DNA of 64,000 nucleotides from assembly GCA_023266195.1 (NCBI GenBank), contig JAHFRP010000007.1, forward strand, positions 1 to 64,000, given 5' to 3'. Below, one piece after another: positions 1-64,000 of this stretch. Numbering within the stretch: position 1 is the first letter of the stretch; each line of letters starts with the position of its first letter. This DNA is from Sulfuricella sp. GTDB lineage: Bacteria; Pseudomonadota; Gammaproteobacteria; Burkholderiales; Sulfuricellaceae. Position numbers and translations under genes: made by a program. The notes beneath the pieces are model-generated. The model saw only the letters and a program-made list of their open reading frames with translations, was not told the DNA's origin and searched no databases.

Positions 1-201
1 CATCCGATTACCACCTCTCGCCTGGAAGCCGGCAACGTGTCGATCGCCCTGCTGCGCCGCCGAGCGCGCGGCTTCCGCGACATGACGCACTTCAAGCTCA
101 AGATCTTCCAGCTCAACACCAAGGACACGCCGTCGTTCCTTTATCACACCATGCCAACGGCATCGCCACCAACTCGCCTGACTACCGTAGGAAAACCGTG
201 A
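1..201 (+). pseudogene. C-terminal end of an ISL3-type transposase, cut by the window edge
   Basis: The frame that is open from base 1 ends with a stop at 199-201. It encodes RLEAGNVSIALLRRRARGF and then RDMTHFKLKI, which matches the usual end of ISL3-family transposases (RLEG-N-IK ... GFRD--YFKLKI). This last part follows the DDE catalytic core, which lies outside the window, so I cannot tell whether the element is intact. About 28 residues follow the conserved block, up to the terminal repeat of the element. It is labelled partial rather than proven broken. The family is assigned by motif recall only. Confidence 0.6.
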
Positions 202-207
202 AGAGCC
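181..207 (+). mobile_element. Probable right terminal inverted repeat of the ISL3-type element
   Basis: On the minus strand this end reads GGCTCTTCACGGTTTTCC, the GGCTCTT start that is typical of ISL3-family ends. It directly follows the transposase stop codon. The 8 bases after it (208-215) would be one copy of the target duplication; the other end of the element is outside the window. Confidence 0.5.
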
Positions 208-217
208 ATTTTTCGGC

Positions 218-1294
218 ATGAGCAAGAACAAATCGCCGCAGGCTCCCAAGAAAAACGAGGTCTCCATCGTCCGCTCCTCGGCGGCGGAATACCTGACCTT
301 CGTTGCCGCCATCGGCGACAGCAAAGCCAGCGTGGAGATGCGCTATGAGGATGAAAACATCTGGCTGACGCAGAAGATGATGGCGACCCTTTACGATGTT
401 TCGGTATCTGCGATCAATCAGCACCTGAAGCGCATTTTTGCCGACCGCGAACTGGAAGAGGCGGCAGTTATTAAGCAGTACTTAACAACTGCCGCCGACG
501 GTAAAAGCTACCAGGTCAAGCACTACAGCTTGCAGGCCATCATCGCAGTGGGATTCAAGATCGAGAACGAGCGCGCGGTGCAGTTTCGCAAGTGGGCCAA
601 CCAGATCGTGAAGGATTACATCATTCAGGGCTGGGCCATGGATGTGGATCGCCTGAAACACGGCGGCAATCTGACGGATGAGTTCTTTGAACGCCAACTG
701 GAAAAAATCCGGGAGATCAGGCTTTCCGAGCGCAAGTTCTACCAGAAGATCACCGACATCTACGCCACGGCCATCGACTACGACGTGACCGCGCAGGCCA
801 CCAAGCGTTTCTTTGCCACCGTCCAGAACAAACTGCATTGGGCTATTCATGGTCAGACGGCAGCAGAAGTCATCTACCAGCGCGCCAATGCCGGCAAAGA
901 CAATATGGGGTTGACCATCTGGAAGGATGCACCGAGCGGCAAAATTCAGAAATTCGATGTGGTCATCACCAAGAACTATCTGACCGAAGCCGAAATGGCG
1001 CAGCTGCAGCGGCTGGTGTCGGCCTATCTGGATCTGGCCGAGGACATGGCGCTGCGGCAGATTCCCATGACGATGCAGGATTGGGAAACACGCCTCAACC
1101 GTTTCATTGCGGCGACCGACCGCGAGGTATTGCAGGATGCCGGCAAGGTAACGGCGGAAATCGCCAAGGCCCATGCCGAAAGCGAATTCGAGAAGTACCG
1201 CATCGTGCAGGATCGGCTTTTCGAAAGCGATTTCGACCGGGTGGTCAAACAGATCGCCGCCAAGGAGGAGGAACCGGGCGACGGCGAGGGGTAA
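218..1294 (+). CDS. rhuM: RhuM-family protein
   Basis: The 358-residue product matches the RhuM (virulence protein/cell filamentation-associated) family. It has the hallmark block YEDENIWLTQKMMATLYDVS followed by NQHLKRIF, ELEEAAVIKQYLTTAADGK, YSLQAIIAVGFKI and RKWANQIVKDYI. The N-terminal part looks like a phage-type DNA-binding (KilA-N/Bro-like) domain; the C-terminal half is helical. Family members are widespread on genomic islands, and their biochemical role is unsettled. The ATG lies only 10 bases after the ISL3 end, and I see no ribosome-binding site in between, so expression may depend on the insertion sequence or on an internal start. Length is normal for the family. Confidence 0.8.
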   Translation: MSKNKSPQAPKKNEVSIVRSSAAEYLTFVAAIGDSKASVEMRYEDENIWLTQKMMATLYDVSVSAINQHLKRIFADRELEEAAVIKQYLTTAADGKSYQVKHYSLQAIIAVGFKIENERAVQFRKWANQIVKDYIIQGWAMDVDRLKHGGNLTDEFFERQLEKIREIRLSERKFYQKITDIYATAIDYDVTAQATKRFFATVQNKLHWAIHGQTAAEVIYQRANAGKDNMGLTIWKDAPSGKIQKFDVVITKNYLTEAEMAQLQRLVSAYLDLAEDMALRQIPMTMQDWETRLNRFIAATDREVLQDAGKVTAEIAKAHAESEFEKYRIVQDRLFESDFDRVVKQIAAKEEEPGDGEG

Positions 1295-1415
1295 TTACCC
1301 TTGAGCAGGGGTAATAGAGAGGGTAATAGCTGGCAGGTGCGGAGGCCGGTCTACGCATCGGTGGCCAACCGTGGTTTCTTGTTGCCCCGCAGAAAGACGC
1401 TCTATTGCGCTCTGG

Positions 1416-1463
1416 CCCCAATAGCGAGTAGTTCGGTAGTAAACTACGCACCACCAAATACAC
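1416..1463 (+). repeat. Left copy of a direct repeat flanking the toxin-antitoxin pair
   Basis: This stretch begins CCCCAATAGCGAGT and, after a variable segment, continues GGT-GTAA-CT-CGCACC-CC-AA-ACAC. The same pattern occurs at 2209-2257 in the same orientation. The two copies are about 793 bp apart and bracket exactly the antitoxin and toxin genes. The rest of 1295-1518 holds no convincing gene. Confidence 0.65.
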
Positions 1464-1518
1464 CTCCGAAGCAGTCCAAAAGTGAAACGCTTCTGGGCGC
1501 CTTGCCGTAAGACCACAA

Positions 1519-1538
1519 AAAGACTATATTCAGTCTTT
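1519..1538 (+). promoter_or_regulatory. Palindromic operator/promoter of the Phd-ParE operon
   Basis: A perfect inverted repeat, AAAGACT - 6 bases - AGTCTTT, lies just upstream of the antitoxin, and its spacer contains a TATATT -10-like sequence. This is the position expected for autorepression by the antitoxin or by the toxin-antitoxin complex. That it is bound is inference. Confidence 0.5.
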
Positions 1539-1557
1539 GTCAAATCGGGGTACAGCC

Positions 1558-1833
1558 GTGCGCTATTCATCTCAAGTCAAACCGATCAGCTACCTCAAAG
1601 CCAACGCCGCCGAAGTGTTGACGCGCCTCGCGGAGCAGCGTGAACCCCTGGTCATCACGCAAAACGGTGAAGCCAAAGCCGTCCTGCAGGACGTGGCCTC
1701 GTTCGAGGAAACCCAGGAAACCTTGGCTCTGCTGAAGATCCTCGCCTTGGGCAATCAGGACATGGCGGCCGGCAAGGTCAAGCCTGTGGCAGACGTCGTC
1801 GCCCGTCTGCGCGCCAAGAAGAATCCCGCCTGA
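1558..1833 (+). CDS. Phd/YefM-type antitoxin
   Basis: The 91-residue product starts MRYSSQVKPISYLKANAAEV and contains PLVITQNGEAKAVLQDV, the classic Phd/YefM fold signature (SYLK-N--E-L, P--IT-NG-A-AVL). Such proteins bind their own operator through the N-terminal half and neutralise the toxin with the C-terminal tail. I chose the GTG at 1558 because the other in-frame start, a TTG at 1537, lies inside the palindromic operator. The stop codon overlaps the toxin start (TGATG), so the two are translationally coupled. Confidence 0.8.
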   Translation: MRYSSQVKPISYLKANAAEVLTRLAEQREPLVITQNGEAKAVLQDVASFEETQETLALLKILALGNQDMAAGKVKPVADVVARLRAKKNPA

Positions 1834-2177
1834 TGGCAGGGGCAGAACCTCCCAAGTTTGAAGTTCTGCTCACCGAGGGCGCGGAGCAGGACTTGGAGGC
1901 CATTTACGACTACATCTCCGAGTTCGATTGTGTGGCCAACGCCAATTACGCGCTCGGCCAATTAATGGAGGTCGTTGAAAGCTTATCGAGGTTTCCTGAG
2001 CGTGGCAGCTACCCGAGGGAACTGGTTGCGCTGGGCATCAAGGAATACCGCCAAGCCGTCTTTAAGCCTTACCGCGTGATCTATCGTGTCACAGGCAACC
2101 AAGTCATCATCTACCTGATTGCCGATGGCCGCCGGGATATGCAATCCGTACTGGCCCGCAGACTGCTTGGCGCGTAA
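1833..2177 (+). CDS. ParE/RelE-superfamily toxin
   Basis: The 114-residue protein has the ParE-like layout: a first helix with GAEQDLEAIYDYISEFD, then SLSRFPERGSYPREL, and the C-terminal strand pair EYRQAVFKPYRVIYRVTG and VIIYLIADGRRD. Pairing with a Phd-type antitoxin and the 1-base overlap support a type II toxin-antitoxin module. ParE toxins usually inhibit DNA gyrase, while RelE toxins cleave mRNA; the residues seen here (YRVIYRV, ADGRRD) fit ParE better, but the target cannot be decided from sequence alone. It is followed by a strong terminator. Confidence 0.8.
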   Translation: MAGAEPPKFEVLLTEGAEQDLEAIYDYISEFDCVANANYALGQLMEVVESLSRFPERGSYPRELVALGIKEYRQAVFKPYRVIYRVTGNQVIIYLIADGRRDMQSVLARRLLGA

Positions 2178-2208
2178 TTCCGCTCCAATCCCCAGCGGTG
2201 CTCATTGA

Positions 2209-2257
2209 CCCCAATAGCGAGTTTGTTTGGTTGTAACCTCCGCACCCCCAAAAACAC
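2209..2257 (+). repeat. Right copy of the direct repeat flanking the toxin-antitoxin pair
   Basis: This is the second copy of the repeat at 1416-1463, with the same CCCCAATAGCGAGT start and CGCACC core. It ends at the terminator hairpin. Confidence 0.65.
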
Positions 2258-2285
2258 AAAGGCCAGAGTCATCTCTGGCCTTTTT
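2258..2285 (+). terminator. Intrinsic terminator after the toxin gene
   Basis: A perfect 8-bp stem, GGCCAGAG - TCAT - CTCTGGCC, is flanked by AAA and TTTTT, a textbook Rho-independent terminator. It closes the toxin-antitoxin operon. Confidence 0.85.
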
Positions 2286-2446
2286 CACGTCCGGCCGGAG
2301 CGCCAGAACCGGCGCGGGTTTCGCAATTCGTGCGAAAGGCGGCCGCGGCCCAAACCTGGAAGTCCATCGCGCCTGTCTCGACATCCTTGATCAACCGCAT
2401 TTTCGCGCTTTTCCAATTTGGCCTTGCAGATTTTCTTTTTTCTTGT

Positions 2447-2470
2447 AAGATAGTAACCAATTACTATCTT
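2447..2470 (+). promoter_or_regulatory. TetR-type operator
   Basis: AAGATAGTAA and TTACTATCTT form a perfect inverted repeat with a 4-base CCAA spacer, ending 12 bases before the start of the TetR gene. Its position and symmetry are those of a TetR-family autoregulatory operator that would control the whole export operon. Upstream, 2286-2446 shows no gene. Confidence 0.75.
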
Positions 2471-2482
2471 TTGAGATCGCCG

Positions 2483-3091
2483 ATGGAAAACCACCCCAAA
2501 CATCTTCCTGCCGATGAGCGTCGGGCCGCGACCGTCGAGTCGGTCGTGGCGCTTGCCGGTTCGCAAAACCCCAGCGAGATCACGACGGCGGCCATTGCCA
2601 AGCACATGCGCCTGACCCAAGGCGCGCTGTTCAGGCATTTCCCCAACAAGGAAGCCATTTGGCAGGCGGTCATGGAGTGGGTGGCGGAGCGCCTCCTGGC
2701 CAGAATCGACCGGTCCGCGCAGGGGATCGAATCGGCCTTGGGCGCCATGGAGGCGATATTCATGAGCCACGTCGAATTCGTGGTCGAACACCCCGGCGTG
2801 CCCAGGATGATGTTTGGCGAGCTTCAGCGCGCCGAATCGACACCGGCCAAGCGCATGGTGCAGACCTTGATTCAGCGATACGGAGAACGCTTGCATCGAC
2901 TCATCGAGAAGGGAAAAGCCAGCGGCGAGCTGTCTTCTTCGCTGGACAACGAGGCGGCGGCCACGCTGTTCATCGGCACGATTCAGGGCCTGGTCATGCA
3001 ATCGCTGCTGGCGGGAGACGTGGAACGCATACGCCGCGATGCGCCGCGAGTATTTGCGATTTATCGGCGCGGCATCGGGAGCACCCTATGA
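2483..3091 (+). CDS. TetR/AcrR-family transcriptional regulator
   Basis: The 202-residue protein has an N-terminal helix-turn-helix (residues about 30-58: EITTAAIAKHMRLTQGALFR then HFPNKEAIW), typical of TetR regulators, and a helical ligand-binding C-terminal domain. The ATG at 2483 was chosen because it follows the palindromic operator; a longer open frame upstream has no supporting features. Its stop overlaps the start of the HlyD gene (ATGA), so regulator and exporter are one transcript. The likely role is repression of this efflux operon, relieved by an unknown ligand. Confidence 0.85.
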   Translation: MENHPKHLPADERRAATVESVVALAGSQNPSEITTAAIAKHMRLTQGALFRHFPNKEAIWQAVMEWVAERLLARIDRSAQGIESALGAMEAIFMSHVEFVVEHPGVPRMMFGELQRAESTPAKRMVQTLIQRYGERLHRLIEKGKASGELSSSLDNEAAATLFIGTIQGLVMQSLLAGDVERIRRDAPRVFAIYRRGIGSTL

Positions 3092-4239
3092 AACGTCTGC
3101 CTTTGCAAGGCCGCACCCTGGCGCTGCTGGCCGTCATCGTTCCGTTGCTTGCGCTTTTCATCTATGTCGGCCTGCGATCCGGACCGCTCGCGCCGGTCGC
3201 GGTGACGGTCGCGGCCGTGGAATCGCGGGCCGTCGCACCGGCGCTGTTCGGCATCGGCGCGGTGGAGGCCCGCTACACCTACAAGATCGGGCCGACAATT
3301 GCCGGGCGCGTCAAAAGCCTGGGGGTGCATGTGGGCGACCGGGTAAAGGCGGGGCAGGTGCTCGGCGAGATGGACCCGGTCGATCTGGACGACCGGGTGC
3401 GCTCACAGGAATCGGCGTTCCGACGTGCGGAAGCGGCGGTGCGCGAGGCGGAGGCGCGGCTGGCCTACGCCCAGACTCAGGCGCGCCGCTACGAGCAATT
3501 GTTCGCCGTGCGCTCGACCAGCGAAGAAGTCCTCGCCACCAAGCGGCAGGAGCTGCAGATTGCCGAGGCGGCCCTGTCCGCCGCACGGGAAGAACTCGCC
3601 CGTGCCCGCGCCGACAGCGAAGGGCTGGCGGCGCAGCGGCGCAACCTGCGCCTGATCGCGCCGGCCGATGGCGTGGTTGCGGCGCGGGACGCCGACCCCG
3701 GAACGACCATCGTCGCCGGCCAGGCCGTGGTGGAGGTGATCGATCCCGAGAGTCTGTGGATCAACGTGCGCTTCGACCAGATCAGCGCGTCGGGGCTGGC
3801 CGGGGCGCTGCCGGCCCGCATCGTTCTGCGTTCGCGCGGCGGCCAGACCTTGAAAGGCCGGGTGCTGCGCGTGGAACCCAAAGCCGATGCGGTGACCGAG
3901 GAAACGCTCGCCAAGGTGGTCTTCGATGTCATCCCCCAGCCCCAGCCGCCGGTGGGCGAGCTGGCCGAGGTTACGGTCGATCTGCCGGCGCTTCCGGCCG
4001 CTCCGGCCATCCCTAATGCCGCCGTCCGCCGCGAAGGCGACAAGGTCGGTGTGTGGCGAATCGTCGACGGCGGCCTGCGCTTCACGCCGACTGCGCTCGG
4101 CGCGTCCGACCTGGACGGTTACGTGCAGGTGCGCGAAGGTCTCGGGAATGGCGACCGGGTCGTGGCCTACAGTGAAAAACGGCTGTCGCCGAAGAGCCGC
4201 ATCCATGTGGTCGATCGCATTCCGGGAGCGTCTCGATGA
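3088..4239 (+). CDS. HlyD/MacA-family periplasmic adaptor of an ABC exporter
   Basis: The 383-residue protein has an N-terminal membrane anchor (residues about 8-30), a lipoyl-type hairpin (GRVKSLGVHVGDRVKAGQVL), a long coiled-coil stretch (about 95-190, rich in AEAALSAAREELARARA) and the second lipoyl half (LIAPADGVVAARDADPGTTI), followed by beta-barrel domains. This is the architecture of membrane-fusion proteins that connect an inner-membrane transporter to an outer-membrane channel. The next two genes are the matching permease and ATPase, and a TolC-like protein follows, so a complete tripartite exporter is encoded. The substrate is unknown. Confidence 0.85.
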   Translation: MKRLPLQGRTLALLAVIVPLLALFIYVGLRSGPLAPVAVTVAAVESRAVAPALFGIGAVEARYTYKIGPTIAGRVKSLGVHVGDRVKAGQVLGEMDPVDLDDRVRSQESAFRRAEAAVREAEARLAYAQTQARRYEQLFAVRSTSEEVLATKRQELQIAEAALSAAREELARARADSEGLAAQRRNLRLIAPADGVVAARDADPGTTIVAGQAVVEVIDPESLWINVRFDQISASGLAGALPARIVLRSRGGQTLKGRVLRVEPKADAVTEETLAKVVFDVIPQPQPPVGELAEVTVDLPALPAAPAIPNAAVRREGDKVGVWRIVDGGLRFTPTALGASDLDGYVQVREGLGNGDRVVAYSEKRLSPKSRIHVVDRIPGASR

Positions 4240-5441
4240 TCAGCCTGGCCGGCCGCGACATTCTCCACGCCTGGGGAAAGTTCGTCTTCACCGGCATCGG
4301 CCTGGGACTCCTGATCGGCGTGACCCTGGTCATGGCCGGGGTGTACCGGGGCATGGTGGACGACGGCAAAGCCTTGCTCGACAACAGCGGCGCCGACCTT
4401 TGGGTGGTGCAAAAAGACACGCTGGGCCCCTACGCGGAGTCTTCCAGTCTCGACGACGACAGGTATCGCGCCATCCTCGCCATGCCGGGCGTCGCCCTGG
4501 CGGCGAACATCACTTATCTGACCATGCAGGTGCAGAAGGGCGGGAACGATGTACGCGCCATGGTGGTCGGCATCGCGCCCGGTCCATTGGGGAGCACGCC
4601 CGGATGGCCTCCGTATCTCGTCGCGGGGCGCCAGATCACGCGCGGCCACTACGAAGCGGTGGCCGACATCGCGGCCGGATTCGGGTTGGGGGATCGGATT
4701 GCCATCCGCCGCAATCACTATACCGTCGTCGGACTGACCCGGCGCATGGTGTCGTCCAGCGGCGACCCGATGGTCTTCGTTCCGCTCAAGGACGCCCAGG
4801 AGGCGCAGTTCCTCAAGGACAACGACGCCATCTGGCAAGGCCGGCGCCGCACCGAGGCCAATCCGGCTTTCAATCGGCCCGGCGTACCGGGACTGCTGGA
4901 TGCCGTGATCGCCTCGCAGAGCACGAATGCGTTCGTCAACGCCGTGCTGGTCACGCTGAAACCCGGCCATGCTGCGGACGAGGTGGCCGAATCCATCCGG
5001 CGCTGGAAACGTTTGACGGTCTATACCCGATCCCAGATGGAAACCATCCTCGTCGGCAAGCTGATCGCCACCTCGGCCAAGCAGATCGGCATGTTCCTGG
5101 CGATCCTGGCCATCGTCAGCGCGGCCATCGTGGCCTTCATCATCTACACGCTGACCATGGACAAGATCCGCGAGATCGCGGTGTTGAAACTCATCGGCAC
5201 GCGCAACCGCACCATCGCCGCGATGATCATGCAGCAGGCGCTCGCCCTGGGCGTGATCGGCTTCGTGGTCGGCAAGATCGCGGCCACTTTCTCGGCACCC
5301 CTGTTTCCCAAGTACGTCCTGCTGGTGCCGTTCGATTCCATCGCCGGCTTTTTTGCCGTGCTCGCGATCTGCGTGCTGGCCAGCATCGTCGCCATTCGCA
5401 TGGCGCTCAAGGTCGATCCGGCCGAAGCCATTGGAGGCTGA
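4236..5441 (+). CDS. MacB/FtsX-type ABC transporter permease
   Basis: The 401-residue protein has one N-terminal transmembrane helix (residues about 17-37), a large periplasmic domain (about 40-275) and three C-terminal helices (about 285-310, 335-355, 370-390). It ends with the conserved ALKVDPAEAIGG tail of FtsX-domain permeases. This layout is typical of DevC/MacB-type mechanotransmission exporters, which move substrates from periplasm to outside through an outer-membrane channel. It overlaps the adaptor gene by 4 bases and is followed after 1 base by its ATPase. Confidence 0.85.
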   Translation: MISLAGRDILHAWGKFVFTGIGLGLLIGVTLVMAGVYRGMVDDGKALLDNSGADLWVVQKDTLGPYAESSSLDDDRYRAILAMPGVALAANITYLTMQVQKGGNDVRAMVVGIAPGPLGSTPGWPPYLVAGRQITRGHYEAVADIAAGFGLGDRIAIRRNHYTVVGLTRRMVSSSGDPMVFVPLKDAQEAQFLKDNDAIWQGRRRTEANPAFNRPGVPGLLDAVIASQSTNAFVNAVLVTLKPGHAADEVAESIRRWKRLTVYTRSQMETILVGKLIATSAKQIGMFLAILAIVSAAIVAFIIYTLTMDKIREIAVLKLIGTRNRTIAAMIMQQALALGVIGFVVGKIAATFSAPLFPKYVLLVPFDSIAGFFAVLAICVLASIVAIRMALKVDPAEAIGG

Positions 5442-5442
5442 G

Positions 5443-6153
5443 ATGAGCGGCAAAGGCATACGCATCGAAGGTTTGAAAAAACGCTATGGCGAGGGCGACA
5501 CCGCTGTCGATGCCCTGAAGGGCGTGGACATGCGGGTGGCGCCGGGCGAGGTGGTGGGCCTGATCGGCCCTTCCGGCTCGGGCAAGAGCACCCTGCTCAA
5601 ATGCCTGGGCGCGGTGATCGACCCCACCGCCGGCCGCATGACGCTGGGCGACCAGGTGATCTACGACGAAGGCTGGAAAGTGCGCGACCTGCGCGCGCTG
5701 CGGCGCGACAAGATCGGGTTCGTGTTCCAGGCGCCCTACCTGATCCCGTTTCTCGATGTCACCGACAACGTGGCGTTATTGCCGATGCTCGCCGGCGTCA
5801 AGAACGGGGAGTCACGGGCGCAGGCCCTGGAGTTGCTCACGGCGCTGGATGTGCAACACCGCGCCCGCGCCATGCCCTCGCAACTCTCCGGCGGCGAGCA
5901 GCAGCGGGTCGCCATCGCGCGCGGCCTGGTCAATCGCCCGCCGGTGATCCTGGCCGACGAGCCCACCGCACCGCTGGATTCGGAGCGTGCCATGGCCGTC
6001 ATCCGCATCCTCAACGACATGGCGCGCAAATACGAGACCGCCGTCGTCGTCGTTACCCACGACGAAAAGATCATCCCCACCTTCAAGCGCATTTACCACA
6101 TCCGCGACGGTGTGACCCATGAGGAAGCGGGCGAAGGGCGGGGATTCCAATGA
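5443..6153 (+). CDS. ABC transporter ATP-binding protein, LolD/MacB-DevA type
   Basis: The 236-residue protein contains Walker [10 protein letters not shown], the Q-loop region [14 protein letters not shown], the signature [14 protein letters not shown], Walker [13 protein letters not shown] and the H-loop VVVVTHD. The start at 5443 was chosen because it follows the permease stop at once, and the product then begins like LolD-type ATPases. The Walker B extension reads PTAPLD where most relatives have PTANLD or PTGALD, a minor variation. It powers the exporter formed with the two preceding genes. Confidence 0.9.
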
Positions 6154-6171
6154 GCCTAGAAAAATCATTTA

Positions 6172-6290
6172 GCCACAGAGAGCACAGAGTTCACAGAGGA
6201 AAAACAATGGGTTGCGGGCTAACTGTTCTCACCAATTTGGTGAATACGGAAATGCCCAAAAACCCGCGTCATCTCTGTGATCTCTGTGGC
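6172..6290 (+). repeat. Dispersed ~119-bp element with CACAGAG-type terminal inverted repeats, copy 1
   Basis: The ends GCCACAGAGAGCACAGAG (6172-6189) and CTCTGTGATCTCTGTGGC (6273-6290) are inverted repeats with one mismatch over 18 bases. The internal sequence, including GAGGAAAAACAATGGGTTG, recurs in reverse orientation at about 15350-15460. It fills most of the gap between the ABC ATPase and the cytochrome gene and has no coding capacity, so it looks like a small non-autonomous or REP-like repeat. Confidence 0.7.
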
Positions 6291-6341
6291 TTGAACTGAG
6301 ATTTTAAGGATGAGAGAACCATCGAATTTCGGGAGTTTCAC

Positions 6342-6815
6342 ATGACCAGCCGCAAACACCGCCTCAGCTCGGGAACCGTCGTCACGATCTTTGCAACCTG
6401 CCTATTCCTGTGGGGTTTCCAGCCGCAAGCCTGGGCCGATGGCGCCACCGCGGCCAAACCGCTGGAGCTGCGCAACATCATGCAGGACCTCGGGCGCAAC
6501 ATGCAGGCGATTACCGGCGCGATTTCGCAGGAGAACTGGGCGCTGGTCGCGCAGCTCGCGCCCAAGGTCGCCGCGCATCCCGAGCCGCCAGTTACCGAAA
6601 AAATGCGCATCCTTGCCTACCTTGGCACCGATGCCGCCAAATTCCGGGGCTTTGACGAAAAGACCCACGAAGCCGCGCATGCGATGGAGCAAGTTGCCGA
6701 GCGGGGCGACGGTAGGGCGGTGATCCAGTCCTTCGCCCGCGTGCAGGAAAGCTGCCTGGGTTGTCACCAGGGCTTCCGCAAATCCTTGGTGGAGCATTTC
6801 TATGGGACACGCTAA
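6342..6815 (+). CDS. Cytochrome c'/b562-like exported monoheme protein
   Basis: The 157-residue protein has a signal peptide (cleavage near residue 32, QAWADG) and a single heme-binding motif CLGCH close to the C-terminus (SCLGCHQGFRKSLVEHFYG). The position of the motif, and a predicted all-helical domain before it, fit the cytochrome c' four-helix fold. Such proteins are periplasmic and bind small gases or carry electrons. The gene sits between the ABC exporter and an outer-membrane efflux gene, and its 3' end overlaps the latter by 14 bases, so they are probably co-transcribed. Why a c-type cytochrome should be in an efflux operon is not obvious. Confidence 0.7.
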   Translation: MTSRKHRLSSGTVVTIFATCLFLWGFQPQAWADGATAAKPLELRNIMQDLGRNMQAITGAISQENWALVAQLAPKVAAHPEPPVTEKMRILAYLGTDAAKFRGFDEKTHEAAHAMEQVAERGDGRAVIQSFARVQESCLGCHQGFRKSLVEHFYGTR

Positions 6816-8259
6816 GACACCCCACGGCCTCCTCAGCCGGCTTGCCGCCTCTTTGCTGACGGCCGGCCTGGCCGGTTGCGCGGCCGGCCCGGATTTCCAG
6901 CACCCGGCCGCGCCGGAGACGGCTCGCTACACCGCGACGCCGGTGGCCGGCCAAACCGCGTCCGCACCCACGCAGCTCGGCGAAGCACAACGCCTGGTCG
7001 AAGGGCTGCCGATCGAAGCGCAATGGTGGCGCAGCCTGGGTTCATCCGCGCTTGACGGACTGATCGACGAGGCGTTCCAGGCCAGCCCGACGCTGGCGGC
7101 CGCCCGCGCCACCTTGCATCAGGCGCAGGAACTCCATGCCGCCCAGGCGGGCTCCACGCAGTATCCGCAGGTGGACGCCGGACTGGGCGCTCAGCGCCAG
7201 CGCATGAGCCCCAGCAGCCAGGGCTTGAGCGGGGACGCGCGTCAATTCGGCCTCTACAACGCCAGCGTGGGCGTGCATTACAACCTCGACCTGGCCGGCG
7301 GCAACCGCCGCGCACTCGAAGCCCTGGCCGCCCGCGCCGACTTCCGCCGCTTCGAGCTGGACGCCTCGCGCCTGACCCTGGCCGGCAACATTGCCGCCGC
7401 CGCCATCGCCCGTGCGCGGCTCGCCGGACAGATGGAAGCCACCGCCGCCATCGTGCGCGCGCAGGACGAGCAATTGCGCTTGGCCCGCGAACGCGTGCGC
7501 ATCGGTCAGGCCTCGCCCGACGAAGCGCTAAGCCTGCAAGCCCAGGCCGAACAAACGCGAGCCGAATTGCCCGCGCAGCGCAAACAACTGCAACAGACCG
7601 AGCACCTCCTGGCCGTGCTCGCCGGCCGCGCGCCGGGCACAGGCGGCATTCCGGCCTTCGCGCTGTCCGATTTCACCCTGCCGGCCGAACTGCCGCTCGT
7701 CGTGCCCTCGCAGCTGGTGCGCCGCCGCCCGGACATCCAGGCGTCCGAGGCCTTATTGCACGCAGCCGGCGCCGACTATGGGGTAGCGGTCGCCAAGCTC
7801 TATCCGCAACTCAACCTGAGCGCGAGTCTCGGCTCCCAGGCACTGACCGCCGGCGCCTTGTTCGGCGGCGGTTCGGCGGTGTGGAGCGTGGTCGGGCAAC
7901 TCACCCAGCCGCTGTTCAATCCGGGGCTGCCCGCCGAAAAGCGGGCGGCGCTCGCCGCTTTCGATGCCGCGGCGGCGAATTACCGGAGTGTCGTGCTGGA
8001 GTCCTTGCGTAGCGTGGCCGACATCCTGCGCGCGGTGGAAAACGACGCACAGGCGCTGGCCGCATTCGCCGCCGCCGACGATGCCGCGCAAGGCTCGCTT
8101 CAATCCCTGGAACGGCAATATCGACTGGGTGCGTCCAGCTATGTGCAAGTGCTCATCGCCCTGCAGCAGGCGCAGCGTATTCGAAACGATTTGATCGGCG
8201 CGCAGTCGCAGCGCTTAATGGATAGCGCTGCATTGCTTCAGTCGATGAGTGGCGGATAG
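6802..8259 (+). CDS. NodT/OprM-type outer-membrane efflux lipoprotein
   Basis: The 485-residue protein begins with a lipoprotein signal peptide and lipobox LAGC, followed by two outer-membrane-efflux repeats typical of TolC/NodT factors. The second contains VPSQLVRRRPDIQASEALLH, a hallmark of the NodT subfamily. It would form the trimeric outer-membrane channel of the export system encoded just upstream. The start overlaps the end of the cytochrome gene. Length is normal for the family (about 460-500). Confidence 0.9.
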   Translation: MGHAKTPHGLLSRLAASLLTAGLAGCAAGPDFQHPAAPETARYTATPVAGQTASAPTQLGEAQRLVEGLPIEAQWWRSLGSSALDGLIDEAFQASPTLAAARATLHQAQELHAAQAGSTQYPQVDAGLGAQRQRMSPSSQGLSGDARQFGLYNASVGVHYNLDLAGGNRRALEALAARADFRRFELDASRLTLAGNIAAAAIARARLAGQMEATAAIVRAQDEQLRLARERVRIGQASPDEALSLQAQAEQTRAELPAQRKQLQQTEHLLAVLAGRAPGTGGIPAFALSDFTLPAELPLVVPSQLVRRRPDIQASEALLHAAGADYGVAVAKLYPQLNLSASLGSQALTAGALFGGGSAVWSVVGQLTQPLFNPGLPAEKRAALAAFDAAAANYRSVVLESLRSVADILRAVENDAQALAAFAAADDAAQGSLQSLERQYRLGASSYVQVLIALQQAQRIRNDLIGAQSQRLMDSAALLQSMSGG

Positions 8260-8269
8260 CGGAGGGGCT

Positions 8270-8326
8270 AACGGTCATGGCGAATCGCCGCCCCGAATCA
8301 TGAAACGGCGATTCGCCATGACCGTT
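8270..8326 (+). repeat. Long inverted repeat after the efflux gene
   Basis: Two perfect 21-base arms (8270-8290 and 8306-8326, starting AACGGTCATGGCG) enclose a 15-base loop. It lies just after the stop of the efflux gene and could act as a transcription-blocking hairpin, but no T-tract follows. Confidence 0.75.
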
Positions 8327-8385
8327 TCCCTCTCCCCTAGCCCTCTCCCGCAAGCGGGCGAGGGGGACGAGGTCTCGCTTCGCGA
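8325..8385 (+). repeat. CCCTCTCCC-type REP palindrome
   Basis: The sequence CCCTCTCCCGC-AAGC-GGGCGAGGG forms a hairpin of the CCCTCTCCC type that is common between proteobacterial genes. A relative lies at 12431-12454. The remaining bases up to 8412 show nothing else. Confidence 0.55.
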
Positions 8386-8412
8386 GTTTCGCGCTAATCG
8401 AATCCGGCGCTT

Positions 8413-8709
8413 TTACGCGTGGCGTTCCGACGGGGGAACCTCGATCATGAATACGCCACCGCCGAGGTCCTTTTCCTTCAATTCCTGCATGTCGCCCAAT
8501 TGGTTGAGCTTGGTGGAGGTCTCGTAGATCAGCTGGTCCAGCATCCGCAGCGATTCCGAATCGCCCGGCACGCGTTCTTCGCTTTCCAGCGCCAGGCGCA
8601 CCAGTTGCAAATCGTTCAGGGAATTATTGACGATATCGTTGACGGTGCGCATCGTGGACTGGAATACGCGCAGTTTAGCCAGCTCTTCGTCAGTCTGTGG
8701 CTCAATCAT
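8413..8709 (-). CDS. Small uncharacterised helical protein
   Basis: The 98-residue product starts MIEPQTDEELAKLRVFQSTM and is preceded by a strong GGAGGTG ribosome-binding site, which fixes the start at 8709. The segment RTVNDIVNNSLNDLQLVRLA resembles a sensor-kinase dimerisation helix (H-box) in which the phospho-accepting histidine position is not a histidine, followed by a second helix (ESLRMLDQLIYETSTKLNQL). I do not recognise a named family. A regulatory or scaffolding helical-hairpin protein is possible; this is inference from pattern only. Confidence 0.6.
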   Translation of the reverse strand: MIEPQTDEELAKLRVFQSTMRTVNDIVNNSLNDLQLVRLALESEERVPGDSESLRMLDQLIYETSTKLNQLGDMQELKEKDLGGGVFMIEVPPSERHA

Positions 8710-8863
8710 GGAGCACCTCCAATTCCGTGTATGGGGAAATGATGAAGCCTCCGGCCTGAATTGAAAATAAGCAAAAAACCTATTTGGCGCTAAATTTTTT
8801 ACCGAGTCCGCACCGGCGTATTTCCTGGCCCGGAAAATAAACATAACAGCATGTTTTTGATAT

Positions 8864-8869
8864 TATAAT
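8864..8869 (+). promoter_or_regulatory. TATAAT -10 element very close to the DUF924 start
   Basis: A perfect TATAAT ends 10 bases before the ATG at 8880, so transcription would begin about 4 bases before the start codon. The -35 region is poor (ACATAA at 17-bp spacing) and there is no ribosome-binding site. Confidence 0.4.
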
Positions 8870-8879
8870 TACACAGATC

Positions 8880-9434
8880 ATGCCTACACAAATCGCTCCC
8901 GACGACATCCTGAACTTCTGGTATTCCGACCGGATGCGGCCGCGCTGGTTCGCCTCCACGCCGGAGCTGGACGCCGAAATTCGCGCGAAATACGAGCCGC
9001 TTTGGCTGGCGGCGGGCAGCGGCGCGCTGGACGGCTGGAAAGCGTCGGCCGAAGGATGCCTGGCGCTCGCCATCGTGCTCGACCAGTTCCCGCTCAACAT
9101 GTTTCGCGGCGAAGCCCGAAGCTTCGGCACCGAGAAGAAAGCCGTCGAAACCAGCAAATACGCCATCGCGCACGGCCACGACCAAGCACTGCCGGCGGAC
9201 CGGGTGGCGTTCCTGTTCATGCCGCTGATGCACAGCGAGGATCTGGCCGACCAGGATCTTTCCGTGCGGCTGTTCGAGCGGGCGAAGCTGGCCGACAACC
9301 TGCGCTTCGCCCGGCATCACCGCGAGCTGATCCGGCGCTTCGGCCGCTTTCCGCACCGCAACGCCATTCTGGGCAGGGACAGCAGCGCGGAAGAAATCGC
9401 CTATCTCAATTCGAAAGAGGCTTTTCTGGGGTAG
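8880..9434 (+). CDS. DUF924 family protein
   Basis: The 184-residue protein matches DUF924, a helical TPR-like bacterial family of unknown function. It shows ILNFWYSD near the N-terminus, RWFAS, LALAIVLDQFPLNMFRG, and FLFMPLMHSEDLADQ, all conserved in the family. The start at 8880 gives the full family length. The mRNA may be nearly leaderless, because a TATAAT lies only 10 bases upstream. Its stop codon lies inside the beginning of a palindromic intergenic repeat. Confidence 0.85.
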   Translation: MPTQIAPDDILNFWYSDRMRPRWFASTPELDAEIRAKYEPLWLAAGSGALDGWKASAEGCLALAIVLDQFPLNMFRGEARSFGTEKKAVETSKYAIAHGHDQALPADRVAFLFMPLMHSEDLADQDLSVRLFERAKLADNLRFARHHRELIRRFGRFPHRNAILGRDSSAEEIAYLNSKEAFLG

Positions 9435-9486
9435 GAGCGGCCTCCTGGCCGCGAACGCCGGATTTGCGGCCAGGAGGCCGCTCCGC
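9432..9486 (+). repeat. GTAGGAGCGGCCTCC palindromic repeat, copy 1
   Basis: Arms GGAGCGGCCTCCTGGCCGC (9434-9452) and its exact complement (9466-9484) surround a 13-base loop. A near-identical element lies at 11792-11848, on the other side of glgB. It probably also blocks transcription into glgB. Confidence 0.75.
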
Positions 9487-9581
9487 CGTGCCTCGGCTCA
9501 TCAATTTGCCTTTTACCTTCCATGGTCTTTAATGAATCTTTGCGATTTCATTCGAACCTGAAGACTGAGGAGGAACGGCAT

Positions 9582-11786
9582 ATGCTGGTGGGCAAAATTG
9601 GCAATCTGGAAGCGGCGTGGGCGCCGAAAAGCGACAACGATCTGATCCGTATCATCGAGGCGCGCCATCACGACCCGTTCGCGGTGTTGGGCATGCACCC
9701 GGATGAGGAGGGCTGCGTCGTCCGGGCTTTCGTTCCGCACGCGGCCGAGGTTTCGATTGCCGAGGGGAATCTGCCGATGAGCCGGATCGCCGGCACCGAT
9801 CTGTTCGAATGGCGCGGCAAAACCAAGTCGGTTCCCGACCATTACCGGCTGATCTGGCGCGACACCGAAAACCGCCTGCACATCGCCCACGACCCCTACA
9901 CCTATCCGCCGCAGATTTCCGACTTCGATCTGCACTTGTTCGCCGAGGGCAAGCACCGCCAGGCCTACGCCATGCTCGGCGCACACGAGCACGAGATCGA
10001 CGGCGTCGCGGGCGTGCTGTTCGCGGTGTGGGCGCCCAATGCCGAGCGGGTCAGCGTGGTCGGCGATTTCAACCGCTGGGACGGCCGCATGCACCCGATG
10101 CGGGTGCGCACGGGCGTCGGCGTGTGGGAGCTGTTCATCCCAGACCTGGGGCCCGGCATTCTCTACAAGTTCGAGATTCGCAACCGGCACACCGGCCAAG
10201 TGCTGCTCAAGGCCGATCCTTACGGCCAGGAATTCGAGCTGCGGCCGAAAACCTCCTCCATCGTCGCGCCCACCTCCCATTTCCGGTGGCGCGACGACGA
10301 ATGGATGCAACGCCGCGCCACGGCGGATTGGCAGCATGCGCCGATGTCGGTCTACGAAGTTCATCCCGGTTCCTGGCAGCGCGGAGTGGAGGGGGAAACG
10401 CTCAACTACCGCGAACTGGCGAAGAAGCTGGTCGATTACGTAGTCGAAATGGGCTTCAGCCACATCGAGCTGATGCCGGTGAGCGAGCATCCGTTCGACC
10501 TTTCCTGGGGCTACCAGGCCACCGGTTATTTCGCCCCCACCAGCCGCTTCGGCACGCCGGAAGATTTCCGCTATTTCATCGATTACTGCCACCGCCATGG
10601 GGTCGGCGTGCTGCTCGACTGGGTGCCGGCCCACTTCCCGAAGGACGGCCATGCGCTCGCCCGCTTCGACGGTACGCCGCTTTACGAGCACGAAGACCCG
10701 CGCCGCGGCGAACATCTGGACTGGGCCACGCTGATCTTCAACTTCGGCCGCAACGAGGTGAAAAACTTCCTCATCTCCAGCGCGCTTTACTGGCTCAAGG
10801 AATTCCATATCGACGGCCTGCGCGTCGATGCGGTGGCTTCCATGCTCTACCTGGATTATTCGCGCACCGAGTGGATTCCCAACCAGTATGGCGGACGGGA
10901 AAACCTGGAAGCGATCGGTTTCCTGCGCGAGCTCAACGAGGCCAGCCATGCCGAATGCCCCGGCGTCCTCGTCATCGCGGAAGAATCCACCTCATGGCCG
11001 CAGGTGACGCGCCCGACCTATCTCGGCGGCCTCGGCTTCGACATCAAGTGGAACATGGGCTGGATGAACGACACCCTGGCCTATTTCTCGAAGGAACCGA
11101 TCCACCGCCAGTACCACCACGACCTGCTCACCTTCAGCATGCTCTATGCCTTCACCGAGAACTTCATGCTGCCGTTCTCCCACGACGAAGTGGTGCACGG
11201 CAAGGGTTCCATGCTCAACAAGATGCCGGGCGACGAGTGGCAACGGTTCGCCAATCTGCGCGCGCTCTATACCTACTATTTCACCCATCCGGGCAAGAAG
11301 CTGCTGTTCATGGGAACCGAGTTCGGCCAGGGACTGGAATGGAACAGCGCCGGCGTGCTCGACTGGTACGTGCTGGAATACCCGTTCCATCAAGGCGTGC
11401 AGCGCCTGGTCAAGGACCTGAACCATCTCTACCACAACACTCCGGTGCTGTACCGCAACGAGTTCGAATGGCCGGGATTCGAGTGGATCGACTGCCACGA
11501 TTCCGCGCAGTCGGTGCTGAGCTTCATGCGCAAGGCCGACGACGATTTCCTCGCGGTGGTGGTCAACCTCACCCCGGTTCCGCGCTTGGGCTACCGCATC
11601 GGCGTGCCGCGGCCGGGGCGCTACCGCGAAATCTTCAACTCGGATTCGGCGTATTACGGCGGCAGCAACATGGGCAACGGCGGGGCAGACCTGGTCGCCG
11701 AGGAAATCCCCTGGATGAACCAGCCCTTTTCGATCAGCATGACTTTGCCGCCGCTGGCCGGGGTGATTTTGGCGCCGCAGGGATAA
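9582..11786 (+). CDS. glgB: 1,4-alpha-glucan branching enzyme GlgB
   Basis: The 734-residue enzyme makes alpha-1,6 branches in glycogen. It carries an N-terminal carbohydrate-binding region, the family CBM48 domain ([20 protein letters not shown]), and the GH13 catalytic barrel with [10 protein letters not shown], the nucleophile motif [17 protein letters not shown], the acid motif [10 protein letters not shown] and the third aspartate motif [13 protein letters not shown]. The start at 9582 follows a strong GAGGAGGA site with 7-base spacing. Length is normal. No other glycogen gene is nearby, so it stands alone here, flanked by two copies of the same palindromic repeat. Confidence 0.95.
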
Positions 11787-11791
11787 CGGCG

Positions 11792-11848
11792 GTAGGAGCG
11801 CCCTCCCGGCCGCGATCATCAAAATCGCGGCCGGGAGGCCGCTCCTAC
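11792..11848 (+). repeat. GTAGGAGCGGCCTCC palindromic repeat, copy 2
   Basis: The arms 11792-11816 and 11824-11848 pair with a single mismatch and have a 7-base loop (CATCAAA). It matches the element at 9432-9486 and separates the convergent genes glgB and the GNAT-like gene, where it can serve as a bidirectional terminator. Confidence 0.75.
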
Positions 11849-11859
11849 AAATGCTTCGC

Positions 11860-12345
11860 CTACGATTTCGGCAGGGTCTTCAAGGCCACCCGCGAGCGGC
11901 AGGGGCCGAAAGTGGCGAACTTTTCCGAGTGGTGCTTGATCCGGTTCAGGAAAGCCACGCCGCGGAAACTGTCGAGATGGGTTTCGACGAACAGCACGTC
12001 GGTGACGCGCCAGCCGAAATCCGGGTTGAGATGCCTGGCGTAGGTTTCCACGATCTTGCGCACCACGCGTTTCCCCAGGCCCTTGCCGCGCCGGGACTCG
12101 ACGATTTCCAGGCGGTTGAGCGTCACCACCACCGTGCGGTTGTCCTGCCGGATATGGCAATCCAGATCAAACACGGAGTTCGGTTGGGAAAGCAGCGTCA
12201 AAAATTGCTTCTGGGGGTAAAGCAGGACAGCCATTTCCACGATGACAACTTCGGGCATAAGCGCCGTAGCTGGAAACGCCCATTGTTCCATTAGGGAGGG
12301 ACACGGTTCGGGAGAAACTTCTGGGGCGGCGGCGGTTGTATTCAT
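11860..12345 (-). CDS. Putative GNAT-like acetyltransferase
   Basis: The 161-residue product contains EIVESRRGKGLGKRVVRKIV, which fits the acetyl-CoA-binding motif A of GNAT proteins (R/Q-x-x-G-x-G/A), preceded by strands VVVTLNRLEI. The rest is not recognisable and no substrate can be named. The N-terminal 30 residues are low in similarity features, and an internal start at the MPEVVIVEM methionine is possible. Confidence 0.5.
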   Translation of the reverse strand: MNTTAAAPEVSPEPCPSLMEQWAFPATALMPEVVIVEMAVLLYPQKQFLTLLSQPNSVFDLDCHIRQDNRTVVVTLNRLEIVESRRGKGLGKRVVRKIVETYARHLNPDFGWRVTDVLFVETHLDSFRGVAFLNRIKHHSEKFATFGPCRSRVALKTLPKS

Positions 12346-12430
12346 AGACGCTCGACGTTGAAAATAGCCAAGCTAATTAGAGCGAAAGGGAAGGGTGGGG
12401 TTCAATGATTAACCGGGATCGTTCATTAGC

Positions 12431-12454
12431 CCTCTCCCGCCGGCGGGAGAGAGG
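12431..12454 (+). repeat. CCCTCTCCC-type REP palindrome, second copy
   Basis: CTCTCCCGCC pairs with GGCGGGAGAG without a loop, inside the 254-base gap 12346-12599. Nothing else stands out in that gap; it must hold the promoter of msrA. Confidence 0.5.
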
Positions 12455-12599
12455 AAAAATCGTCGCATCGACGCGACTGGCCGCCAGTGCGGACGGGAAC
12501 TATCCGGAGATCGCGGTGCCACAGCAGGATAAAGCGCAGGCTGGATGACGCACGGGCGGTCATTCTGTCCGCTCAGGCCACCGCCAAAAGGGTAAGACC

Positions 12600-13292
12600 A
12601 TGTTTAACTCGACTGTTCGCCGTTTAGCCACGCTGCTTGGCGCCGCCATCCTGCTCGGCCTGTGCGCCGCAAGTCTGGCAGGCGACCGGGCGATCCGCAT
12701 CCCCGACCCCGCCACCGATGCGCCGCAGGCAAAAACCGCCGAGCAGACCGCAGTGCTGGCCGGCGGCTGCTTTTGGGGCGTCGAGGCCGTGTTCCGGCAC
12801 ATCAATGGGGTGATCTCGGCAACCTCCGGCTACGCCGGTGGTTCGGCGGGCACGGCAAATTACCCGGTAGTGAGCACAGGCGCCACCGGCCATGCGGAAT
12901 CGGTCAAGGTCGTATTCGACCCGGCGAAGGTTTCCTACGGCCGGCTATTGCAGGTGTTTTTCTCCGTCGCCCACGACCCGACCCAGCTCGACAGGCAGGG
13001 ACCGGACAGCGGCAGCCAGTACCGCTCGGAAATTTTCTACGCGAACGGCGAGCAGGAACGGATCGCCCGTACCTACATCGACCAGTTGACGCGCGCTCAC
13101 GCCTTTCCAGCGCCCATCGTGACCCGGCTGTCGCCGCTGACGGCGTTCTACCCGGCCGAGGCTTATCACCGGAATTACGCCGAGCGCCACCCGCATGACG
13201 GTTATATCGTGGTCAACGACCTGCCCAAGGTCGAGCACCTCAAGAACCTGTTTCCCGAACGGTATCGGGCCGGAGGGCCGGTGGCACAGTGA
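12600..13292 (+). CDS. msrA: Exported peptide-methionine (S)-S-oxide reductase MsrA
   Basis: The 230-residue protein has the MsrA core with the catalytic motif GGCFWGVEAVF, the block SGYAGGSAGTANYPVVSTG, TGHAESVKVVFDP and the DPTQLDRQGPDSGSQYRS segment. It reduces methionine S-sulfoxide in proteins. An N-terminal hydrophobic signal (LATLLGAAILLGLCAASLAG) makes it periplasmic, unlike the usual cytosolic MsrA, and adds roughly 40 residues. Resolving partners (thioredoxin-like domain or MsrB) are not encoded nearby. It ends before a long terminator-like palindrome. Confidence 0.92.
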   Translation: MFNSTVRRLATLLGAAILLGLCAASLAGDRAIRIPDPATDAPQAKTAEQTAVLAGGCFWGVEAVFRHINGVISATSGYAGGSAGTANYPVVSTGATGHAESVKVVFDPAKVSYGRLLQVFFSVAHDPTQLDRQGPDSGSQYRSEIFYANGEQERIARTYIDQLTRAHAFPAPIVTRLSPLTAFYPAEAYHRNYAERHPHDGYIVVNDLPKVEHLKNLFPERYRAGGPVAQ

Positions 13293-13297
13293 CGCAT

Positions 13298-13374
13298 GTA
13301 GGTCGGTTCAAGCGAAGCGGAACCGACGCGCCATGAAAGAAATCGTCGGTTCCGCTTCGCTTGAACCGACCTAC
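13298..13374 (+). terminator. Long palindrome between msrA and the PLP lyase gene
   Basis: Two perfect 31-base arms (13298-13328, 13344-13374, beginning GTAGGTCGGTTCAAGCG) enclose a 15-base loop. The element lies between convergent genes and is likely a bidirectional terminator as well as a member of a repeated palindrome family; a shorter GTCGGGCA relative lies at 17552-17573. Confidence 0.7.
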
Positions 13375-13376
13375 TT

Positions 13377-14555
13377 CTACTTCTTCCGGCGCGCGGCGAG
13401 CGCCGCTTCGACCCGCCCCAGCGCCTCGGCGAGGACGTGACGCGGCGAGCCGATGTTGAGGCGCATGAAACCGCTGCCGCCTTCGCCGAACACCGTACCG
13501 GGGTTCATCCCGACCTTGGCCTCGCGCACGAAAAAATCCCGCAGCGCCGCATCGTCCATCCCCAAACCGCGGCAATCGAGCCACAGCAGATAGGTTCCCT
13601 CCGGCTGAATCAGGCGGATATCGGGCAGATGCCCGGCAAGGTAGGCGCCGACGAAATCCCGGTTGTCGCGCAGATAGGGCAGGAGGCGGTCCAGCCACGG
13701 CTCGCCTTCGCGGTAGGCGGCTTCGAACGCGGCGATGCTGAAAGGATTGGATTGGCCCAGGTGGAGCGTGTCGAAAACCCGGCCGATCGCGGCGCGTAGC
13801 GCCGGGTCGGGCGCGACCAGGCTGGACAGGCCCATGCCGGGGATGTTGAAGGTTTTGCTCGGCGCCACGGCGGTGACGAGCTTGTCGGCGGCGCCGGCCA
13901 GGGTGGCCAGCGCGATGTGGCGCTCGCCCGGATAGACCAGGTCGGCGTGGATTTCGTCCGCCAGCACGACCAGGCCGTACTGGCGGGCGATGCGCAGGAT
14001 CTCCGCGAGTTCCTCCTGCCGCCAGACGCGCCCGACCGGGTTGTGCGGCGAGCAGAGCAGCAAGAGGCGCGCGCCTGCCGCGGCGCACCGTTCCAGATGG
14101 GGAAAATCGATGGTGTAGCGGCCGTGTTCCAGGCGCAGCGGGTTGAGAACCAGGCGCCGCCCGGTGCCGGTGACGGCGGTAAAAAACGGGAAATACACCG
14201 GCGGCTGGACGATGACGCCCTCTCCCCGCGCGGCGAAGGCCATTACCGCCGCATGCAGCGACGGCACCACGCCCGGTGCCATCGCGATCCACTCGCGCTT
14301 GACCGCCCAGCCGTGGCGCTTTTGCAGCCAGCCGATCAGAGCCTGGAACAGGCCGTCCGGATAAAAAGTGTAGCCGTAAACCGGATGGGCTGCGCGGGCC
14401 GCCAGGGCGCAGGTTACCGCCGCCGGGGCGGCGAAATCCATGTCGGCCACCCACAGCGGCAGCACGTCCGCCGTGCCGAAATACGCCGCGCGGCCGTCGT
14501 GCTTGACGCTGTGGGTGCCGGCGCGCGGAATGTCGCGGTCGAAATCGTCGGACAT
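13377..14555 (-). CDS. MalY/PatB-type PLP-dependent C-S lyase/aminotransferase
   Basis: The 392-residue fold-type I PLP enzyme has the start LPLWVADMDFAAP characteristic of the MalY/PatB (cystathionine beta-lyase-like) group, YGYTFYPDG, LLLLCSPHNPVGRVW, VVLADEIHADLVYPG and the PLP-lysine motif VAPSKTFNIPGMGLS. Such enzymes cleave cystathionine or cysteine conjugates. It begins 9 bases after the stop of the kinase remnant on the same strand, and ends at the long palindrome. Confidence 0.9.
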   Translation of the reverse strand: MSDDFDRDIPRAGTHSVKHDGRAAYFGTADVLPLWVADMDFAAPAAVTCALAARAAHPVYGYTFYPDGLFQALIGWLQKRHGWAVKREWIAMAPGVVPSLHAAVMAFAARGEGVIVQPPVYFPFFTAVTGTGRRLVLNPLRLEHGRYTIDFPHLERCAAAGARLLLLCSPHNPVGRVWRQEELAEILRIARQYGLVVLADEIHADLVYPGERHIALATLAGAADKLVTAVAPSKTFNIPGMGLSSLVAPDPALRAAIGRVFDTLHLGQSNPFSIAAFEAAYREGEPWLDRLLPYLRDNRDFVGAYLAGHLPDIRLIQPEGTYLLWLDCRGLGMDDAALRDFFVREAKVGMNPGTVFGEGGSGFMRLNIGSPRHVLAEALGRVEAALAARRKK

Positions 14556-14564
14556 GCGCCGCGC

Positions 14565-15140
14565 CTACGCCGAACCGGGCAGGCTCACCCGCACCGCGGT
14601 GCCCTTGCCCGGCGCGCTGCTGACTTCGGCCTTGCCGCCCACCATGGCGGCGCGCTCGATCGCCCCCAGCAGGCCGAAGGTAATGGATTTGCGCGAATTC
14701 AGGTCGAAGCCCTTGCCGTTGTCGTTGATCGTCGGCACCACCGCTTCGCCCCATGCTCCGAGAGCGATGCTCACCTTGGTCGCGCCGGCGTGTTTCGCCA
14801 CGTTGGCCAGGGGTTCCTGCACAATGCGGACCAACGCCGTGGATTGCCTGATGCCCAGACGCAGCCCTTCGTCCGGCAAGCGCAGTTCGCACGCGATCCC
14901 GCTGCTTTTCCGGAATTCCTCCACATAATTTTCAACGACGTATTCAAGCCCGAGGTCTTCCAGCTCGGTCGGCCTCAACTCGGCCACGGTTTGGCGCATG
15001 GCCTGGACGCCGTCCGCTTCGCGGCCATCCACGCGCAGGATCGCCTGATTGGCCTGGCTCAGCGCTACGTACAGGTTGTTGAGGGGACCGATGCACTGTT
15101 CCGCCGCTTTGAATTTTTCCATGTCGATATTTGACACCAT
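14565..15140 (-). pseudogene. Remnant of a NarX-type sensor histidine kinase, internally deleted
   Basis: The 191-residue frame begins with LNNLYVALSQANQAILR, the usual start of a GAF-type sensor domain. It then jumps directly to MRQTVAELRPTELEDLGLE, the end of a HisKA_3 domain. The rest of the GAF domain and the phosphorylated H-box are missing. The ATPase part is present but altered: RIVQEPLANVAKHAG (usual form QEALTN), INDNGKGFDL, and GAIERAAMVGGKAEVSSAPG. Without the histidine it cannot autophosphorylate. I read it as a deletion remnant; a repurposed ATPase protein is the alternative. The start at 15140 is a guess. Confidence 0.65.
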
Positions 15141-15349
15141 AACCTGACGCCGTGAACATGGCGCCGAACTGATGATGCATAGAGTACATGGCCTAAAGTT
15201 AAGTTGCACCCGACATATGTAAAACGCCTTTTTTGGAGCATTTTGCCGAAAGCGCCGTTTACGTAAATCGTGAAATGCGCCTAGAATTAAAATGTTAGTC
15301 CGCTATGGCACCGGGCCGAGTTATCCCAACTCTCGATTTCAACAAGGAG

Positions 15350-15460
15350 AACGCTGAAATGAGGCGGGTTTCCCTGTATTTTCCCGCTCACCCGGCGGAT
15401 GAGCGCGACCGTCTCGGCAACCGATTGTTTTTCCACTGCGAACTCGGTGCTCTCTGTGGC
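15350..15460 (-). repeat. Dispersed CACAGAG-type element, copy 2
   Basis: Read on the minus strand this begins GGCCACAGAGAGCACCGAG and runs through GTGGAAAAACAATCGGTTGC to ACCCGCCTCAT, which lines up with the element at 6172-6290 over nearly its full length. It occupies the gap 15141-15492 upstream of fumC, where I see no gene. The fumC promoter must lie upstream of it or inside it. Confidence 0.6.
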
Positions 15461-15492
15461 CAAATACATTTTTTATTATTGCGGAGAGCGCC

Positions 15493-16890
15493 ATGACCAC
15501 GACCAGGACGGAACGCGATTCCTTCGGCACCATCGAGGTGCCCGCCGACCGGCTGTGGGGCGCGCAGACGCAGCGCTCGATCGAACATTTTCGCATCTCC
15601 TCCGAACGCATGCCGGTCGAACTCATCCACGCGCTCGCCGCAACCAAACGCGCTTGCGCACTCGCCAACCGCGACCTGGGGCTGCTGCAACCGGAGAAGG
15701 CCGACGCCATCGTCCAGGCCGCCGGGGAAATCCTGGCCGGCCTTCATGACGGAGAATTCCCTCTGTCGGTCTGGCAAACGGGCTCGGGCACCCAATCCAA
15801 CATGAACCTGAACGAGGTGCTCGCCAACCGGGCATCTGAGCTGCTCGGCGGGGCGCGGGGCGAAGCCTGGCGCGTGCATCCGAACGACGATGTCAACCTC
15901 GGACAATCGTCCAACGACATCTTTCCTACGGCGATGCACCTGGCTGCCAGCCTTGGCCTGACGCAGAAGCTGCTGCCCGCGCTGGGCATGCTGCGCTCTG
16001 CGCTGGAAGCCAAATCCGCCGCCTTCGCCGACATCGTCAAGATCGGCCGCACCCACTTGCAGGACGCGACCCCGCTGACGCTGGGGCAGGAGTTTTCAGG
16101 CTATGCGGCGCAGCTGGAATTTGCCGAATCGGCGATCGGCGCCGCGCTGCCCCCGCTTTATCTGCTGGCGGTCGGCGGCACGGCGGTGGGCACCGGGCTC
16201 AACACCCATGCCGAATTCGGTGAACGCGTCGCGGCGGAGCTGGCGCGTTCCAGCGGGTTGCCCTTTCGCAGCGCGCCCAACAAATTCGCCGCACTGGCCG
16301 CCCACGATGCCTTGGTGGCGGCGCACGGCACGCTCAAGGCGCTCGCCGCCGCGCTGATGAAAATCGCCAACGACATCCGCTGGCTGGCCTCCGGCCCGCG
16401 CTGCGGGCTCGGCGAGATCGGCGTTCCCGCGAACGAGCCGGGCAGCTCGATCATGCCGGGCAAGGTCAATCCGACCCAATGCGAGGCACTGACCATGCTC
16501 TGCTGCCAGGTCTTCGGCAACGATGTGGCGATCAACTTCGGCGGAGCCTCCGGCAATTTCGAGCTAAACGTATTCAAGCCGCTGATCGCGCATAATTTCC
16601 TGCATAGCGTGCGACTCCTGGCGGACGGCATGGCAAGCTTCGAGGCGCACTGCGTGCGCGGCATCGAGGCCCGGCCAGAGCGGATTGCCGAGCTGATGGG
16701 CCGCTCCCTGATGCTGGTAACCGCACTGGCGCCTTATATCGGCTACGACCGGGCCGCCGAGATCGCCAAACAGGCCCAATGCGACGGCGGCACGCTGAAG
16801 CAGGCGGCGCTGGCGCTGGGCTATGTCACGGCAGAAGAATTCGACCGCTGGGTGCAGCCGGAAAAGATGGCTCATCCTGACAGGCCATAA
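15493..16890 (+). CDS. fumC: Class II fumarate hydratase FumC
   Basis: The 465-residue enzyme interconverts fumarate and malate in the TCA cycle. It contains [12 protein letters not shown], the [14 protein letters not shown] block, [34 protein letters not shown] and the superfamily signature [16 protein letters not shown]. Length is normal for the heat-stable, iron-free class. The start at 15493 follows GGAGAG. The gene stands alone on the plus strand. Confidence 0.95.
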
Positions 16891-16914
16891 GGGGGGTAAC
16901 CGGCCCACTATAAT

Positions 16915-17518
16915 TTGATGACGAGGTTATTGGCCGCGTCAACCTCGAAAGGAATTTCCCTGACCCAAGTTAATCCGGCAAACCCCGCCTGCAAAATCTT
17001 CCTGGTCGGCGTATACGACAACGAAGCCGAAGCGAAACGCGCGGTTGAACAGCTGATCGAGCGGAATTACCCGATGGATCTGCTATCCGTGCTCGGCCGG
17101 GTGCATGCATCCGGCGACGACCCCCTGGGCATTTACCACGCCGGAGCGGGGGAGCGGATGAAGGTCTGGGCCAGACAGGGCGCGCTGTGGGGTGGGCGGC
17201 CCGCTCGCCGGTGCCGCCGGCATGTTCGTTTTGCCGCCCATCGGCGCCGTGCTCGCCGCCGGACCGATCGCCGAGGCCACCGCGTCCGCCCTGGAAGGCG
17301 CGGTGGTGGCCGGGGCCGCCATGATGGGTGCGACGGCGGACCCCCACTTGGCCATAGCCGTGCGCCGCATCGGCATTCCCAAGGAAAAACTGGATCGTTT
17401 GCACCAGGCCATCACGGAAGGGCGCTACGTCGTGGTGCTGCACGGCAAATCAGGAGAAATCGAACGCTGGAAACCGCTCCTGGGGCGGAGCGCCGGCGAA
17501 ATCGTGGATCTGCCGTAA
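16915..17518 (+). pseudogene. Frameshifted gene for a glycine-rich DUF1269-like membrane-associated protein
   Basis: The first frame encodes KIFLVGVYDNEAEAKRAVEQ and RMKVWARQGALWG up to about 17190. The continuation is one base further on and encodes GGPLAGAAGMFVLPPIGAVL, IAVRRIGIPKEKLDRLHQAI and VVVLHGKSGEIERW, ending at 17516-17518. Together they make a single protein of roughly 190 residues with a hydrophobic glycine-zipper centre, similar in plan to DUF1269/general-stress proteins. The shift falls at the G-rich run GTGGGGTGGGCGG and is explained by one extra G. It may be a real mutation or a sequencing error. The start codon is uncertain. Confidence 0.6.
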
Positions 17519-17551
17519 ATGGCCACGGCCTGCGCGCCGCGGTAACCGGCC

Positions 17552-17573
17552 GGTCGGGCACCCGTGCCCGACC
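17552..17573 (-). repeat. GGTCGGGCA palindrome after the amyloid-like operon
   Basis: GGTCGGGCA and TGCCCGACC pair around a CCCG loop, at the 3' end of the minus-strand operon and touching its last stop codon. It may act as its terminator and resembles the core of the palindrome at 13298-13374. Confidence 0.55.
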
Positions 17574-18928
17574 TACCAGTCGAACGGCACCCGCAGCGTC
17601 AGCTGGACATCCGGGGTGTCCCTGGTCAGGCCGGCGCCGAGGGTGAGGCTGGCGCTGGTCTTGTTGTTGACGCGGTAGGAATAGCCCATCAGCAGGCTGG
17701 CGAGCTGAATGTTGGTGGAGCTGGGCGGGGCGACGCCGTCGATCTTGCTCTTGCCGATCCAGGTATGCTCGTAGCCCAGGCTGAAGGCGGCCTTCTCGTT
17801 GAGCGCCAGCCCCATGCCGAAGTTGAAGCCGGCCGCGTCGCCCGGATCGACCGTGCCGATGGGCAAGCCCAGGATGGCCGTGTTCACGTTGCGCTTGATG
17901 TTCCACATGTAGTTGACGCTGCCGAAAAACACCGCCGGATCGGTCGGATAGATCACGCTGAGGCTGGGCTGAATGCCATAGAAACCCGACCCGGTGGGCA
18001 GCGTTTCCGGAATGGAGGTGATGCCGGCCGTCGAGCCCTGAACATAGCTCACCTGGAACGGATCCTTGCCGGTGCGCGTCTTCAGGCGCAGCCCGGCGAC
18101 GTAGTACGGCCCTTCCGAGCCGGGCTCGTTGAGCTGGTAGCGCGCCGCCAGCTCGACGTCGCCGATGCCGTGGCCGGTGGCGTTGAAAGCGCTGTCCTGG
18201 TCGGCCCCTGAGCCAATCGGGCGGGTGACGGTATCGTCGTTGCGGTAGACATAGGGCAGCTTGGCTTCCACTTCCAGGCGGTTGGACAGGCCGTAGCGCG
18301 CGGTGACGGCGCCGACGAAAGTCTGCCGGTTGACGTGCTGCACGTCGATCAGGCCGATCACCAGCGCCGGGATGATGGTGTAGCCCACCAGCGAAACCCG
18401 GTCGTTCGACGAATAAGCATATTGGAGCGAAGGCTCGAACACCAGTTTTCCGCGTGCCGTGAGCACGCTGGGTTGTTCGAAAATCGGGGCGATTTCCGGT
18501 TGGCTGCCGTCTTTGGGCGCTTCCGGCGCCTGCCCAACCGGCTGGTTGGCCGGTTGCGCCTGGGCGACTTTTTCGGCTTCCGGTTTGGCTGGCGGCACAC
18601 CCGCTTTAGCCAGCAAGGCATCAAGCTGCCGTTTTGTTTCCCTGAGCGCCCGCCTCTGCGCCTGCAATTTCTTTTCCTCCTCTTCAATGGTCCGCTGCTG
18701 CGCTTCCAGCAGCCGGCCCTGCTCTTCCAGTTGCTGTCGGATCGGGGCGAGGTCGGCGTCGGCGTCCTGCTGCGCAATAAGTACGCCTCTGGGAGCTTCC
18801 TGCTGGACGATGGGTGTGGTCTGAACCGTGGCGGCCGGTTCCGCTTCCTGGCCGGAAGCGGAACCGGCCGCGATCAGCGCCCACGCCAGGCCGCCTTTTA
18901 TACCGGTTTTGGCATATTTCGATCGCAT
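17573..18928 (-). CDS. FapF-like outer-membrane beta-barrel secretion protein
   Basis: The 451-residue protein has a signal peptide (residues 1-26, ALIAAGSASG), a coiled coil (about 60-112: APIRQQLEEQGRLLEAQQRT and onward), a Pro/Ala/Gln-rich linker (about 113-150), and a C-terminal barrel (about 155-451) with many alternating strands such as LVFEPSLQYAYSSNDRV and the final RVPFDW ending in an aromatic residue. This order matches FapF, the channel that exports Pseudomonas Fap amyloid subunits. It is the last gene of a five-gene operon that also has a FapD-like C39 protease. A generic PF13557-type transporter barrel is the alternative label. Confidence 0.75.
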   Translation of the reverse strand: MRSKYAKTGIKGGLAWALIAAGSASGQEAEPAATVQTTPIVQQEAPRGVLIAQQDADADLAPIRQQLEEQGRLLEAQQRTIEEEEKKLQAQRRALRETKRQLDALLAKAGVPPAKPEAEKVAQAQPANQPVGQAPEAPKDGSQPEIAPIFEQPSVLTARGKLVFEPSLQYAYSSNDRVSLVGYTIIPALVIGLIDVQHVNRQTFVGAVTARYGLSNRLEVEAKLPYVYRNDDTVTRPIGSGADQDSAFNATGHGIGDVELAARYQLNEPGSEGPYYVAGLRLKTRTGKDPFQVSYVQGSTAGITSIPETLPTGSGFYGIQPSLSVIYPTDPAVFFGSVNYMWNIKRNVNTAILGLPIGTVDPGDAAGFNFGMGLALNEKAAFSLGYEHTWIGKSKIDGVAPPSSTNIQLASLLMGYSYRVNNKTSASLTLGAGLTRDTPDVQLTLRVPFDW

Positions 18929-19036
18929 TTGTCTGCTCTTTCTTGTTTGGTTGTCTGTTTATATATAGCTCAAACTTCCCTTTTTGTTTTGCCGGGACGG
19001 CCCCGCCGCGAATTTACGCCGCCAGCCGACATCATC

Positions 19037-19885
19037 CTAATGAATGGCCTTGGCAAGCGCCTGGTTGATGGACAAGGCCATCGCCATGGAACGCGCCAGC
19101 ACCTGGTTGGTCAGCGTTGCGTTGATGACCATGGAGGTGCTGATTTTCTGGTTGTCGAGCGTGTTCTGGATGATCGTGTTGAGCGCAGCCGTGCTTAGAT
19201 TGAGCCCATTCGGCACGGTAAACGTATTGTTCGATCCGTTCTGGATCAGCGTAACCGAGTTGTTATTGCTGCCGGTAGTTATCGATAGGTTGCCCGTATT
19301 GCCGCTGGCGACAACCGGCGGCGAGCTGCCCGCCGAAATCGGTGGCGGATTGCCGGCGGGCGGATTTGACATCGAGCTGCCGGCGTTGCTGTTGGCCGAT
19401 ATTGACGTTGAGCCGCCGGCGCCACTGCCGGTTATCGATGGATTGCCCGTATTGCCGCTAGCGACAACCGGCGGCACGCTATCGCCAGCTGCCGAAATTG
19501 GCGGCGGGTTGCTGGAGTTGGCGCTGGCCGATGTTGGAGTCGAACTGCTGGCGTTGCTGCTGGGCGATGTTGCCGACAAACTTTGCTGCACACCGCTGAC
19601 CGTAATTGACCGCAGGTTGGCGATATCCTCCGGAGACGGAAGGTTCAGCCTGGTAATCGCCACCAGTACGCCATTGATGTAAGTCACCCGCTCGATGGCA
19701 AAAGAGAGCTGCAATCCGCCATTGCTCAGCTCGAATCCGCCGCGCATTTTGCCTAGTTCGGTGTCGGTCGCGACGCGACTATCCTCAAAACCCCGGCCGA
19801 GAGCACCGGAATAGGCCGCTTGCCCCGAAAAGGCCGCGGCGACCAGCGCGGCCGTGACGGCGGCGCGTGTAACCCTGGTTTTCAT
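19037..19885 (-). CDS. Secreted fibre-subunit candidate in the FapE position, with a double-glycine site
   Basis: The 282-residue protein has a signal peptide (about 1-23), then ATDTELGKMRGG with a double glycine at 49-50 that fits the C39 leader consensus EL-x-x-[IM]-x-GG. Next come beta-prone ELSNGGLQLSFAIERVTYIN and a low-complexity Ser/Asn/Pro/Gly centre containing a duplicated unit (NPPPISA...PPVVASGNTGN, residues about 126-152 and 179-203). The C-terminus has AALNTIIQNTLDNQK and NATLTNQVLA. Asn/Gln-Ile-rich ends are typical of amyloid or curli-like subunits. No named family is recognised; the function is inferred from composition and operon context. Confidence 0.65.
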   Translation of the reverse strand: MKTRVTRAAVTAALVAAAFSGQAAYSGALGRGFEDSRVATDTELGKMRGGFELSNGGLQLSFAIERVTYINGVLVAITRLNLPSPEDIANLRSITVSGVQQSLSATSPSSNASSSTPTSASANSSNPPPISAAGDSVPPVVASGNTGNPSITGSGAGGSTSISANSNAGSSMSNPPAGNPPPISAGSSPPVVASGNTGNLSITTGSNNNSVTLIQNGSNNTFTVPNGLNLSTAALNTIIQNTLDNQKISTSMVINATLTNQVLARSMAMALSINQALAKAIH

Positions 19886-19896
19886 ATTGTTGCTCC

Positions 19897-20574
19897 TTAC
19901 AAGTCAGAGGGAGCGCGGCGCAACAAGGTAATGTTAGCTAGATCGCTCGGCCCGGCCGCGATACCCAGCGGGGCTTTTTCTCTGATATGCCAATCCAGTT
20001 TGCTGTCGAAAACAGCCTTGTCCTTGGCATCGTTGATCACAAACAGGATGCGGTTGATCTGTTTTTTTTCGAATTCATCCCGTGAAATAATTCTCGCCCC
20101 GGCGGAAGGATCGCCGACCGCCACCTGGTCGTTGCGGACGCCTTTGATGACCACGAAATGGTTGTAGCCGTTGTCCCTGATGAGCGCGATCGCGGGGATT
20201 CCTACTTGCGCCAGCTTACCTAGCGACGCTTCGTACCCGTCCGCCGAATAGCCGTGTATTTCCAGGTAGCGCTTGATGTCGAGCAGCGAAAACCCTTCGC
20301 GGCGGATCTTTTCCTGGTCGCCGTTTTCCCACATTTCCCGGAAAGCCCGCTCCTCGCTGACCGGATCGTGATAATGGTAGGTCAGCAACGTTGCCAGCGC
20401 AGCCGATCCGCAGCTGTAGTCGTACTGTTGCCGCACGGTGGAGCGAAACTGGCGTTCCTTCATGCTCATCACTTTTACCGTCATGGAGGAGCCCGGAATG
20501 ACCACCCAGCCGGCTTGAGCCGAAAAAGAAGCTAGCAGCGTGGCTGCTAGCGCAAATGACCGAAAGCCTTTCAT
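19897..20574 (-). CDS. Stand-alone periplasmic C39-family cysteine protease, FapD-like
   Basis: The 225-residue protein has a signal peptide (cleaved near AQA-GW, residue 21) and one peptidase C39 domain. The catalytic cysteine is C55 in QQYDYSCGSAALATLL, with the oxyanion glutamine just before it. The histidine is H139 (DNGYNHFVVIKG) and the aspartate D155 (AVGDPSAG). In bacteriocin exporters such domains cut after double-glycine leaders and are fused to ABC transporters; here there is no transporter, as in FapD of the Fap amyloid system. Spacings of 9 and 11 bases to its neighbours show one operon, and both neighbours carry double-glycine sites, so they are its likely substrates. Confidence 0.85.
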   Translation of the reverse strand: MKGFRSFALAATLLASFSAQAGWVVIPGSSMTVKVMSMKERQFRSTVRQQYDYSCGSAALATLLTYHYHDPVSEERAFREMWENGDQEKIRREGFSLLDIKRYLEIHGYSADGYEASLGKLAQVGIPAIALIRDNGYNHFVVIKGVRNDQVAVGDPSAGARIISRDEFEKKQINRILFVINDAKDKAVFDSKLDWHIREKAPLGIAAGPSDLANITLLRRAPSDL

Positions 20575-20583
20575 GGCAATCTC

Positions 20584-20931
20584 CTATTGCAGCTTGAGAT
20601 TCAGAATGGTCGCGTTCTGAATGATGACGTTGTTGCCGGAATTCTGGATTACAGTATTCATCCCGTTGGCACCGGCAAAGGCGCCCGAGGTGATCAAGTT
20701 GCTCCCGGTGATGTTGGAAATCGCCTGGTTATCGGTAAGCGTTGCATCGAGATTGTTGCTATTGATTTCCACGGTATGGCCGCCACGGTTGGCCGCAAGC
20801 TGGTCATCCGGGATGGCGGCGCCGAAACCGCCGACTGCGGGCCCGGCCTCTTCATCCGCCTGTGCACCCGGCGAAAACACATTCAGCGACAAGACCGTCG
20901 CACCGATAAGAAAATAGGTTAATTTTTTCAT
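20584..20931 (-). CDS. Small secreted fibre-subunit candidate with a double-glycine site
   Basis: The 115-residue protein starts MKKLTYFLIGATVLSLNVFS (signal peptide, cut near AQA, residue 25). It has PDDQLAANRGG with a double glycine at 50-51, almost the same position as in the 282-residue neighbour. The mature part is rich in Asn, Ile and Thr, with NNLDATLTDNQAISNI and GANGMNTVIQNSGNNVIIQN close to the C-terminus. This is the composition and motif type of curli-like and Fap-like amyloid subunits. The start at 20931 was chosen for the signal peptide; a longer frame upstream has none. It may be a minor subunit or nucleator. Confidence 0.65.
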   Translation of the reverse strand: MKKLTYFLIGATVLSLNVFSPGAQADEEAGPAVGGFGAAIPDDQLAANRGGHTVEINSNNLDATLTDNQAISNITGSNLITSGAFAGANGMNTVIQNSGNNVIIQNATILNLKLQ

Positions 20932-20997
20932 TGCGATGCCTCCACGGTGAAAAAGCCCGGGGCGGGGCAAACAGCCCGTCCCGGGCCCCACATCAAC

Positions 20998-22776
20998 TTA
21001 GTGAACCGTCAAATTCGCCTGGACGGTGACACCTTGCTGAATCAGCGAGTTGGCGCCCGTGCTCTGGGCTACCGTGACGATGCCGGTCGAGCCGCTCAAG
21101 CTGCCGCTGAGGGTGTTGGACGCGTTGAACGTACCCGCATCGGCGCCGCTGGCGTTGCCGCCATTGCCGCCATTGCCGCCATTGCCCGTGCTTGCCGAAG
21201 CAAGGGCCTGACCGCTGGTCGCGGTGCCGCCCATGCCGCCGGCACCGCCGTTGCCGCTGGTAGCGGTTGACGTACCGGCACCGCCAGTTGCCGCGGCACC
21301 ACCTGCGCCACCGGTTCCGCCGGTTGCACCTGCGCCGGCAAGACCGCCATTGCCGGTTCCGCCATTACCGGCAGCGCCAGTCGCGCCGGCACCGCCAGTG
21401 GCGGTGCCGGTTGCACCAGCGGCACCGACGGCGCCGTTACCGCCCAAGCTGGTGCCTGTTGCGCCGGTTCCCGTCGCTCCGGCAGCACCCAGACCCGCCG
21501 TGCTGGTTCCAGCCGCGCCGTTGCCAGCCGCGCCGGTTCCCGTCGCGCCCGCGGCAGCGGCGCCGCCGGTGCCGCCCGTACCCGACCCGCCCGTGCTGGA
21601 GCCGCTTGCGCCGCCGCCGGTAGACGAGCCGCCGTTAGCGCTGCTGGTCCCACCTGCGCCGGTATTGACCGTGTTTCCTGCGGTTTGGCTGGTGCCTCCG
21701 GGAGGAACGTTGGTATTGCTCGCCGTTGCCGCGCTGCTACCGCCCTTGGAGGTAGAATCACCGCCACTGGCTTTCGCATTGCCGGCGTCCGCGCTTGTGC
21801 TGCTGCCGGTGCCGATACCTTTTCCGGCGTTACCGCCGTCGCCGCCGCTGCCGCCGGCCCCAAACCCACCGATACCCAGCCCGCCCGCCGCTTTGCCGGA
21901 GTTGCCGCCAGCGCCGCCAGCGCCGCCCGTTCCGGCGCCGCCAGTGCTATCGCCAGCTTTGCCGCCATTGCCGCCAGCGCCGCCGTTGCCGCCCGCAGCG
22001 TAACCGCCTTTGCCGCCATTGCCGCCATCGCCGCCGGTTCCGGAGCCGCCTTTGCCGCCGGTCGCATAACCGCCGTTCCCGCCTTTGCCGCCGTTGCCGC
22101 CATCACCGCCAATACTGTCGCCGCCATAGGCCTTGGCATAGGCATCGCCGGTGCTGCCGCCTTTAGCCCCATTTGCCGTAGCGCTGCCGCTCTTGGCGGT
22201 TTGGTCGGCGCTGCCGCCATTGCCACCCTTGGCGCCATCACCCGCTATTCCGCCGCCATAGGCCCGGTTTCCGGTATCGCTGACGCGGTTGTCTTTTACG
22301 GTACCGTCAAGTTTGGTCGACGCGGAAACGGTGGTGTTGTTGGAATTTTTGTTGCGTACCGAGTTATCCGTGTTGTACGAATCCTTGGTATGCACCGAGT
22401 TATCCGTATTGAACGAATCGCGGTAATCGGTATGGGTCGTGGTGTTGTTCGAGTTCTTGTTCTTGGTATGTACCGAGTTATCCGTGTTGTTGGAATTCTT
22501 GGTATTTACCGAGTTATCCGTATTGTTCGAGTTCTTGTTATGCACCGAGCTATCCGGATTGCTCGAGTTATCGGTCCAGTTCTTCGAGTTCTGGTAGGCC
22601 TGAGAATTTTCATTCGCAGCGGCGCCGGATTGAGAGCTCTGGTTGGAATCAGCCGTCGCCGCCTGCGTGAGGCTGGTGCTGGTATCTGCATTGTTGTTGT
22701 TGGTCGGGTTCGCCCATACCGGGGCTGTGACCCCAAAGGCCAGCGCGATCGCTGCCGACAAGATCGTCTTTTTCAT
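20998..22776 (-). CDS. Large secreted Asn-repeat/Gly-rich protein, first gene of the amyloid-like operon
   Basis: The 592-residue protein has a signal peptide (1-22, ending APVWA), a Thr/Ser/Gln-rich segment, an Asn-rich tandem repeat region (about 69-150, unit NSNNTDNSVHTK), a very Gly-rich region (about 171-400, GGNGGKGG type), an Ala/Gly/Thr region (about 400-545) and a C-terminal tail with NTLSGSLSGSTGIV and GANSLIQQGVTVQANL. No cysteine is apparent in the mature part. The start at 22776 follows AAGGAGAG. It looks like a secreted structural or matrix protein, and its C-terminal motif is shared with the two smaller subunits. I do not recognise a named family, and length and composition differ from FapB and FapC. 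Confidence 0.7.
   Translation of the reverse strand: MKKTILSAAIALAFGVTAPVWANPTNNNNADTSTSLTQAATADSNQSSQSGAAANENSQAYQNSKNWTDNSSNPDSSVHNKNSNNTDNSVNTKNSNNTDNSVHTKNKNSNNTTTHTDYRDSFNTDNSVHTKDSYNTDNSVRNKNSNNTTVSASTKLDGTVKDNRVSDTGNRAYGGGIAGDGAKGGNGGSADQTAKSGSATANGAKGGSTGDAYAKAYGGDSIGGDGGNGGKGGNGGYATGGKGGSGTGGDGGNGGKGGYAAGGNGGAGGNGGKAGDSTGGAGTGGAGGAGGNSGKAAGGLGIGGFGAGGSGGDGGNAGKGIGTGSSTSADAGNAKASGGDSTSKGGSSAATASNTNVPPGGTSQTAGNTVNTGAGGTSSANGGSSTGGGASGSSTGGSGTGGTGGAAAAGATGTGAAGNGAAGTSTAGLGAAGATGTGATGTSLGGNGAVGAAGATGTATGGAGATGAAGNGGTGNGGLAGAGATGGTGGAGGAAATGGAGTSTATSGNGGAGGMGGTATSGQALASASTGNGGNGGNGGNASGADAGTFNASNTLSGSLSGSTGIVTVAQSTGANSLIQQGVTVQANLTVH
21130..22265 (-). repeat. Gly/Ala-rich degenerate tandem coding repeat
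   Basis: The DNA is made of degenerate GCCGCC-ATT/GTT-GCCGCC units that encode GGNGG, GGKGG, GTGGAGG and similar blocks. Such tracts are prone to slippage and recombination, so the copy number may differ between strains or be misassembled. Confidence 0.7.
22335..22570 (-). repeat. 36-bp tandem coding repeats (NSNNTDNSVHTK)
   Basis: The plus-strand motif ACCGAGTTATCCGT(G/A)TTG recurs at roughly 36-base or longer steps. It encodes five to six partly degenerate copies of N-S-x-N-T-D-N-S-V-x-x-K at residues about 69-150 of the large secreted protein. Confidence 0.75.
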
Positions 22777-22853
22777 GTCACTCTCCTTAAATTTAAAGCC
22801 AGTTGTGTGGGTATTTCTCTGGGATGGGCAAACGCCAATCCTGGCAATACCCA

Positions 22854-22869
22854 TGCAATCCCGAGACCA
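22854..22869 (-). promoter_or_regulatory. Possible sigma-54 promoter of the amyloid-like operon
   Basis: On the minus strand TGGTCTCGGGATTGCA has TGG and TTGCA with the GG and GC doublets at the exact sigma-54 spacing (10 bases between). It lies about 78 bases before the ATG. The rest of the gap 22777-23152 shows no gene; it contains a C8T9 homopolymer run at about 22966-22982. One motif match can be chance. Confidence 0.3.
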
Positions 22870-23152
22870 CACGGGCAAAACACATTATTAGCGCCTTAAT
22901 ATCAAAGCGTTACGCACTTTGGCCAAGGAGGGCGAGTGAATCTGGATTGTAAAAAAATTGGGACACCCCCCCCTTTTTTTTTCATCAACCCTTTAAATAT
23001 CAGCCTGTTAAAAAATCAGACGCTTGTTAAGCGGGAGAGACAGCAGTCGGTTGTCAGTAAAGCCATTGGGTTGGCTTCAAGCTATGGGCCGACCGCTGAA
23101 TTTCGGCGGCCGAAATGCTATCATCAATGGAATCCCCCGGTTGGAGCCATTC

Positions 23153-23995
23153 ATGACCAGTTCCGCCCAGAAAATCCGCAGCATGGCGCTGTTCTGCGAC
23201 TTCGAAAACGTTGCGCTGGGCGTGCGCGACGCCAAGTACGACAAGTTCGACATCAGCAAGGTGCTGGAGCGCCTGCTGCTCAAGGGCAGCATCGTGGTGA
23301 AAAAAGCCTATTGCGACTGGGAACGCTACAAGGAATTCAAGGCCGCCATGCACGAGGCTTCGTTCGAGCTGATCGAAATTCCCCACGTGCGCCAGTCGGG
23401 CAAGAACTCCGCAGACATCCGCATGGTGGTGGACGCGCTCGACCTGTGCTACACCAAGTCGCACGTGGACACCTTCGTCATCATCAGCGGCGACTCGGAT
23501 TTTTCCCCGCTGGTGAGCAAGCTGCGCGAGAACAACAAGACCGTGATCGGCGTCGGGGTGAAGAATTCCACTTCCGACCTGCTGATCGCCAACTGCGACG
23601 AATTCATCTATTACGACGACTTGGCGCGGGAAAACGCGGCGAAGGCGGAAAAAGCCAAGAAGCGCACCAGCCGGAAGAAGCCCGCCGCCAAAATCGCGGC
23701 GGAAGCCGCGCCCAAGGCCGTCCCGGAAGAGATCGACAAAGCCCAGGAGGCGATGGACCTGGTGATGGAAACGGTGGAGGCGCTGTTCGCGGAGCGCGGC
23801 GAAGAGGAAAAAATCTGGGGCTCGATGGTCAAGCAGGCGCTGAAACGGCGCAAGCCCGGCTTCAACGAGACCTACTACGGCTTCCGCTCGTTCGGCAAGC
23901 TGCTGGACGAGGCCGCCGCGCGCAAGCTGCTGGAGGTGGAACAGGATGACAAATCGGGTGGGGTAATCATCAAGAACTTCAATCCGGAGTATTAA
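23153..23995 (+). CDS. NYN-domain (LabA/DUF88) putative ribonuclease with C-terminal OST-HTH/LOTUS domain
   Basis: The 280-residue protein begins with a NYN/PIN-like domain carrying the acidic residues expected for metal-dependent RNA cleavage: LFCDFENVALG, GKNSADIRMVVDALDL and VIISGDSDFSPLV. A Lys/Ala-rich linker (about 160-200) follows, then an OST-HTH/LOTUS-like RNA-binding domain (WGSMVKQALKRRKPGFNETY and GFRSFGKLLDEA). The start at 23153 puts the domain near the N-terminus; a longer open frame has no supporting features. It is a single gene, transcribed away from the amyloid-like operon; whether the shared intergenic region links them is unknown. Confidence 0.85.
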   Translation: MTSSAQKIRSMALFCDFENVALGVRDAKYDKFDISKVLERLLLKGSIVVKKAYCDWERYKEFKAAMHEASFELIEIPHVRQSGKNSADIRMVVDALDLCYTKSHVDTFVIISGDSDFSPLVSKLRENNKTVIGVGVKNSTSDLLIANCDEFIYYDDLARENAAKAEKAKKRTSRKKPAAKIAAEAAPKAVPEEIDKAQEAMDLVMETVEALFAERGEEEKIWGSMVKQALKRRKPGFNETYYGFRSFGKLLDEAAARKLLEVEQDDKSGGVIIKNFNPEY

Positions 23996-24065
23996 CGGCA
24001 AGCGGCATTATAAACCACCTGCGGCGCAGCCGCAGAACCCGCTTACCGTTCACTGTTAACGGTTT

Positions 24066-25958
24066 TTACAGCTCGATCTGTGTCCCGAGCTCGACCACCC
24101 GGTTGGTGGGAATCTTGAAATAGGCCGTGGCGCTGCCTGCGTTGCGCGCCATGCTGACGAACAGCTTTTCCCGCCACAACGCCATGCCTGGCGCGACGGT
24201 CGGGATCAGGGTTTCCCGGCTAAGGAAAAACGACGTTTCCATCATGTTGAATTCGAGCCCGAATTCCTTGCAGCGCACCAACGTGCCGGGGATGTCCGGT
24301 TCGTCCTTGAACCCATAACGCATGATGATACGATAGAAATCGTTGCCCAGCGGCTGCACTTCGACGTGATCGATATCGGGCACGTGGGGCACGTCCTCGG
24401 TAATCACCGTCAGCAGCATCACGCGCTCATGCAGCACTTTGTTGTGGATCAGGTTGTGCAGCATGGCGTGGGGCACGCCGTCGAGGTGCGCGGTCAGGAA
24501 CACCGCCGTCCCCTCGACGCGGGTGGGCGGATGGGCGGTAATCCCGGTCAGGAAAGGCTCCAGCGCGATCGCGCTGTCGTGCATCCGCTCGAACATCAAC
24601 TGCCGACCTCGCTTCCAGGTTGACAGCAGGGTAAATACAACCAGGCCGACCACCAGAGGAAACCAGCCCCCCTGGGGAATCTTGAGCGCATTGGCGCTGA
24701 AGAAGGAAAGATCGATGACCAGAAACCCAACGGCGATCAGCATGGCTCTGTACCGTCCCCAACCCCACAGACTATGGGCAACCATCACGGCAAGGATGGT
24801 ATCGATCGCCATGGTGCCCGTCACGGCGATGCCGTAAGCTGCGGCAAGATTGCTGGAAGAACGGAAGCCGAGCACCAGTGCGATGATCGCCGCCAGCAAA
24901 GTCCAGTTGATCGCCGGCAGGTAGACTTGGCCGATGGCTTTTTCCGAGGTGTGCTGGATGTCCAGCCGCGGGCAATAGCCGAGCTGCATCGCCTGGCGGG
25001 TCACCGAAAACGCACCGGAAATAACGGCCTGGGAAGCGATGACGGTCGCCAGGGTCGACAGCGCCACCATCGGATACAGAGCCCACGAGGGTGCCAGCAG
25101 GTAAAACGGGTTCTGCGATGCGTCGGGATTATGGATCAGCAAAGCGCCCTGACCAAAATAATTGAGCAGCAGGGCCGGCAGGACAAAGGCAAACCATGCG
25201 GTCTTGATCGGCATGCGGCCGAAGTGGCCCATGTCGGCATACAACGCCTCGCCCCCGGTCACGGCCAGCACCACGGCACCCAGGGCAAGGAATGCGTGCC
25301 AGCGGTTTTCCAGGAAGAAATGCAGGCCATATAGCGGGTTGACCGCCTGCAGCACCGCCGGCTCGGCAATGATGTTGATCGCGCCGAGCAGGGCCAGGGT
25401 GGCAAACCAGACGATCATCACCGGACCAAACAATGCACCGACGCTGGCGGTGCCCTTGCGCTGGAAAACGAACAGGCCAGCCAGCACGACCAGTGTGACG
25501 GGGATAACGTAGGGATTAAAGGCCGGCGTGGCGATTTCCAGCCCCTCCACCGCGGAAAGCACGGAAATTGCCGGGGTGATGACGCCGTCGCCATAGAACA
25601 GGGCAGCGCCGAATAGCCCCATGACCGTGAGCAGCCAGCGCGAGCGGGCGTCGCCCGGCACGTTTTTCAGGGTCAGCGCCAGCAGTGCCATAATCCCGCC
25701 TTCTCCGTTGTTGTCGGCGCGCATGATGAACACCACATACTTGAGCGAAACCACGATCAGCAACGCCCACAAAACCAGCGACAGCGCCCCCAGCACGTTG
25801 TCGTGGATCGGCGCGACGGCATGAACGCCGTGAAAGACTTCCTTCATGGTATATAGCGGACTGGTGCCGATATCGCCGAAAACGACACCGATTGCGGCAA
25901 GGGAAAGAGTCAAAAAACCCTCTTTGTGCGGGGATGCCCCTTCTTCTATTTGGATCAT
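24066..25958 (-). CDS. kup: Low-affinity potassium transport protein Kup
   Basis: The 630-residue protein is a KUP/HAK/KT-family K+ uptake permease with about 12 transmembrane helices and a cytosolic C-terminal domain. It starts with SLAAIGVVFGDIGTSPLYTM, the family hallmark, and contains GEGGIMALLAL, FGAALFYGDGVITPAISVLS and GGEALYADMGHFGR. Length is normal. It lies 28 bases after ntrX on the same strand, so the two may share a transcript. The gap 23996-24065 to the NYN gene holds short GC-rich hairpins. Confidence 0.95.
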   Translation of the reverse strand: MIQIEEGASPHKEGFLTLSLAAIGVVFGDIGTSPLYTMKEVFHGVHAVAPIHDNVLGALSLVLWALLIVVSLKYVVFIMRADNNGEGGIMALLALTLKNVPGDARSRWLLTVMGLFGAALFYGDGVITPAISVLSAVEGLEIATPAFNPYVIPVTLVVLAGLFVFQRKGTASVGALFGPVMIVWFATLALLGAINIIAEPAVLQAVNPLYGLHFFLENRWHAFLALGAVVLAVTGGEALYADMGHFGRMPIKTAWFAFVLPALLLNYFGQGALLIHNPDASQNPFYLLAPSWALYPMVALSTLATVIASQAVISGAFSVTRQAMQLGYCPRLDIQHTSEKAIGQVYLPAINWTLLAAIIALVLGFRSSSNLAAAYGIAVTGTMAIDTILAVMVAHSLWGWGRYRAMLIAVGFLVIDLSFFSANALKIPQGGWFPLVVGLVVFTLLSTWKRGRQLMFERMHDSAIALEPFLTGITAHPPTRVEGTAVFLTAHLDGVPHAMLHNLIHNKVLHERVMLLTVITEDVPHVPDIDHVEVQPLGNDFYRIIMRYGFKDEPDIPGTLVRCKEFGLEFNMMETSFFLSRETLIPTVAPGMALWREKLFVSMARNAGSATAYFKIPTNRVVELGTQIEL

Positions 25959-25986
25959 TTGCTTGATTCCTGAAATCGGCTTACGG

Positions 25987-27246
25987 TCAGCTTTTGGTCG
26001 GCGTGATGCCGAGCTGCTTCAGTTTGCGGTAAAGGTGGGTGCGCTCCAGGCCGACATTTTCTGCCAGCCGGCTCATGTTGCCGCCGGCAATCTTGATCTG
26101 GTGTTCGAAGTAAATTCGCTCGAATTCGTCGCGCGCCTCGCGTAGTGGCTGGTCAAGCGGCAAATCGAGCCTTACTTCCGAGGCGGCGGGCGGGGCGAAC
26201 AGGCCAAGCACGCGGTCGACGTCGGCAGCCGAGATCTCCTCGTCCAGGGAGGTCAACGCAAGGGTTTTGACCGCATTGTCAAGCTGAGGCAGGTTGCCCG
26301 GCCAATTTTCGTTCTGCAGGAGTTGAAGTGCGGCAGTCCCGAACCGGCGCAGCGGGGATTGGCTGGTCTCGATCAGCTGTGCCAGCGCCCACTTGGCCAG
26401 GTCAGGAATGTCTTCGCGGTGCTCGCGCAGGCTCGGCACCGCCAGCGTCAGGCCGCTGAGCGCCAGGAACAGCCGGCCATCGAACACGCCATCCGCGACC
26501 AGCAGGGGCAAAGGCCTGGTGCTGGCGCAGACCAGGCGCACGTTGTACTTCTCCCGTTTGTTCAGGATCAGCGCCAAGCCCTTTTGTTCGAGCTTGCCCA
26601 GGCCGCCGATCTCTTCCAGGTAGAGCAGGCCGTCGCGCGCTTGCTCGAGCAGACCCATCGGGTCGTCCGCCAGGGTCGAGAAAGCTTCCGGCGCGAGCCA
26701 GGGCGTATCCGGGCGGTGCAGGTAGCGCGCGCACAGCTCCATGCCGGCGCCGACCTCCCCGGCCAACAGCAGCGGCGTGGCCAGGCTGGCGACCTGCTCC
26801 AGCCGCCGCTTCAGTTCGCCCACCACGGCGCCCCCGCCCAAGCGGGCCAGCGCTTCGCCGTTGAACGACAACGGCTCGCTTTTTTTCACCGCGCGCTCCA
26901 CCGTGCTGAGCAGTTTTTGCAGGGAAATCGGTTTTTCCAGGAAATCGGCGGCACCGATGCGCGTTGCCTCCACCGCGGTATCGATCGTGCCATGGCCGGA
27001 CATCATGATGACCGGCATAGTCAACAAGCCGTTACTCTCCCACTCCTTCAACAGGGTAACGCCGTCGGTGTCGGGCATCCAGATGTCGAGCAGCACCAGG
27101 TCGGGCCTTTTCCGGTTGCGGTATTCCCGCGCCGCGCCGGCATTTTCCGCCAGCACGACGGTGTAACCTTCGTCCTCCAGGATTTCCCGCAACAGTTCGC
27201 GGATGCCGATCTCATCATCCACCACCAGAATCTGATTTACCGCCAT
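25987..27246 (-). CDS. ntrX: NtrX-type response regulator with a degenerate AAA+ domain
   Basis: The 419-residue protein has a receiver domain (phospho-acceptor D54 in LVLLDIWMPDTDGV), a central AAA+-like domain (about 130-340) and a C-terminal Fis-type helix-turn-helix (AGGNMSRLAENVGLERTHLY). The central domain lacks the normal Walker A (GE-x-G-x-GKE): it reads LLLAGEVGAGMELCARYLH, without the lysine. The GAFTGA loop that contacts sigma-54 is absent between YLHRPDTPWL and GLLYLEEIGGL. It therefore cannot act as a classical sigma-54 activator and should work as a plain DNA-binding regulator. Its ATG directly follows the ntrY stop (TAAATG). Confidence 0.9.
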   Translation of the reverse strand: MAVNQILVVDDEIGIRELLREILEDEGYTVVLAENAGAAREYRNRKRPDLVLLDIWMPDTDGVTLLKEWESNGLLTMPVIMMSGHGTIDTAVEATRIGAADFLEKPISLQKLLSTVERAVKKSEPLSFNGEALARLGGGAVVGELKRRLEQVASLATPLLLAGEVGAGMELCARYLHRPDTPWLAPEAFSTLADDPMGLLEQARDGLLYLEEIGGLGKLEQKGLALILNKREKYNVRLVCASTRPLPLLVADGVFDGRLFLALSGLTLAVPSLREHREDIPDLAKWALAQLIETSQSPLRRFGTAALQLLQNENWPGNLPQLDNAVKTLALTSLDEEISAADVDRVLGLFAPPAASEVRLDLPLDQPLREARDEFERIYFEHQIKIAGGNMSRLAENVGLERTHLYRKLKQLGITPTKS

Positions 27247-29364
27247 TTAAGTCGCCCTCAATAGAGGTAAGTACACGCTTACGCTCGCGCCGCGAGGCTG
27301 AATGTTTTCGACTTTCATCCTGCCGCGATGCTCCTCAATAATTTTCTTGACGATCGCCAGCCCCAGCCCGGTTCCTTTCGGCTTGGTGGTGACGTAAGGC
27401 TCGAACAGCCGCGTCATCAGCTCCTCCGGAAAACCGCAGCCATTGTCGCGGATGCCCAGGCGGATCACGTTTTCCTCGACGCTCGTTTCCACCACGATCT
27501 GCGGCGCTTCCATGCCGGCCAGGGCATCCTGGGCGTTTTGCAGCAGATTGTGCACCACCTGGCGCAACAAGGTCGGATCGCCCTCGACCTGCGGCAGATC
27601 GAGCGCCAAGTGGGTCTCGATATGCGCGTCGGAGTGTTCGTATAGGGCCAGAATTTCGTGTATCAGCCGGTTCAGATCGACGCTCTGCAAATTCAGGCTG
27701 GGCGTCCGGGCGTACTCGCTGAACGCATTCACCATGCTCTTCAGCTCCGTCACCTGGTTGACAATGGTTTGCGTTGCGCGCTGCAATATCTCGGCATCGC
27801 CCGATGCCAGCTTGTCGGCCAGTTTATGCTCAAGACGCTCGGCCGAAAGCTGGATCGGCGTCAGCGGATTCTTGATTTCATGGGCGAGGCGGCGCGCCAC
27901 CTCGCCCCATGCGGCATCGCGCTGAGCCTGGAGCAAATGGGTGATGTCGTCGAACACCACGATGTAATCATTGCCCACCGCTGCGGGCAAGCGCGTGCCG
28001 CGCACCAGCAGGACTCGATTTCCAACCGGGTAATCCAGCTGTTTCTGCCATTCCTTGCCCTCGCCCGAACGGAACAGGTTTTCCACTTCGTGCGCCAGGT
28101 CCTTCAGCGCGGCGTCGTTCAGCGCCCACTTGTACAACCGCCGCCCGCTCAACGCGGACAAGTCGACGCCGAGGATGTCCGCAGCGGCGGGGTTCATGGT
28201 CTTCAAGCGGAGATTTTCGTCGAATGCCAGCACGCCGCTCGATAAATGCGCCAGGATGCTTTCCAGATACGCTTTCGAGGTTTCGAGCTGGCGCTGGTTG
28301 AATTCGACCACTTCACGCGCTTCCGCCAGCTGGCGGGTCATGTCGTTGAACGACTGCATCAACGCATCCAGTTCGTCGCGGCTGCGCACCGCCGGCATTT
28401 CGCTGAAATCGCCCGAGGCAATCGCCTGCGTCCGCTTGGCGAGCAGGCTGAGCGGCGCGGACAGGCGCGCGCTGAGAACGAATGCCAGGGCAATCGCGGA
28501 CAGCAGCGCCAGCAGCAGTGCCAGAGTCAGGGTGAGGCCATAGATTCGCTTCAACCCCAGCCGGGACACGGAAAGCTCCTGGTAATCGCGGTACCCCGCC
28601 TGCACCGTTTCCGCATCCTTGGCGAGCCGCGCCGGAACCGGCTGCAGCAGCTGCAGCACGCGCACGCTCTCGGTCAGGCCGAGGACATTGACCGGGACGA
28701 CGACCCGCAGAAACAAGCCTTTTTCCGGCACCGCCTCGATTGCGCTGTACGGCTGCTGCTGGCGCACCTGGCGCAACAGCGAGGGGAGGGGCCGGTCGGG
28801 CAGCATGCTGGCGCGCTCGCTGCCGGAAAAGGCGATGATGGCGCCGCGCCCGCTGAACAGCGTCGCCTCCTGCACGCCGGCCTGTTCGCGCAAGTCGTTG
28901 AGCAGCGTCACATGGTCGCCGTCCGGCTTGTCCGTCAGCGCCAGCGCCATGTACTCGCCTTTTTTGGTGAGATCGCGCAACAGGTTGTCGAGCGCGCTGC
29001 GGCCCAGATTCAAGCCGCCTTCCAGGGCGGTGTCCACGCGCACGTCGAACCAGGACTCGATGCTCTTGCTCAAGAACTGCACCGATACGCCATACACCAG
29101 CATGCCCGGCAGCACCGCCATCAGCGCAAACATCGCCAACAGGCGCAGGGTCAGCTTCGAGCCGAATACCCGCGCTTTGAGCTTGCGCCGCAGATCCCAC
29201 AGCTGGTAGCCGATCAGGGCCAGCAAACTGGCCGCCAGCAAGCCGTTCAGGCCGAGCAGCAGGGTGTAGTAATGGGCGAAGGCCGCCGTGTTGGCGCTGG
29301 CATTGGCGAGCAGATACAGGGCGACGGCGCCGAGGCTGACGCACAGGATCAACACGTATTTCAT
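27247..29364 (-). CDS. ntrY: NtrY-type sensor histidine kinase
   Basis: The 705-residue membrane kinase has several N-terminal transmembrane helices, a periplasmic sensing part, a transmembrane helix plus HAMP (LSAPLSLLAKRTQAIASGDF), a PAS domain (ESILAHLSSGVLAFDENLRL), the H-box RRLAHEIKNPLTPIQLSAER and an intact ATPase domain (NLLQNAQDAL, IRDNGCGFPEELMTRLFEPY, KGTGLGLAIVKKI). The start at 29364 gives a hydrophobic N-terminus. It is paired with ntrX; such pairs respond to nitrogen or redox state. It lies downstream of the DUF4390 gene on the same strand. Confidence 0.92.
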   Translation of the reverse strand: MKYVLILCVSLGAVALYLLANASANTAAFAHYYTLLLGLNGLLAASLLALIGYQLWDLRRKLKARVFGSKLTLRLLAMFALMAVLPGMLVYGVSVQFLSKSIESWFDVRVDTALEGGLNLGRSALDNLLRDLTKKGEYMALALTDKPDGDHVTLLNDLREQAGVQEATLFSGRGAIIAFSGSERASMLPDRPLPSLLRQVRQQQPYSAIEAVPEKGLFLRVVVPVNVLGLTESVRVLQLLQPVPARLAKDAETVQAGYRDYQELSVSRLGLKRIYGLTLTLALLLALLSAIALAFVLSARLSAPLSLLAKRTQAIASGDFSEMPAVRSRDELDALMQSFNDMTRQLAEAREVVEFNQRQLETSKAYLESILAHLSSGVLAFDENLRLKTMNPAAADILGVDLSALSGRRLYKWALNDAALKDLAHEVENLFRSGEGKEWQKQLDYPVGNRVLLVRGTRLPAAVGNDYIVVFDDITHLLQAQRDAAWGEVARRLAHEIKNPLTPIQLSAERLEHKLADKLASGDAEILQRATQTIVNQVTELKSMVNAFSEYARTPSLNLQSVDLNRLIHEILALYEHSDAHIETHLALDLPQVEGDPTLLRQVVHNLLQNAQDALAGMEAPQIVVETSVEENVIRLGIRDNGCGFPEELMTRLFEPYVTTKPKGTGLGLAIVKKIIEEHRGRMKVENIQPRGASVSVYLPLLRAT

Positions 29365-29389
29365 CGTTGCCGCCGGCTGCCAGTCAGCA

Positions 29390-29974
29390 TCAGGGCGCCA
29401 GATTCCAGCGATGCCATTCCGAATCCAGGTTCCAGTCCTTGGACGCCAGCGCATTCACCTGCAGCGGTTTGGGCAGCATGGTCATGTCCAGCTTCATGCG
29501 CAGTCCGGCCACATAGACGGTATGCTTTTTCGCCAGACCCTTCTCCACTACCAGCCACTCGTGCTGCCGGCCCAGCTCGTGGCGGGCCTCGCTCAGGGAA
29601 GAAAAATTACGGTACTGGCCGTTGGAATTGAGCTGGTACTGGCGCGTCAAGGCGTGGTAGCTCAGGCGAACATGCTGTTGCGCCGCGGCGACGGTCTCGT
29701 CGAGCCAGTACCAGCGCGGCTTTTTCAGCTCGAATTCGGTGATGAAATAAAGCGGAACGCCCTTGTTCAGGGCGTCTTCGAGAGAGGGGCTGAGGCTGAT
29801 TTCCAGCTCGGCGTTGAGCATGTAAGCCTCCTCCACCGGCGCCAGCTCGGCGGCCTTGACCTCGATGCCCTCGGCTCGCGCCGCCAGCGGCAGAAACAGG
29901 GTGAGCGCCAGCAGGCAGGCCCAGGTACCGGAAGAAAAGTTAGGTTTTATACAGAAGCGCATAATAAAAGCCAT
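29390..29974 (-). CDS. DUF4390 exported protein
   Basis: The 194-residue protein has a signal peptide (ALTLFLPLAARAEG), then a beta-rich domain with LSPSLEDALNKGVPLYFITE, KKPRWYWLDETV and LSYHALTRQYQL, which match DUF4390. This family is found almost always between rsmB and ntrY in betaproteobacteria, as here, which suggests a link to the NtrYX system, but its function is unknown. It overlaps the end of rsmB by 35 bases; a start at the second methionine (29962) is possible. Confidence 0.85.
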   Translation of the reverse strand: MAFIMRFCIKPNFSSGTWACLLALTLFLPLAARAEGIEVKAAELAPVEEAYMLNAELEISLSPSLEDALNKGVPLYFITEFELKKPRWYWLDETVAAAQQHVRLSYHALTRQYQLNSNGQYRNFSSLSEARHELGRQHEWLVVEKGLAKKHTVYVAGLRMKLDMTMLPKPLQVNALASKDWNLDSEWHRWNLAP

Positions 29975-31220
29975 CGTGCCGGGTCGTCGGTATCAGCTGC
30001 CCGTCCCGCGCCTCCGGCAATATGGATGGTGACAGTGGCAAGCGCCGGGCGTCCTCGTGTCGTGCCAGGAAGCCGGCGATCTGCTCCTGGTTTTCCGCCG
30101 CGAACACGGAGCAGGTGGCATACAGCAATTTACCACCACTCTCCAGCGTGCGCCACAGCGCATCCAGGATTTTTGCCTGCTGCGCGGCGAAGGCGGCAAT
30201 GTCCGCCTCGCGCCGCAGCCATTTGATATCGGGATGGCGCCGGGCCACGCCCGAGGCGCTGCACGGGACGTCGGCCAGTATGCGCTGGAACGGCCTGCCG
30301 TCCCACCAGTCCTCGGGCCGGGCCGCATCGCCGGCGATGCAGCGCGCTTCGAGCTTGAGACGATGCAAGGTCTGCCCGATTTTTTTCAGCCGCGCCGGAT
30401 CGTTGTCGAGCGCGGTCAGTTCGATCCCGGCCTGCTCGAGCAGGTGCGCGGCCTTGCCGCCGGGGGCGGCACAGGCATCGAGCGCGCGCATGCCGTCGGC
30501 GACATCCAGCAGCCGCGCCGCCGACTGCGCGCCGGCGTCCTGCACCGACACCGCGCCCTCGCCGAAGCCGGGCAGCTTGTCCACCGCGCAGGGCTGCGCC
30601 AGCAGGATCGCGCTGTCGCCAAGCTGCGTTCCGGCGATGCCCCGCGCATTCAGCAACGCCAGGTAGTCTTCCGTGGCCGCCGCCCGACGGTTCACCCGCA
30701 GCGTCATCGGCGGATGCTGATTGTCGGTTTCCAGAATCGCCTGCCAGTCCTGCGGATATTGTTCGCGCAACTTGTCGATCCACCACTGCGGATGGGAATA
30801 GCATCCTTCCTCGCTCGCCGCGGCGCGTTCGAGCAAGGCGGGCCGCTGGCGCAGGAAGTTGCGCAGCACGGCGTTGACCAACCCCTTGGCCCAGGGTTTT
30901 CCGACCGCCTGGGCGGCTTTGACGGCATGGTCCACCACCGCATGCTCGGCCGCCCGGCTGTATTGCAGCTGGTACAGCGCCACCAGAAGTAGCGCGCGCA
31001 CCGCCTCATCCTGCAGCGGTTTTTGCAGCAATTGGTCGAGCACCGCGCGCAGCTGCCCGTAAAAACGCAGCGTGCCGTAGCTCATGTCCTGGGCGGCGGC
31101 GCGCTGCGGCGGCGTCAAGGCCGCGCGGCGGGAAAAAAGGTCGAGGAGAACCTGGTTGAGATTGCGTCCAGCCAGAACCTGGGCGACAGCCGTGCTGGCC
31201 AGGCGTTGAGATTCGATCAA
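29940..31220 (-). CDS. rsmB: 16S rRNA (cytosine-967-C5)-methyltransferase RsmB
   Basis: The 426-residue enzyme has an N-terminal NusB-like RNA-binding domain (about 1-140) and a SAM-dependent methyltransferase domain with [18 protein letters not shown], the catalytic [16 protein letters not shown] and the second cysteine motif LLYATCSVF. It methylates C967 of 16S rRNA. Length is normal. It overlaps htpX by 4 bases, and the order fmt-htpX-rsmB-DUF4390-ntrYX is one long minus-strand run. Confidence 0.95.
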
Positions 31221-32074
31221 AAGTTTCTGCCTTGAGCCATCTCCATCAGCCGGGCGATACGCTCCTCGGTGGCGGGATGAGTGCGGAACAGGCCGCTCAG
31301 GCCGCCGCCGGACAGCGGGTTGATGATCATCATTTGCGCCGTTTCCGGATGCGCCTCGGCCGGCATGAGCGGCAGCCCCTGGGCAAAGCGCTCGATCTTG
31401 GCCAAGGCGTCGGCCAGCGCGCGCGGATCGCCGCTGATCTCGGCGCCGCCGCGGTCGGCCTCGAACTCGCGCGAACGGGAAATCGCCATCTGGATCAGCG
31501 CCGCCGCCAGCGGCGCGAGCAGGGCGACGAGAATGGCGGCGATCGGGTTGGCCGGACGGCCGTCCTCGCTGCGCCCGCCGAAGAACATGGCAAAGTTCGC
31601 CAGCGCGGAAATCGCGCCGGCCATGGTCGCCGAAATGGTCGAGATCAGGATGTCGCGGTGGCGGACGTGGGCCAGTTCATGCGCCATCACGCCACGCAAT
31701 TCGCGCTCGGTGAGCATTTGCAGGATGCCGCTGGTTGCCGCGACGGCGGCGTGCTCCGGGTTGCGCCCGGTGGCGAACGCGTTGGGCTGCGCCTCGTCGA
31801 TGACGTAGACGCGCGGCATGGGCAGGCCGGCGCGCTGGGTCAGGTCGCGGATCGTGCGGTAAAACTGGGGCGCGCTGGTTTCGTCCACTTCCTGCGCATT
31901 GTACATGCGCAGCACCATGTCGGCCGAATTCCAGTAGGCCCACACGTTCATCACCGCGGCGAACGCCAGCGCCAGCAACATACCGTTGCCGCCGCCCAGC
32001 ATCGCACCGATCATGCCGAACAGGGCAACGATGGCGGCCATCAGTATGGCCGTTTTCAGGGTGTTTCCGAACAT
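31217..32074 (-). CDS. htpX: Membrane zinc protease HtpX
   Basis: The 285-residue protein has two N-terminal transmembrane helices, the zinc motif [13 protein letters not shown] (HExxH), two further hydrophobic segments and the conserved [20 protein letters not shown] end. It degrades misfolded inner-membrane proteins. It lies between fmt and rsmB in the usual betaproteobacterial order. Confidence 0.95.
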
Positions 32075-32132
32075 GGCAGTCCTCCCATGACAGTAATCCG
32101 TAGCGCTAAAATGGGTGCGCGCCGCGGCAAAA

Positions 32133-33059
32133 TCAAGCGTCGAATTCTTGGCCTGGCGCGAGCGGATTCCCCGCCAGAAAGCTTGCCGCCGGCAGCCGCT
32201 TGCCGCCGGCTTTCTGGAGTTCGGTCAACAGCAGCGCGCCTTCGCCGCAGCCGACCAGGATGCCGTCCCGGTCCGCCGCCAGGATTTCGCCCGGAGCGCC
32301 CGGCCGGTCCACCGTCCGCGCCTGCCAGATGCGCCAGGTTTCGCCCCGGAAACGGGCCTGCGCGACGGGAAAAGGATTGTAGGCGCGCACTGCGCGGCCC
32401 AGTTCGACGGCGCTCCGGCGCCAGTCGATCGATCCTTCCGCCTTCGACAGCTTGGCGGCGTAAGTCGCCGCGGCGGTGTCCTGGGGCTGCGCCGGCAGAG
32501 CGCCTTGTTCCAGTTGCCGCAGTGCGGCAACGATGGTCGATGCCCCCAGCGCCGCCAGCTTGTCGTGCAGGGTCTGCGCAGTATCCTCGGCGGCAATCGG
32601 CACCGCCGCACGCATGAGCATGGCGCCGGTGTCCAGCCCCTCGTCCATCTGCATGATGGTGATGCCGGTCTCGGCATCGCCCGCCACCAGGGCGCGCTGG
32701 ATCGGCGCCGCGCCGCGCCAGCGCGGCAGCAGCGAGGCATGGATGTTGAGGCAGCCGCGGCGGGGGATCGCCAGCACCGCCGGCGGCAGCAGCAGGCCGT
32801 AGGCCGCGACGACCATTGCCTCTGCCCGGACCGCCGCAAGCCGACCCTGAACCTCGGCATCCTTCAGGGTGGAGGGTTGCAGCACGGTCAAGCCGTGCAG
32901 CAACGCCAACTGCTTGACCGGACTGGGCGTCAGCTTCATGCCGCGACCGGCCGGCCGGTCGGGCTGGGTCAACACCAGGGCAATCTCGTGCCCCGCCTCA
33001 AGCAGCGCAGCCAGCGCCGCCGCCGCAAATTCCGGCGTACCGGCAAAAATCAGTTTCAT
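32133..33059 (-). CDS. fmt: Methionyl-tRNA formyltransferase
   Basis: The 308-residue enzyme formylates initiator Met-tRNA. It begins [20 protein letters not shown] and contains [20 protein letters not shown] and [18 protein letters not shown], with the C-terminal OB-fold domain. The start at 33059 was set by this N-terminus; the open frame runs further upstream without relation to Fmt. It lies 65 bases after def, the usual def-fmt pair. Confidence 0.96.
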
Positions 33060-33124
33060 GTTATTCAATTCGATAGCGTAAAGGTTTTTCAAGGAGGGCC
33101 GGTTTTTGCCCTGCACTTTACGCT

Positions 33125-33628
33125 CTATAGGGTTTCCTGCATCAGCTTTTTCATCTTTTGGCGGATGCGGTTGAGTTTCAGACGCGACAGGTACTCCACG
33201 AATACCTTGCCCTGCAAATGATCGATCTCGTGCTGAAGGCAAATTGCCAGCAGTCCGTCCGCCTCGATGGTGAAGGGCTTTCCTTCGAGGTTCAACGCCC
33301 GCACCGTAACGCTTTCGGCGCGGGTGACGGTCTCGTAAATGCCCGGAACGGACAGACAGCCTTCTTCGTGTTCTTTTTTTCCCTCGCTCGCCAGGATGAT
33401 CGGGTTGATGCACACCAGCGGGCGGTTGCGCTCCTCGGAAATGTCCACCACGATGAGCCGCCGATGGACGTTGACCTGGGTAGCGGCGAGTCCGATGCCG
33501 GGCGCCGCGTACATGGTCTCCGCCATATCCGCCGCCAGGCGCCGGATTTCGTCGTTCACCTCGGCGACGGGAGCGGCTACGGTGTGCAGCCGTTCGTCGG
33601 GATAACGCAGTATCTTTAAAATAGCCAT
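33125..33628 (-). CDS. def: Peptide deformylase
   Basis: The 167-residue metalloenzyme removes the formyl group from new proteins. All three family motifs are present: [18 protein letters not shown] and QHEIDHLQG, with the metal ligands Cys and two His. It is the first gene of the minus-strand run def-fmt-htpX-rsmB and is divergent from the LysM gene. Confidence 0.97.
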
Positions 33629-33748
33629 AATGTAATACTTGCTTGTTTAATTAATTACCTGCAAAATCCGACCCAACCCCTGAATTTGTCTAGGATTGTG
33701 GCGTCCCATCGATGCCCGTCAGGGACAACCCACGATCGAGGCCTGTCG

Positions 33749-34783
33749 ATGAAAAAGCCTATTTTAGCTCTGATTTTGCTTTTCGGCTTAAGTTCGCTGT
33801 CCGGCGCCACCGGAATTGCGTTGCGGGATAACCCTCCAGACCACCATGTGGTGGTAAAAGGAGACACGCTCTGGGGTATCGCTGGAACATTTCTCAAAGA
33901 GCCGTGGCGCTGGCCCGAAATCTGGAAAATGAACCGGCAGCAAATCAAGAACCCGCACCGGATTTATCCGGGCGACATGATTGTGCTGGACACCCGCAAC
34001 GGCTCGCCGGAATTGCGCCTGATCAGGGGTCAGGGGACCACCAAGCTGAGTCCGCGCATCCGCGCCGAACAAACCGAGGCTGCGGCCATCCCAAGTATCC
34101 CGCCAGCCGAGATCGGCCCGTTCCTCAGCAAGCCGCTGGTGGTTGAGGAAGGCGCACTGGAACAGGCACCGTATATCATCGGCACGGACGAAAGCCGCGT
34201 CGTCCTCGGCGCCGGAAATTCCGCCTACGTACAAACCATCCTCGAAGGGGGGCCGCTGCACTGGTACATCTATCGTCCGGGTAAGGCGTTGATCGACCCC
34301 GATACCGGAATCACGCTGGGCTATGAGGCAATTTATCTGGGCGACGCAAAAGTTCTGCGCTACGGCGCGCCCGCCACGGTTGAAATAACCAAATCCAATC
34401 AGGAAATCAATGTCGGTGACCGCCTGGTGGAGGCAAAGGAGGAAGCGGCCAGTGCCTACGCGCCGCACGCCCCGGATCACGCCGTCAACGGGCGAATCGC
34501 GTCGGCGTATGGCGGCGTGGCCGAAGTCGGCTCGGGTTCGATCGTCACCCTTAACCGAGGCCGGCGGGATGGCCTGGAAATCGGCCATGTGCTCGCGCTT
34601 TACCGCCATGGCCGCGACGTAACGCCCAATGAGAACGATAAGGCGTCGCCGGAAATCGTCAAGTTACCGGATGAACGTTACGGCCTGGCATTTGTGTTCC
34701 GCGTCTTTGACAAACTGTCCTACGCCCTGGTGATGCAAACCACGCGGCCGGTGCATGTGCTGGACGACGTGCACACTCCCTGA
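33749..34783 (+). CDS. Exported LysM-domain protein
   Basis: The 344-residue protein has a signal peptide (MKKPILALILLFGLSSLSGA) and an N-terminal LysM peptidoglycan-binding domain (HHVVVKGDTLWGIAGTFLKE, then PHRIYPGDMIVL). The remaining 240 residues form a beta-rich domain with AYGGVAEVGSGSIVTLNRGR. Proteins of this type stand upstream of dprA in many betaproteobacteria and are peptidoglycan-associated; no enzyme domain is visible. The start at 33749 is fixed by the signal peptide. The gap 33629-33748 holds the divergent promoters of this gene and def. Confidence 0.88.
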   Translation: MKKPILALILLFGLSSLSGATGIALRDNPPDHHVVVKGDTLWGIAGTFLKEPWRWPEIWKMNRQQIKNPHRIYPGDMIVLDTRNGSPELRLIRGQGTTKLSPRIRAEQTEAAAIPSIPPAEIGPFLSKPLVVEEGALEQAPYIIGTDESRVVLGAGNSAYVQTILEGGPLHWYIYRPGKALIDPDTGITLGYEAIYLGDAKVLRYGAPATVEITKSNQEINVGDRLVEAKEEAASAYAPHAPDHAVNGRIASAYGGVAEVGSGSIVTLNRGRRDGLEIGHVLALYRHGRDVTPNENDKASPEIVKLPDERYGLAFVFRVFDKLSYALVMQTTRPVHVLDDVHTP

Positions 34784-34816
34784 GCCGCCGGTTCGGTCTG
34801 GTAGCCGGTGCGTCGG

Positions 34817-35902
34817 ATGAACGACGACCTCGCGTGTTGGGTGGGCCTGAGCCTGATACCGGGGCTGGGCAGCGGATCCTACCGCAAGCTGCTGCGCGCA
34901 TTCGGTGAACCCGAAAATATTTACGCTGCTTCCTATGCCGCTTTGACCGACGTGGTCAGCAAACCGACGGCGGACGCCATCCGCTCCGGCATTCGCCGGG
35001 ACGCTCTCGCACCGCTTGCGAGCTGGCTCGAAAACGATGCCAACCACGTCATCACCCTTGCCGATCCGGATTACCCCCGATTGCTGCTGGAAATCCCGGA
35101 TCCACCGCCCCTGCTTTACGCCAAAGGCCGGCGCGAGCTGCTCAATCGGCCGGCGTTGGCGGTGGTGGGAAGCCGCAATGCCACCCCGCAAGGAGCGGCC
35201 AACGCCGAATCGTTCTCTCGCAGCCTGAGCGACAGCGGACTGTGCATCGTCAGCGGCCTGGCGCTGGGCATTGACGCGGCAGCCCATCGTGGCGGCCTCG
35301 CCGGCACGTCCAGCAGTATCGCCATAGTCGGCACCGGACTGGACATCGTCTACCCGTCGCGCAACCATGCACTGGCCCACGAACTTGCGCAGCAAGGTGT
35401 GCTGGTATCCGAATTCGCGCTGGGAACCCTCGCCAAGGCGCACAACTTCCCGCGCCGCAACCGCATCATCTGCGGCTTGTCCCTGGGCTGCCTGGTGGTG
35501 GAGGCGGCGATACGCAGCGGCTCCCTCATCACAGCGCGGCTGGCAGTTGAGCAAGGGCGGGATGTGTTCGCCATTCCCGGCTCGATTCACTCACCACTGT
35601 CCAAAGGCGGTCACGCCTTGATCAAGCAAGGTGCCAAACTGGTCGAAAGCGCCAACGATATTCTCGATGAATTGAAGTGGGCGTCGGCGCAGCCCGCCGC
35701 CGTAACAGGGCAGGATGCGGCGAGCGCGCCTTGCCCTTTGCTCGATTCGCTCGGCTTCGAGCCGGTGAGTATCGACGCGCTGACCGAAACCAGCGGCTTG
35801 ACGAGCGATTCCGTTTGCGCCATGCTGTTGCAACTGGAGCTGGAAGGCCGTGTAGCCAGCCTGCCCGGCGGGCTTTATCAAAGGATCGCTCCATCCAGCT
35901 GA
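34817..35902 (+). CDS. dprA: DNA processing protein DprA (Smf)
   Basis: The 361-residue protein loads RecA on incoming single-stranded DNA during transformation. It has the Rossmann-like core with AVVGSRNATPQG, CIVSGLALGIDAAAHRG, AIVGTGLDIVYPSRNHAL, PRRNRIICGLS and a C-terminal winged-helix domain (about 300-361). ATG 34817 is preferred over an in-frame GTG at 34808. It is followed by smg and topA, a conserved order. Confidence 0.95.
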   Translation: MNDDLACWVGLSLIPGLGSGSYRKLLRAFGEPENIYAASYAALTDVVSKPTADAIRSGIRRDALAPLASWLENDANHVITLADPDYPRLLLEIPDPPPLLYAKGRRELLNRPALAVVGSRNATPQGAANAESFSRSLSDSGLCIVSGLALGIDAAAHRGGLAGTSSSIAIVGTGLDIVYPSRNHALAHELAQQGVLVSEFALGTLAKAHNFPRRNRIICGLSLGCLVVEAAIRSGSLITARLAVEQGRDVFAIPGSIHSPLSKGGHALIKQGAKLVESANDILDELKWASAQPAAVTGQDAASAPCPLLDSLGFEPVSIDALTETSGLTSDSVCAMLLQLELEGRVASLPGGLYQRIAPSS

Positions 35903-35936
35903 CTCCAACGCTGAACTCCTCACCGAAGCGCGCACA

Positions 35937-36395
35937 ATGTTCGAAATTCTGGTTTATTTGTTTGAGAACTATTTTGAGGTGGACGTCTATCCCGACGAGG
36001 GGACGCTAACGCGCGAACTTAGCGCGGCCGGCTTCGACCGGGACGAGATCAACCTGGCCATGTCGTGGGTCAACGGCCTGGAAAGTTTGGCTCAGCAGGC
36101 CCCCTTGCCAGGGCTGGCCGGCTCTCGCGCGCAACGTTTCTATTCTGAGGCGGAGGAAGCCAAGATTGGGACCGATTCGCGCGGCTTCCTGCTGTTTCTA
36201 GAAACCTCCGGCATTCTCAACCCGGTACAGCGGGAGTGGGTCGTCGACCGGGTCATGGCGCTCAACGAGCAGGAAGTTTCGCTCGAGCAGGTCAAATGGA
36301 CCGTATTGATCGTCTTATGGAGCCAAGGCCAGGCAAGCGACTTCATGTTCATCGAAGACTTGCTGTTCGGCGATTCCCAGCCTACGATGCATTAA
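35937..36395 (+). CDS. smg: Smg family protein (DUF494)
   Basis: The 152-residue protein starts MFEILVYLFENYFEVDVYPD, the hallmark of Smg, and ends with a helical part containing QVKWTVLIVLWSQGQASDF. It is always near dprA and topA in proteobacteria; its function is not established. The start is certain from the conserved N-terminus. Confidence 0.93.
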   Translation: MFEILVYLFENYFEVDVYPDEGTLTRELSAAGFDRDEINLAMSWVNGLESLAQQAPLPGLAGSRAQRFYSEAEEAKIGTDSRGFLLFLETSGILNPVQREWVVDRVMALNEQEVSLEQVKWTVLIVLWSQGQASDFMFIEDLLFGDSQPTMH

Positions 36396-36475
36396 ACGGC
36401 CAAACGCTTCTTGTCATCCCCGCCGTTTTTTCATTATCATCCGCGCCCAAACCCACTAATTTTTTGCGAGAGCGC

Positions 36476-38758
36476 ATGTCCTCCAGCCTCCTGATCGTCG
36501 AGTCTCCATCCAAAGCCAAAACCCTGAAGAAATATCTTGGAGCGGACTTCGAAATACTGGCCTCCTACGGCCATGTACGCGACTTGGTTCCTAAACAGGG
36601 AGCGGTCGACACAGAACATGACTTCAAGATGAAGTATCAGCTGATCGAGCGCAATGCCAAGCACGTCGACGCAATCGCCAAGGCCGTCAGGCTCGCCGAC
36701 AACATCTATCTAGCGACTGACCCGGATCGCGAAGGTGAGGCGATTGCATGGCATCTGGCTGAAATTCTGAAGTCGAAGAAACTGCTCAGCAAAAAAAACG
36801 TGAAGCGCGTAGTGTTCCACGAGATTACCCAGTCTGCGGTGCAAGCGGCCGTAGCTGCGCCGCGCGATATTCTGATGCCGCTGGTCAACGCGCAGCAGGC
36901 GAGACGGGCACTGGACTATCTGGTCGGCTTCAATCTTTCACCGCTGTTGTGGCGCAAGATCCGACGCGGGCTCTCTGCCGGCAGAGTGCAGAGCCCCGCG
37001 TTGCGCATGATTGTCGAGCGCGAGGCCGAGATTTTGGCTTTTAAAACCCAAGAATACTGGAGTATCCATTTCGATTCCCGCAAGGGGAAGCAGAAATTTT
37101 CCGCCAAGCTGTTCCAGTACCAGGGTGAAAAACAGGGCCAATTCAGCATCGGCACGGAAGCAGCGCAAGCAGGCATCGTCGAGTATCTGAACAAGAACAG
37201 CGGCAGCAGGGCGACGGTGGTACAAGTTGACAAAAAACGCAAGCAACGTCAGCCTGCCGCACCTTTTACCACGTCCACCCTGCAGCAGGAAGCCGTTCGA
37301 AAGCTTGGCTTTACCACCGACCGCACCATGCGCGTCGCGCAACAGCTTTACGAGGGGATAGACACCGGCAACGGTGCGGTCGGCCTTATCACCTATATGC
37401 GTACCGACTCGGTCAACCTGGCCAACGAAGCCCTAGCCGAAATTCGCGACTATATCGCCAGCAAATTTGAGCCGGAATACCTGCCCAAACAGGCGATACA
37501 GTACAAAAATAAGTCTAAAAACGCCCAGGAAGCGCACGAGGCCGTCCGGCCCACCTCGATCCTGCGGACGCCGGACAGTGTGCGGACTTTCCTCACCGCC
37601 GACCAGGCCAAGCTTTACGAAATGGTCTGGAAGCGCACTTTGGCATGCCAGATGAACCCGGCCAAGTTCGATACCGTCAGCCTCGACCTCAAGGTCGCAG
37701 ATGATGCAACCCTGTTCCGCGCCTCCGGCCAGACTTTGGTTTTTCCCGGCTTTATTGCGGTCTATCAGGAAGGAGAGGACGACCAGGAAGAAGAGGGTGA
37801 AAGCAAATTGCCGCCATTGGAGAAAGGGGAGGTGGTCGCCGTCGACAAGCTTTACGGCGAACAGCATTTCACCCAACCGCCGCCGCGCTATACCGAAGCT
37901 AGCCTGGTCAAGGATCTTGAAGAACACGGCATTGGCCGCCCTTCGACCTACGCCAGCATCATCTCAACCCTGCAGGCCAGAGAATATGTGCTTCTCGACA
38001 AGAAACGGTTTTTCCCCACCGATGTGGGGTCCGTCGTCAACAAGTTCCTCACCGAACACTTCACCCGCTATGTCGATTACGATTTCACCGCCAAGCTGGA
38101 AGACCTGCTGGACGTCGTTGCCAACGGGGACAAGGAATGGATCCCGGTACTGGCGGATTTCTGGAAAGGCTTCAGCCTGCAGATCGAGGAAAAAAAGAAC
38201 ATAGAGCGCAAGGATATTACCCACGAGCAGCTCGACGAAGCCTGCCCGAAATGCGGCAAACCTCTGTCGGTCCGGCTGGGCAAGCGGGGCAAGTTTGTGG
38301 GTTGCAGCGGCTACCCCGAATGCGACTACACACGCAGCATGGACGGCGAAGTCAAACCCGACGAACCGGTGGTGGTGGAAGGGCGGCTTTGCCCCAAGTG
38401 CGAGAGCCTGCTGCACATTAAATCGGGCCCTTACGGAAAATTCATCGGCTGTTCCGCCTACCCGAAGTGTAAATTTATCGAGCCCCTGGAAAAACCCAAA
38501 GATTCCGGGGTTGTTTGCCCGGAGTGCAAAAAAGGGAGCCTGATCGAGCGTAAGAGCCGTTATGGTAAGATGTTCTACTCCTGCAACACCTATCCAGACT
38601 GCAAATACGCGGTGTGGAATCCGCCCGTCGCCGAAACCTGCCCAAAGTGCGGCTGGCCAGTGTTGACCATCAAAACGACCAAGCGCCGTGGAACCGAGAA
38701 AGTCTGCCCGCAAAAAGAGTGCGGTTTTTCCGAACAGATGGCGACGGCCGAGGAGTGA
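36476..38758 (+). CDS. topA: DNA topoisomerase I
   Basis: The 760-residue type IA topoisomerase relaxes negative supercoils. It has the Toprim motif (LLIVESPSKAKTLKKYLG, TDPDREGEAIAWH), the active-site tyrosine in GLITYMRTDSVNLA, and four C-terminal zinc ribbons: CPKCGKPLSV, CPKCESLLHI, CPECKKGSLI and CPKCGWPVLT, each with a second Cys pair. The start at 36476 follows GCGAGAG and gives the usual N-terminus, although the frame is open further upstream into smg. A strong terminator follows. Confidence 0.97.
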   Translation: MSSSLLIVESPSKAKTLKKYLGADFEILASYGHVRDLVPKQGAVDTEHDFKMKYQLIERNAKHVDAIAKAVRLADNIYLATDPDREGEAIAWHLAEILKSKKLLSKKNVKRVVFHEITQSAVQAAVAAPRDILMPLVNAQQARRALDYLVGFNLSPLLWRKIRRGLSAGRVQSPALRMIVEREAEILAFKTQEYWSIHFDSRKGKQKFSAKLFQYQGEKQGQFSIGTEAAQAGIVEYLNKNSGSRATVVQVDKKRKQRQPAAPFTTSTLQQEAVRKLGFTTDRTMRVAQQLYEGIDTGNGAVGLITYMRTDSVNLANEALAEIRDYIASKFEPEYLPKQAIQYKNKSKNAQEAHEAVRPTSILRTPDSVRTFLTADQAKLYEMVWKRTLACQMNPAKFDTVSLDLKVADDATLFRASGQTLVFPGFIAVYQEGEDDQEEEGESKLPPLEKGEVVAVDKLYGEQHFTQPPPRYTEASLVKDLEEHGIGRPSTYASIISTLQAREYVLLDKKRFFPTDVGSVVNKFLTEHFTRYVDYDFTAKLEDLLDVVANGDKEWIPVLADFWKGFSLQIEEKKNIERKDITHEQLDEACPKCGKPLSVRLGKRGKFVGCSGYPECDYTRSMDGEVKPDEPVVVEGRLCPKCESLLHIKSGPYGKFIGCSAYPKCKFIEPLEKPKDSGVVCPECKKGSLIERKSRYGKMFYSCNTYPDCKYAVWNPPVAETCPKCGWPVLTIKTTKRRGTEKVCPQKECGFSEQMATAEE

Positions 38759-38780
38759 ATCCAGGAATTGCAGATAAAAC

Positions 38781-38805
38781 AAAAGGGGCCGATCGGCCCC
38801 TTTTT
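38781..38805 (+). terminator. Bidirectional intrinsic terminator between topA and efp
   Basis: AAAAGGGGCCGA and TCGGCCCCTTTT form a perfect 24-base palindrome followed by more T. It serves both convergent genes. Confidence 0.92.
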
Positions 38806-38824
38806 CTTTCCTGGCCTTGACGCG

Positions 38825-39385
38825 TCAGGCAGCGACGCGGCGCTTGAATTCTGCAGTACGCGTGTCAATCTCGATCTTGTCGCCAATTTCGCAGAATAAG
38901 GCGACCGGTAGTTCAAAACCCGTGGAAATCTTCGCCGGTTTGAGCACCTTGCCGGAAGTGTCGCCTCGGACGGCGGGTTCAGTATAGATAATTTCGCGTA
39001 CGACGGTAGTCGGCAACTCCACCGAAATCGCCTTGCCTTGGTAGAACACCACTTCGCAAGGCATGCCATCCTCAAGGTAATTGACGGCGTCGCCCAGGTT
39101 TTCCTGTTCAACCTCGTGCTGGTTGTATTCCGTGTCCATGAAAACATACATCGGATCAGCAAAGTAGGAGTAGGTTACTTCCTTGCGTTCGAGGATCACA
39201 ACTTCAAACTTGTCGTCGGCCCGATAGACTGCCTCGCTGCCGGAACCGGTCAATAGGTTCTTCATTTTCATCTTGACCACAGAAGCATTGCGGCCGGATT
39301 TAGTGTACTCGGCTTTCAGAACCACCATCGGGTCGTTGCCGATCATGATTACGTTGCCAGGGCGGACTTCTTGAGCGGTTTTCAT
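38825..39385 (-). CDS. efp: Elongation factor P
   Basis: The 186-residue factor relieves ribosome stalling at polyproline. It has the three-domain EF-P form with [20 protein letters not shown] and a tip arginine at residue 32 ([11 protein letters not shown]). Arg32, rather than the lysine modified by EpmA/B, marks the class activated by rhamnosylation through EarP, and earP is the next gene upstream on the same strand. Confidence 0.97.
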
Positions 39386-39431
39386 GTCTTTTCCTGCAGA
39401 AAGTTATAAAGTGAAGCGGATAAAAAGTCGG

Positions 39432-44126
<4,695 letters not shown>

Positions 44127-44310
44127 ATATATTCCTAAGAATAATAATAAGCCTTCATGTTTATCGGGACTATTCTAAATTAAATTTATAAATCAACAAA
44201 CTGTACGTTGGTTAAGGCTGTGGAAAAAAGCTTTTTTCCCTGTGGAGTAAATGGGGTTATATTTTATGTTGAGCAGCGGAGCTACTGTTATCCACATTTA
44301 AGTCACAAAT
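44127..44310. other. dnaA-dnaN intergenic region with DnaA boxes
   Basis: This AT-rich 184-base gap has a perfect DnaA box TTATCCACA at 44288-44296 and two near-boxes in the opposite direction (TGTGGAAAA at 44219-44227, TGTGGAGTAA at 44241-44250), beside an AT-rich stretch (TAAATTAAATTTATAAATC). It is one of two candidate sites for oriC in this window. Confidence 0.6.
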
Positions 44311-45645
44311 CTATCCATGTAACATTTGCATCAGAATTTCAAAATCGCGATTGATTACCACATCGGAGGTTCGTAGCTCGGCGATTTTGCGACAAGCGTG
44401 GATGACTGTGGTGTGGTCGCGGCCACCGAAGGCTTCCCCTAGTTCTGGATAACTCAATTGGGTAAGTTCTTTGGCTAGCGCCATCGCAAGTTGCCTAGGC
44501 CGCGCTACGTTCCTAGACCTTTTCGGGGAAAACATTTCTGCCACCTTAATTTTGTAATAGTCAGCGACGGTTTTTTGTATGTTATCCAGGGAAATCTGCC
44601 GATTTTGGACGGCAAGCAAATCTTTGAGGGCTTCCTTGGCGAGTTCAAGAGTTACCGGGCGTCCAGTAAAACGGGAGAATGCCAGCACCCGTTTGAGGGC
44701 TCCTTCCAATTCGCGCACATTGGAGCGAATTTGTTTAGCTATGAAGAACGCTACTTCTTCCTGTAAACACAGCTCTTCAGTCAAGGCTTTTTTCAAAAGA
44801 ATAGCAACTCGCATTTCCAACTCTGGCGGCTCGATCGCAACCGTTAAACCCCAACCAAACCGTGAAATGAGCCGGTCCTCCATTCCCGAAATTTCCCTGG
44901 GAAACGTGTCGCACGTGATAATAACCTGCTTGTGCGCTTCAATTAGCGCGTTGAAAGCATAAAAGAACTCTTCTTGGGTACGGTTTTTACCGGAAAAAAA
45001 TTGAATGTCGTCGATTAGTAGCAAATCGAGTGAATGATAGTAGCGCTTGAAGTCGTCAAAAGCCTTGTGTTGGTAAGCGCGCACTACATCTGAAACGTAG
45101 CGCTCAGCGTGAAGATAACTGATTTTTGCGTTACTATTCTGCTCCTGGACAAGGTTGCCGATAGCCTGAATTAGATGTGTTTTCCCTAAGCCTACCCCGC
45201 CGTAAACAAATAAGGGGTTATAGGCCGTGCCGGGGTTTTCGGCCACTTGAATCGCCGCGGCGCGAGCGAGCTGATTTGCTCTGCCGGTAACAAAATTGGC
45301 GAATGTAAATAATGGATTAAGGCGGGAATTATCGACTTTTTGATGTTGTTTAGGAGTAACTTTTTGCGAAACCATGGCAATGAGTGCCGGCGCTGAATTA
45401 TCTGGCGTGTTGTCGGGTGTGGCGAGCATCAATGATAACGGCTGTGGAAAATGAGTTTCCGCTATTTGTTCGATGCGGTTAAGAAATTTGTCCTTAACCC
45501 ATTGTAAAATGAATCGATTGGGCGCAATCAGACGCGGAACGCCGTCAGAGCAATCGAACGCGAGGGGTTTGATCCAGGTATTGAACTGCTGAGGGGGTAA
45601 GTCCTCCCTCAATTTATTCAAGCAATCAAGCCAAAAACTGTCCAT
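44311..45645 (-). CDS. dnaA: Chromosomal replication initiator protein DnaA
   Basis: The 444-residue AAA+ initiator has domain I ([20 protein letters not shown]), a short linker, the AAA+ core with Walker [16 protein letters not shown], Walker [14 protein letters not shown], and the C-terminal DNA-binding domain with [21 protein letters not shown] set the start at 45645, because this gives the usual betaproteobacterial N-terminus. The open frame continues upstream to 45864 through the DnaA boxes and would be noncoding there. Confidence 0.96.
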
Positions 45646-45853
45646 CTGGAAACCCAAAGAAGTGCCCGGAATATTGTTCTGAGCGGTGGCGGCCAAGCGT
45701 TCTGGTGGCGAGGAATTAAAGCGGCCAAGGCGCATTTTAGTCTTTTTGGGAATACTTATCCACAACCATTTGGATAAATACCCGTTGACAAAAGTACGCA
45801 TTAAATAGTCTAATTGCGCGTTTCTGCTAAACGAGATTTTGAGGTAACAAAAG
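45646..45853. other. dnaA-rpmH divergent intergenic region, candidate oriC
   Basis: The gap contains a perfect DnaA box TTATCCACA (45756-45764) and an inverted near-box (TTATCCAAA on the minus strand, 45769-45777), with AT-rich flanks. It also holds the rpmH promoter. Together with 44127-44310 it defines the replication origin region; which gap holds the unwinding element cannot be settled by eye. Confidence 0.6.
45785..45814 (+). promoter_or_regulatory. Promoter of the rpmH operon
   Basis: TTGACA (45785-45790) and TCTAAT (45809-45814) are separated by 18 bases. Transcription would start about 35 bases before rpmH. It lies beside the DnaA boxes, so DnaA may influence it. Confidence 0.6.
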
Positions 45854-45988
45854 ATGAAGCGCACCTATCAACCTTCAGTAGTAAAGCGTAAACGCACTCA
45901 CGGCTTTCGCGCACGGATGAAAACACGCGGCGGTCGCGCCGTTGTAAATGCGCGGCGCGCTAAGGGGCGGTCGAAGCTCAGCGCATAG
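45854..45988 (+). CDS. rpmH: Ribosomal protein bL34
   Basis: The 44-residue protein [20 protein letters not shown]... with [10 protein letters not shown] at the end is a standard bL34 of the large ribosomal subunit. Its stop overlaps the GTG start of rnpA. Confidence 0.97.
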
Positions 45989-46356
45989 TGGTTGCAGGAG
46001 AACCTGCCATCCATGCTTTTCAGGAAAGCAAGCGATTAAGAAAAACGGATGAGATTTCATCCGTTTTTTCTTTTAAGTGCCAGGCATACGGGGAATTCCT
46101 GAGGATCATCGCAAAGCCAAATGGGCGGGATTTTCCACGCCTTGCTGTTATAGTCGCAAAAAAAACAGTGTTACACGCAACCGCCAGAAATTACATCAAG
46201 CGCGTGTTAAGAGAAATATTTCGTTTGAACCAGGCCCATGTTGGTGAGTTGGATGTGGTCGTCTTGGTACGAAAAAGCTTTTCCTGCGGAGCATATGGAC
46301 TGGTGGAGCAGGATTTTTTAGGGCTAATCGAACAATTGAAAAAGCGGCGGACATGA
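45988..46356 (+). CDS. rnpA: Ribonuclease P protein component
   Basis: The 122-residue basic protein is the cofactor of RNase P in tRNA 5' processing. The core is present: KRLRKTDEISSVFSFKCQAY, RLAVIVAKKTVLHATARNYI and KRVLREIFRLNQ (usual form A-x-x-RN-x-x-KR-x-x-RE). The GTG at 45988 overlaps the rpmH stop. A strong hairpin lies inside the coding region. Confidence 0.95.
   Translation: MVAGEPAIHAFQESKRLRKTDEISSVFSFKCQAYGEFLRIIAKPNGRDFPRLAVIVAKKTVLHATARNYIKRVLREIFRLNQAHVGELDVVVLVRKSFSCGAYGLVEQDFLGLIEQLKKRRT
46041..46069 (+). terminator. Intrinsic-terminator-like hairpin inside rnpA
   Basis: AAAAACGGATGA (46041-46052) and TCATCCGTTTTT (46057-46068) pair perfectly over 12 bases with a GATT loop, followed by another T. 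This is a terminator by form but lies about 55 bases inside rnpA. It would end many transcripts just after rpmH. Confidence 0.7.
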
Positions 46357-46571
46357 AAGTATTTTCACGTTTAGCGATAGCCGTGGTCAAAAGTTATCAA
46401 TATTTGATTAGCCCATTACTGGGAGCGCGCTGCCGTTTTTCGCCAACCTGTTCGGAATATACGTGTCAGGCATTAGCGAAATACGGTTTTCTTAGAGGGG
46501 CGTGGCTCGGGGTAAATAGAATTTGTCGTTGCCACCCCTTCCGTCCAGGAGGCTATGATCCGATTCCCTAA
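46353..46571 (+). CDS. yidD: Membrane protein insertion efficiency factor YidD
   Basis: The 72-residue protein has the family motifs SYQYLISPLLGARCRFSPTC and CRCHPFRPGGYDPIP. It assists membrane insertion together with YidC. Start and rnpA stop overlap (ATGA). Confidence 0.95.
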   Translation: MKVFSRLAIAVVKSYQYLISPLLGARCRFSPTCSEYTCQALAKYGFLRGAWLGVNRICRCHPFRPGGYDPIP

Positions 46572-46586
46572 ATTAATAGAGGCAAC

Positions 46587-48233
46587 ATGGACATCAAACG
46601 GCTGATATTATTCGTTATTTTTTCTTTTTCCATCTTGATGCTTTGGGATGCGTGGCAAAAGGATCTGCATCCGGTTCTTACCCCTGCTCCGCAAGTTGCA
46701 TCGGACAAAGCCGCGCCGGTTCAAACAGGTAAATCTACGGCTGACTTCGCGGGGAAGGTCGCCCATGATTTCGGCGGCATGCCTTTAGCCGGGAAACGAC
46801 TCAAGGTGCAGACAGATTTAATTTCTGCTGAACTTGACACGCTTGGCGGTGATTTGCGCAGGGTGGAACTGCTGAAATACCAAGACAGCGTGGATAAGAC
46901 GAAGAGATTGGTTTTGCTGGATGACAAGCCGAAGGATGTTTACGTAGCTCAGTCGGGTTTGATAGGCAGCGGGTTGCCTACACATAACACCTTGTTTTCT
47001 TCCACAGACACGCAATATAAATTGGCCGACGGGGAAGATAGCCTGGTTGTCAAACTGAACTGGGCGGACCCTAATGGAATTAGGGTAGGGAAGATATACA
47101 CTTTTCACAGGGGTAGCTACGTTGTAGATGTCACCTATGAAATTGACAATGGCAGCGTAAATCGGCTAGTGCCGCATTCCTACTTCCAACTCGTACGAAA
47201 TGGCCGGCCACCGGTCGGCGACCCTAAATTCATCTCTACCTACACCGGCCCTGCGATCTACACCGAGAAGGAAAAGTTTCATAAAGTCAGTTTCTCCGAC
47301 ATTGAGAAAAACAAGGCGGCCTACCCGATGCAAAGCGACGATGGCTGGGTTGCGATGATCCAGCTATATTTTCTTAGTGCGTGGATACCCCCCAATAACC
47401 AGCCACGTGAATATTTTGCTAAAAAGCTTGGGGACGACCTCTACGATGTTGGCGCAATCTTGCCGTTGGGCGCGATTGAGGCCGGGGCATCGAAAACGAT
47501 CACCATGCATTTCTATGCGGGGCCCCAAGAACAGGTTCAGTTGAGCAAGGTTGCCCCCGGCCTTGATTTGACGGTGGATTACGGCAGGCTCACGCTGATC
47601 GCCGCGCCGCTTTTCTGGGTGCTGGCGTGGATTCATAAGGCGGTTCAAAACTGGGGCGTGGCCATCATTTTGTTAACGGTGCTGATCAAAGCCGCGTTCT
47701 ATCCGCTGTCCGCAAAAAGCTATCGTTCCATGGCGCAGATGCGGATTCTCGGGCCTAAACTGCAAAAGCTTAAGGAGCAATACGGAGACGACCGTCAGCG
47801 GTTGCATCAAGCGATGATGGAGTTGTATAAAACAGAAAAGGTCAACCCGTTAGGGGGCTGCTTGCCGGTAGTGGTACAGATACCGGTATTTATCGCGCTG
47901 TACTGGGCGTTGCTGAATAGCGTCGAAATGCGGCAGGCGCCGTTTATGCTGTGGGTCACCGATTTGTCTGCGCCGGATCCGTATTATATTCTGCCGATCG
48001 TGATGGGCCTGACCATGATTATTCAGACCAAACTCAATCCTACGCCGCCGGACCCCATTCAGGCAAAAGTGATGATGATCATGCCGATCGCCTTCAGCGT
48101 ATTTTTCTTCTTTTTCCCGGCCGGATTGGTGCTGTATTGGGTGGTAAACAATACGCTTTCGATCACCCAGCAATATTATGTCACGCGCAGCATCGAGCGG
48201 GCTAAAACCGCGAAGGGGCATGCCAAGGGCTGA
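46587..48233 (+). CDS. yidC: Membrane protein insertase YidC
   Basis: The 548-residue protein inserts proteins into the inner membrane. It has an N-terminal transmembrane helix ([19 protein letters not shown]), a large periplasmic domain (about 40-340), and the 60KD_IMP core with [40 protein letters not shown] and [13 protein letters not shown]. Length is normal for Gram-negative YidC. Confidence 0.97.
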
Positions 48234-49551
48234 CACAATCGCTGCTATTGCCACCGCGCCGGGGCGCGGTGGCATTGGTGTTGTGCGTGTTTCAGGCTAC
48301 GACGTCAGCGATTTGGCGCAAGCGGTGTTGGGGGAAATGCCAGAGCCGCGTAGGGCGACCCTAAGTAACTTTATCGCTGCCGACGGCAGCGTTATCGACC
48401 AGGGCCTGGCGCTCTTTTTCCCCTCTCCCCATTCGTATACGGGCGAGGATGTCCTTGAATTACAGGGACACGGCGGCGACGCCGTGTTGCGCCTGCTGGT
48501 TTCCCGCTGTCTCGAGTTGGGTGCGCGACCGGCGGAGCCCGGCGAATTCACCCGACGTGCATTTCTAAACGACAAGATGGATTTGGCCCAAGCCGAAAGC
48601 GTTGTCGACTTGATCGATGCTGCTACCACGGAAGCGGCGAAGACCGCTATGCGCTCCTTGCGAGGCGAATTCTCGGCCGCCGTCCATCGACTGGTGGCGG
48701 GGTTGATCAACCTGCGCATGCTAGTGGAGGCAACGCTGGATTTTCCGGAAGAAGAAATAGATTTCCTCGCTGAATCAGATGCCTATGGGCTACTCAAAGC
48801 ACTGGCAGCACAGCTAGAAAAAGTATTTTGCCAAGCGAAACAGGGTAGCTTATTGCGCGAGGGGATGCACGTCGTTCTGATTGGTCAGCCGAATGCCGGT
48901 AAGTCCAGCTTGCTTAACCTGTTGGCGGGTGAAGAGGTCGCAATTGTCACGCCGGTTGCGGGGACGACGCGCGATGCTATCCGCCAGCACATTGAGCTTG
49001 ACGGTGTTGCACTGCATTTTGTCGATACTGCGGGGTTGCGCGAAACTGATGATGAGGTGGAGAAAATCGGCATTGCGCGTGCTTGGGAAGCTATCGGGCA
49101 CGCTAACGCGGCCTTGCTGCTAATCGACGCGACGCAAGGGGAGCAGCCGGGTGACCGGGAGATTGTCGCCAGGCTGCCAGCGGGGCTTCCGCTGGTGCGG
49201 GTGTTCAACAAAATCGACCTTCTGGAGCAGGAGCCTGGGATGGCGGGTGACGAGGCGATTTACCTCTCCGCTAAAACCGGCTCCGGAATGGATCTGCTCC
49301 ATCGGCGCCTGTTGCAGCTTGCCGGCTGGCAGCAGGGAGAAGAGGGGGCGTTCATGGCGCGCGCACGCCACTTGAGCGCTTTGCATGAAGCTGGCAAACA
49401 TCTTGCCCTGGCCGGTTCGTGCGACGGTCGCACCGAGATCTTCGCAGAGGAGCTGAAAGCGGCACAGTCCGCACTTTCCAGCATCACCGGTGAGTTTAGT
49501 GCGGACGACTTGTTGGGGGAAATATTCTCCCGATTCTGCATCGGAAAATAG
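48220..49551 (+). CDS. mnmE: tRNA modification GTPase MnmE
   Basis: The 443-residue GTPase works with MnmG to make 5-carboxymethylaminomethyl-uridine at the tRNA wobble position. It begins [20 protein letters not shown], has the G1 motif [13 protein letters not shown]3 DTAGLRE, G4 NKID and the C-terminal cysteine motif FCIGK. The start at 48220 overlaps the yidC end by 14 bases; the longer frame is inside yidC. Confidence 0.96.
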
Positions 49552-49567
49552 CGCACCATGTGATTTT

Positions 49568-49595
49568 GGCGCGTGTTTCACGTGAAACACGCGCC
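49568..49595 (+). promoter_or_regulatory. Perfect parS site inside a 28-bp palindrome
   Basis: TGTTTCACGTGAAACA at 49574-49589 is an exact parS. The symmetry extends on both sides to a perfect 28-base palindrome. It lies between mnmE and mnmG, 2.6 kb upstream of parAB, and should be the main ParB loading site near the origin. Confidence 0.95.
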
Positions 49596-49639
49596 ATTTT
49601 GGGTTATGATTCGGCTTCGTTCCCGTGCCCGGTTAATCC

Positions 49640-51535
49640 ATGCTTTATCCCACCCCTTTCGACGTCATCGTAATCGGCGGCGGCCACGCCGGTACAGAAT
49701 CCGCGCTGGCCGCTGCCCGCATGGGCCTGAACACGCTATTGTTGACGCACAACATCGAAACCCTCGGCCAAATGTCGTGCAACCCTTCCATTGGGGGCAT
49801 CGGTAAAGGCCATCTAGTCAGGGAGGTGGATGCCCTGGGCGGCGCCATGGCGGCAGCGACCGACGAAGCGGGCATCCAGTTCCGCACCCTGAATTCAAGC
49901 AAGGGCCTGGCCGTGCGGGCGACCCGCGCCCAGGCGGACCGCGCCTTGTACCGGCAGGCCATCCGTCGTCGCCTGGAAAACCAAGTCAACCTGTGCCTGT
50001 TTCAGCAGGCGGTCGATGATTTGATCGTGGAGCAGGATCGTGTTGTCGGCGTAGTGACGCAGTTGGGGCTTCGCTTTCAGGCTAAAGCCGTCGTGCTGAC
50101 GGCGGGTACCTTCCTGGCCGGTCTGGTGCACGTTGGCCAGTCGAATTACCAGGCGGGGCGCGCCGCAGACCCTCCTTCCATTACCTTGGCACACCGGCTG
50201 CGCGATCTTGCATTGCCGGTGAAGCGCTTCAAAACCGGAACGCCGCCCCGCATCGATGGCCGCACGCTGGATTATTCGGTGATGGAGAAACAGCCGGGAG
50301 ACGATCCCGCGCCGGCGTTTTCCTTCCTCGGCGACCCGGCCCAGCATCCGCGGCAACTGCCGTGCTGGATTACCCATACCAACGCGCATACGCACGAACT
50401 CATTCGCGGTGGGCTGGATCGCTCGCCGCTTTATACCGGTGTAATCGAGGGGGTCGGGCCGCGTTATTGTCCCTCGATAGAGGACAAGATCATGCGCTTT
50501 TCCGGCAAGGACTCGCACCAGATTTTCGTTGAGCCGGAGGGATTGGACACCCACGAGATTTACCCGAACGGCATTTCCACCAGCCTGCCGTTCGATGTGC
50601 AGTTGGCTTTGGTGCGATCAATCCGTGGTTTCGAAAACGCGCACATCACCCGCCCTGGCTACGCCATCGAGTACGATTATTTCGACCCGCTTGGGCTGAA
50701 AAGTTCACTGGAAACCAAGGTTATACAGGGTTTGTTCTTCGCCGGCCAGATCAATGGCACTACCGGTTATGAGGAGGCTGCGGCACAGGGGCTCCTGGCC
50801 GGGATTAATGCGGGCTTGTCGGTGCAGGACAAGGGTTCCTGGCATCCGCAGAGGGATCAAGCCTACATGGGGGTGATGGTCGATGACCTGATTACGCGCG
50901 GTGTCGCCGAGCCTTACCGCATGTTTACCAGTCGAGCCGAGTATCGTCTGATGCTGCGCGAGGACAATGCCGACTTGCGGCTGACCGAAGCCGGTCGGCA
51001 CCTAGGTGTGGTGGACGACGCACGTTGGCAGTGTTTCGAGGCAAAGCGGGAGGCGATTGAACGCGAGCAGAGCCGACTGAAAAGCACTTGGGTAAACCCG
51101 CGCTTGCTGCCGAGGGAAGACGCGGAAAGGGTGCTGGGTAAGGATATCGAGCGGGAGTACTCCTTGCTGGACCTGTTGCGCCGCCCTGATGTCAGTTATC
51201 AAGAGCTGGTGACGCTGCCGGGCGCCGGGCCGGGCGTGGCCGACGCCAAGGTATCTGAGCAGGTCGAGATCCAGGCCAAGTATCAGGGCTATATCGCCCG
51301 TCAGCTCGAAGAAATCGCGCGCCACCAACAATACGAAGCGCTGCTATTGCCGCAAGCGCTGGATTACCGCGAGGTTCACGGTTTGTCGATCGAGGTGCAG
51401 CAAAAACTAAATTCACATCAGCCGGAAACGCTCGGCCAGGCGGCACGCATCTCCGGCATAACTCCCGCCGCGGTTTCCGTGCTGTTGGTGCACCTAAAAC
51501 GCGGGCTTGGAGACAAGGGTCAGAAAAGAGCGTGA
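49640..51535 (+). CDS. mnmG: tRNA uridine-5-carboxymethylaminomethyl modification enzyme MnmG
   Basis: The 631-residue flavoprotein starts with the FAD-binding motif [20 protein letters not shown] and contains [35 protein letters not shown] and [20 protein letters not shown]. It is the partner of MnmE. Length is normal. Confidence 0.97.
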
Positions 51536-52161
51536 GCCTGGAACAACAGTTGGCCTCCGGCCTGGATCAATTGGGCCTGCAACTCCAGGCGGAAACACGG
51601 CAGCGGCTGCTCGATTACATCGGTCTAATGCTGAAATGGAATCGGGTTTATAACCTGACTGCAGTGCGCGAGCCGGCAAAAATGCTGACGCAGCACCTGC
51701 TCGACAGCCTGGCCGTGCTGCCTTACGTTTCCGGTCACCGGCTGCTCGACGTCGGCACCGGGCCCGGCTTGCCGGGCATTCCCCTGGCCCTGGCCAACCC
51801 GGCGTTCGCGGTAACCTTGCTGGACAGCAACCACAAGAAAACCAGCTTTCTTCGCCAGGCGTGCCTGGAACTGGGCTTGACCAACACCGTGGTCGTTTGT
51901 GAGCGGGTAGAGACGTGGAAGCCGGAAGAAAAGTACGACGTGGTGATCTCGCGCGCCTTTTCCGATCTGGCGGAATTTGCGGGCCTGACGTTGCATCTGT
52001 GCCGCGATGACGGCTCGTTTCTGGCCATGAAGGGGGTTTACCCTCACGAAGAATTGATGCGGTTGCCAGATACCGTTGCCTTGCGGCGTGCGGTGCCGCT
52101 TAAAGTGCCGGGGTTGAATGCCGAGCGGCATTTGCTCATCCTGCAACCGGTGTTGTCGTAG
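51532..52161 (+). CDS. rsmG: 16S rRNA (guanine-527-N7)-methyltransferase RsmG
   Basis: The 209-residue SAM-dependent enzyme has [20 protein letters not shown], the SAM site [20 protein letters not shown] and the [12 protein letters not shown] motif. It starts at a GTG that overlaps the mnmG stop (GTGA). Confidence 0.95.
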
Positions 52162-52184
52162 GCAACACAAAGAGAGGCGATGCA

Positions 52185-52943
52185 ATGGGGAAAATACTGG
52201 CAATAACCAATCAAAAGGGCGGGGTGGGGAAAACCACTACCAGCGTCAATCTCGCTGCCAGTCTGGCCGCGACCAAGCGCAAGGTGTTGTTGATCGATCT
52301 CGATCCGCAGGGCAACGCCACTATGGGCAGCGGCGTGGACAAAATGGCGTTGGAGCATACCGTGTATCATGTCCTGCTGGAGCAAAAAAGCATCGGGCAA
52401 GTGAGTGTTCACTGCGTGCGCGGAAAATACGACCTGATCCCCGCCAATCGGGACTTGGCCGGTGCGGAGGTGGAGCTGGTGCAGGAGCTGGCACGGGAGT
52501 GGCGGTTGAAAACGGCGTTAAGCAAAATCGAGCAGGCCTACGATTATATACTGATCGATTGCCCGCCGGCCCTGAACCTGCTTACCGTCAACGCGCTCTG
52601 CGCCGCCCATGCGGTAATGATTCCGATGCAATGCGAGTACTACGCGCTGGAGGGCCTCAGCGATCTGGTGCAAACCATCAAGAAAGTCCGGGCGGCACTG
52701 AACCCCCAACTGGAAATCGAAGGTTTGTTGCGCACCATGTTCGACCCGCGCAACACTTTGGCCCAGCAGGTCTCCGAGCAGCTGAAAAAACATTTCGGTG
52801 ACAAGGTGTATCGCACCGTTATTCCGCGTAACGTCCGGCTGGCGGAAGCCCCCTCCTATGGCACGCCGGTGCTGTACCACGACAGGGGATCGAAAGGCGC
52901 GCAGGCCTATTTGGCGCTGGCGGGCGAACTGGTGAGAAAGTGA
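52185..52943 (+). CDS. parA: Chromosome partitioning ATPase ParA (Soj)
   Basis: The 252-residue ATPase has the deviant Walker A NQKGGVGKTTTSVNLAASLA, the A' motif LLIDLDPQGNATMGSG and Walker B YILIDCPPALNLLTVNAL. It moves ParB-parS complexes away from the origin. It begins 23 bases after rsmG and is followed by parB. Confidence 0.96.
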   Translation: MGKILAITNQKGGVGKTTTSVNLAASLAATKRKVLLIDLDPQGNATMGSGVDKMALEHTVYHVLLEQKSIGQVSVHCVRGKYDLIPANRDLAGAEVELVQELAREWRLKTALSKIEQAYDYILIDCPPALNLLTVNALCAAHAVMIPMQCEYYALEGLSDLVQTIKKVRAALNPQLEIEGLLRTMFDPRNTLAQQVSEQLKKHFGDKVYRTVIPRNVRLAEAPSYGTPVLYHDRGSKGAQAYLALAGELVRK

Positions 52944-52950
52944 GAAGAAA

Positions 52951-53796
52951 ATGGTGAAAACGAAGGGGTTGGGGCGAGGACTGGATGCCTTGTTGGCGGC
53001 GAATGAGGCCGACAACAGTGGCGATGCCCTGAAGAACCTGGCCGTCTCGAAACTGCGGCCCGGTAAATATCAGCCCCGCACGCAGATGGATCAGGACTCC
53101 CTCGCCGAACTGGCTGCGTCCATCAAATCCCAGGGAATCATGCAGCCCATCCTGGTGCGGGCGCTGGTCGCGGGCGACTACGAAATTATCGCCGGCGAGC
53201 GCAGGTGGCGGGCGGCGCGCCTAGCGGGGCTGACCGAGGTGCCGGTGTTGGTGCGCGAAGTGCCGGACGAAGCGGCGCTGGCGATGTCGCTGATCGAGAA
53301 TATCCAGCGCGAAAACCTCAATCCTCTGGAGGAGGCGACGGGTATCCAGCGCCTGATCAACGAATTCAGCATGACTCACCAGCTCGCCGCAGAAGCGGTA
53401 GGGCGCTCGCGCAGCGCGGTGAGCAACCTGCTGCGCCTGCTCAATCTGGCGGCGCCGGTACAGGAAATGTTGCTGCATAACCGGCTCGACATGGGCCACG
53501 CCCGCGCGCTGCTCGGACTAGCCAATGCGGCACAGGTTGCGGCGGCGAACGAAATTGCCGGCAAAGGCCTGTCGGTCCGCGAGGCGGAGCGGCTGGTTCA
53601 GCGTCAGCAGCAACCGGAACCGAAGCCCAAGGCGAAACCCGACCGGGATATCTTGAGACTGCAGGAAGAGTTGGCCGAAAAGCTCGGTGCCGTCGTGACG
53701 TTGAAGGCGCAGAACAAGGGCAGGGGCAAGCTGATCATCAGCTACGACAGCCTGGAGCAGCTGGACAACATCATTGGCAGGCTTGGCCAGAAATAA
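52951..53796 (+). CDS. parB: Chromosome partitioning protein ParB (Spo0J)
   Basis: The 281-residue CTPase/DNA-binding protein has the N-terminal [11 protein letters not shown], the CTP-binding segment with GIMQPILVR and [16 protein letters not shown], the helix-turn-helix [20 protein letters not shown] and a C-terminal dimerisation domain. It binds the two parS sites reported here. Confidence 0.96.
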
Positions 53797-53916
53797 CGGC
53801 AAAAAGCAAAATCAAATCAGGTCACTGCCGGTTAATCGCCATTAGGGCAATTAATGCATTTATTAGCGCATTTAATTGATCTGGCTCAATCAAAACACGT
53901 CAATCCTACGCAAAAA

Positions 53917-53945
53917 TTGACGGACAGGCAAGAGTGAACTAAAAT
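53917..53945 (+). promoter_or_regulatory. Near-consensus sigma-70 promoter of the atp operon
   Basis: TTGACG (53917-53922) and TAAAAT (53940-53945) are exactly 17 bases apart. Transcription would begin near 53952, 40 bases before the atpI start. It lies in the 195-base gap after parB, which otherwise holds AT-rich sequence with an AATTAATGC/GCATTTAATT imperfect inverted repeat. Confidence 0.75.
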
Positions 53946-53991
53946 CGCGGCTCTTTTCAACAGTAATTTACAAATTGGCGCGGCCTACCGC

Positions 53992-54339
53992 GTGGTGGGC
54001 GTTCAGTCCGTCTCTATAGCGGTTGGTGCGTCGGCTTGGTATTTTTGGCTAGGAAGCGATGCCGCCGCGGCGGCTTTTTTTGGCGGCGCGGCAGCTGTGA
54101 CAAATGCGCTGATTCTGGTCGTGGGCTTGCATGCCGGTGCGGCGCGAACAGGGCAAGACGCGCGTCAGGAATTCGTCTGGTTGGTGCGTTCCAGCATGGA
54201 ACGTTTTTTTATGGTCGCGCTGCTGATCGCGGCGGGGCTGGGATGGTTGAAACTGATGCCGGTGCCTTTGCTGATCGGCTTCGTTCTCGGGCAGTTGACC
54301 CTGGTGGTTTCGACAATATTCAGCGGAATAGAGAACTAA
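53992..54339 (+). CDS. atpI: ATP synthase protein I (AtpI)
   Basis: The 115-residue hydrophobic protein has four membrane segments and ends with PLLIGFVLGQLTLVVSTIFSG, typical of AtpI of the atp operon, which assists c-ring assembly or ion supply. Only GTG starts are available (53992 or 53995). The frame is open upstream to 53938 and reads LFNSNLQIGAAYR, which looks AtpI-like (AYR-V--Q), so a rare non-AUG start such as ATT 53974 is possible. The predicted transcription start at about 53952 limits any extension. Confidence 0.8.
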   Translation: MVGVQSVSIAVGASAWYFWLGSDAAAAAFFGGAAAVTNALILVVGLHAGAARTGQDARQEFVWLVRSSMERFFMVALLIAAGLGWLKLMPVPLLIGFVLGQLTLVVSTIFSGIEN

Positions 54340-55206
<867 letters not shown>

Positions 55207-55230
55207 GCAATTCGAACCTTTTCTTTTTAA

Positions 55231-55482
<252 letters not shown>

Positions 55483-55519
55483 GGCCCATCGTAATGCTTA
55501 ACACAAGAAAGGTTCATGC

Positions 55520-55990
55520 ATGAATATCAATGCAACCCTTCTCGGGCAAACGATCATGTTCGTCGTGTTCGTCTGGTTTTGCATGCGGGTGGTATGGCCG
55601 CCCATTATGCAAATATTGACGGCGCGCCGGCAGTCCATCGCCGATGGCCTGGCCGCCGGCGAGCGCGGCAAGCACGAGCTGGAGCTGGCTTCGAAGCGCG
55701 GCGCGGAAAGACTGCACGAGGCCAAAGAGAAAGCCTCCGACATTATCGCCCAGGCGGAAAAACGTGCAGCACAGATTGTCGAGGAAGCCAAAGGTAACGC
55801 CAAGGTCGAAGGCGATCGCCTGCTGGCGGGCGCCAAGGCCGAGATCGAGCAGGAAGTGCATCGTGCCAAAGAGGGCCTGCGCCAGCAGGTAGCCGATCTG
55901 GCCGTTGCCGGTGCCGAGAAAATCCTGCGCCGCGAGATCGATGCTAAAGCGCATGCCGAGCTGCTGGCTTCCATCAAGCAAGAGCTATAA
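55520..55990 (+). CDS. atpF: ATP synthase Fo subunit b
   Basis: The 156-residue peripheral stalk protein has one N-terminal helix ([20 protein letters not shown]) and a long charged coiled coil (about 35-150). Length is the same as in E. coli. Confidence 0.96.
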
Positions 55991-55998
55991 GGGATAAC

Positions 55999-56535
55999 AT
56001 GGCAGAAGTCACTACCATAGCCCGGCCCTATGCCGAGGCGGTTTACCGCATCGCCCAGCAGGGCGGGGCGCTGGACCAGTGGTCCCAGATGCTGGCGTTC
56101 GCGGCGCAGGTCGTCGACGATCCACAGATGCAGGCCGTCATCGGCAACCCGAGGCTGACGGCGGAACAGCAACAAGCCCTGTTTCTTTCCGTATGCGAAA
56201 ACAGCCTCGACGAGCAGGGTGTCAATCTGATGCATGTGCTGCTGGAGAATGGGCGGCTGACCGTGTTGCCGGCAATCCGCGAACAATTCGAGCAGCTTCG
56301 GGCGCAGCATGGCGGCGTGATGGAAACCGAGATCGTCAGTGCTTTCCCGTTAAGCGAGTCCGAGAAAGCCGATCTGGTGAGCCGACTTGAAAGCAAGTAC
56401 GGCCGCAAGGTTGAAGCAACGGTAAGCCTGGACCCCGAGCTCATCGGCGGCATCAAAATTATCGCCGGAGACGTGGTGATTGACGCGTCGGTGCGCGGCC
56501 AATTACACAATATGGCGTTTACGCTCAAAAGTTAG
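55999..56535 (+). CDS. atpH: ATP synthase F1 subunit delta
   Basis: The 178-residue protein starts [15 protein letters not shown] and ends with [20 protein letters not shown], the family C-terminal signature. It joins the F1 head to the peripheral stalk. Confidence 0.96.
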
Positions 56536-56543
56536 GAGTGATC

Positions 56544-58079
<1,536 letters not shown>

Positions 58080-58109
58080 GCGCGGACGAATTCACAGCGG
58101 AGTTGACTG

Positions 58110-58973
58110 ATGGCTGGTGGTAAAGAAATCCGGACCAAGATCAAGAGCGTCCAGAATACCCAGAAGATCACCCGCGCCATGGAAATGGTCGCGGCATCCA
58201 AAATGCGCAAGGCGCAGGATCGGATGCGCGCGGCCAGGCCCTATGCGGAAAAAATCCGCAACGTGGCGGCGCACATGAGCCACGCCAACCCGGAATACAA
58301 GCACCCGTTCCTGGTGAAGCGCGATTCGGTGCGGCGGATCGGGGTTATCGTGGTGACCTCGGACAAGGGCTTGTGCGGCGGGCTGAACACCAACGTGCTG
58401 CGCATGGTGCTGGGCAGGATGAAGGAATGGGAAGGCGCCAATCACGGCGTCGAGATTTGCGCCGTTGGCACCAAGGCGCTCGGGTTCATGCAGCGCATGG
58501 GCGCCAGCGTCCTGTCCCACGTCACGCATCTGGGCGATACGCCGCACATGGAGAAGCTGATCGGACCGGTGAAGGTGGTGCTCGACGCCTATAACGAAGG
58601 CCGCATCGACGCGCTTTACATTTGCTATACCCGCTTCATCAACACCATGAAGCAGGAGCCGGTGCTGGAGCAGCTGCTCCCCATCAGCGGCGAGGCATTG
58701 GGCAGCGCGACCGGCCACTGGGATTACATCTACGAGCCGGACGCCAAAGAGGTGGTCGACGAGCTGCTGGTGCGCTACATCGAAACGCTGGTTTACCAGG
58801 CGGTGGCGGAAAACATCGCCTCCGAGCAGAGCTCGCGCATGGTGGCGATGAAAGCCGCTTCGGACAACGCCGGCAACGTGATCGACGAACTCAAGCTGAT
58901 CTACAACAAAACCCGCCAGGCCGCGATCACCAAGGAACTGTCCGAGATTGTGGCGGGCGCTGCTGCGGTATAG
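58110..58973 (+). CDS. atpG: ATP synthase F1 subunit gamma
   Basis: The 287-residue central stalk protein starts [20 protein letters not shown] and ends [19 protein letters not shown], both conserved. Confidence 0.97.
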
Positions 58974-58982
58974 ACGAATTAA

Positions 58983-60383
<1,401 letters not shown>

Positions 60384-60395
60384 GGCGAATCAATC

Positions 60396-60818
60396 ATGGC
60401 GATGACGATGCATGTGGATGTGGTGAGTGCCGAGCGCTCGCTTTTCTCCGGATTGGCGGAATTTCTCGTCGCTCCGGCCGAAATGGGCGAAGTGGGTGTT
60501 TACCCTCGCCATACTCCGCTGATTACAAGGATCAAGCCGGGCACTGTTCGCCTCAAACTGCCCGATCACGACGAAGAGGAATTGATCTACGTGTCGGGCG
60601 GCTTGCTGGAAATCCAGCCGCAGGTGGTGACCATCCTTGCCGACACCGCGGTGCGCGGGCGGGATTTGGATGAAGTCAAGGCTCAGGAGGCCAAGCAGCG
60701 GGCAGAGGAGGTCATGCGCGACCGTTCCGCGGCGATGGATTATGCCAAGGCGCAGTCTGAGCTGGCGGAAGCGGTTGCGCAGTTGCACGCGATCCAGAGG
60801 TTGCGCAAACAAAAATAA
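60396..60818 (+). CDS. atpC: ATP synthase F1 subunit epsilon
   Basis: The 140-residue protein has a beta-sandwich ([39 protein letters not shown]) and two C-terminal helices that can inhibit ATP hydrolysis. It is the last gene of the operon before a terminator. Confidence 0.96.
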
Positions 60819-60854
60819 TGGCGTGGCGCATGGCTTCGTAACCCGTAGTACTAC

Positions 60855-60884
60855 AAGGCGGCTTTCGGGCTGCCTTTTTGTTTT
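60855..60884 (+). terminator. Terminator of the atp operon
   Basis: AAGGCGGC and GCTGCCTT pair (one G-T pair) around a TTTCGG loop, followed by TTTGTTTT. Confidence 0.8.
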
Positions 60885-60899
60885 GAGGTGCCCTTAATC

Positions 60900-62270
60900 T
60901 TGCAAACCACACTAAACATCGTCATTCTTGCCGCCGGCAAAGGTTCGCGCATGCACTCGGATCTGCCCAAGGTGCTGCATCGGTTGGCCGGGCGTCCCCT
61001 GCTCGGCCATGTTATTTCGGCCGCTCGCCGTCTTGATCCCGCCCGCCTGCTGGTGGTTTACGGTCATGGCGGGGAGGCGCTCCCCGACGCATTTCCAGAC
61101 GCCGGCCTTTCTTGGATCAACCAGGCGCAACAACTGGGCACCGGCCATGCTTTGCAGCAGGCGGCCGGCGAACTGGATGAAAACGGCGTTACGCTGGTCT
61201 TGTACGGGGATGTGCCACTGATCTCCGTCGAGACGCTACACGCGCTTCTTGCGGCGACCGAGAGCGGATCGGTGGGCCTGCTCACGGTCGTGCTGCCGGA
61301 CCCGGCCGGCTATGGGCGGATCCGGCGCGATGCGCAGGGGCGGGTCACAGCCATCGTCGAGCACAAGGATGCCGATGAGGCCGAGCGCGCTATTCGCGAG
61401 ATAAATACCGGCATCATGGCATTGCCCAATAGCCGGTTGAAGCTATGGCTGGCCGCCTTGCGCAACGATAACGCACAGGGGGAATTCTACTTGACCGATG
61501 TCATCGCAATGGCCGTGGCTGAAGGGGTGGATGTAAGCACATGCCAACCCGGCCGCCATTGGGAGGTTTTGGGGGTCAACAGCGCGGCACAGCTTGCCCA
61601 TCTTGAAAGGTTGCTCCAGCATGAGATTGCTTCGACCCTGATGGAACGGGGCGTTCGCCTCGCCGACCCGAAGCGGATCGACGTGCGTGGCGAGCTGACC
61701 TGCGGTCGAGACGTCAGCATAGACGCCAACTGTATTTTTGAAGGCGATGTCGTTTTGGGCGATAATGTCTCGGTGGGTGCCAATTGCGTGCTGCGCGACA
61801 CAGCGGTGGCGGCGGGCACGCGGATTGCGCCGTTCAGCCTGATCGAAGAGGCGCGAATCGGCGCCGGCGGGCGCATCGGCCCGTTTGCCCGCATCCGGCC
61901 GGGAACGGCACTGGCGGAAGATGTGCACATCGGCAATTTCGTCGAGGTGAAAAATAGCCAGGTCGATCGGGGCAGTAAAATCAATCACCTGAGCTACGTC
62001 GGCGATGCCACGGTGGGCCAGCGGGTGAACATCGGCGCCGGCACCATTACCTGCAATTACGACGGCGCGAACAAGCACCGCACGGTGATCGAGGATGAAG
62101 CCTTCATCGGCTCGGATACGCAGCTGGTGGCGCCGGTCACCGTCGGCCGGGGCGCCACCATCGGGGCCGGAGCGACGATCACTCGCGATGCGCCAGCGGA
62201 GCAGCTGACGTTGTCGCGGGCCAAACAAGTGTCGATTCCTGGCTGGAAACGACCAACCAAGGGGACATAA
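60900..62270 (+). CDS. glmU: Bifunctional UDP-GlcNAc pyrophosphorylase / GlcN-1-P acetyltransferase GlmU
   Basis: The 456-residue enzyme makes UDP-GlcNAc for cell wall and lipid A. The N-terminal uridylyltransferase domain starts with [20 protein letters not shown] and has [11 protein letters not shown]; the C-terminal left-handed beta-helix has many hexapeptide repeats and [18 protein letters not shown]-type sequence near 62030-62070. I favour the TTG at 60900, because GAGGTG lies 9 bases before it; a GTG at 60888 lies inside that site. glmS follows after 5 bases. Confidence 0.95.
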
Positions 62271-62275
62271 AGCTT

Positions 62276-64000
62276 ATGTGCGGAATCATCGGAGCGGTGG
62301 CGCAGCGCAATGTTGTGCCGATACTGCTGGAAGGCCTGAAGCGGCTGGAATACCGCGGTTACGACTCGGCCGGTCTGGCGATAGTGGCCAACGGTGGGTT
62401 GACGCGGGTGCGGAAGCCAGGCCGCGTGGCGGAACTGGAAGCGGAAATCAAAATTCGGCAAACCCATGGCCGCCTCGGCATCGCCCATACCCGGTGGGCC
62501 ACACACGGTGCGCCGAACGAGCGTAACGCCCATCCACACGTTAGCGCGAACTCGTTTGCCGTGGTGCACAACGGCATTATCGAAAACCACGAGGATCTGC
62601 GTCAGCGCCTGAGCGACATCGGCTATGCTTTCTCTTCCGAAACCGATACGGAAGTGATCGTTCACTTGGTTCATCACTACTACCAGCAGGAAAAAGACCT
62701 GTTCGGAGCTACCCGCAAGGCAACCCGCGAGCTCAAGGGCGCCTACGCCATCGGCGTGATCTGCGCCGACGAGCCGCACAAGCTGATCTGTGCACGGGAG
62801 GGCAGCCCGCTCCTGATCGGCGTCGGCATCGAGGAGCATTTTATCGCCTCGGACATATCGGCATTGCTGCCGGTCACGCAAAAAATCGTCTATCTGGGGG
62901 AGGGCGACGTGGCCGAAATCGGCCTGCTTGATTTCAAGGTATTCGACCGCGACGGCAATCCGGCCCAGCGGCAAGTACAGACCAGCGAGCTCAGCGCCGA
63001 GCGGTCGGAGCTGGGGGGCTACCGGCACTTCATGCAGAAGGAGATTTTTGAACAGCCGCGCGCGCTGGCGGAAACCCTGGAAGTGGCCCTGAGCTGCGAC
63101 AGCCTGGAGCCGAAAATGTTCGGTGACGCCGCGCCGTCCGCCCTTCAAGAGATAGATAGCGTGGCCATCATCGCCTGCGGCACCAGCTTTCACGCTGCGC
63201 AGGTGGCGCGTTACTGGCTCGAAGGGATCGCCGGGATTCCGTGCAGCGCCGAAGTCGCGAGCGAATACCGCTACCGCGACAGCGTGGCCAATCCGCGGAC
63301 GCTGATCGTGACGATCTCCCAGTCGGGCGAGACAGCGGATACCCTGGCGGCGCTCAAGCATGCCAAGGCCATCGGTCACATCCATAGCCTGTCCATTTGC
63401 AACGTGCCGGAAAGCGCCCTGGTGCGCGAATCGAGCCTGCGCTTCCTGACGCGGGCCGGCCCCGAAATCGGCGTGGCTTCGACCAAGGCTTTTACCACAC
63501 AATTGGCAGCGCTGTATTTACTGACGCTGACGCTGGGCAAATTGCGTGGCCGCATCGATGAGCCACGTGAACGTGGCTTTCTCGAAGCGTTGCGCCATTT
63601 GCCGGCAATGGTCAATCAGGTGCTGCTGCTTGAGCCGCAGATCGAATTCTGGGCCGAGCGCATGGCGTTCAAGCAGCATGCTCTGTTCCTCGGCCGCGGC
63701 CTGCATTACCCGATCGCCATGGAAGGCGCGCTGAAGCTGAAGGAGATATCCTATATCCATGCCGAGGCCTATCCCGCCGGCGAGCTGAAGCATGGCCCGC
63801 TGGCGCTGGTTGACAGCGACATGCCGGTGGTGGCGATCGCTCCCAACGATGCCTTGTTGGAAAAGTTGAAATCGAATTTGCAGGAAGTCCGTGCGCGCGG
63901 CGGCGAACTTTATGTCCTGGCGGACCAGGATAGCCAGATACAGGCCCAGGAGGGGGTGCACCTGATCAAGCTGCCGGAGCATGCCGGCTTGCTGAGTCCG
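62276..64000 (+). CDS. glmS: Glutamine-fructose-6-phosphate aminotransferase GlmS, cut by the window edge
   Basis: The 575 residues seen (of about 609 expected) begin [20 protein letters not shown], with the N-terminal catalytic cysteine of the glutaminase domain after Met removal. The two SIS sugar-isomerase domains follow ([60 protein letters not shown]). It makes glucosamine-6-phosphate, the first step to UDP-GlcNAc, and pairs with glmU. The 5-base gap leaves no room for a glmS riboswitch. Confidence 0.97.

Follow-up and report, generated by a model that had tools for sequence, protein, structure and literature searches.

Organization of the locus

The window, by which we mean the whole stretch of 64,000 nucleotides from Sulfuricella sp. 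that was analysed, contains five ORFs that all lie on the minus strand between positions 22776 and 17573, in the order P5-P4-C39 (P3)-P2-P1. Each was found at the position given in an earlier, sequence-only reading of this DNA. The genes and their features are as follows.

17573..18928, minus strand: P1, FapF-like outer-membrane protein, 451 aa (NCBIfam FapF 2e-50; PDB FapF 5o67 9.6e-36)
18593..18760, minus strand: P1 coiled-coil segment, approximately residues 57-112, read from the sequence by eye (the FapF model starts at residue 51)
17582..18517, minus strand: P1 beta-barrel, residues 138-449, LPTG loop included, aligned to the FapF barrel chain 5o67
19037..19885, minus strand: P2, secreted protein of 282 aa occupying the FapE place, with 232 residues left after RGG (ORF, profile comparisons)
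19736..19774, minus strand: P2 double-glycine leader, residues 38-50 (VATDTELGKMRGG), pattern in 101/101 loci
19106..19189, minus strand: P2 C-terminal module (AALNTIIQNTLDNQKISTSMVINATL), related to the P4 C-terminus (hhalign 95.6%, P=1.1e-8)
19897..20574, minus strand: P3, stand-alone C39 peptidase with signal peptide, FapD-like, 225 aa (Pfam C39 2.2e-22; NCBIfam FapD 1.1e-40)
20584..20931, minus strand: P4, 115-aa secreted protein, with 64 residues left after RGG (ORF)
20779..20817, minus strand: P4 double-glycine leader, residues 39-51 (AIPDDQLAANRGG), strict pattern in 67/99 P4
20587..20706, minus strand: P4 C-terminal module (NLITSGAFAGANGMNTVIQNSGNNVIIQNATILNLKLQ), from profile comparison with P5 and P2
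20998..22776, minus strand: P5, secreted protein of 592 aa rich in Gly, Ala, and Asn, candidate for the main structural subunit (ORF)
22358..22569, minus strand: P5 Asn-rich region of 36-bp tandem repeats (Tandem Repeats Finder)
21157..22269, minus strand: P5 Gly-rich shaft, limits by eye, Gly enriched every three residues
21001..21120, minus strand: P5 C-terminal module (NTLSGSLSGSTGIVTVAQSTGANSLIQQGVTVQANLTV), from hhalign to the P4 C-terminus; P4 profile match at 21019-21120 (E=0.1)

Intergenic gaps of 66, 9, 11, and 108 bp (P5/P4, P4/C39, C39/P2, and P2/P1) make it likely that the five genes form a single operon. A consensus scan of the locus gave no sigma-70-like promoter, and the number of terminator-like sites does not exceed that in shuffled sequence. 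Signal peptides were called on all five proteins by a crude in-house script rather than a trained predictor. In composition, P5 is 28% Gly, 16% Ala, and 11% Asn, P4 is 13% Asn and 9% Ile, and P2 is 16% Ser, 13% Ala, and 10% Asn. The previous description of both smaller proteins as Asn/Ile-rich therefore suits P4, but is a poorer fit to P2, which is better termed Ser/Ala/Asn-rich.

A FapF-like channel and a FapD-like protease

The NCBIfam FapF model matches P1 with E=2e-50 over residues 51-449, spanning both coiled coil and barrel, although the score of 171.8 bits lies below the equivalog cut-off of 700. FapF accounts for four of the five PDB matches listed for P1 (the fifth has E=0.84), while the porin-like Pfam family Phenol_MetA_deg reaches only 8e-6. 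The proposal that the barrel protein is a FapF relative is thus borne out, and unrelated porins were not seen to fit it better. The same holds for the protease, which matches the NCBIfam FapD model (1.1e-40) at 139.3 bits, again under the curated cut-off (330 bits). Its catalytic residues are Gln49, Cys55, His139, and Asp155, and all four are retained in the proteases of 101/101 loci of the five-gene type and 21/21 of canonical type (both defined below).

P3 also shares its fold and catalytic residues with the C39 domains of ABC exporters, such as PCAT1 and its kin (PDB 6mpz, 2e-7; 7n87, 1e-6). Unlike these, the window protease is a separate protein with its own signal peptide, so that any cutting would be periplasmic and would follow Sec export; none of the five genes encodes an ABC transporter. 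The Acinetobacter Fil system is a further relative, its NCBIfam models for the FilB C39 peptidase and the FilC barrel matching P3 (5.3e-35) and P1 (1e-19), but more weakly than FapD and FapF do. Among the NCBIfam models reported for the five proteins, FilB and FilC were the only ones from the Fil system.

A conserved gene set with its own protease clade

A gene-neighbourhood search revealed that the five-gene set is not a local peculiarity. It occurs in 101 loci, the window included, from Pseudomonadota, Nitrospirota, and Thermodesulfobacteriota, some of them broken by contig ends. A relative of the set lies on the megaplasmid of Cupriavidus metallidurans CH34. The 101 loci were picked on a protease score of at least 240 bits, and the counts exclude duplicates (L069, L071, L091, L093, L117, L119), three fragments from genome G046 (L027, L031, L032), and L114, for which no C39 ORF was listed. 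A P1 gene lies near P5-P4-C39-P2 in 98 of the 101, being co-directional and downstream in 40, convergent and downstream in 49, and elsewhere in nine; it is absent in L100 and L137 despite long contigs. An ORF occupies the P5 position in 83 loci, with lengths of 193 to 1057 aa, and in 17 of the 18 loci without one the protease lies no more than about 2.1 kb from the start of the locus. Moreover, when the P4 profile was run against the window's own 3.1-Mb genome (E<=1), it found only P4 and, weakly, the P5 C-terminus (E=0.1). Given this specificity, and the recurrence of the same gene set and order in about 100 other loci, the five-gene arrangement exceeds chance.

In a protease tree, the sampled rows of the five-gene type form one clade apart from canonical-type FapD, with support of 99/98. 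Of the 100 five-gene-type rows, the tree used 46, namely the window and 45 random picks, and L038, L142, and L153 were left out; this clade is not wholly independent of the choice of loci, which were themselves picked by protease score. Small secreted proteins with related leaders adjoin some other FapD-like clades. The 21 loci of canonical type comprise 15 (L149-L163) chosen by FapD score and six chosen by the FapE leader itself.

The lineage protease (E<=1e-60) is present in 15 of 369 sampled genomes of the class, one of the 15 being the window genome, which was always included; a FapD-type match of at least 190 bits is likewise found in 15 genomes of the 369-genome sample, albeit with a different query and threshold. 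A 2025 survey calls Fap evolutionarily fixed, with FapB and FapC almost always carrying three repeats, and anchors its search on those repeats (PMC12822426). Such a search would probably miss the present lineage because its subunits have no convincing FapB/FapC match (see below). Among the matches listed in searches of open-access papers, we found no account of this lineage and no description of a double-glycine leader on FapE. Taken together, these comparisons suggest that the five genes belong to a widespread relative of the Fap export system of Pseudomonas, one that has yet to be named.

Double-glycine leaders of P2 and P4

Peptides processed by C39 domains typically carry double-glycine leaders, in which position -12 is hydrophobic, -7 is Leu, -4 is hydrophobic, -2 is Gly, and -1 is Gly or Ala. 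This rule holds for P2 in 101/101 loci and, in its strict form, for 67 of 99 P4 proteins, as had been proposed for the two smaller proteins of the window; the leaders thus have in common with ABC-exporter C39 systems the hydrophobic residues at -12, -7, and -4 and the GG at -2/-1. All 101 P2 leaders end in RGG, and every P2 ORF was verified using a model built without the leader. The pattern appears in 5.9% of shuffled P2 sequences and in 9 of 359 other signal-peptide ORFs from the same loci, and the position table gives L at -7 in 99/101, R at -3 in 97/101, and G at -1 in 100/101; these control counts and the table still include one wrong ORF (L102), the true P2 ORF of that locus also bearing an RGG leader. 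L44, R48, G49, and G50 are invariant across 46 P2 rows, and the RGG leader recurs in 9/9 held-out loci, the P2 ORF of L183 having been taken from a profile search. The P2 rows of L051 and L145, and the P4 rows of L062 and L168, are likewise ORFs from profile matches. In the structure model of P2 (pLDDT 61, pTM 0.34), a helix is predicted at residues 41-47, just ahead of RGG.

The leader of P4 is weaker than that of P2. Its loose pattern occurs in 92/99, with shuffled sequences giving 30%, and only 4/9 held-out loci have the leader, the remaining five ending in RAK (three), RGQ, or RGM. The P4 model (pLDDT 60, pTM 0.25) also predicts a helix, at residues 42-48, directly before RGG. No RGG leader is present in the window P5. 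As cleavage of FapF is suspected in PMC5557850, the region ahead of the P1 barrel is also of interest; a loose leader pattern is found there in 19/98 loci of the five-gene type and in 1/18 canonical loci, against roughly 7% and 6% expected from shuffled sequences. The window P1 has no such pattern before its barrel, and some matches may lie in over-extended ORFs, so that we dropped the leader as a general trait of P1 and regard it as an occasional feature at most.

The FapE-place protein has the same leader, ending in RGR or RGK, in 15/15 of the loci picked by FapD score, and only these 15 serve as a test since the other six canonical loci were classed by the leader. The evidence comes from canonical-type loci scoring below the NCBI FapD cut-offs, the class genome sample containing no match above the FapD cut-off. 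When whole proteins were compared (79 of the 101 P2, up to 300 aa, against 15 FapE), hhalign gave 74.2% and P=2.7e-5 over 37 columns that cover the leader and the residues following it; leader-anchored sets gave P=6.9e-6. Once the leader is removed, however, the likeness is not significant (P=0.14), and the FapE model is absent among the 25 of 30 families listed for 46 P2. We therefore rejected P2 as a plain FapE orthologue, the significance being confined to the leader part. P2 is best seen as a FapE counterpart, given that it occupies the FapE place and has in common with FapE the leader and the residues after it. The suggestion that the 282-residue protein takes over from FapE consequently stands as regards position and leader, but not as a simple replacement.

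Whether these leaders are cut bears directly on the model. PMC5557850 reports that FapC secretion requires FapD activity, being abolished by a Cys-to-Ala change in FapD when the Pseudomonas operon was assayed in E. coli, and that N-terminal peptides are missing from FapE. The same paper describes some C39-like domains as catalytically inactive and possibly chaperones, which lends some weight to the view that P2 and P4 stay uncut. Their RGG segment would then dock the subunits on the C39 protein, which would work as a chaperone in the manner of the degenerate C39-like domains of some transporters. FapE and some of the P4 proteins, in which R, K, or a different residue takes the place of the last Gly, would agree with such docking. 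The retention of Gln, Cys, His, and Asp in 101/101 proteases, the near-constant Gly at -1 of P2 (100/101), and the effect of the Cys-to-Ala change (PMC5557850) argue against it, and we consider docking without cleavage distinctly improbable.

Related C-terminal modules and the nature of the subunits

Searches of NCBIfam and Pfam assigned none of P2, P4, and P5 to a family. NCBIfam reported no FapB, FapC, or FapE model for the window proteins at E<=1, and FapA, which canonical operons often lack, has no match to them in Pfam or NCBIfam, libraries that may lack a FapA model. The subunit set is therefore unlike that of described fap operons, as the sequence-only reading had anticipated. The proteins are nevertheless linked at their C-termini, each window subunit having one module. 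hhalign relates the unselected last 46 residues of P4 and P5 (94.0%, P=1.4e-7) and the unselected C-termini of P4 and P2 (95.6%, P=1.1e-8); no such relation links the C-termini of P5 and P2 (P=0.2), and the P4 C-terminus model finds only 7 of 83 P5 at E<=1e-3. In the first comparisons, C-termini and leaders had been cut by regular expressions, which may inflate likeness, and these were redone on unselected ends or whole proteins; for the pattern-cut sets, column-shuffled controls gave best scores of 16.6 and 13.3 versus 37.2 and 41.9, uncorrected for selection.

Against FapB/FapC repeats, themselves picked by pattern, the P4 C-terminus gave P=0.0078 over 11 columns with a probability of 5%, which is not convincing, and the P5 C-terminus gave P=0.25; the FapB model matches 2/24 P5 (best E=0.023) and 2/36 P4 (best 0.13). 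Homology of P4 and P5 to FapB/FapC was accordingly rejected as unproven. We propose a strand-turn-strand fold for the modules, a fold not established by the low-confidence P2 and P4 models (pLDDT 61 and 60). By eye, they resemble the short strand-turn-strand motifs of curli (Csg), with spaced Gln and a Gly/Asn turn, but the Gln spacing is QX8Q rather than the QX10Q of curli, and Curlin_rpt (PF07012) was found neither in the window proteins (E<=1) nor in four P5 relatives (E<=10) and one P4 relative.

These modules also bear on whether the locus secretes peptides rather than fibres. In that case P4 and P2 would be double-glycine signals, or peptides of a bacteriocin-like kind, that mature in the periplasm and leave the cell via P1, and P5 would be a scaffold or adhesin. 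Double-glycine leaders are typical for C39-processed peptides, only 64 residues of P4 remain after RGG, and other FapD-like clades adjoin small secreted proteins with related leaders. Peptides acting alone, however, would have no need of the kinship that links the P4 C-terminus with P2 and the large P5; P2 retains 232 residues, the barrel is FapF-like, and the gaps of 66, 9, 11, and 108 bp are too small for an immunity gene. Peptide secretion is, in our view, quite unlikely.

A different question is posed by the shaft of P5. In the window P5, Gly recurs at lag 3 with 1.95 times the frequency predicted from composition, and 11 of 13 P5 proteins examined have enrichments of 1.45 to 2.03, with values below 1 in the other two. 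This periodicity, the range of ORF lengths at the P5 position (193 to 1057 aa), and the lack of a convincing match between the subunits and any amyloid family are consistent with a non-amyloid coat, in which P5 would be a Gly-rich adhesive or a polyglycine-II-type protein exported by the FapF-like channel, P4 and P2 would have accessory or anchoring roles, and no cross-beta polymerisation would occur. Because subunits of unlike size have C-terminal modules related to one another, and because the export machinery is of the type found in amyloid systems, we regard such a coat as unlikely.

A proposed Fap-type fibre system and its implications

Computation shows here that P1 and P3 are kin to FapF and FapD, that the gene set is conserved, that P2 and P4 bear leaders, that the P4 C-terminus is related to the corresponding ends of P5 and P2, and that the protease clade is a separate one. 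In our preferred reading, which we hold to be probable, the locus would specify a Fap-type surface-fibre system belonging to a separate sister lineage, in which a periplasmic protease cuts the leader of P2, and in many cases that of P4, ahead of export by P1. Judging from the signal peptides, Sec would export all five proteins, and the FapD-like protease would then bind the short leader helix of P2, and frequently that of P4, cutting after R-G-G as leader and active-site conservation suggest. By homology, the subunits, once mature and for the most part unstructured, would traverse the coiled-coil/barrel channel of P1 together with P5. Outside the cell, P5, P4, and P2 may be joined via their C-terminal strand-turn-strand modules, with P5 forming the bulk of the fibre through its long Gly-rich shaft, P4 serving as minor subunit or nucleator in the manner of FapB, and P2, as the FapE counterpart, starting or anchoring export.

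The likeness to Fap (fapABCDEF) extends over the FapF-type channel, the FapD-type C39 protease with signal peptide, the FapE-type leader, the gene order subunits-D-E-F, and secreted Asn-rich subunits. In contrast, FapB and FapC have three repeats nearly invariably, according to PMC12822426, whereas each window subunit has one C-terminal module; the Fap leader ends in RGR/RGK rather than RGG, the window lineage has its separate protease clade, and P1 lies on the opposite strand in 49/101 loci. The case is evenly balanced for a broader proposal. Fap-type amyloid secretion would have a second branch that evolves on its own and is about as common in the sampled class as the canonical one, its subunits polymerising mostly through a single C-terminal module each and its double-glycine leader being cut in the periplasm once Sec export has taken place, not at an ABC transporter.

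For Fap itself, the target of FapD is reported as unclear, and Fap proteins as lacking canonical C39 sites, in PMC5557850; a cutting signal on a subunit touches this question. The near-invariant RGG leader of P2, together with the RGR/RGK leader of FapE, provides a precise candidate cut site, and this signal suggests a substrate of the essential periplasmic protease. If this is true, the shared leader would make FapE a substrate of FapD in Pseudomonas also.

Locus organization and secretion machinery

The five minus-strand ORFs that the sequence-only reading had described between positions 22776 and 17573 are all present exactly as claimed, and the intergenic gaps of only 66, 9, 11 and 108 bp suggest that P5, P4, P3, P2 and P1 form an operon. 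Promoter and terminator scans of the locus gave no more than chance matches. Beside the locus, two plus-strand ORFs (16915-17646 and 17192-17518) overlap in different frames and together look like a single protein, as would result from a frameshift in this neighbouring gene or an assembly error at 16915-17518.

Profile searches bear out the proposed kinship of barrel and protease with FapF and FapD, both with scores well under the NCBI curated cut-offs for these families. P1 (451 aa) matches NCBIfam FapF (2e-50) over residues 51 to 449, which comprise the coiled coil and the barrel, and FilC more weakly (1e-19); its only convincing PDB match is FapF (5o67, 9.6e-36). P3 (225 aa) is recognised by Pfam Peptidase_C39 (2.2e-22) and by NCBIfam FapD (1.1e-40) and FilB (5.3e-35), and its PDB matches are the C39 domains of ABC exporters. 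Moreover, protease residues Gln49, Cys55, His139 and Asp155 are kept in all 101 five-gene-type loci and in 21/21 canonical-type relatives. A second, weak FapF-model match in the genome to which the window belongs (G000:C5:157344-157574, locus L002; E = 4.5e-4, model positions 7-87 only) is probably a chance coiled coil.

Recurrence and relationship to fap operons

With a protease alignment built from six loci as the query and an E limit of 1e-20, hits came from 42 of 300 genomes in the order and fell into two score groups; 2 of 12 genomes of the genus also held relatives, and 80 loci were kept out of 226 related stretches. The gene-neighbourhood search showed that the set does recur, at 101 loci that remained once duplicates were removed and whose proteases score strongly. 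The order P4-C39-P2, frequently preceded by P5 and with a P1 gene close by, recurs in gene-order strings from Sulfuricella, Thiobacillus, Azohydromonas, Massilia, Paraburkholderia and Ralstonia among others, and also from Lysobacter, Luteibacter, Geotalea and Nitrospira. An ORF occupies the P4 place in 99 of these 101 loci, the remaining two starting at a contig end, and the P5 place in 83; in 17 of the 18 without the latter, no more than about 2.1 kb separates the protease from the start of the locus. P1 is present in 98 and was not found in three, one on a short contig and two (L100, L137) on long ones. One relative is carried by the megaplasmid of Cupriavidus metallidurans CH34 and another by a plasmid of Croceicoccus marinus, where public annotation of the gene row reads just 'hypothetical protein', 'C39 family peptidase' and 'transporter'.

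In a tree that took in 46 of 100 five-gene-type rows, the five-gene-type proteases form one clade (support 99/98) separate from canonical-type fap proteases. Three genomes carry both types (G152, loci L060/L067; G250, L062/L068; G324, L175/L153), and the two are therefore separate systems. L150, the single canonical-type locus whose other genes were run against NCBIfam, gave FapB, FapC, FapE and FapF matches. The window's locus shares two machines with Fap, of FapF and FapD type, and, judging from its genes, would work like Fap, but the three-repeat subunit test of Fap was negative for its subunits; for that reason it is filed, on sequence, as a putative sister lineage of Fap rather than as a fap operon. 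Loci of the five-gene type may account for some of the fapD-fapF pairs noted earlier in five further phyla (PMC6173800).

Subunits

At E up to 1, P2 and P4 have no match in Pfam and NCBIfam, and P5 has nothing convincing. Relatives scanned singly in NCBIfam (46 P2, 36 P4, 24 P5; for P2, the best 25 of 30 families) gave no fitting family, nor did P2 and P4 relatives in Pfam at E up to 0.1; the FapB model turns up for two P5 and two P4 relatives with insignificant E-values. Comparison of unselected C-termini relates P4 to P5 (94.0%, P=1.4e-7) and to P2 (95.6%, P=1.1e-8), and motif-selected comparisons agree; compared directly, P5 and P2 C-termini are not alike (P=0.2). Likeness to the FapB/FapC repeats is not convincing for P4 (P=0.0078 over 11 columns) or P5 (P=0.25). 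Single-sequence search is weak: with an E limit of 1e-3, the P4 C-terminus model picks up 7 of the 83 P5. A regular expression finds the C-terminal module in 68 of the 83 P5-place ORFs, which range from 193 to 1057 aa; in those of loci L165 and L166 a loose repeat pattern occurs four times. Of 13 P5 examined, 11 show Gly enrichment at lag 3, a spacing that would be compatible with a polyglycine-II-like shaft.

An LWDE motif is common to small secreted proteins encoded close to fap-type loci, and several of these proteins also have a leader-like motif:
L150:5863-6198, LWDE-motif small secreted protein
L151:8267-8581, LWDE-motif small secreted protein
L154:7479-7835, LWDE-motif small secreted protein
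L164:3469-3801, LWDE-motif small secreted protein
L165:7919-8272, LWDE-motif small secreted protein

Leaders of P2 and P4

The P2 leader pattern [LMV]...[RQS]GG occurs in 101/101 loci. After shuffling, 5.9% of sequences have it, and so do 9 of the 359 other ORFs with signal peptides in these loci, some of them surely spurious. When P2 was picked by a model of the post-leader part alone, the leader was again present in 101/101, and one wrong ORF pick (locus L102) was corrected. The position table, which includes that wrong row and a finder requirement for G at -2 and a hydrophobic residue at -7, has hydrophobic residues or Ala at -12, L at -7 (99), mostly M/L/I at -4 (79), R at -3 (97), G at -2 (101, demanded by the finder), G at -1 (100) and F at +1 (84); it shows that the predicted P2 leader follows the double-glycine rule. 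A separate alignment of 46 P2 has M1, L44, R48, G49, G50 and G72 as its only invariant columns. In held-out loci, collected once the pattern was known, P2 has RGG in 9/9, one of these ORFs having been located by profile.

For P4, the strict pattern is found in 67/99 (shuffled 3.5%) and a looser one in 92/99 (shuffled 30%). Because only 4 of 9 held-out P4 have the pattern, the remainder ending RAK, RGQ or RGM, removal of the P4 leader may not occur throughout the lineage. In AlphaFold models, whose overall confidence is low, a short helix lies directly before RGG (P2 residues 41-47, P4 residues 42-48), with P4 disordered outside it.

Leader-like L...RGG also precedes the barrel in P1 linkers of 19/98 five-gene-type loci (e.g. 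L086, L118, L144, L148), at the pre-barrel region where FapF cleavage had been suspected in print. In addition, other FapD-like proteases adjoin small proteins, secreted according to a crude script, with related leader-like motifs: ALSNAQMDQVSAG at loci L025 and L046, LS-QEM--TEGA/S at L038, L039 and L042, and VDDEVL--QTGQ at L029 and L035. The same scan found no leader-like motif at further FapD-like loci (e.g. L041, L044, L047). Where present, these motifs hint that periplasmic double-glycine maturation extends beyond amyloids.

Proposed mechanism and the link to FapE

We propose that Sec would first export the subunits, that in the periplasm the FapD-like protease would strip P2, and often P4, of their leaders, that unfolded chains would then cross the FapF-like channel, and that outside the subunits would join via their C-terminal modules. 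The computation gives the homology, the gene set, the leaders and the modules, and from them we infer each process step. The near-invariance of the P2 leader suggests that P2 cutting might be the gate of export, as proposed for FapE.

Fifteen canonical-type loci were picked by FapD score alone, and in 15/15 the FapE-place ORF, after the protease, carries this leader too, with RGR or RGK at its end; six further loci show it, the leader itself having put them in the canonical-type class. In whole-protein profiles of P2 and FapE, the leader and following residues align (74.2%, P=2.7e-5, 37 columns), as they do in leader-anchored sets (84.5%, P=6.9e-6), and beyond the leader region there is no significant likeness (P=0.14). 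Published work describes FapD as essential with an unclear target, and FapE as lacking N-terminal peptides, and found no canonical C39 sites (PMC5557850); in a 2025 review, the presumed targets of FapD processing are the FapE N-terminus and part of FapF (PMC12822426). On the evidence of FapE-place ORFs from canonical-type loci below the NCBI cut-offs for FapD, the leader found here would supply the FapE cut site.
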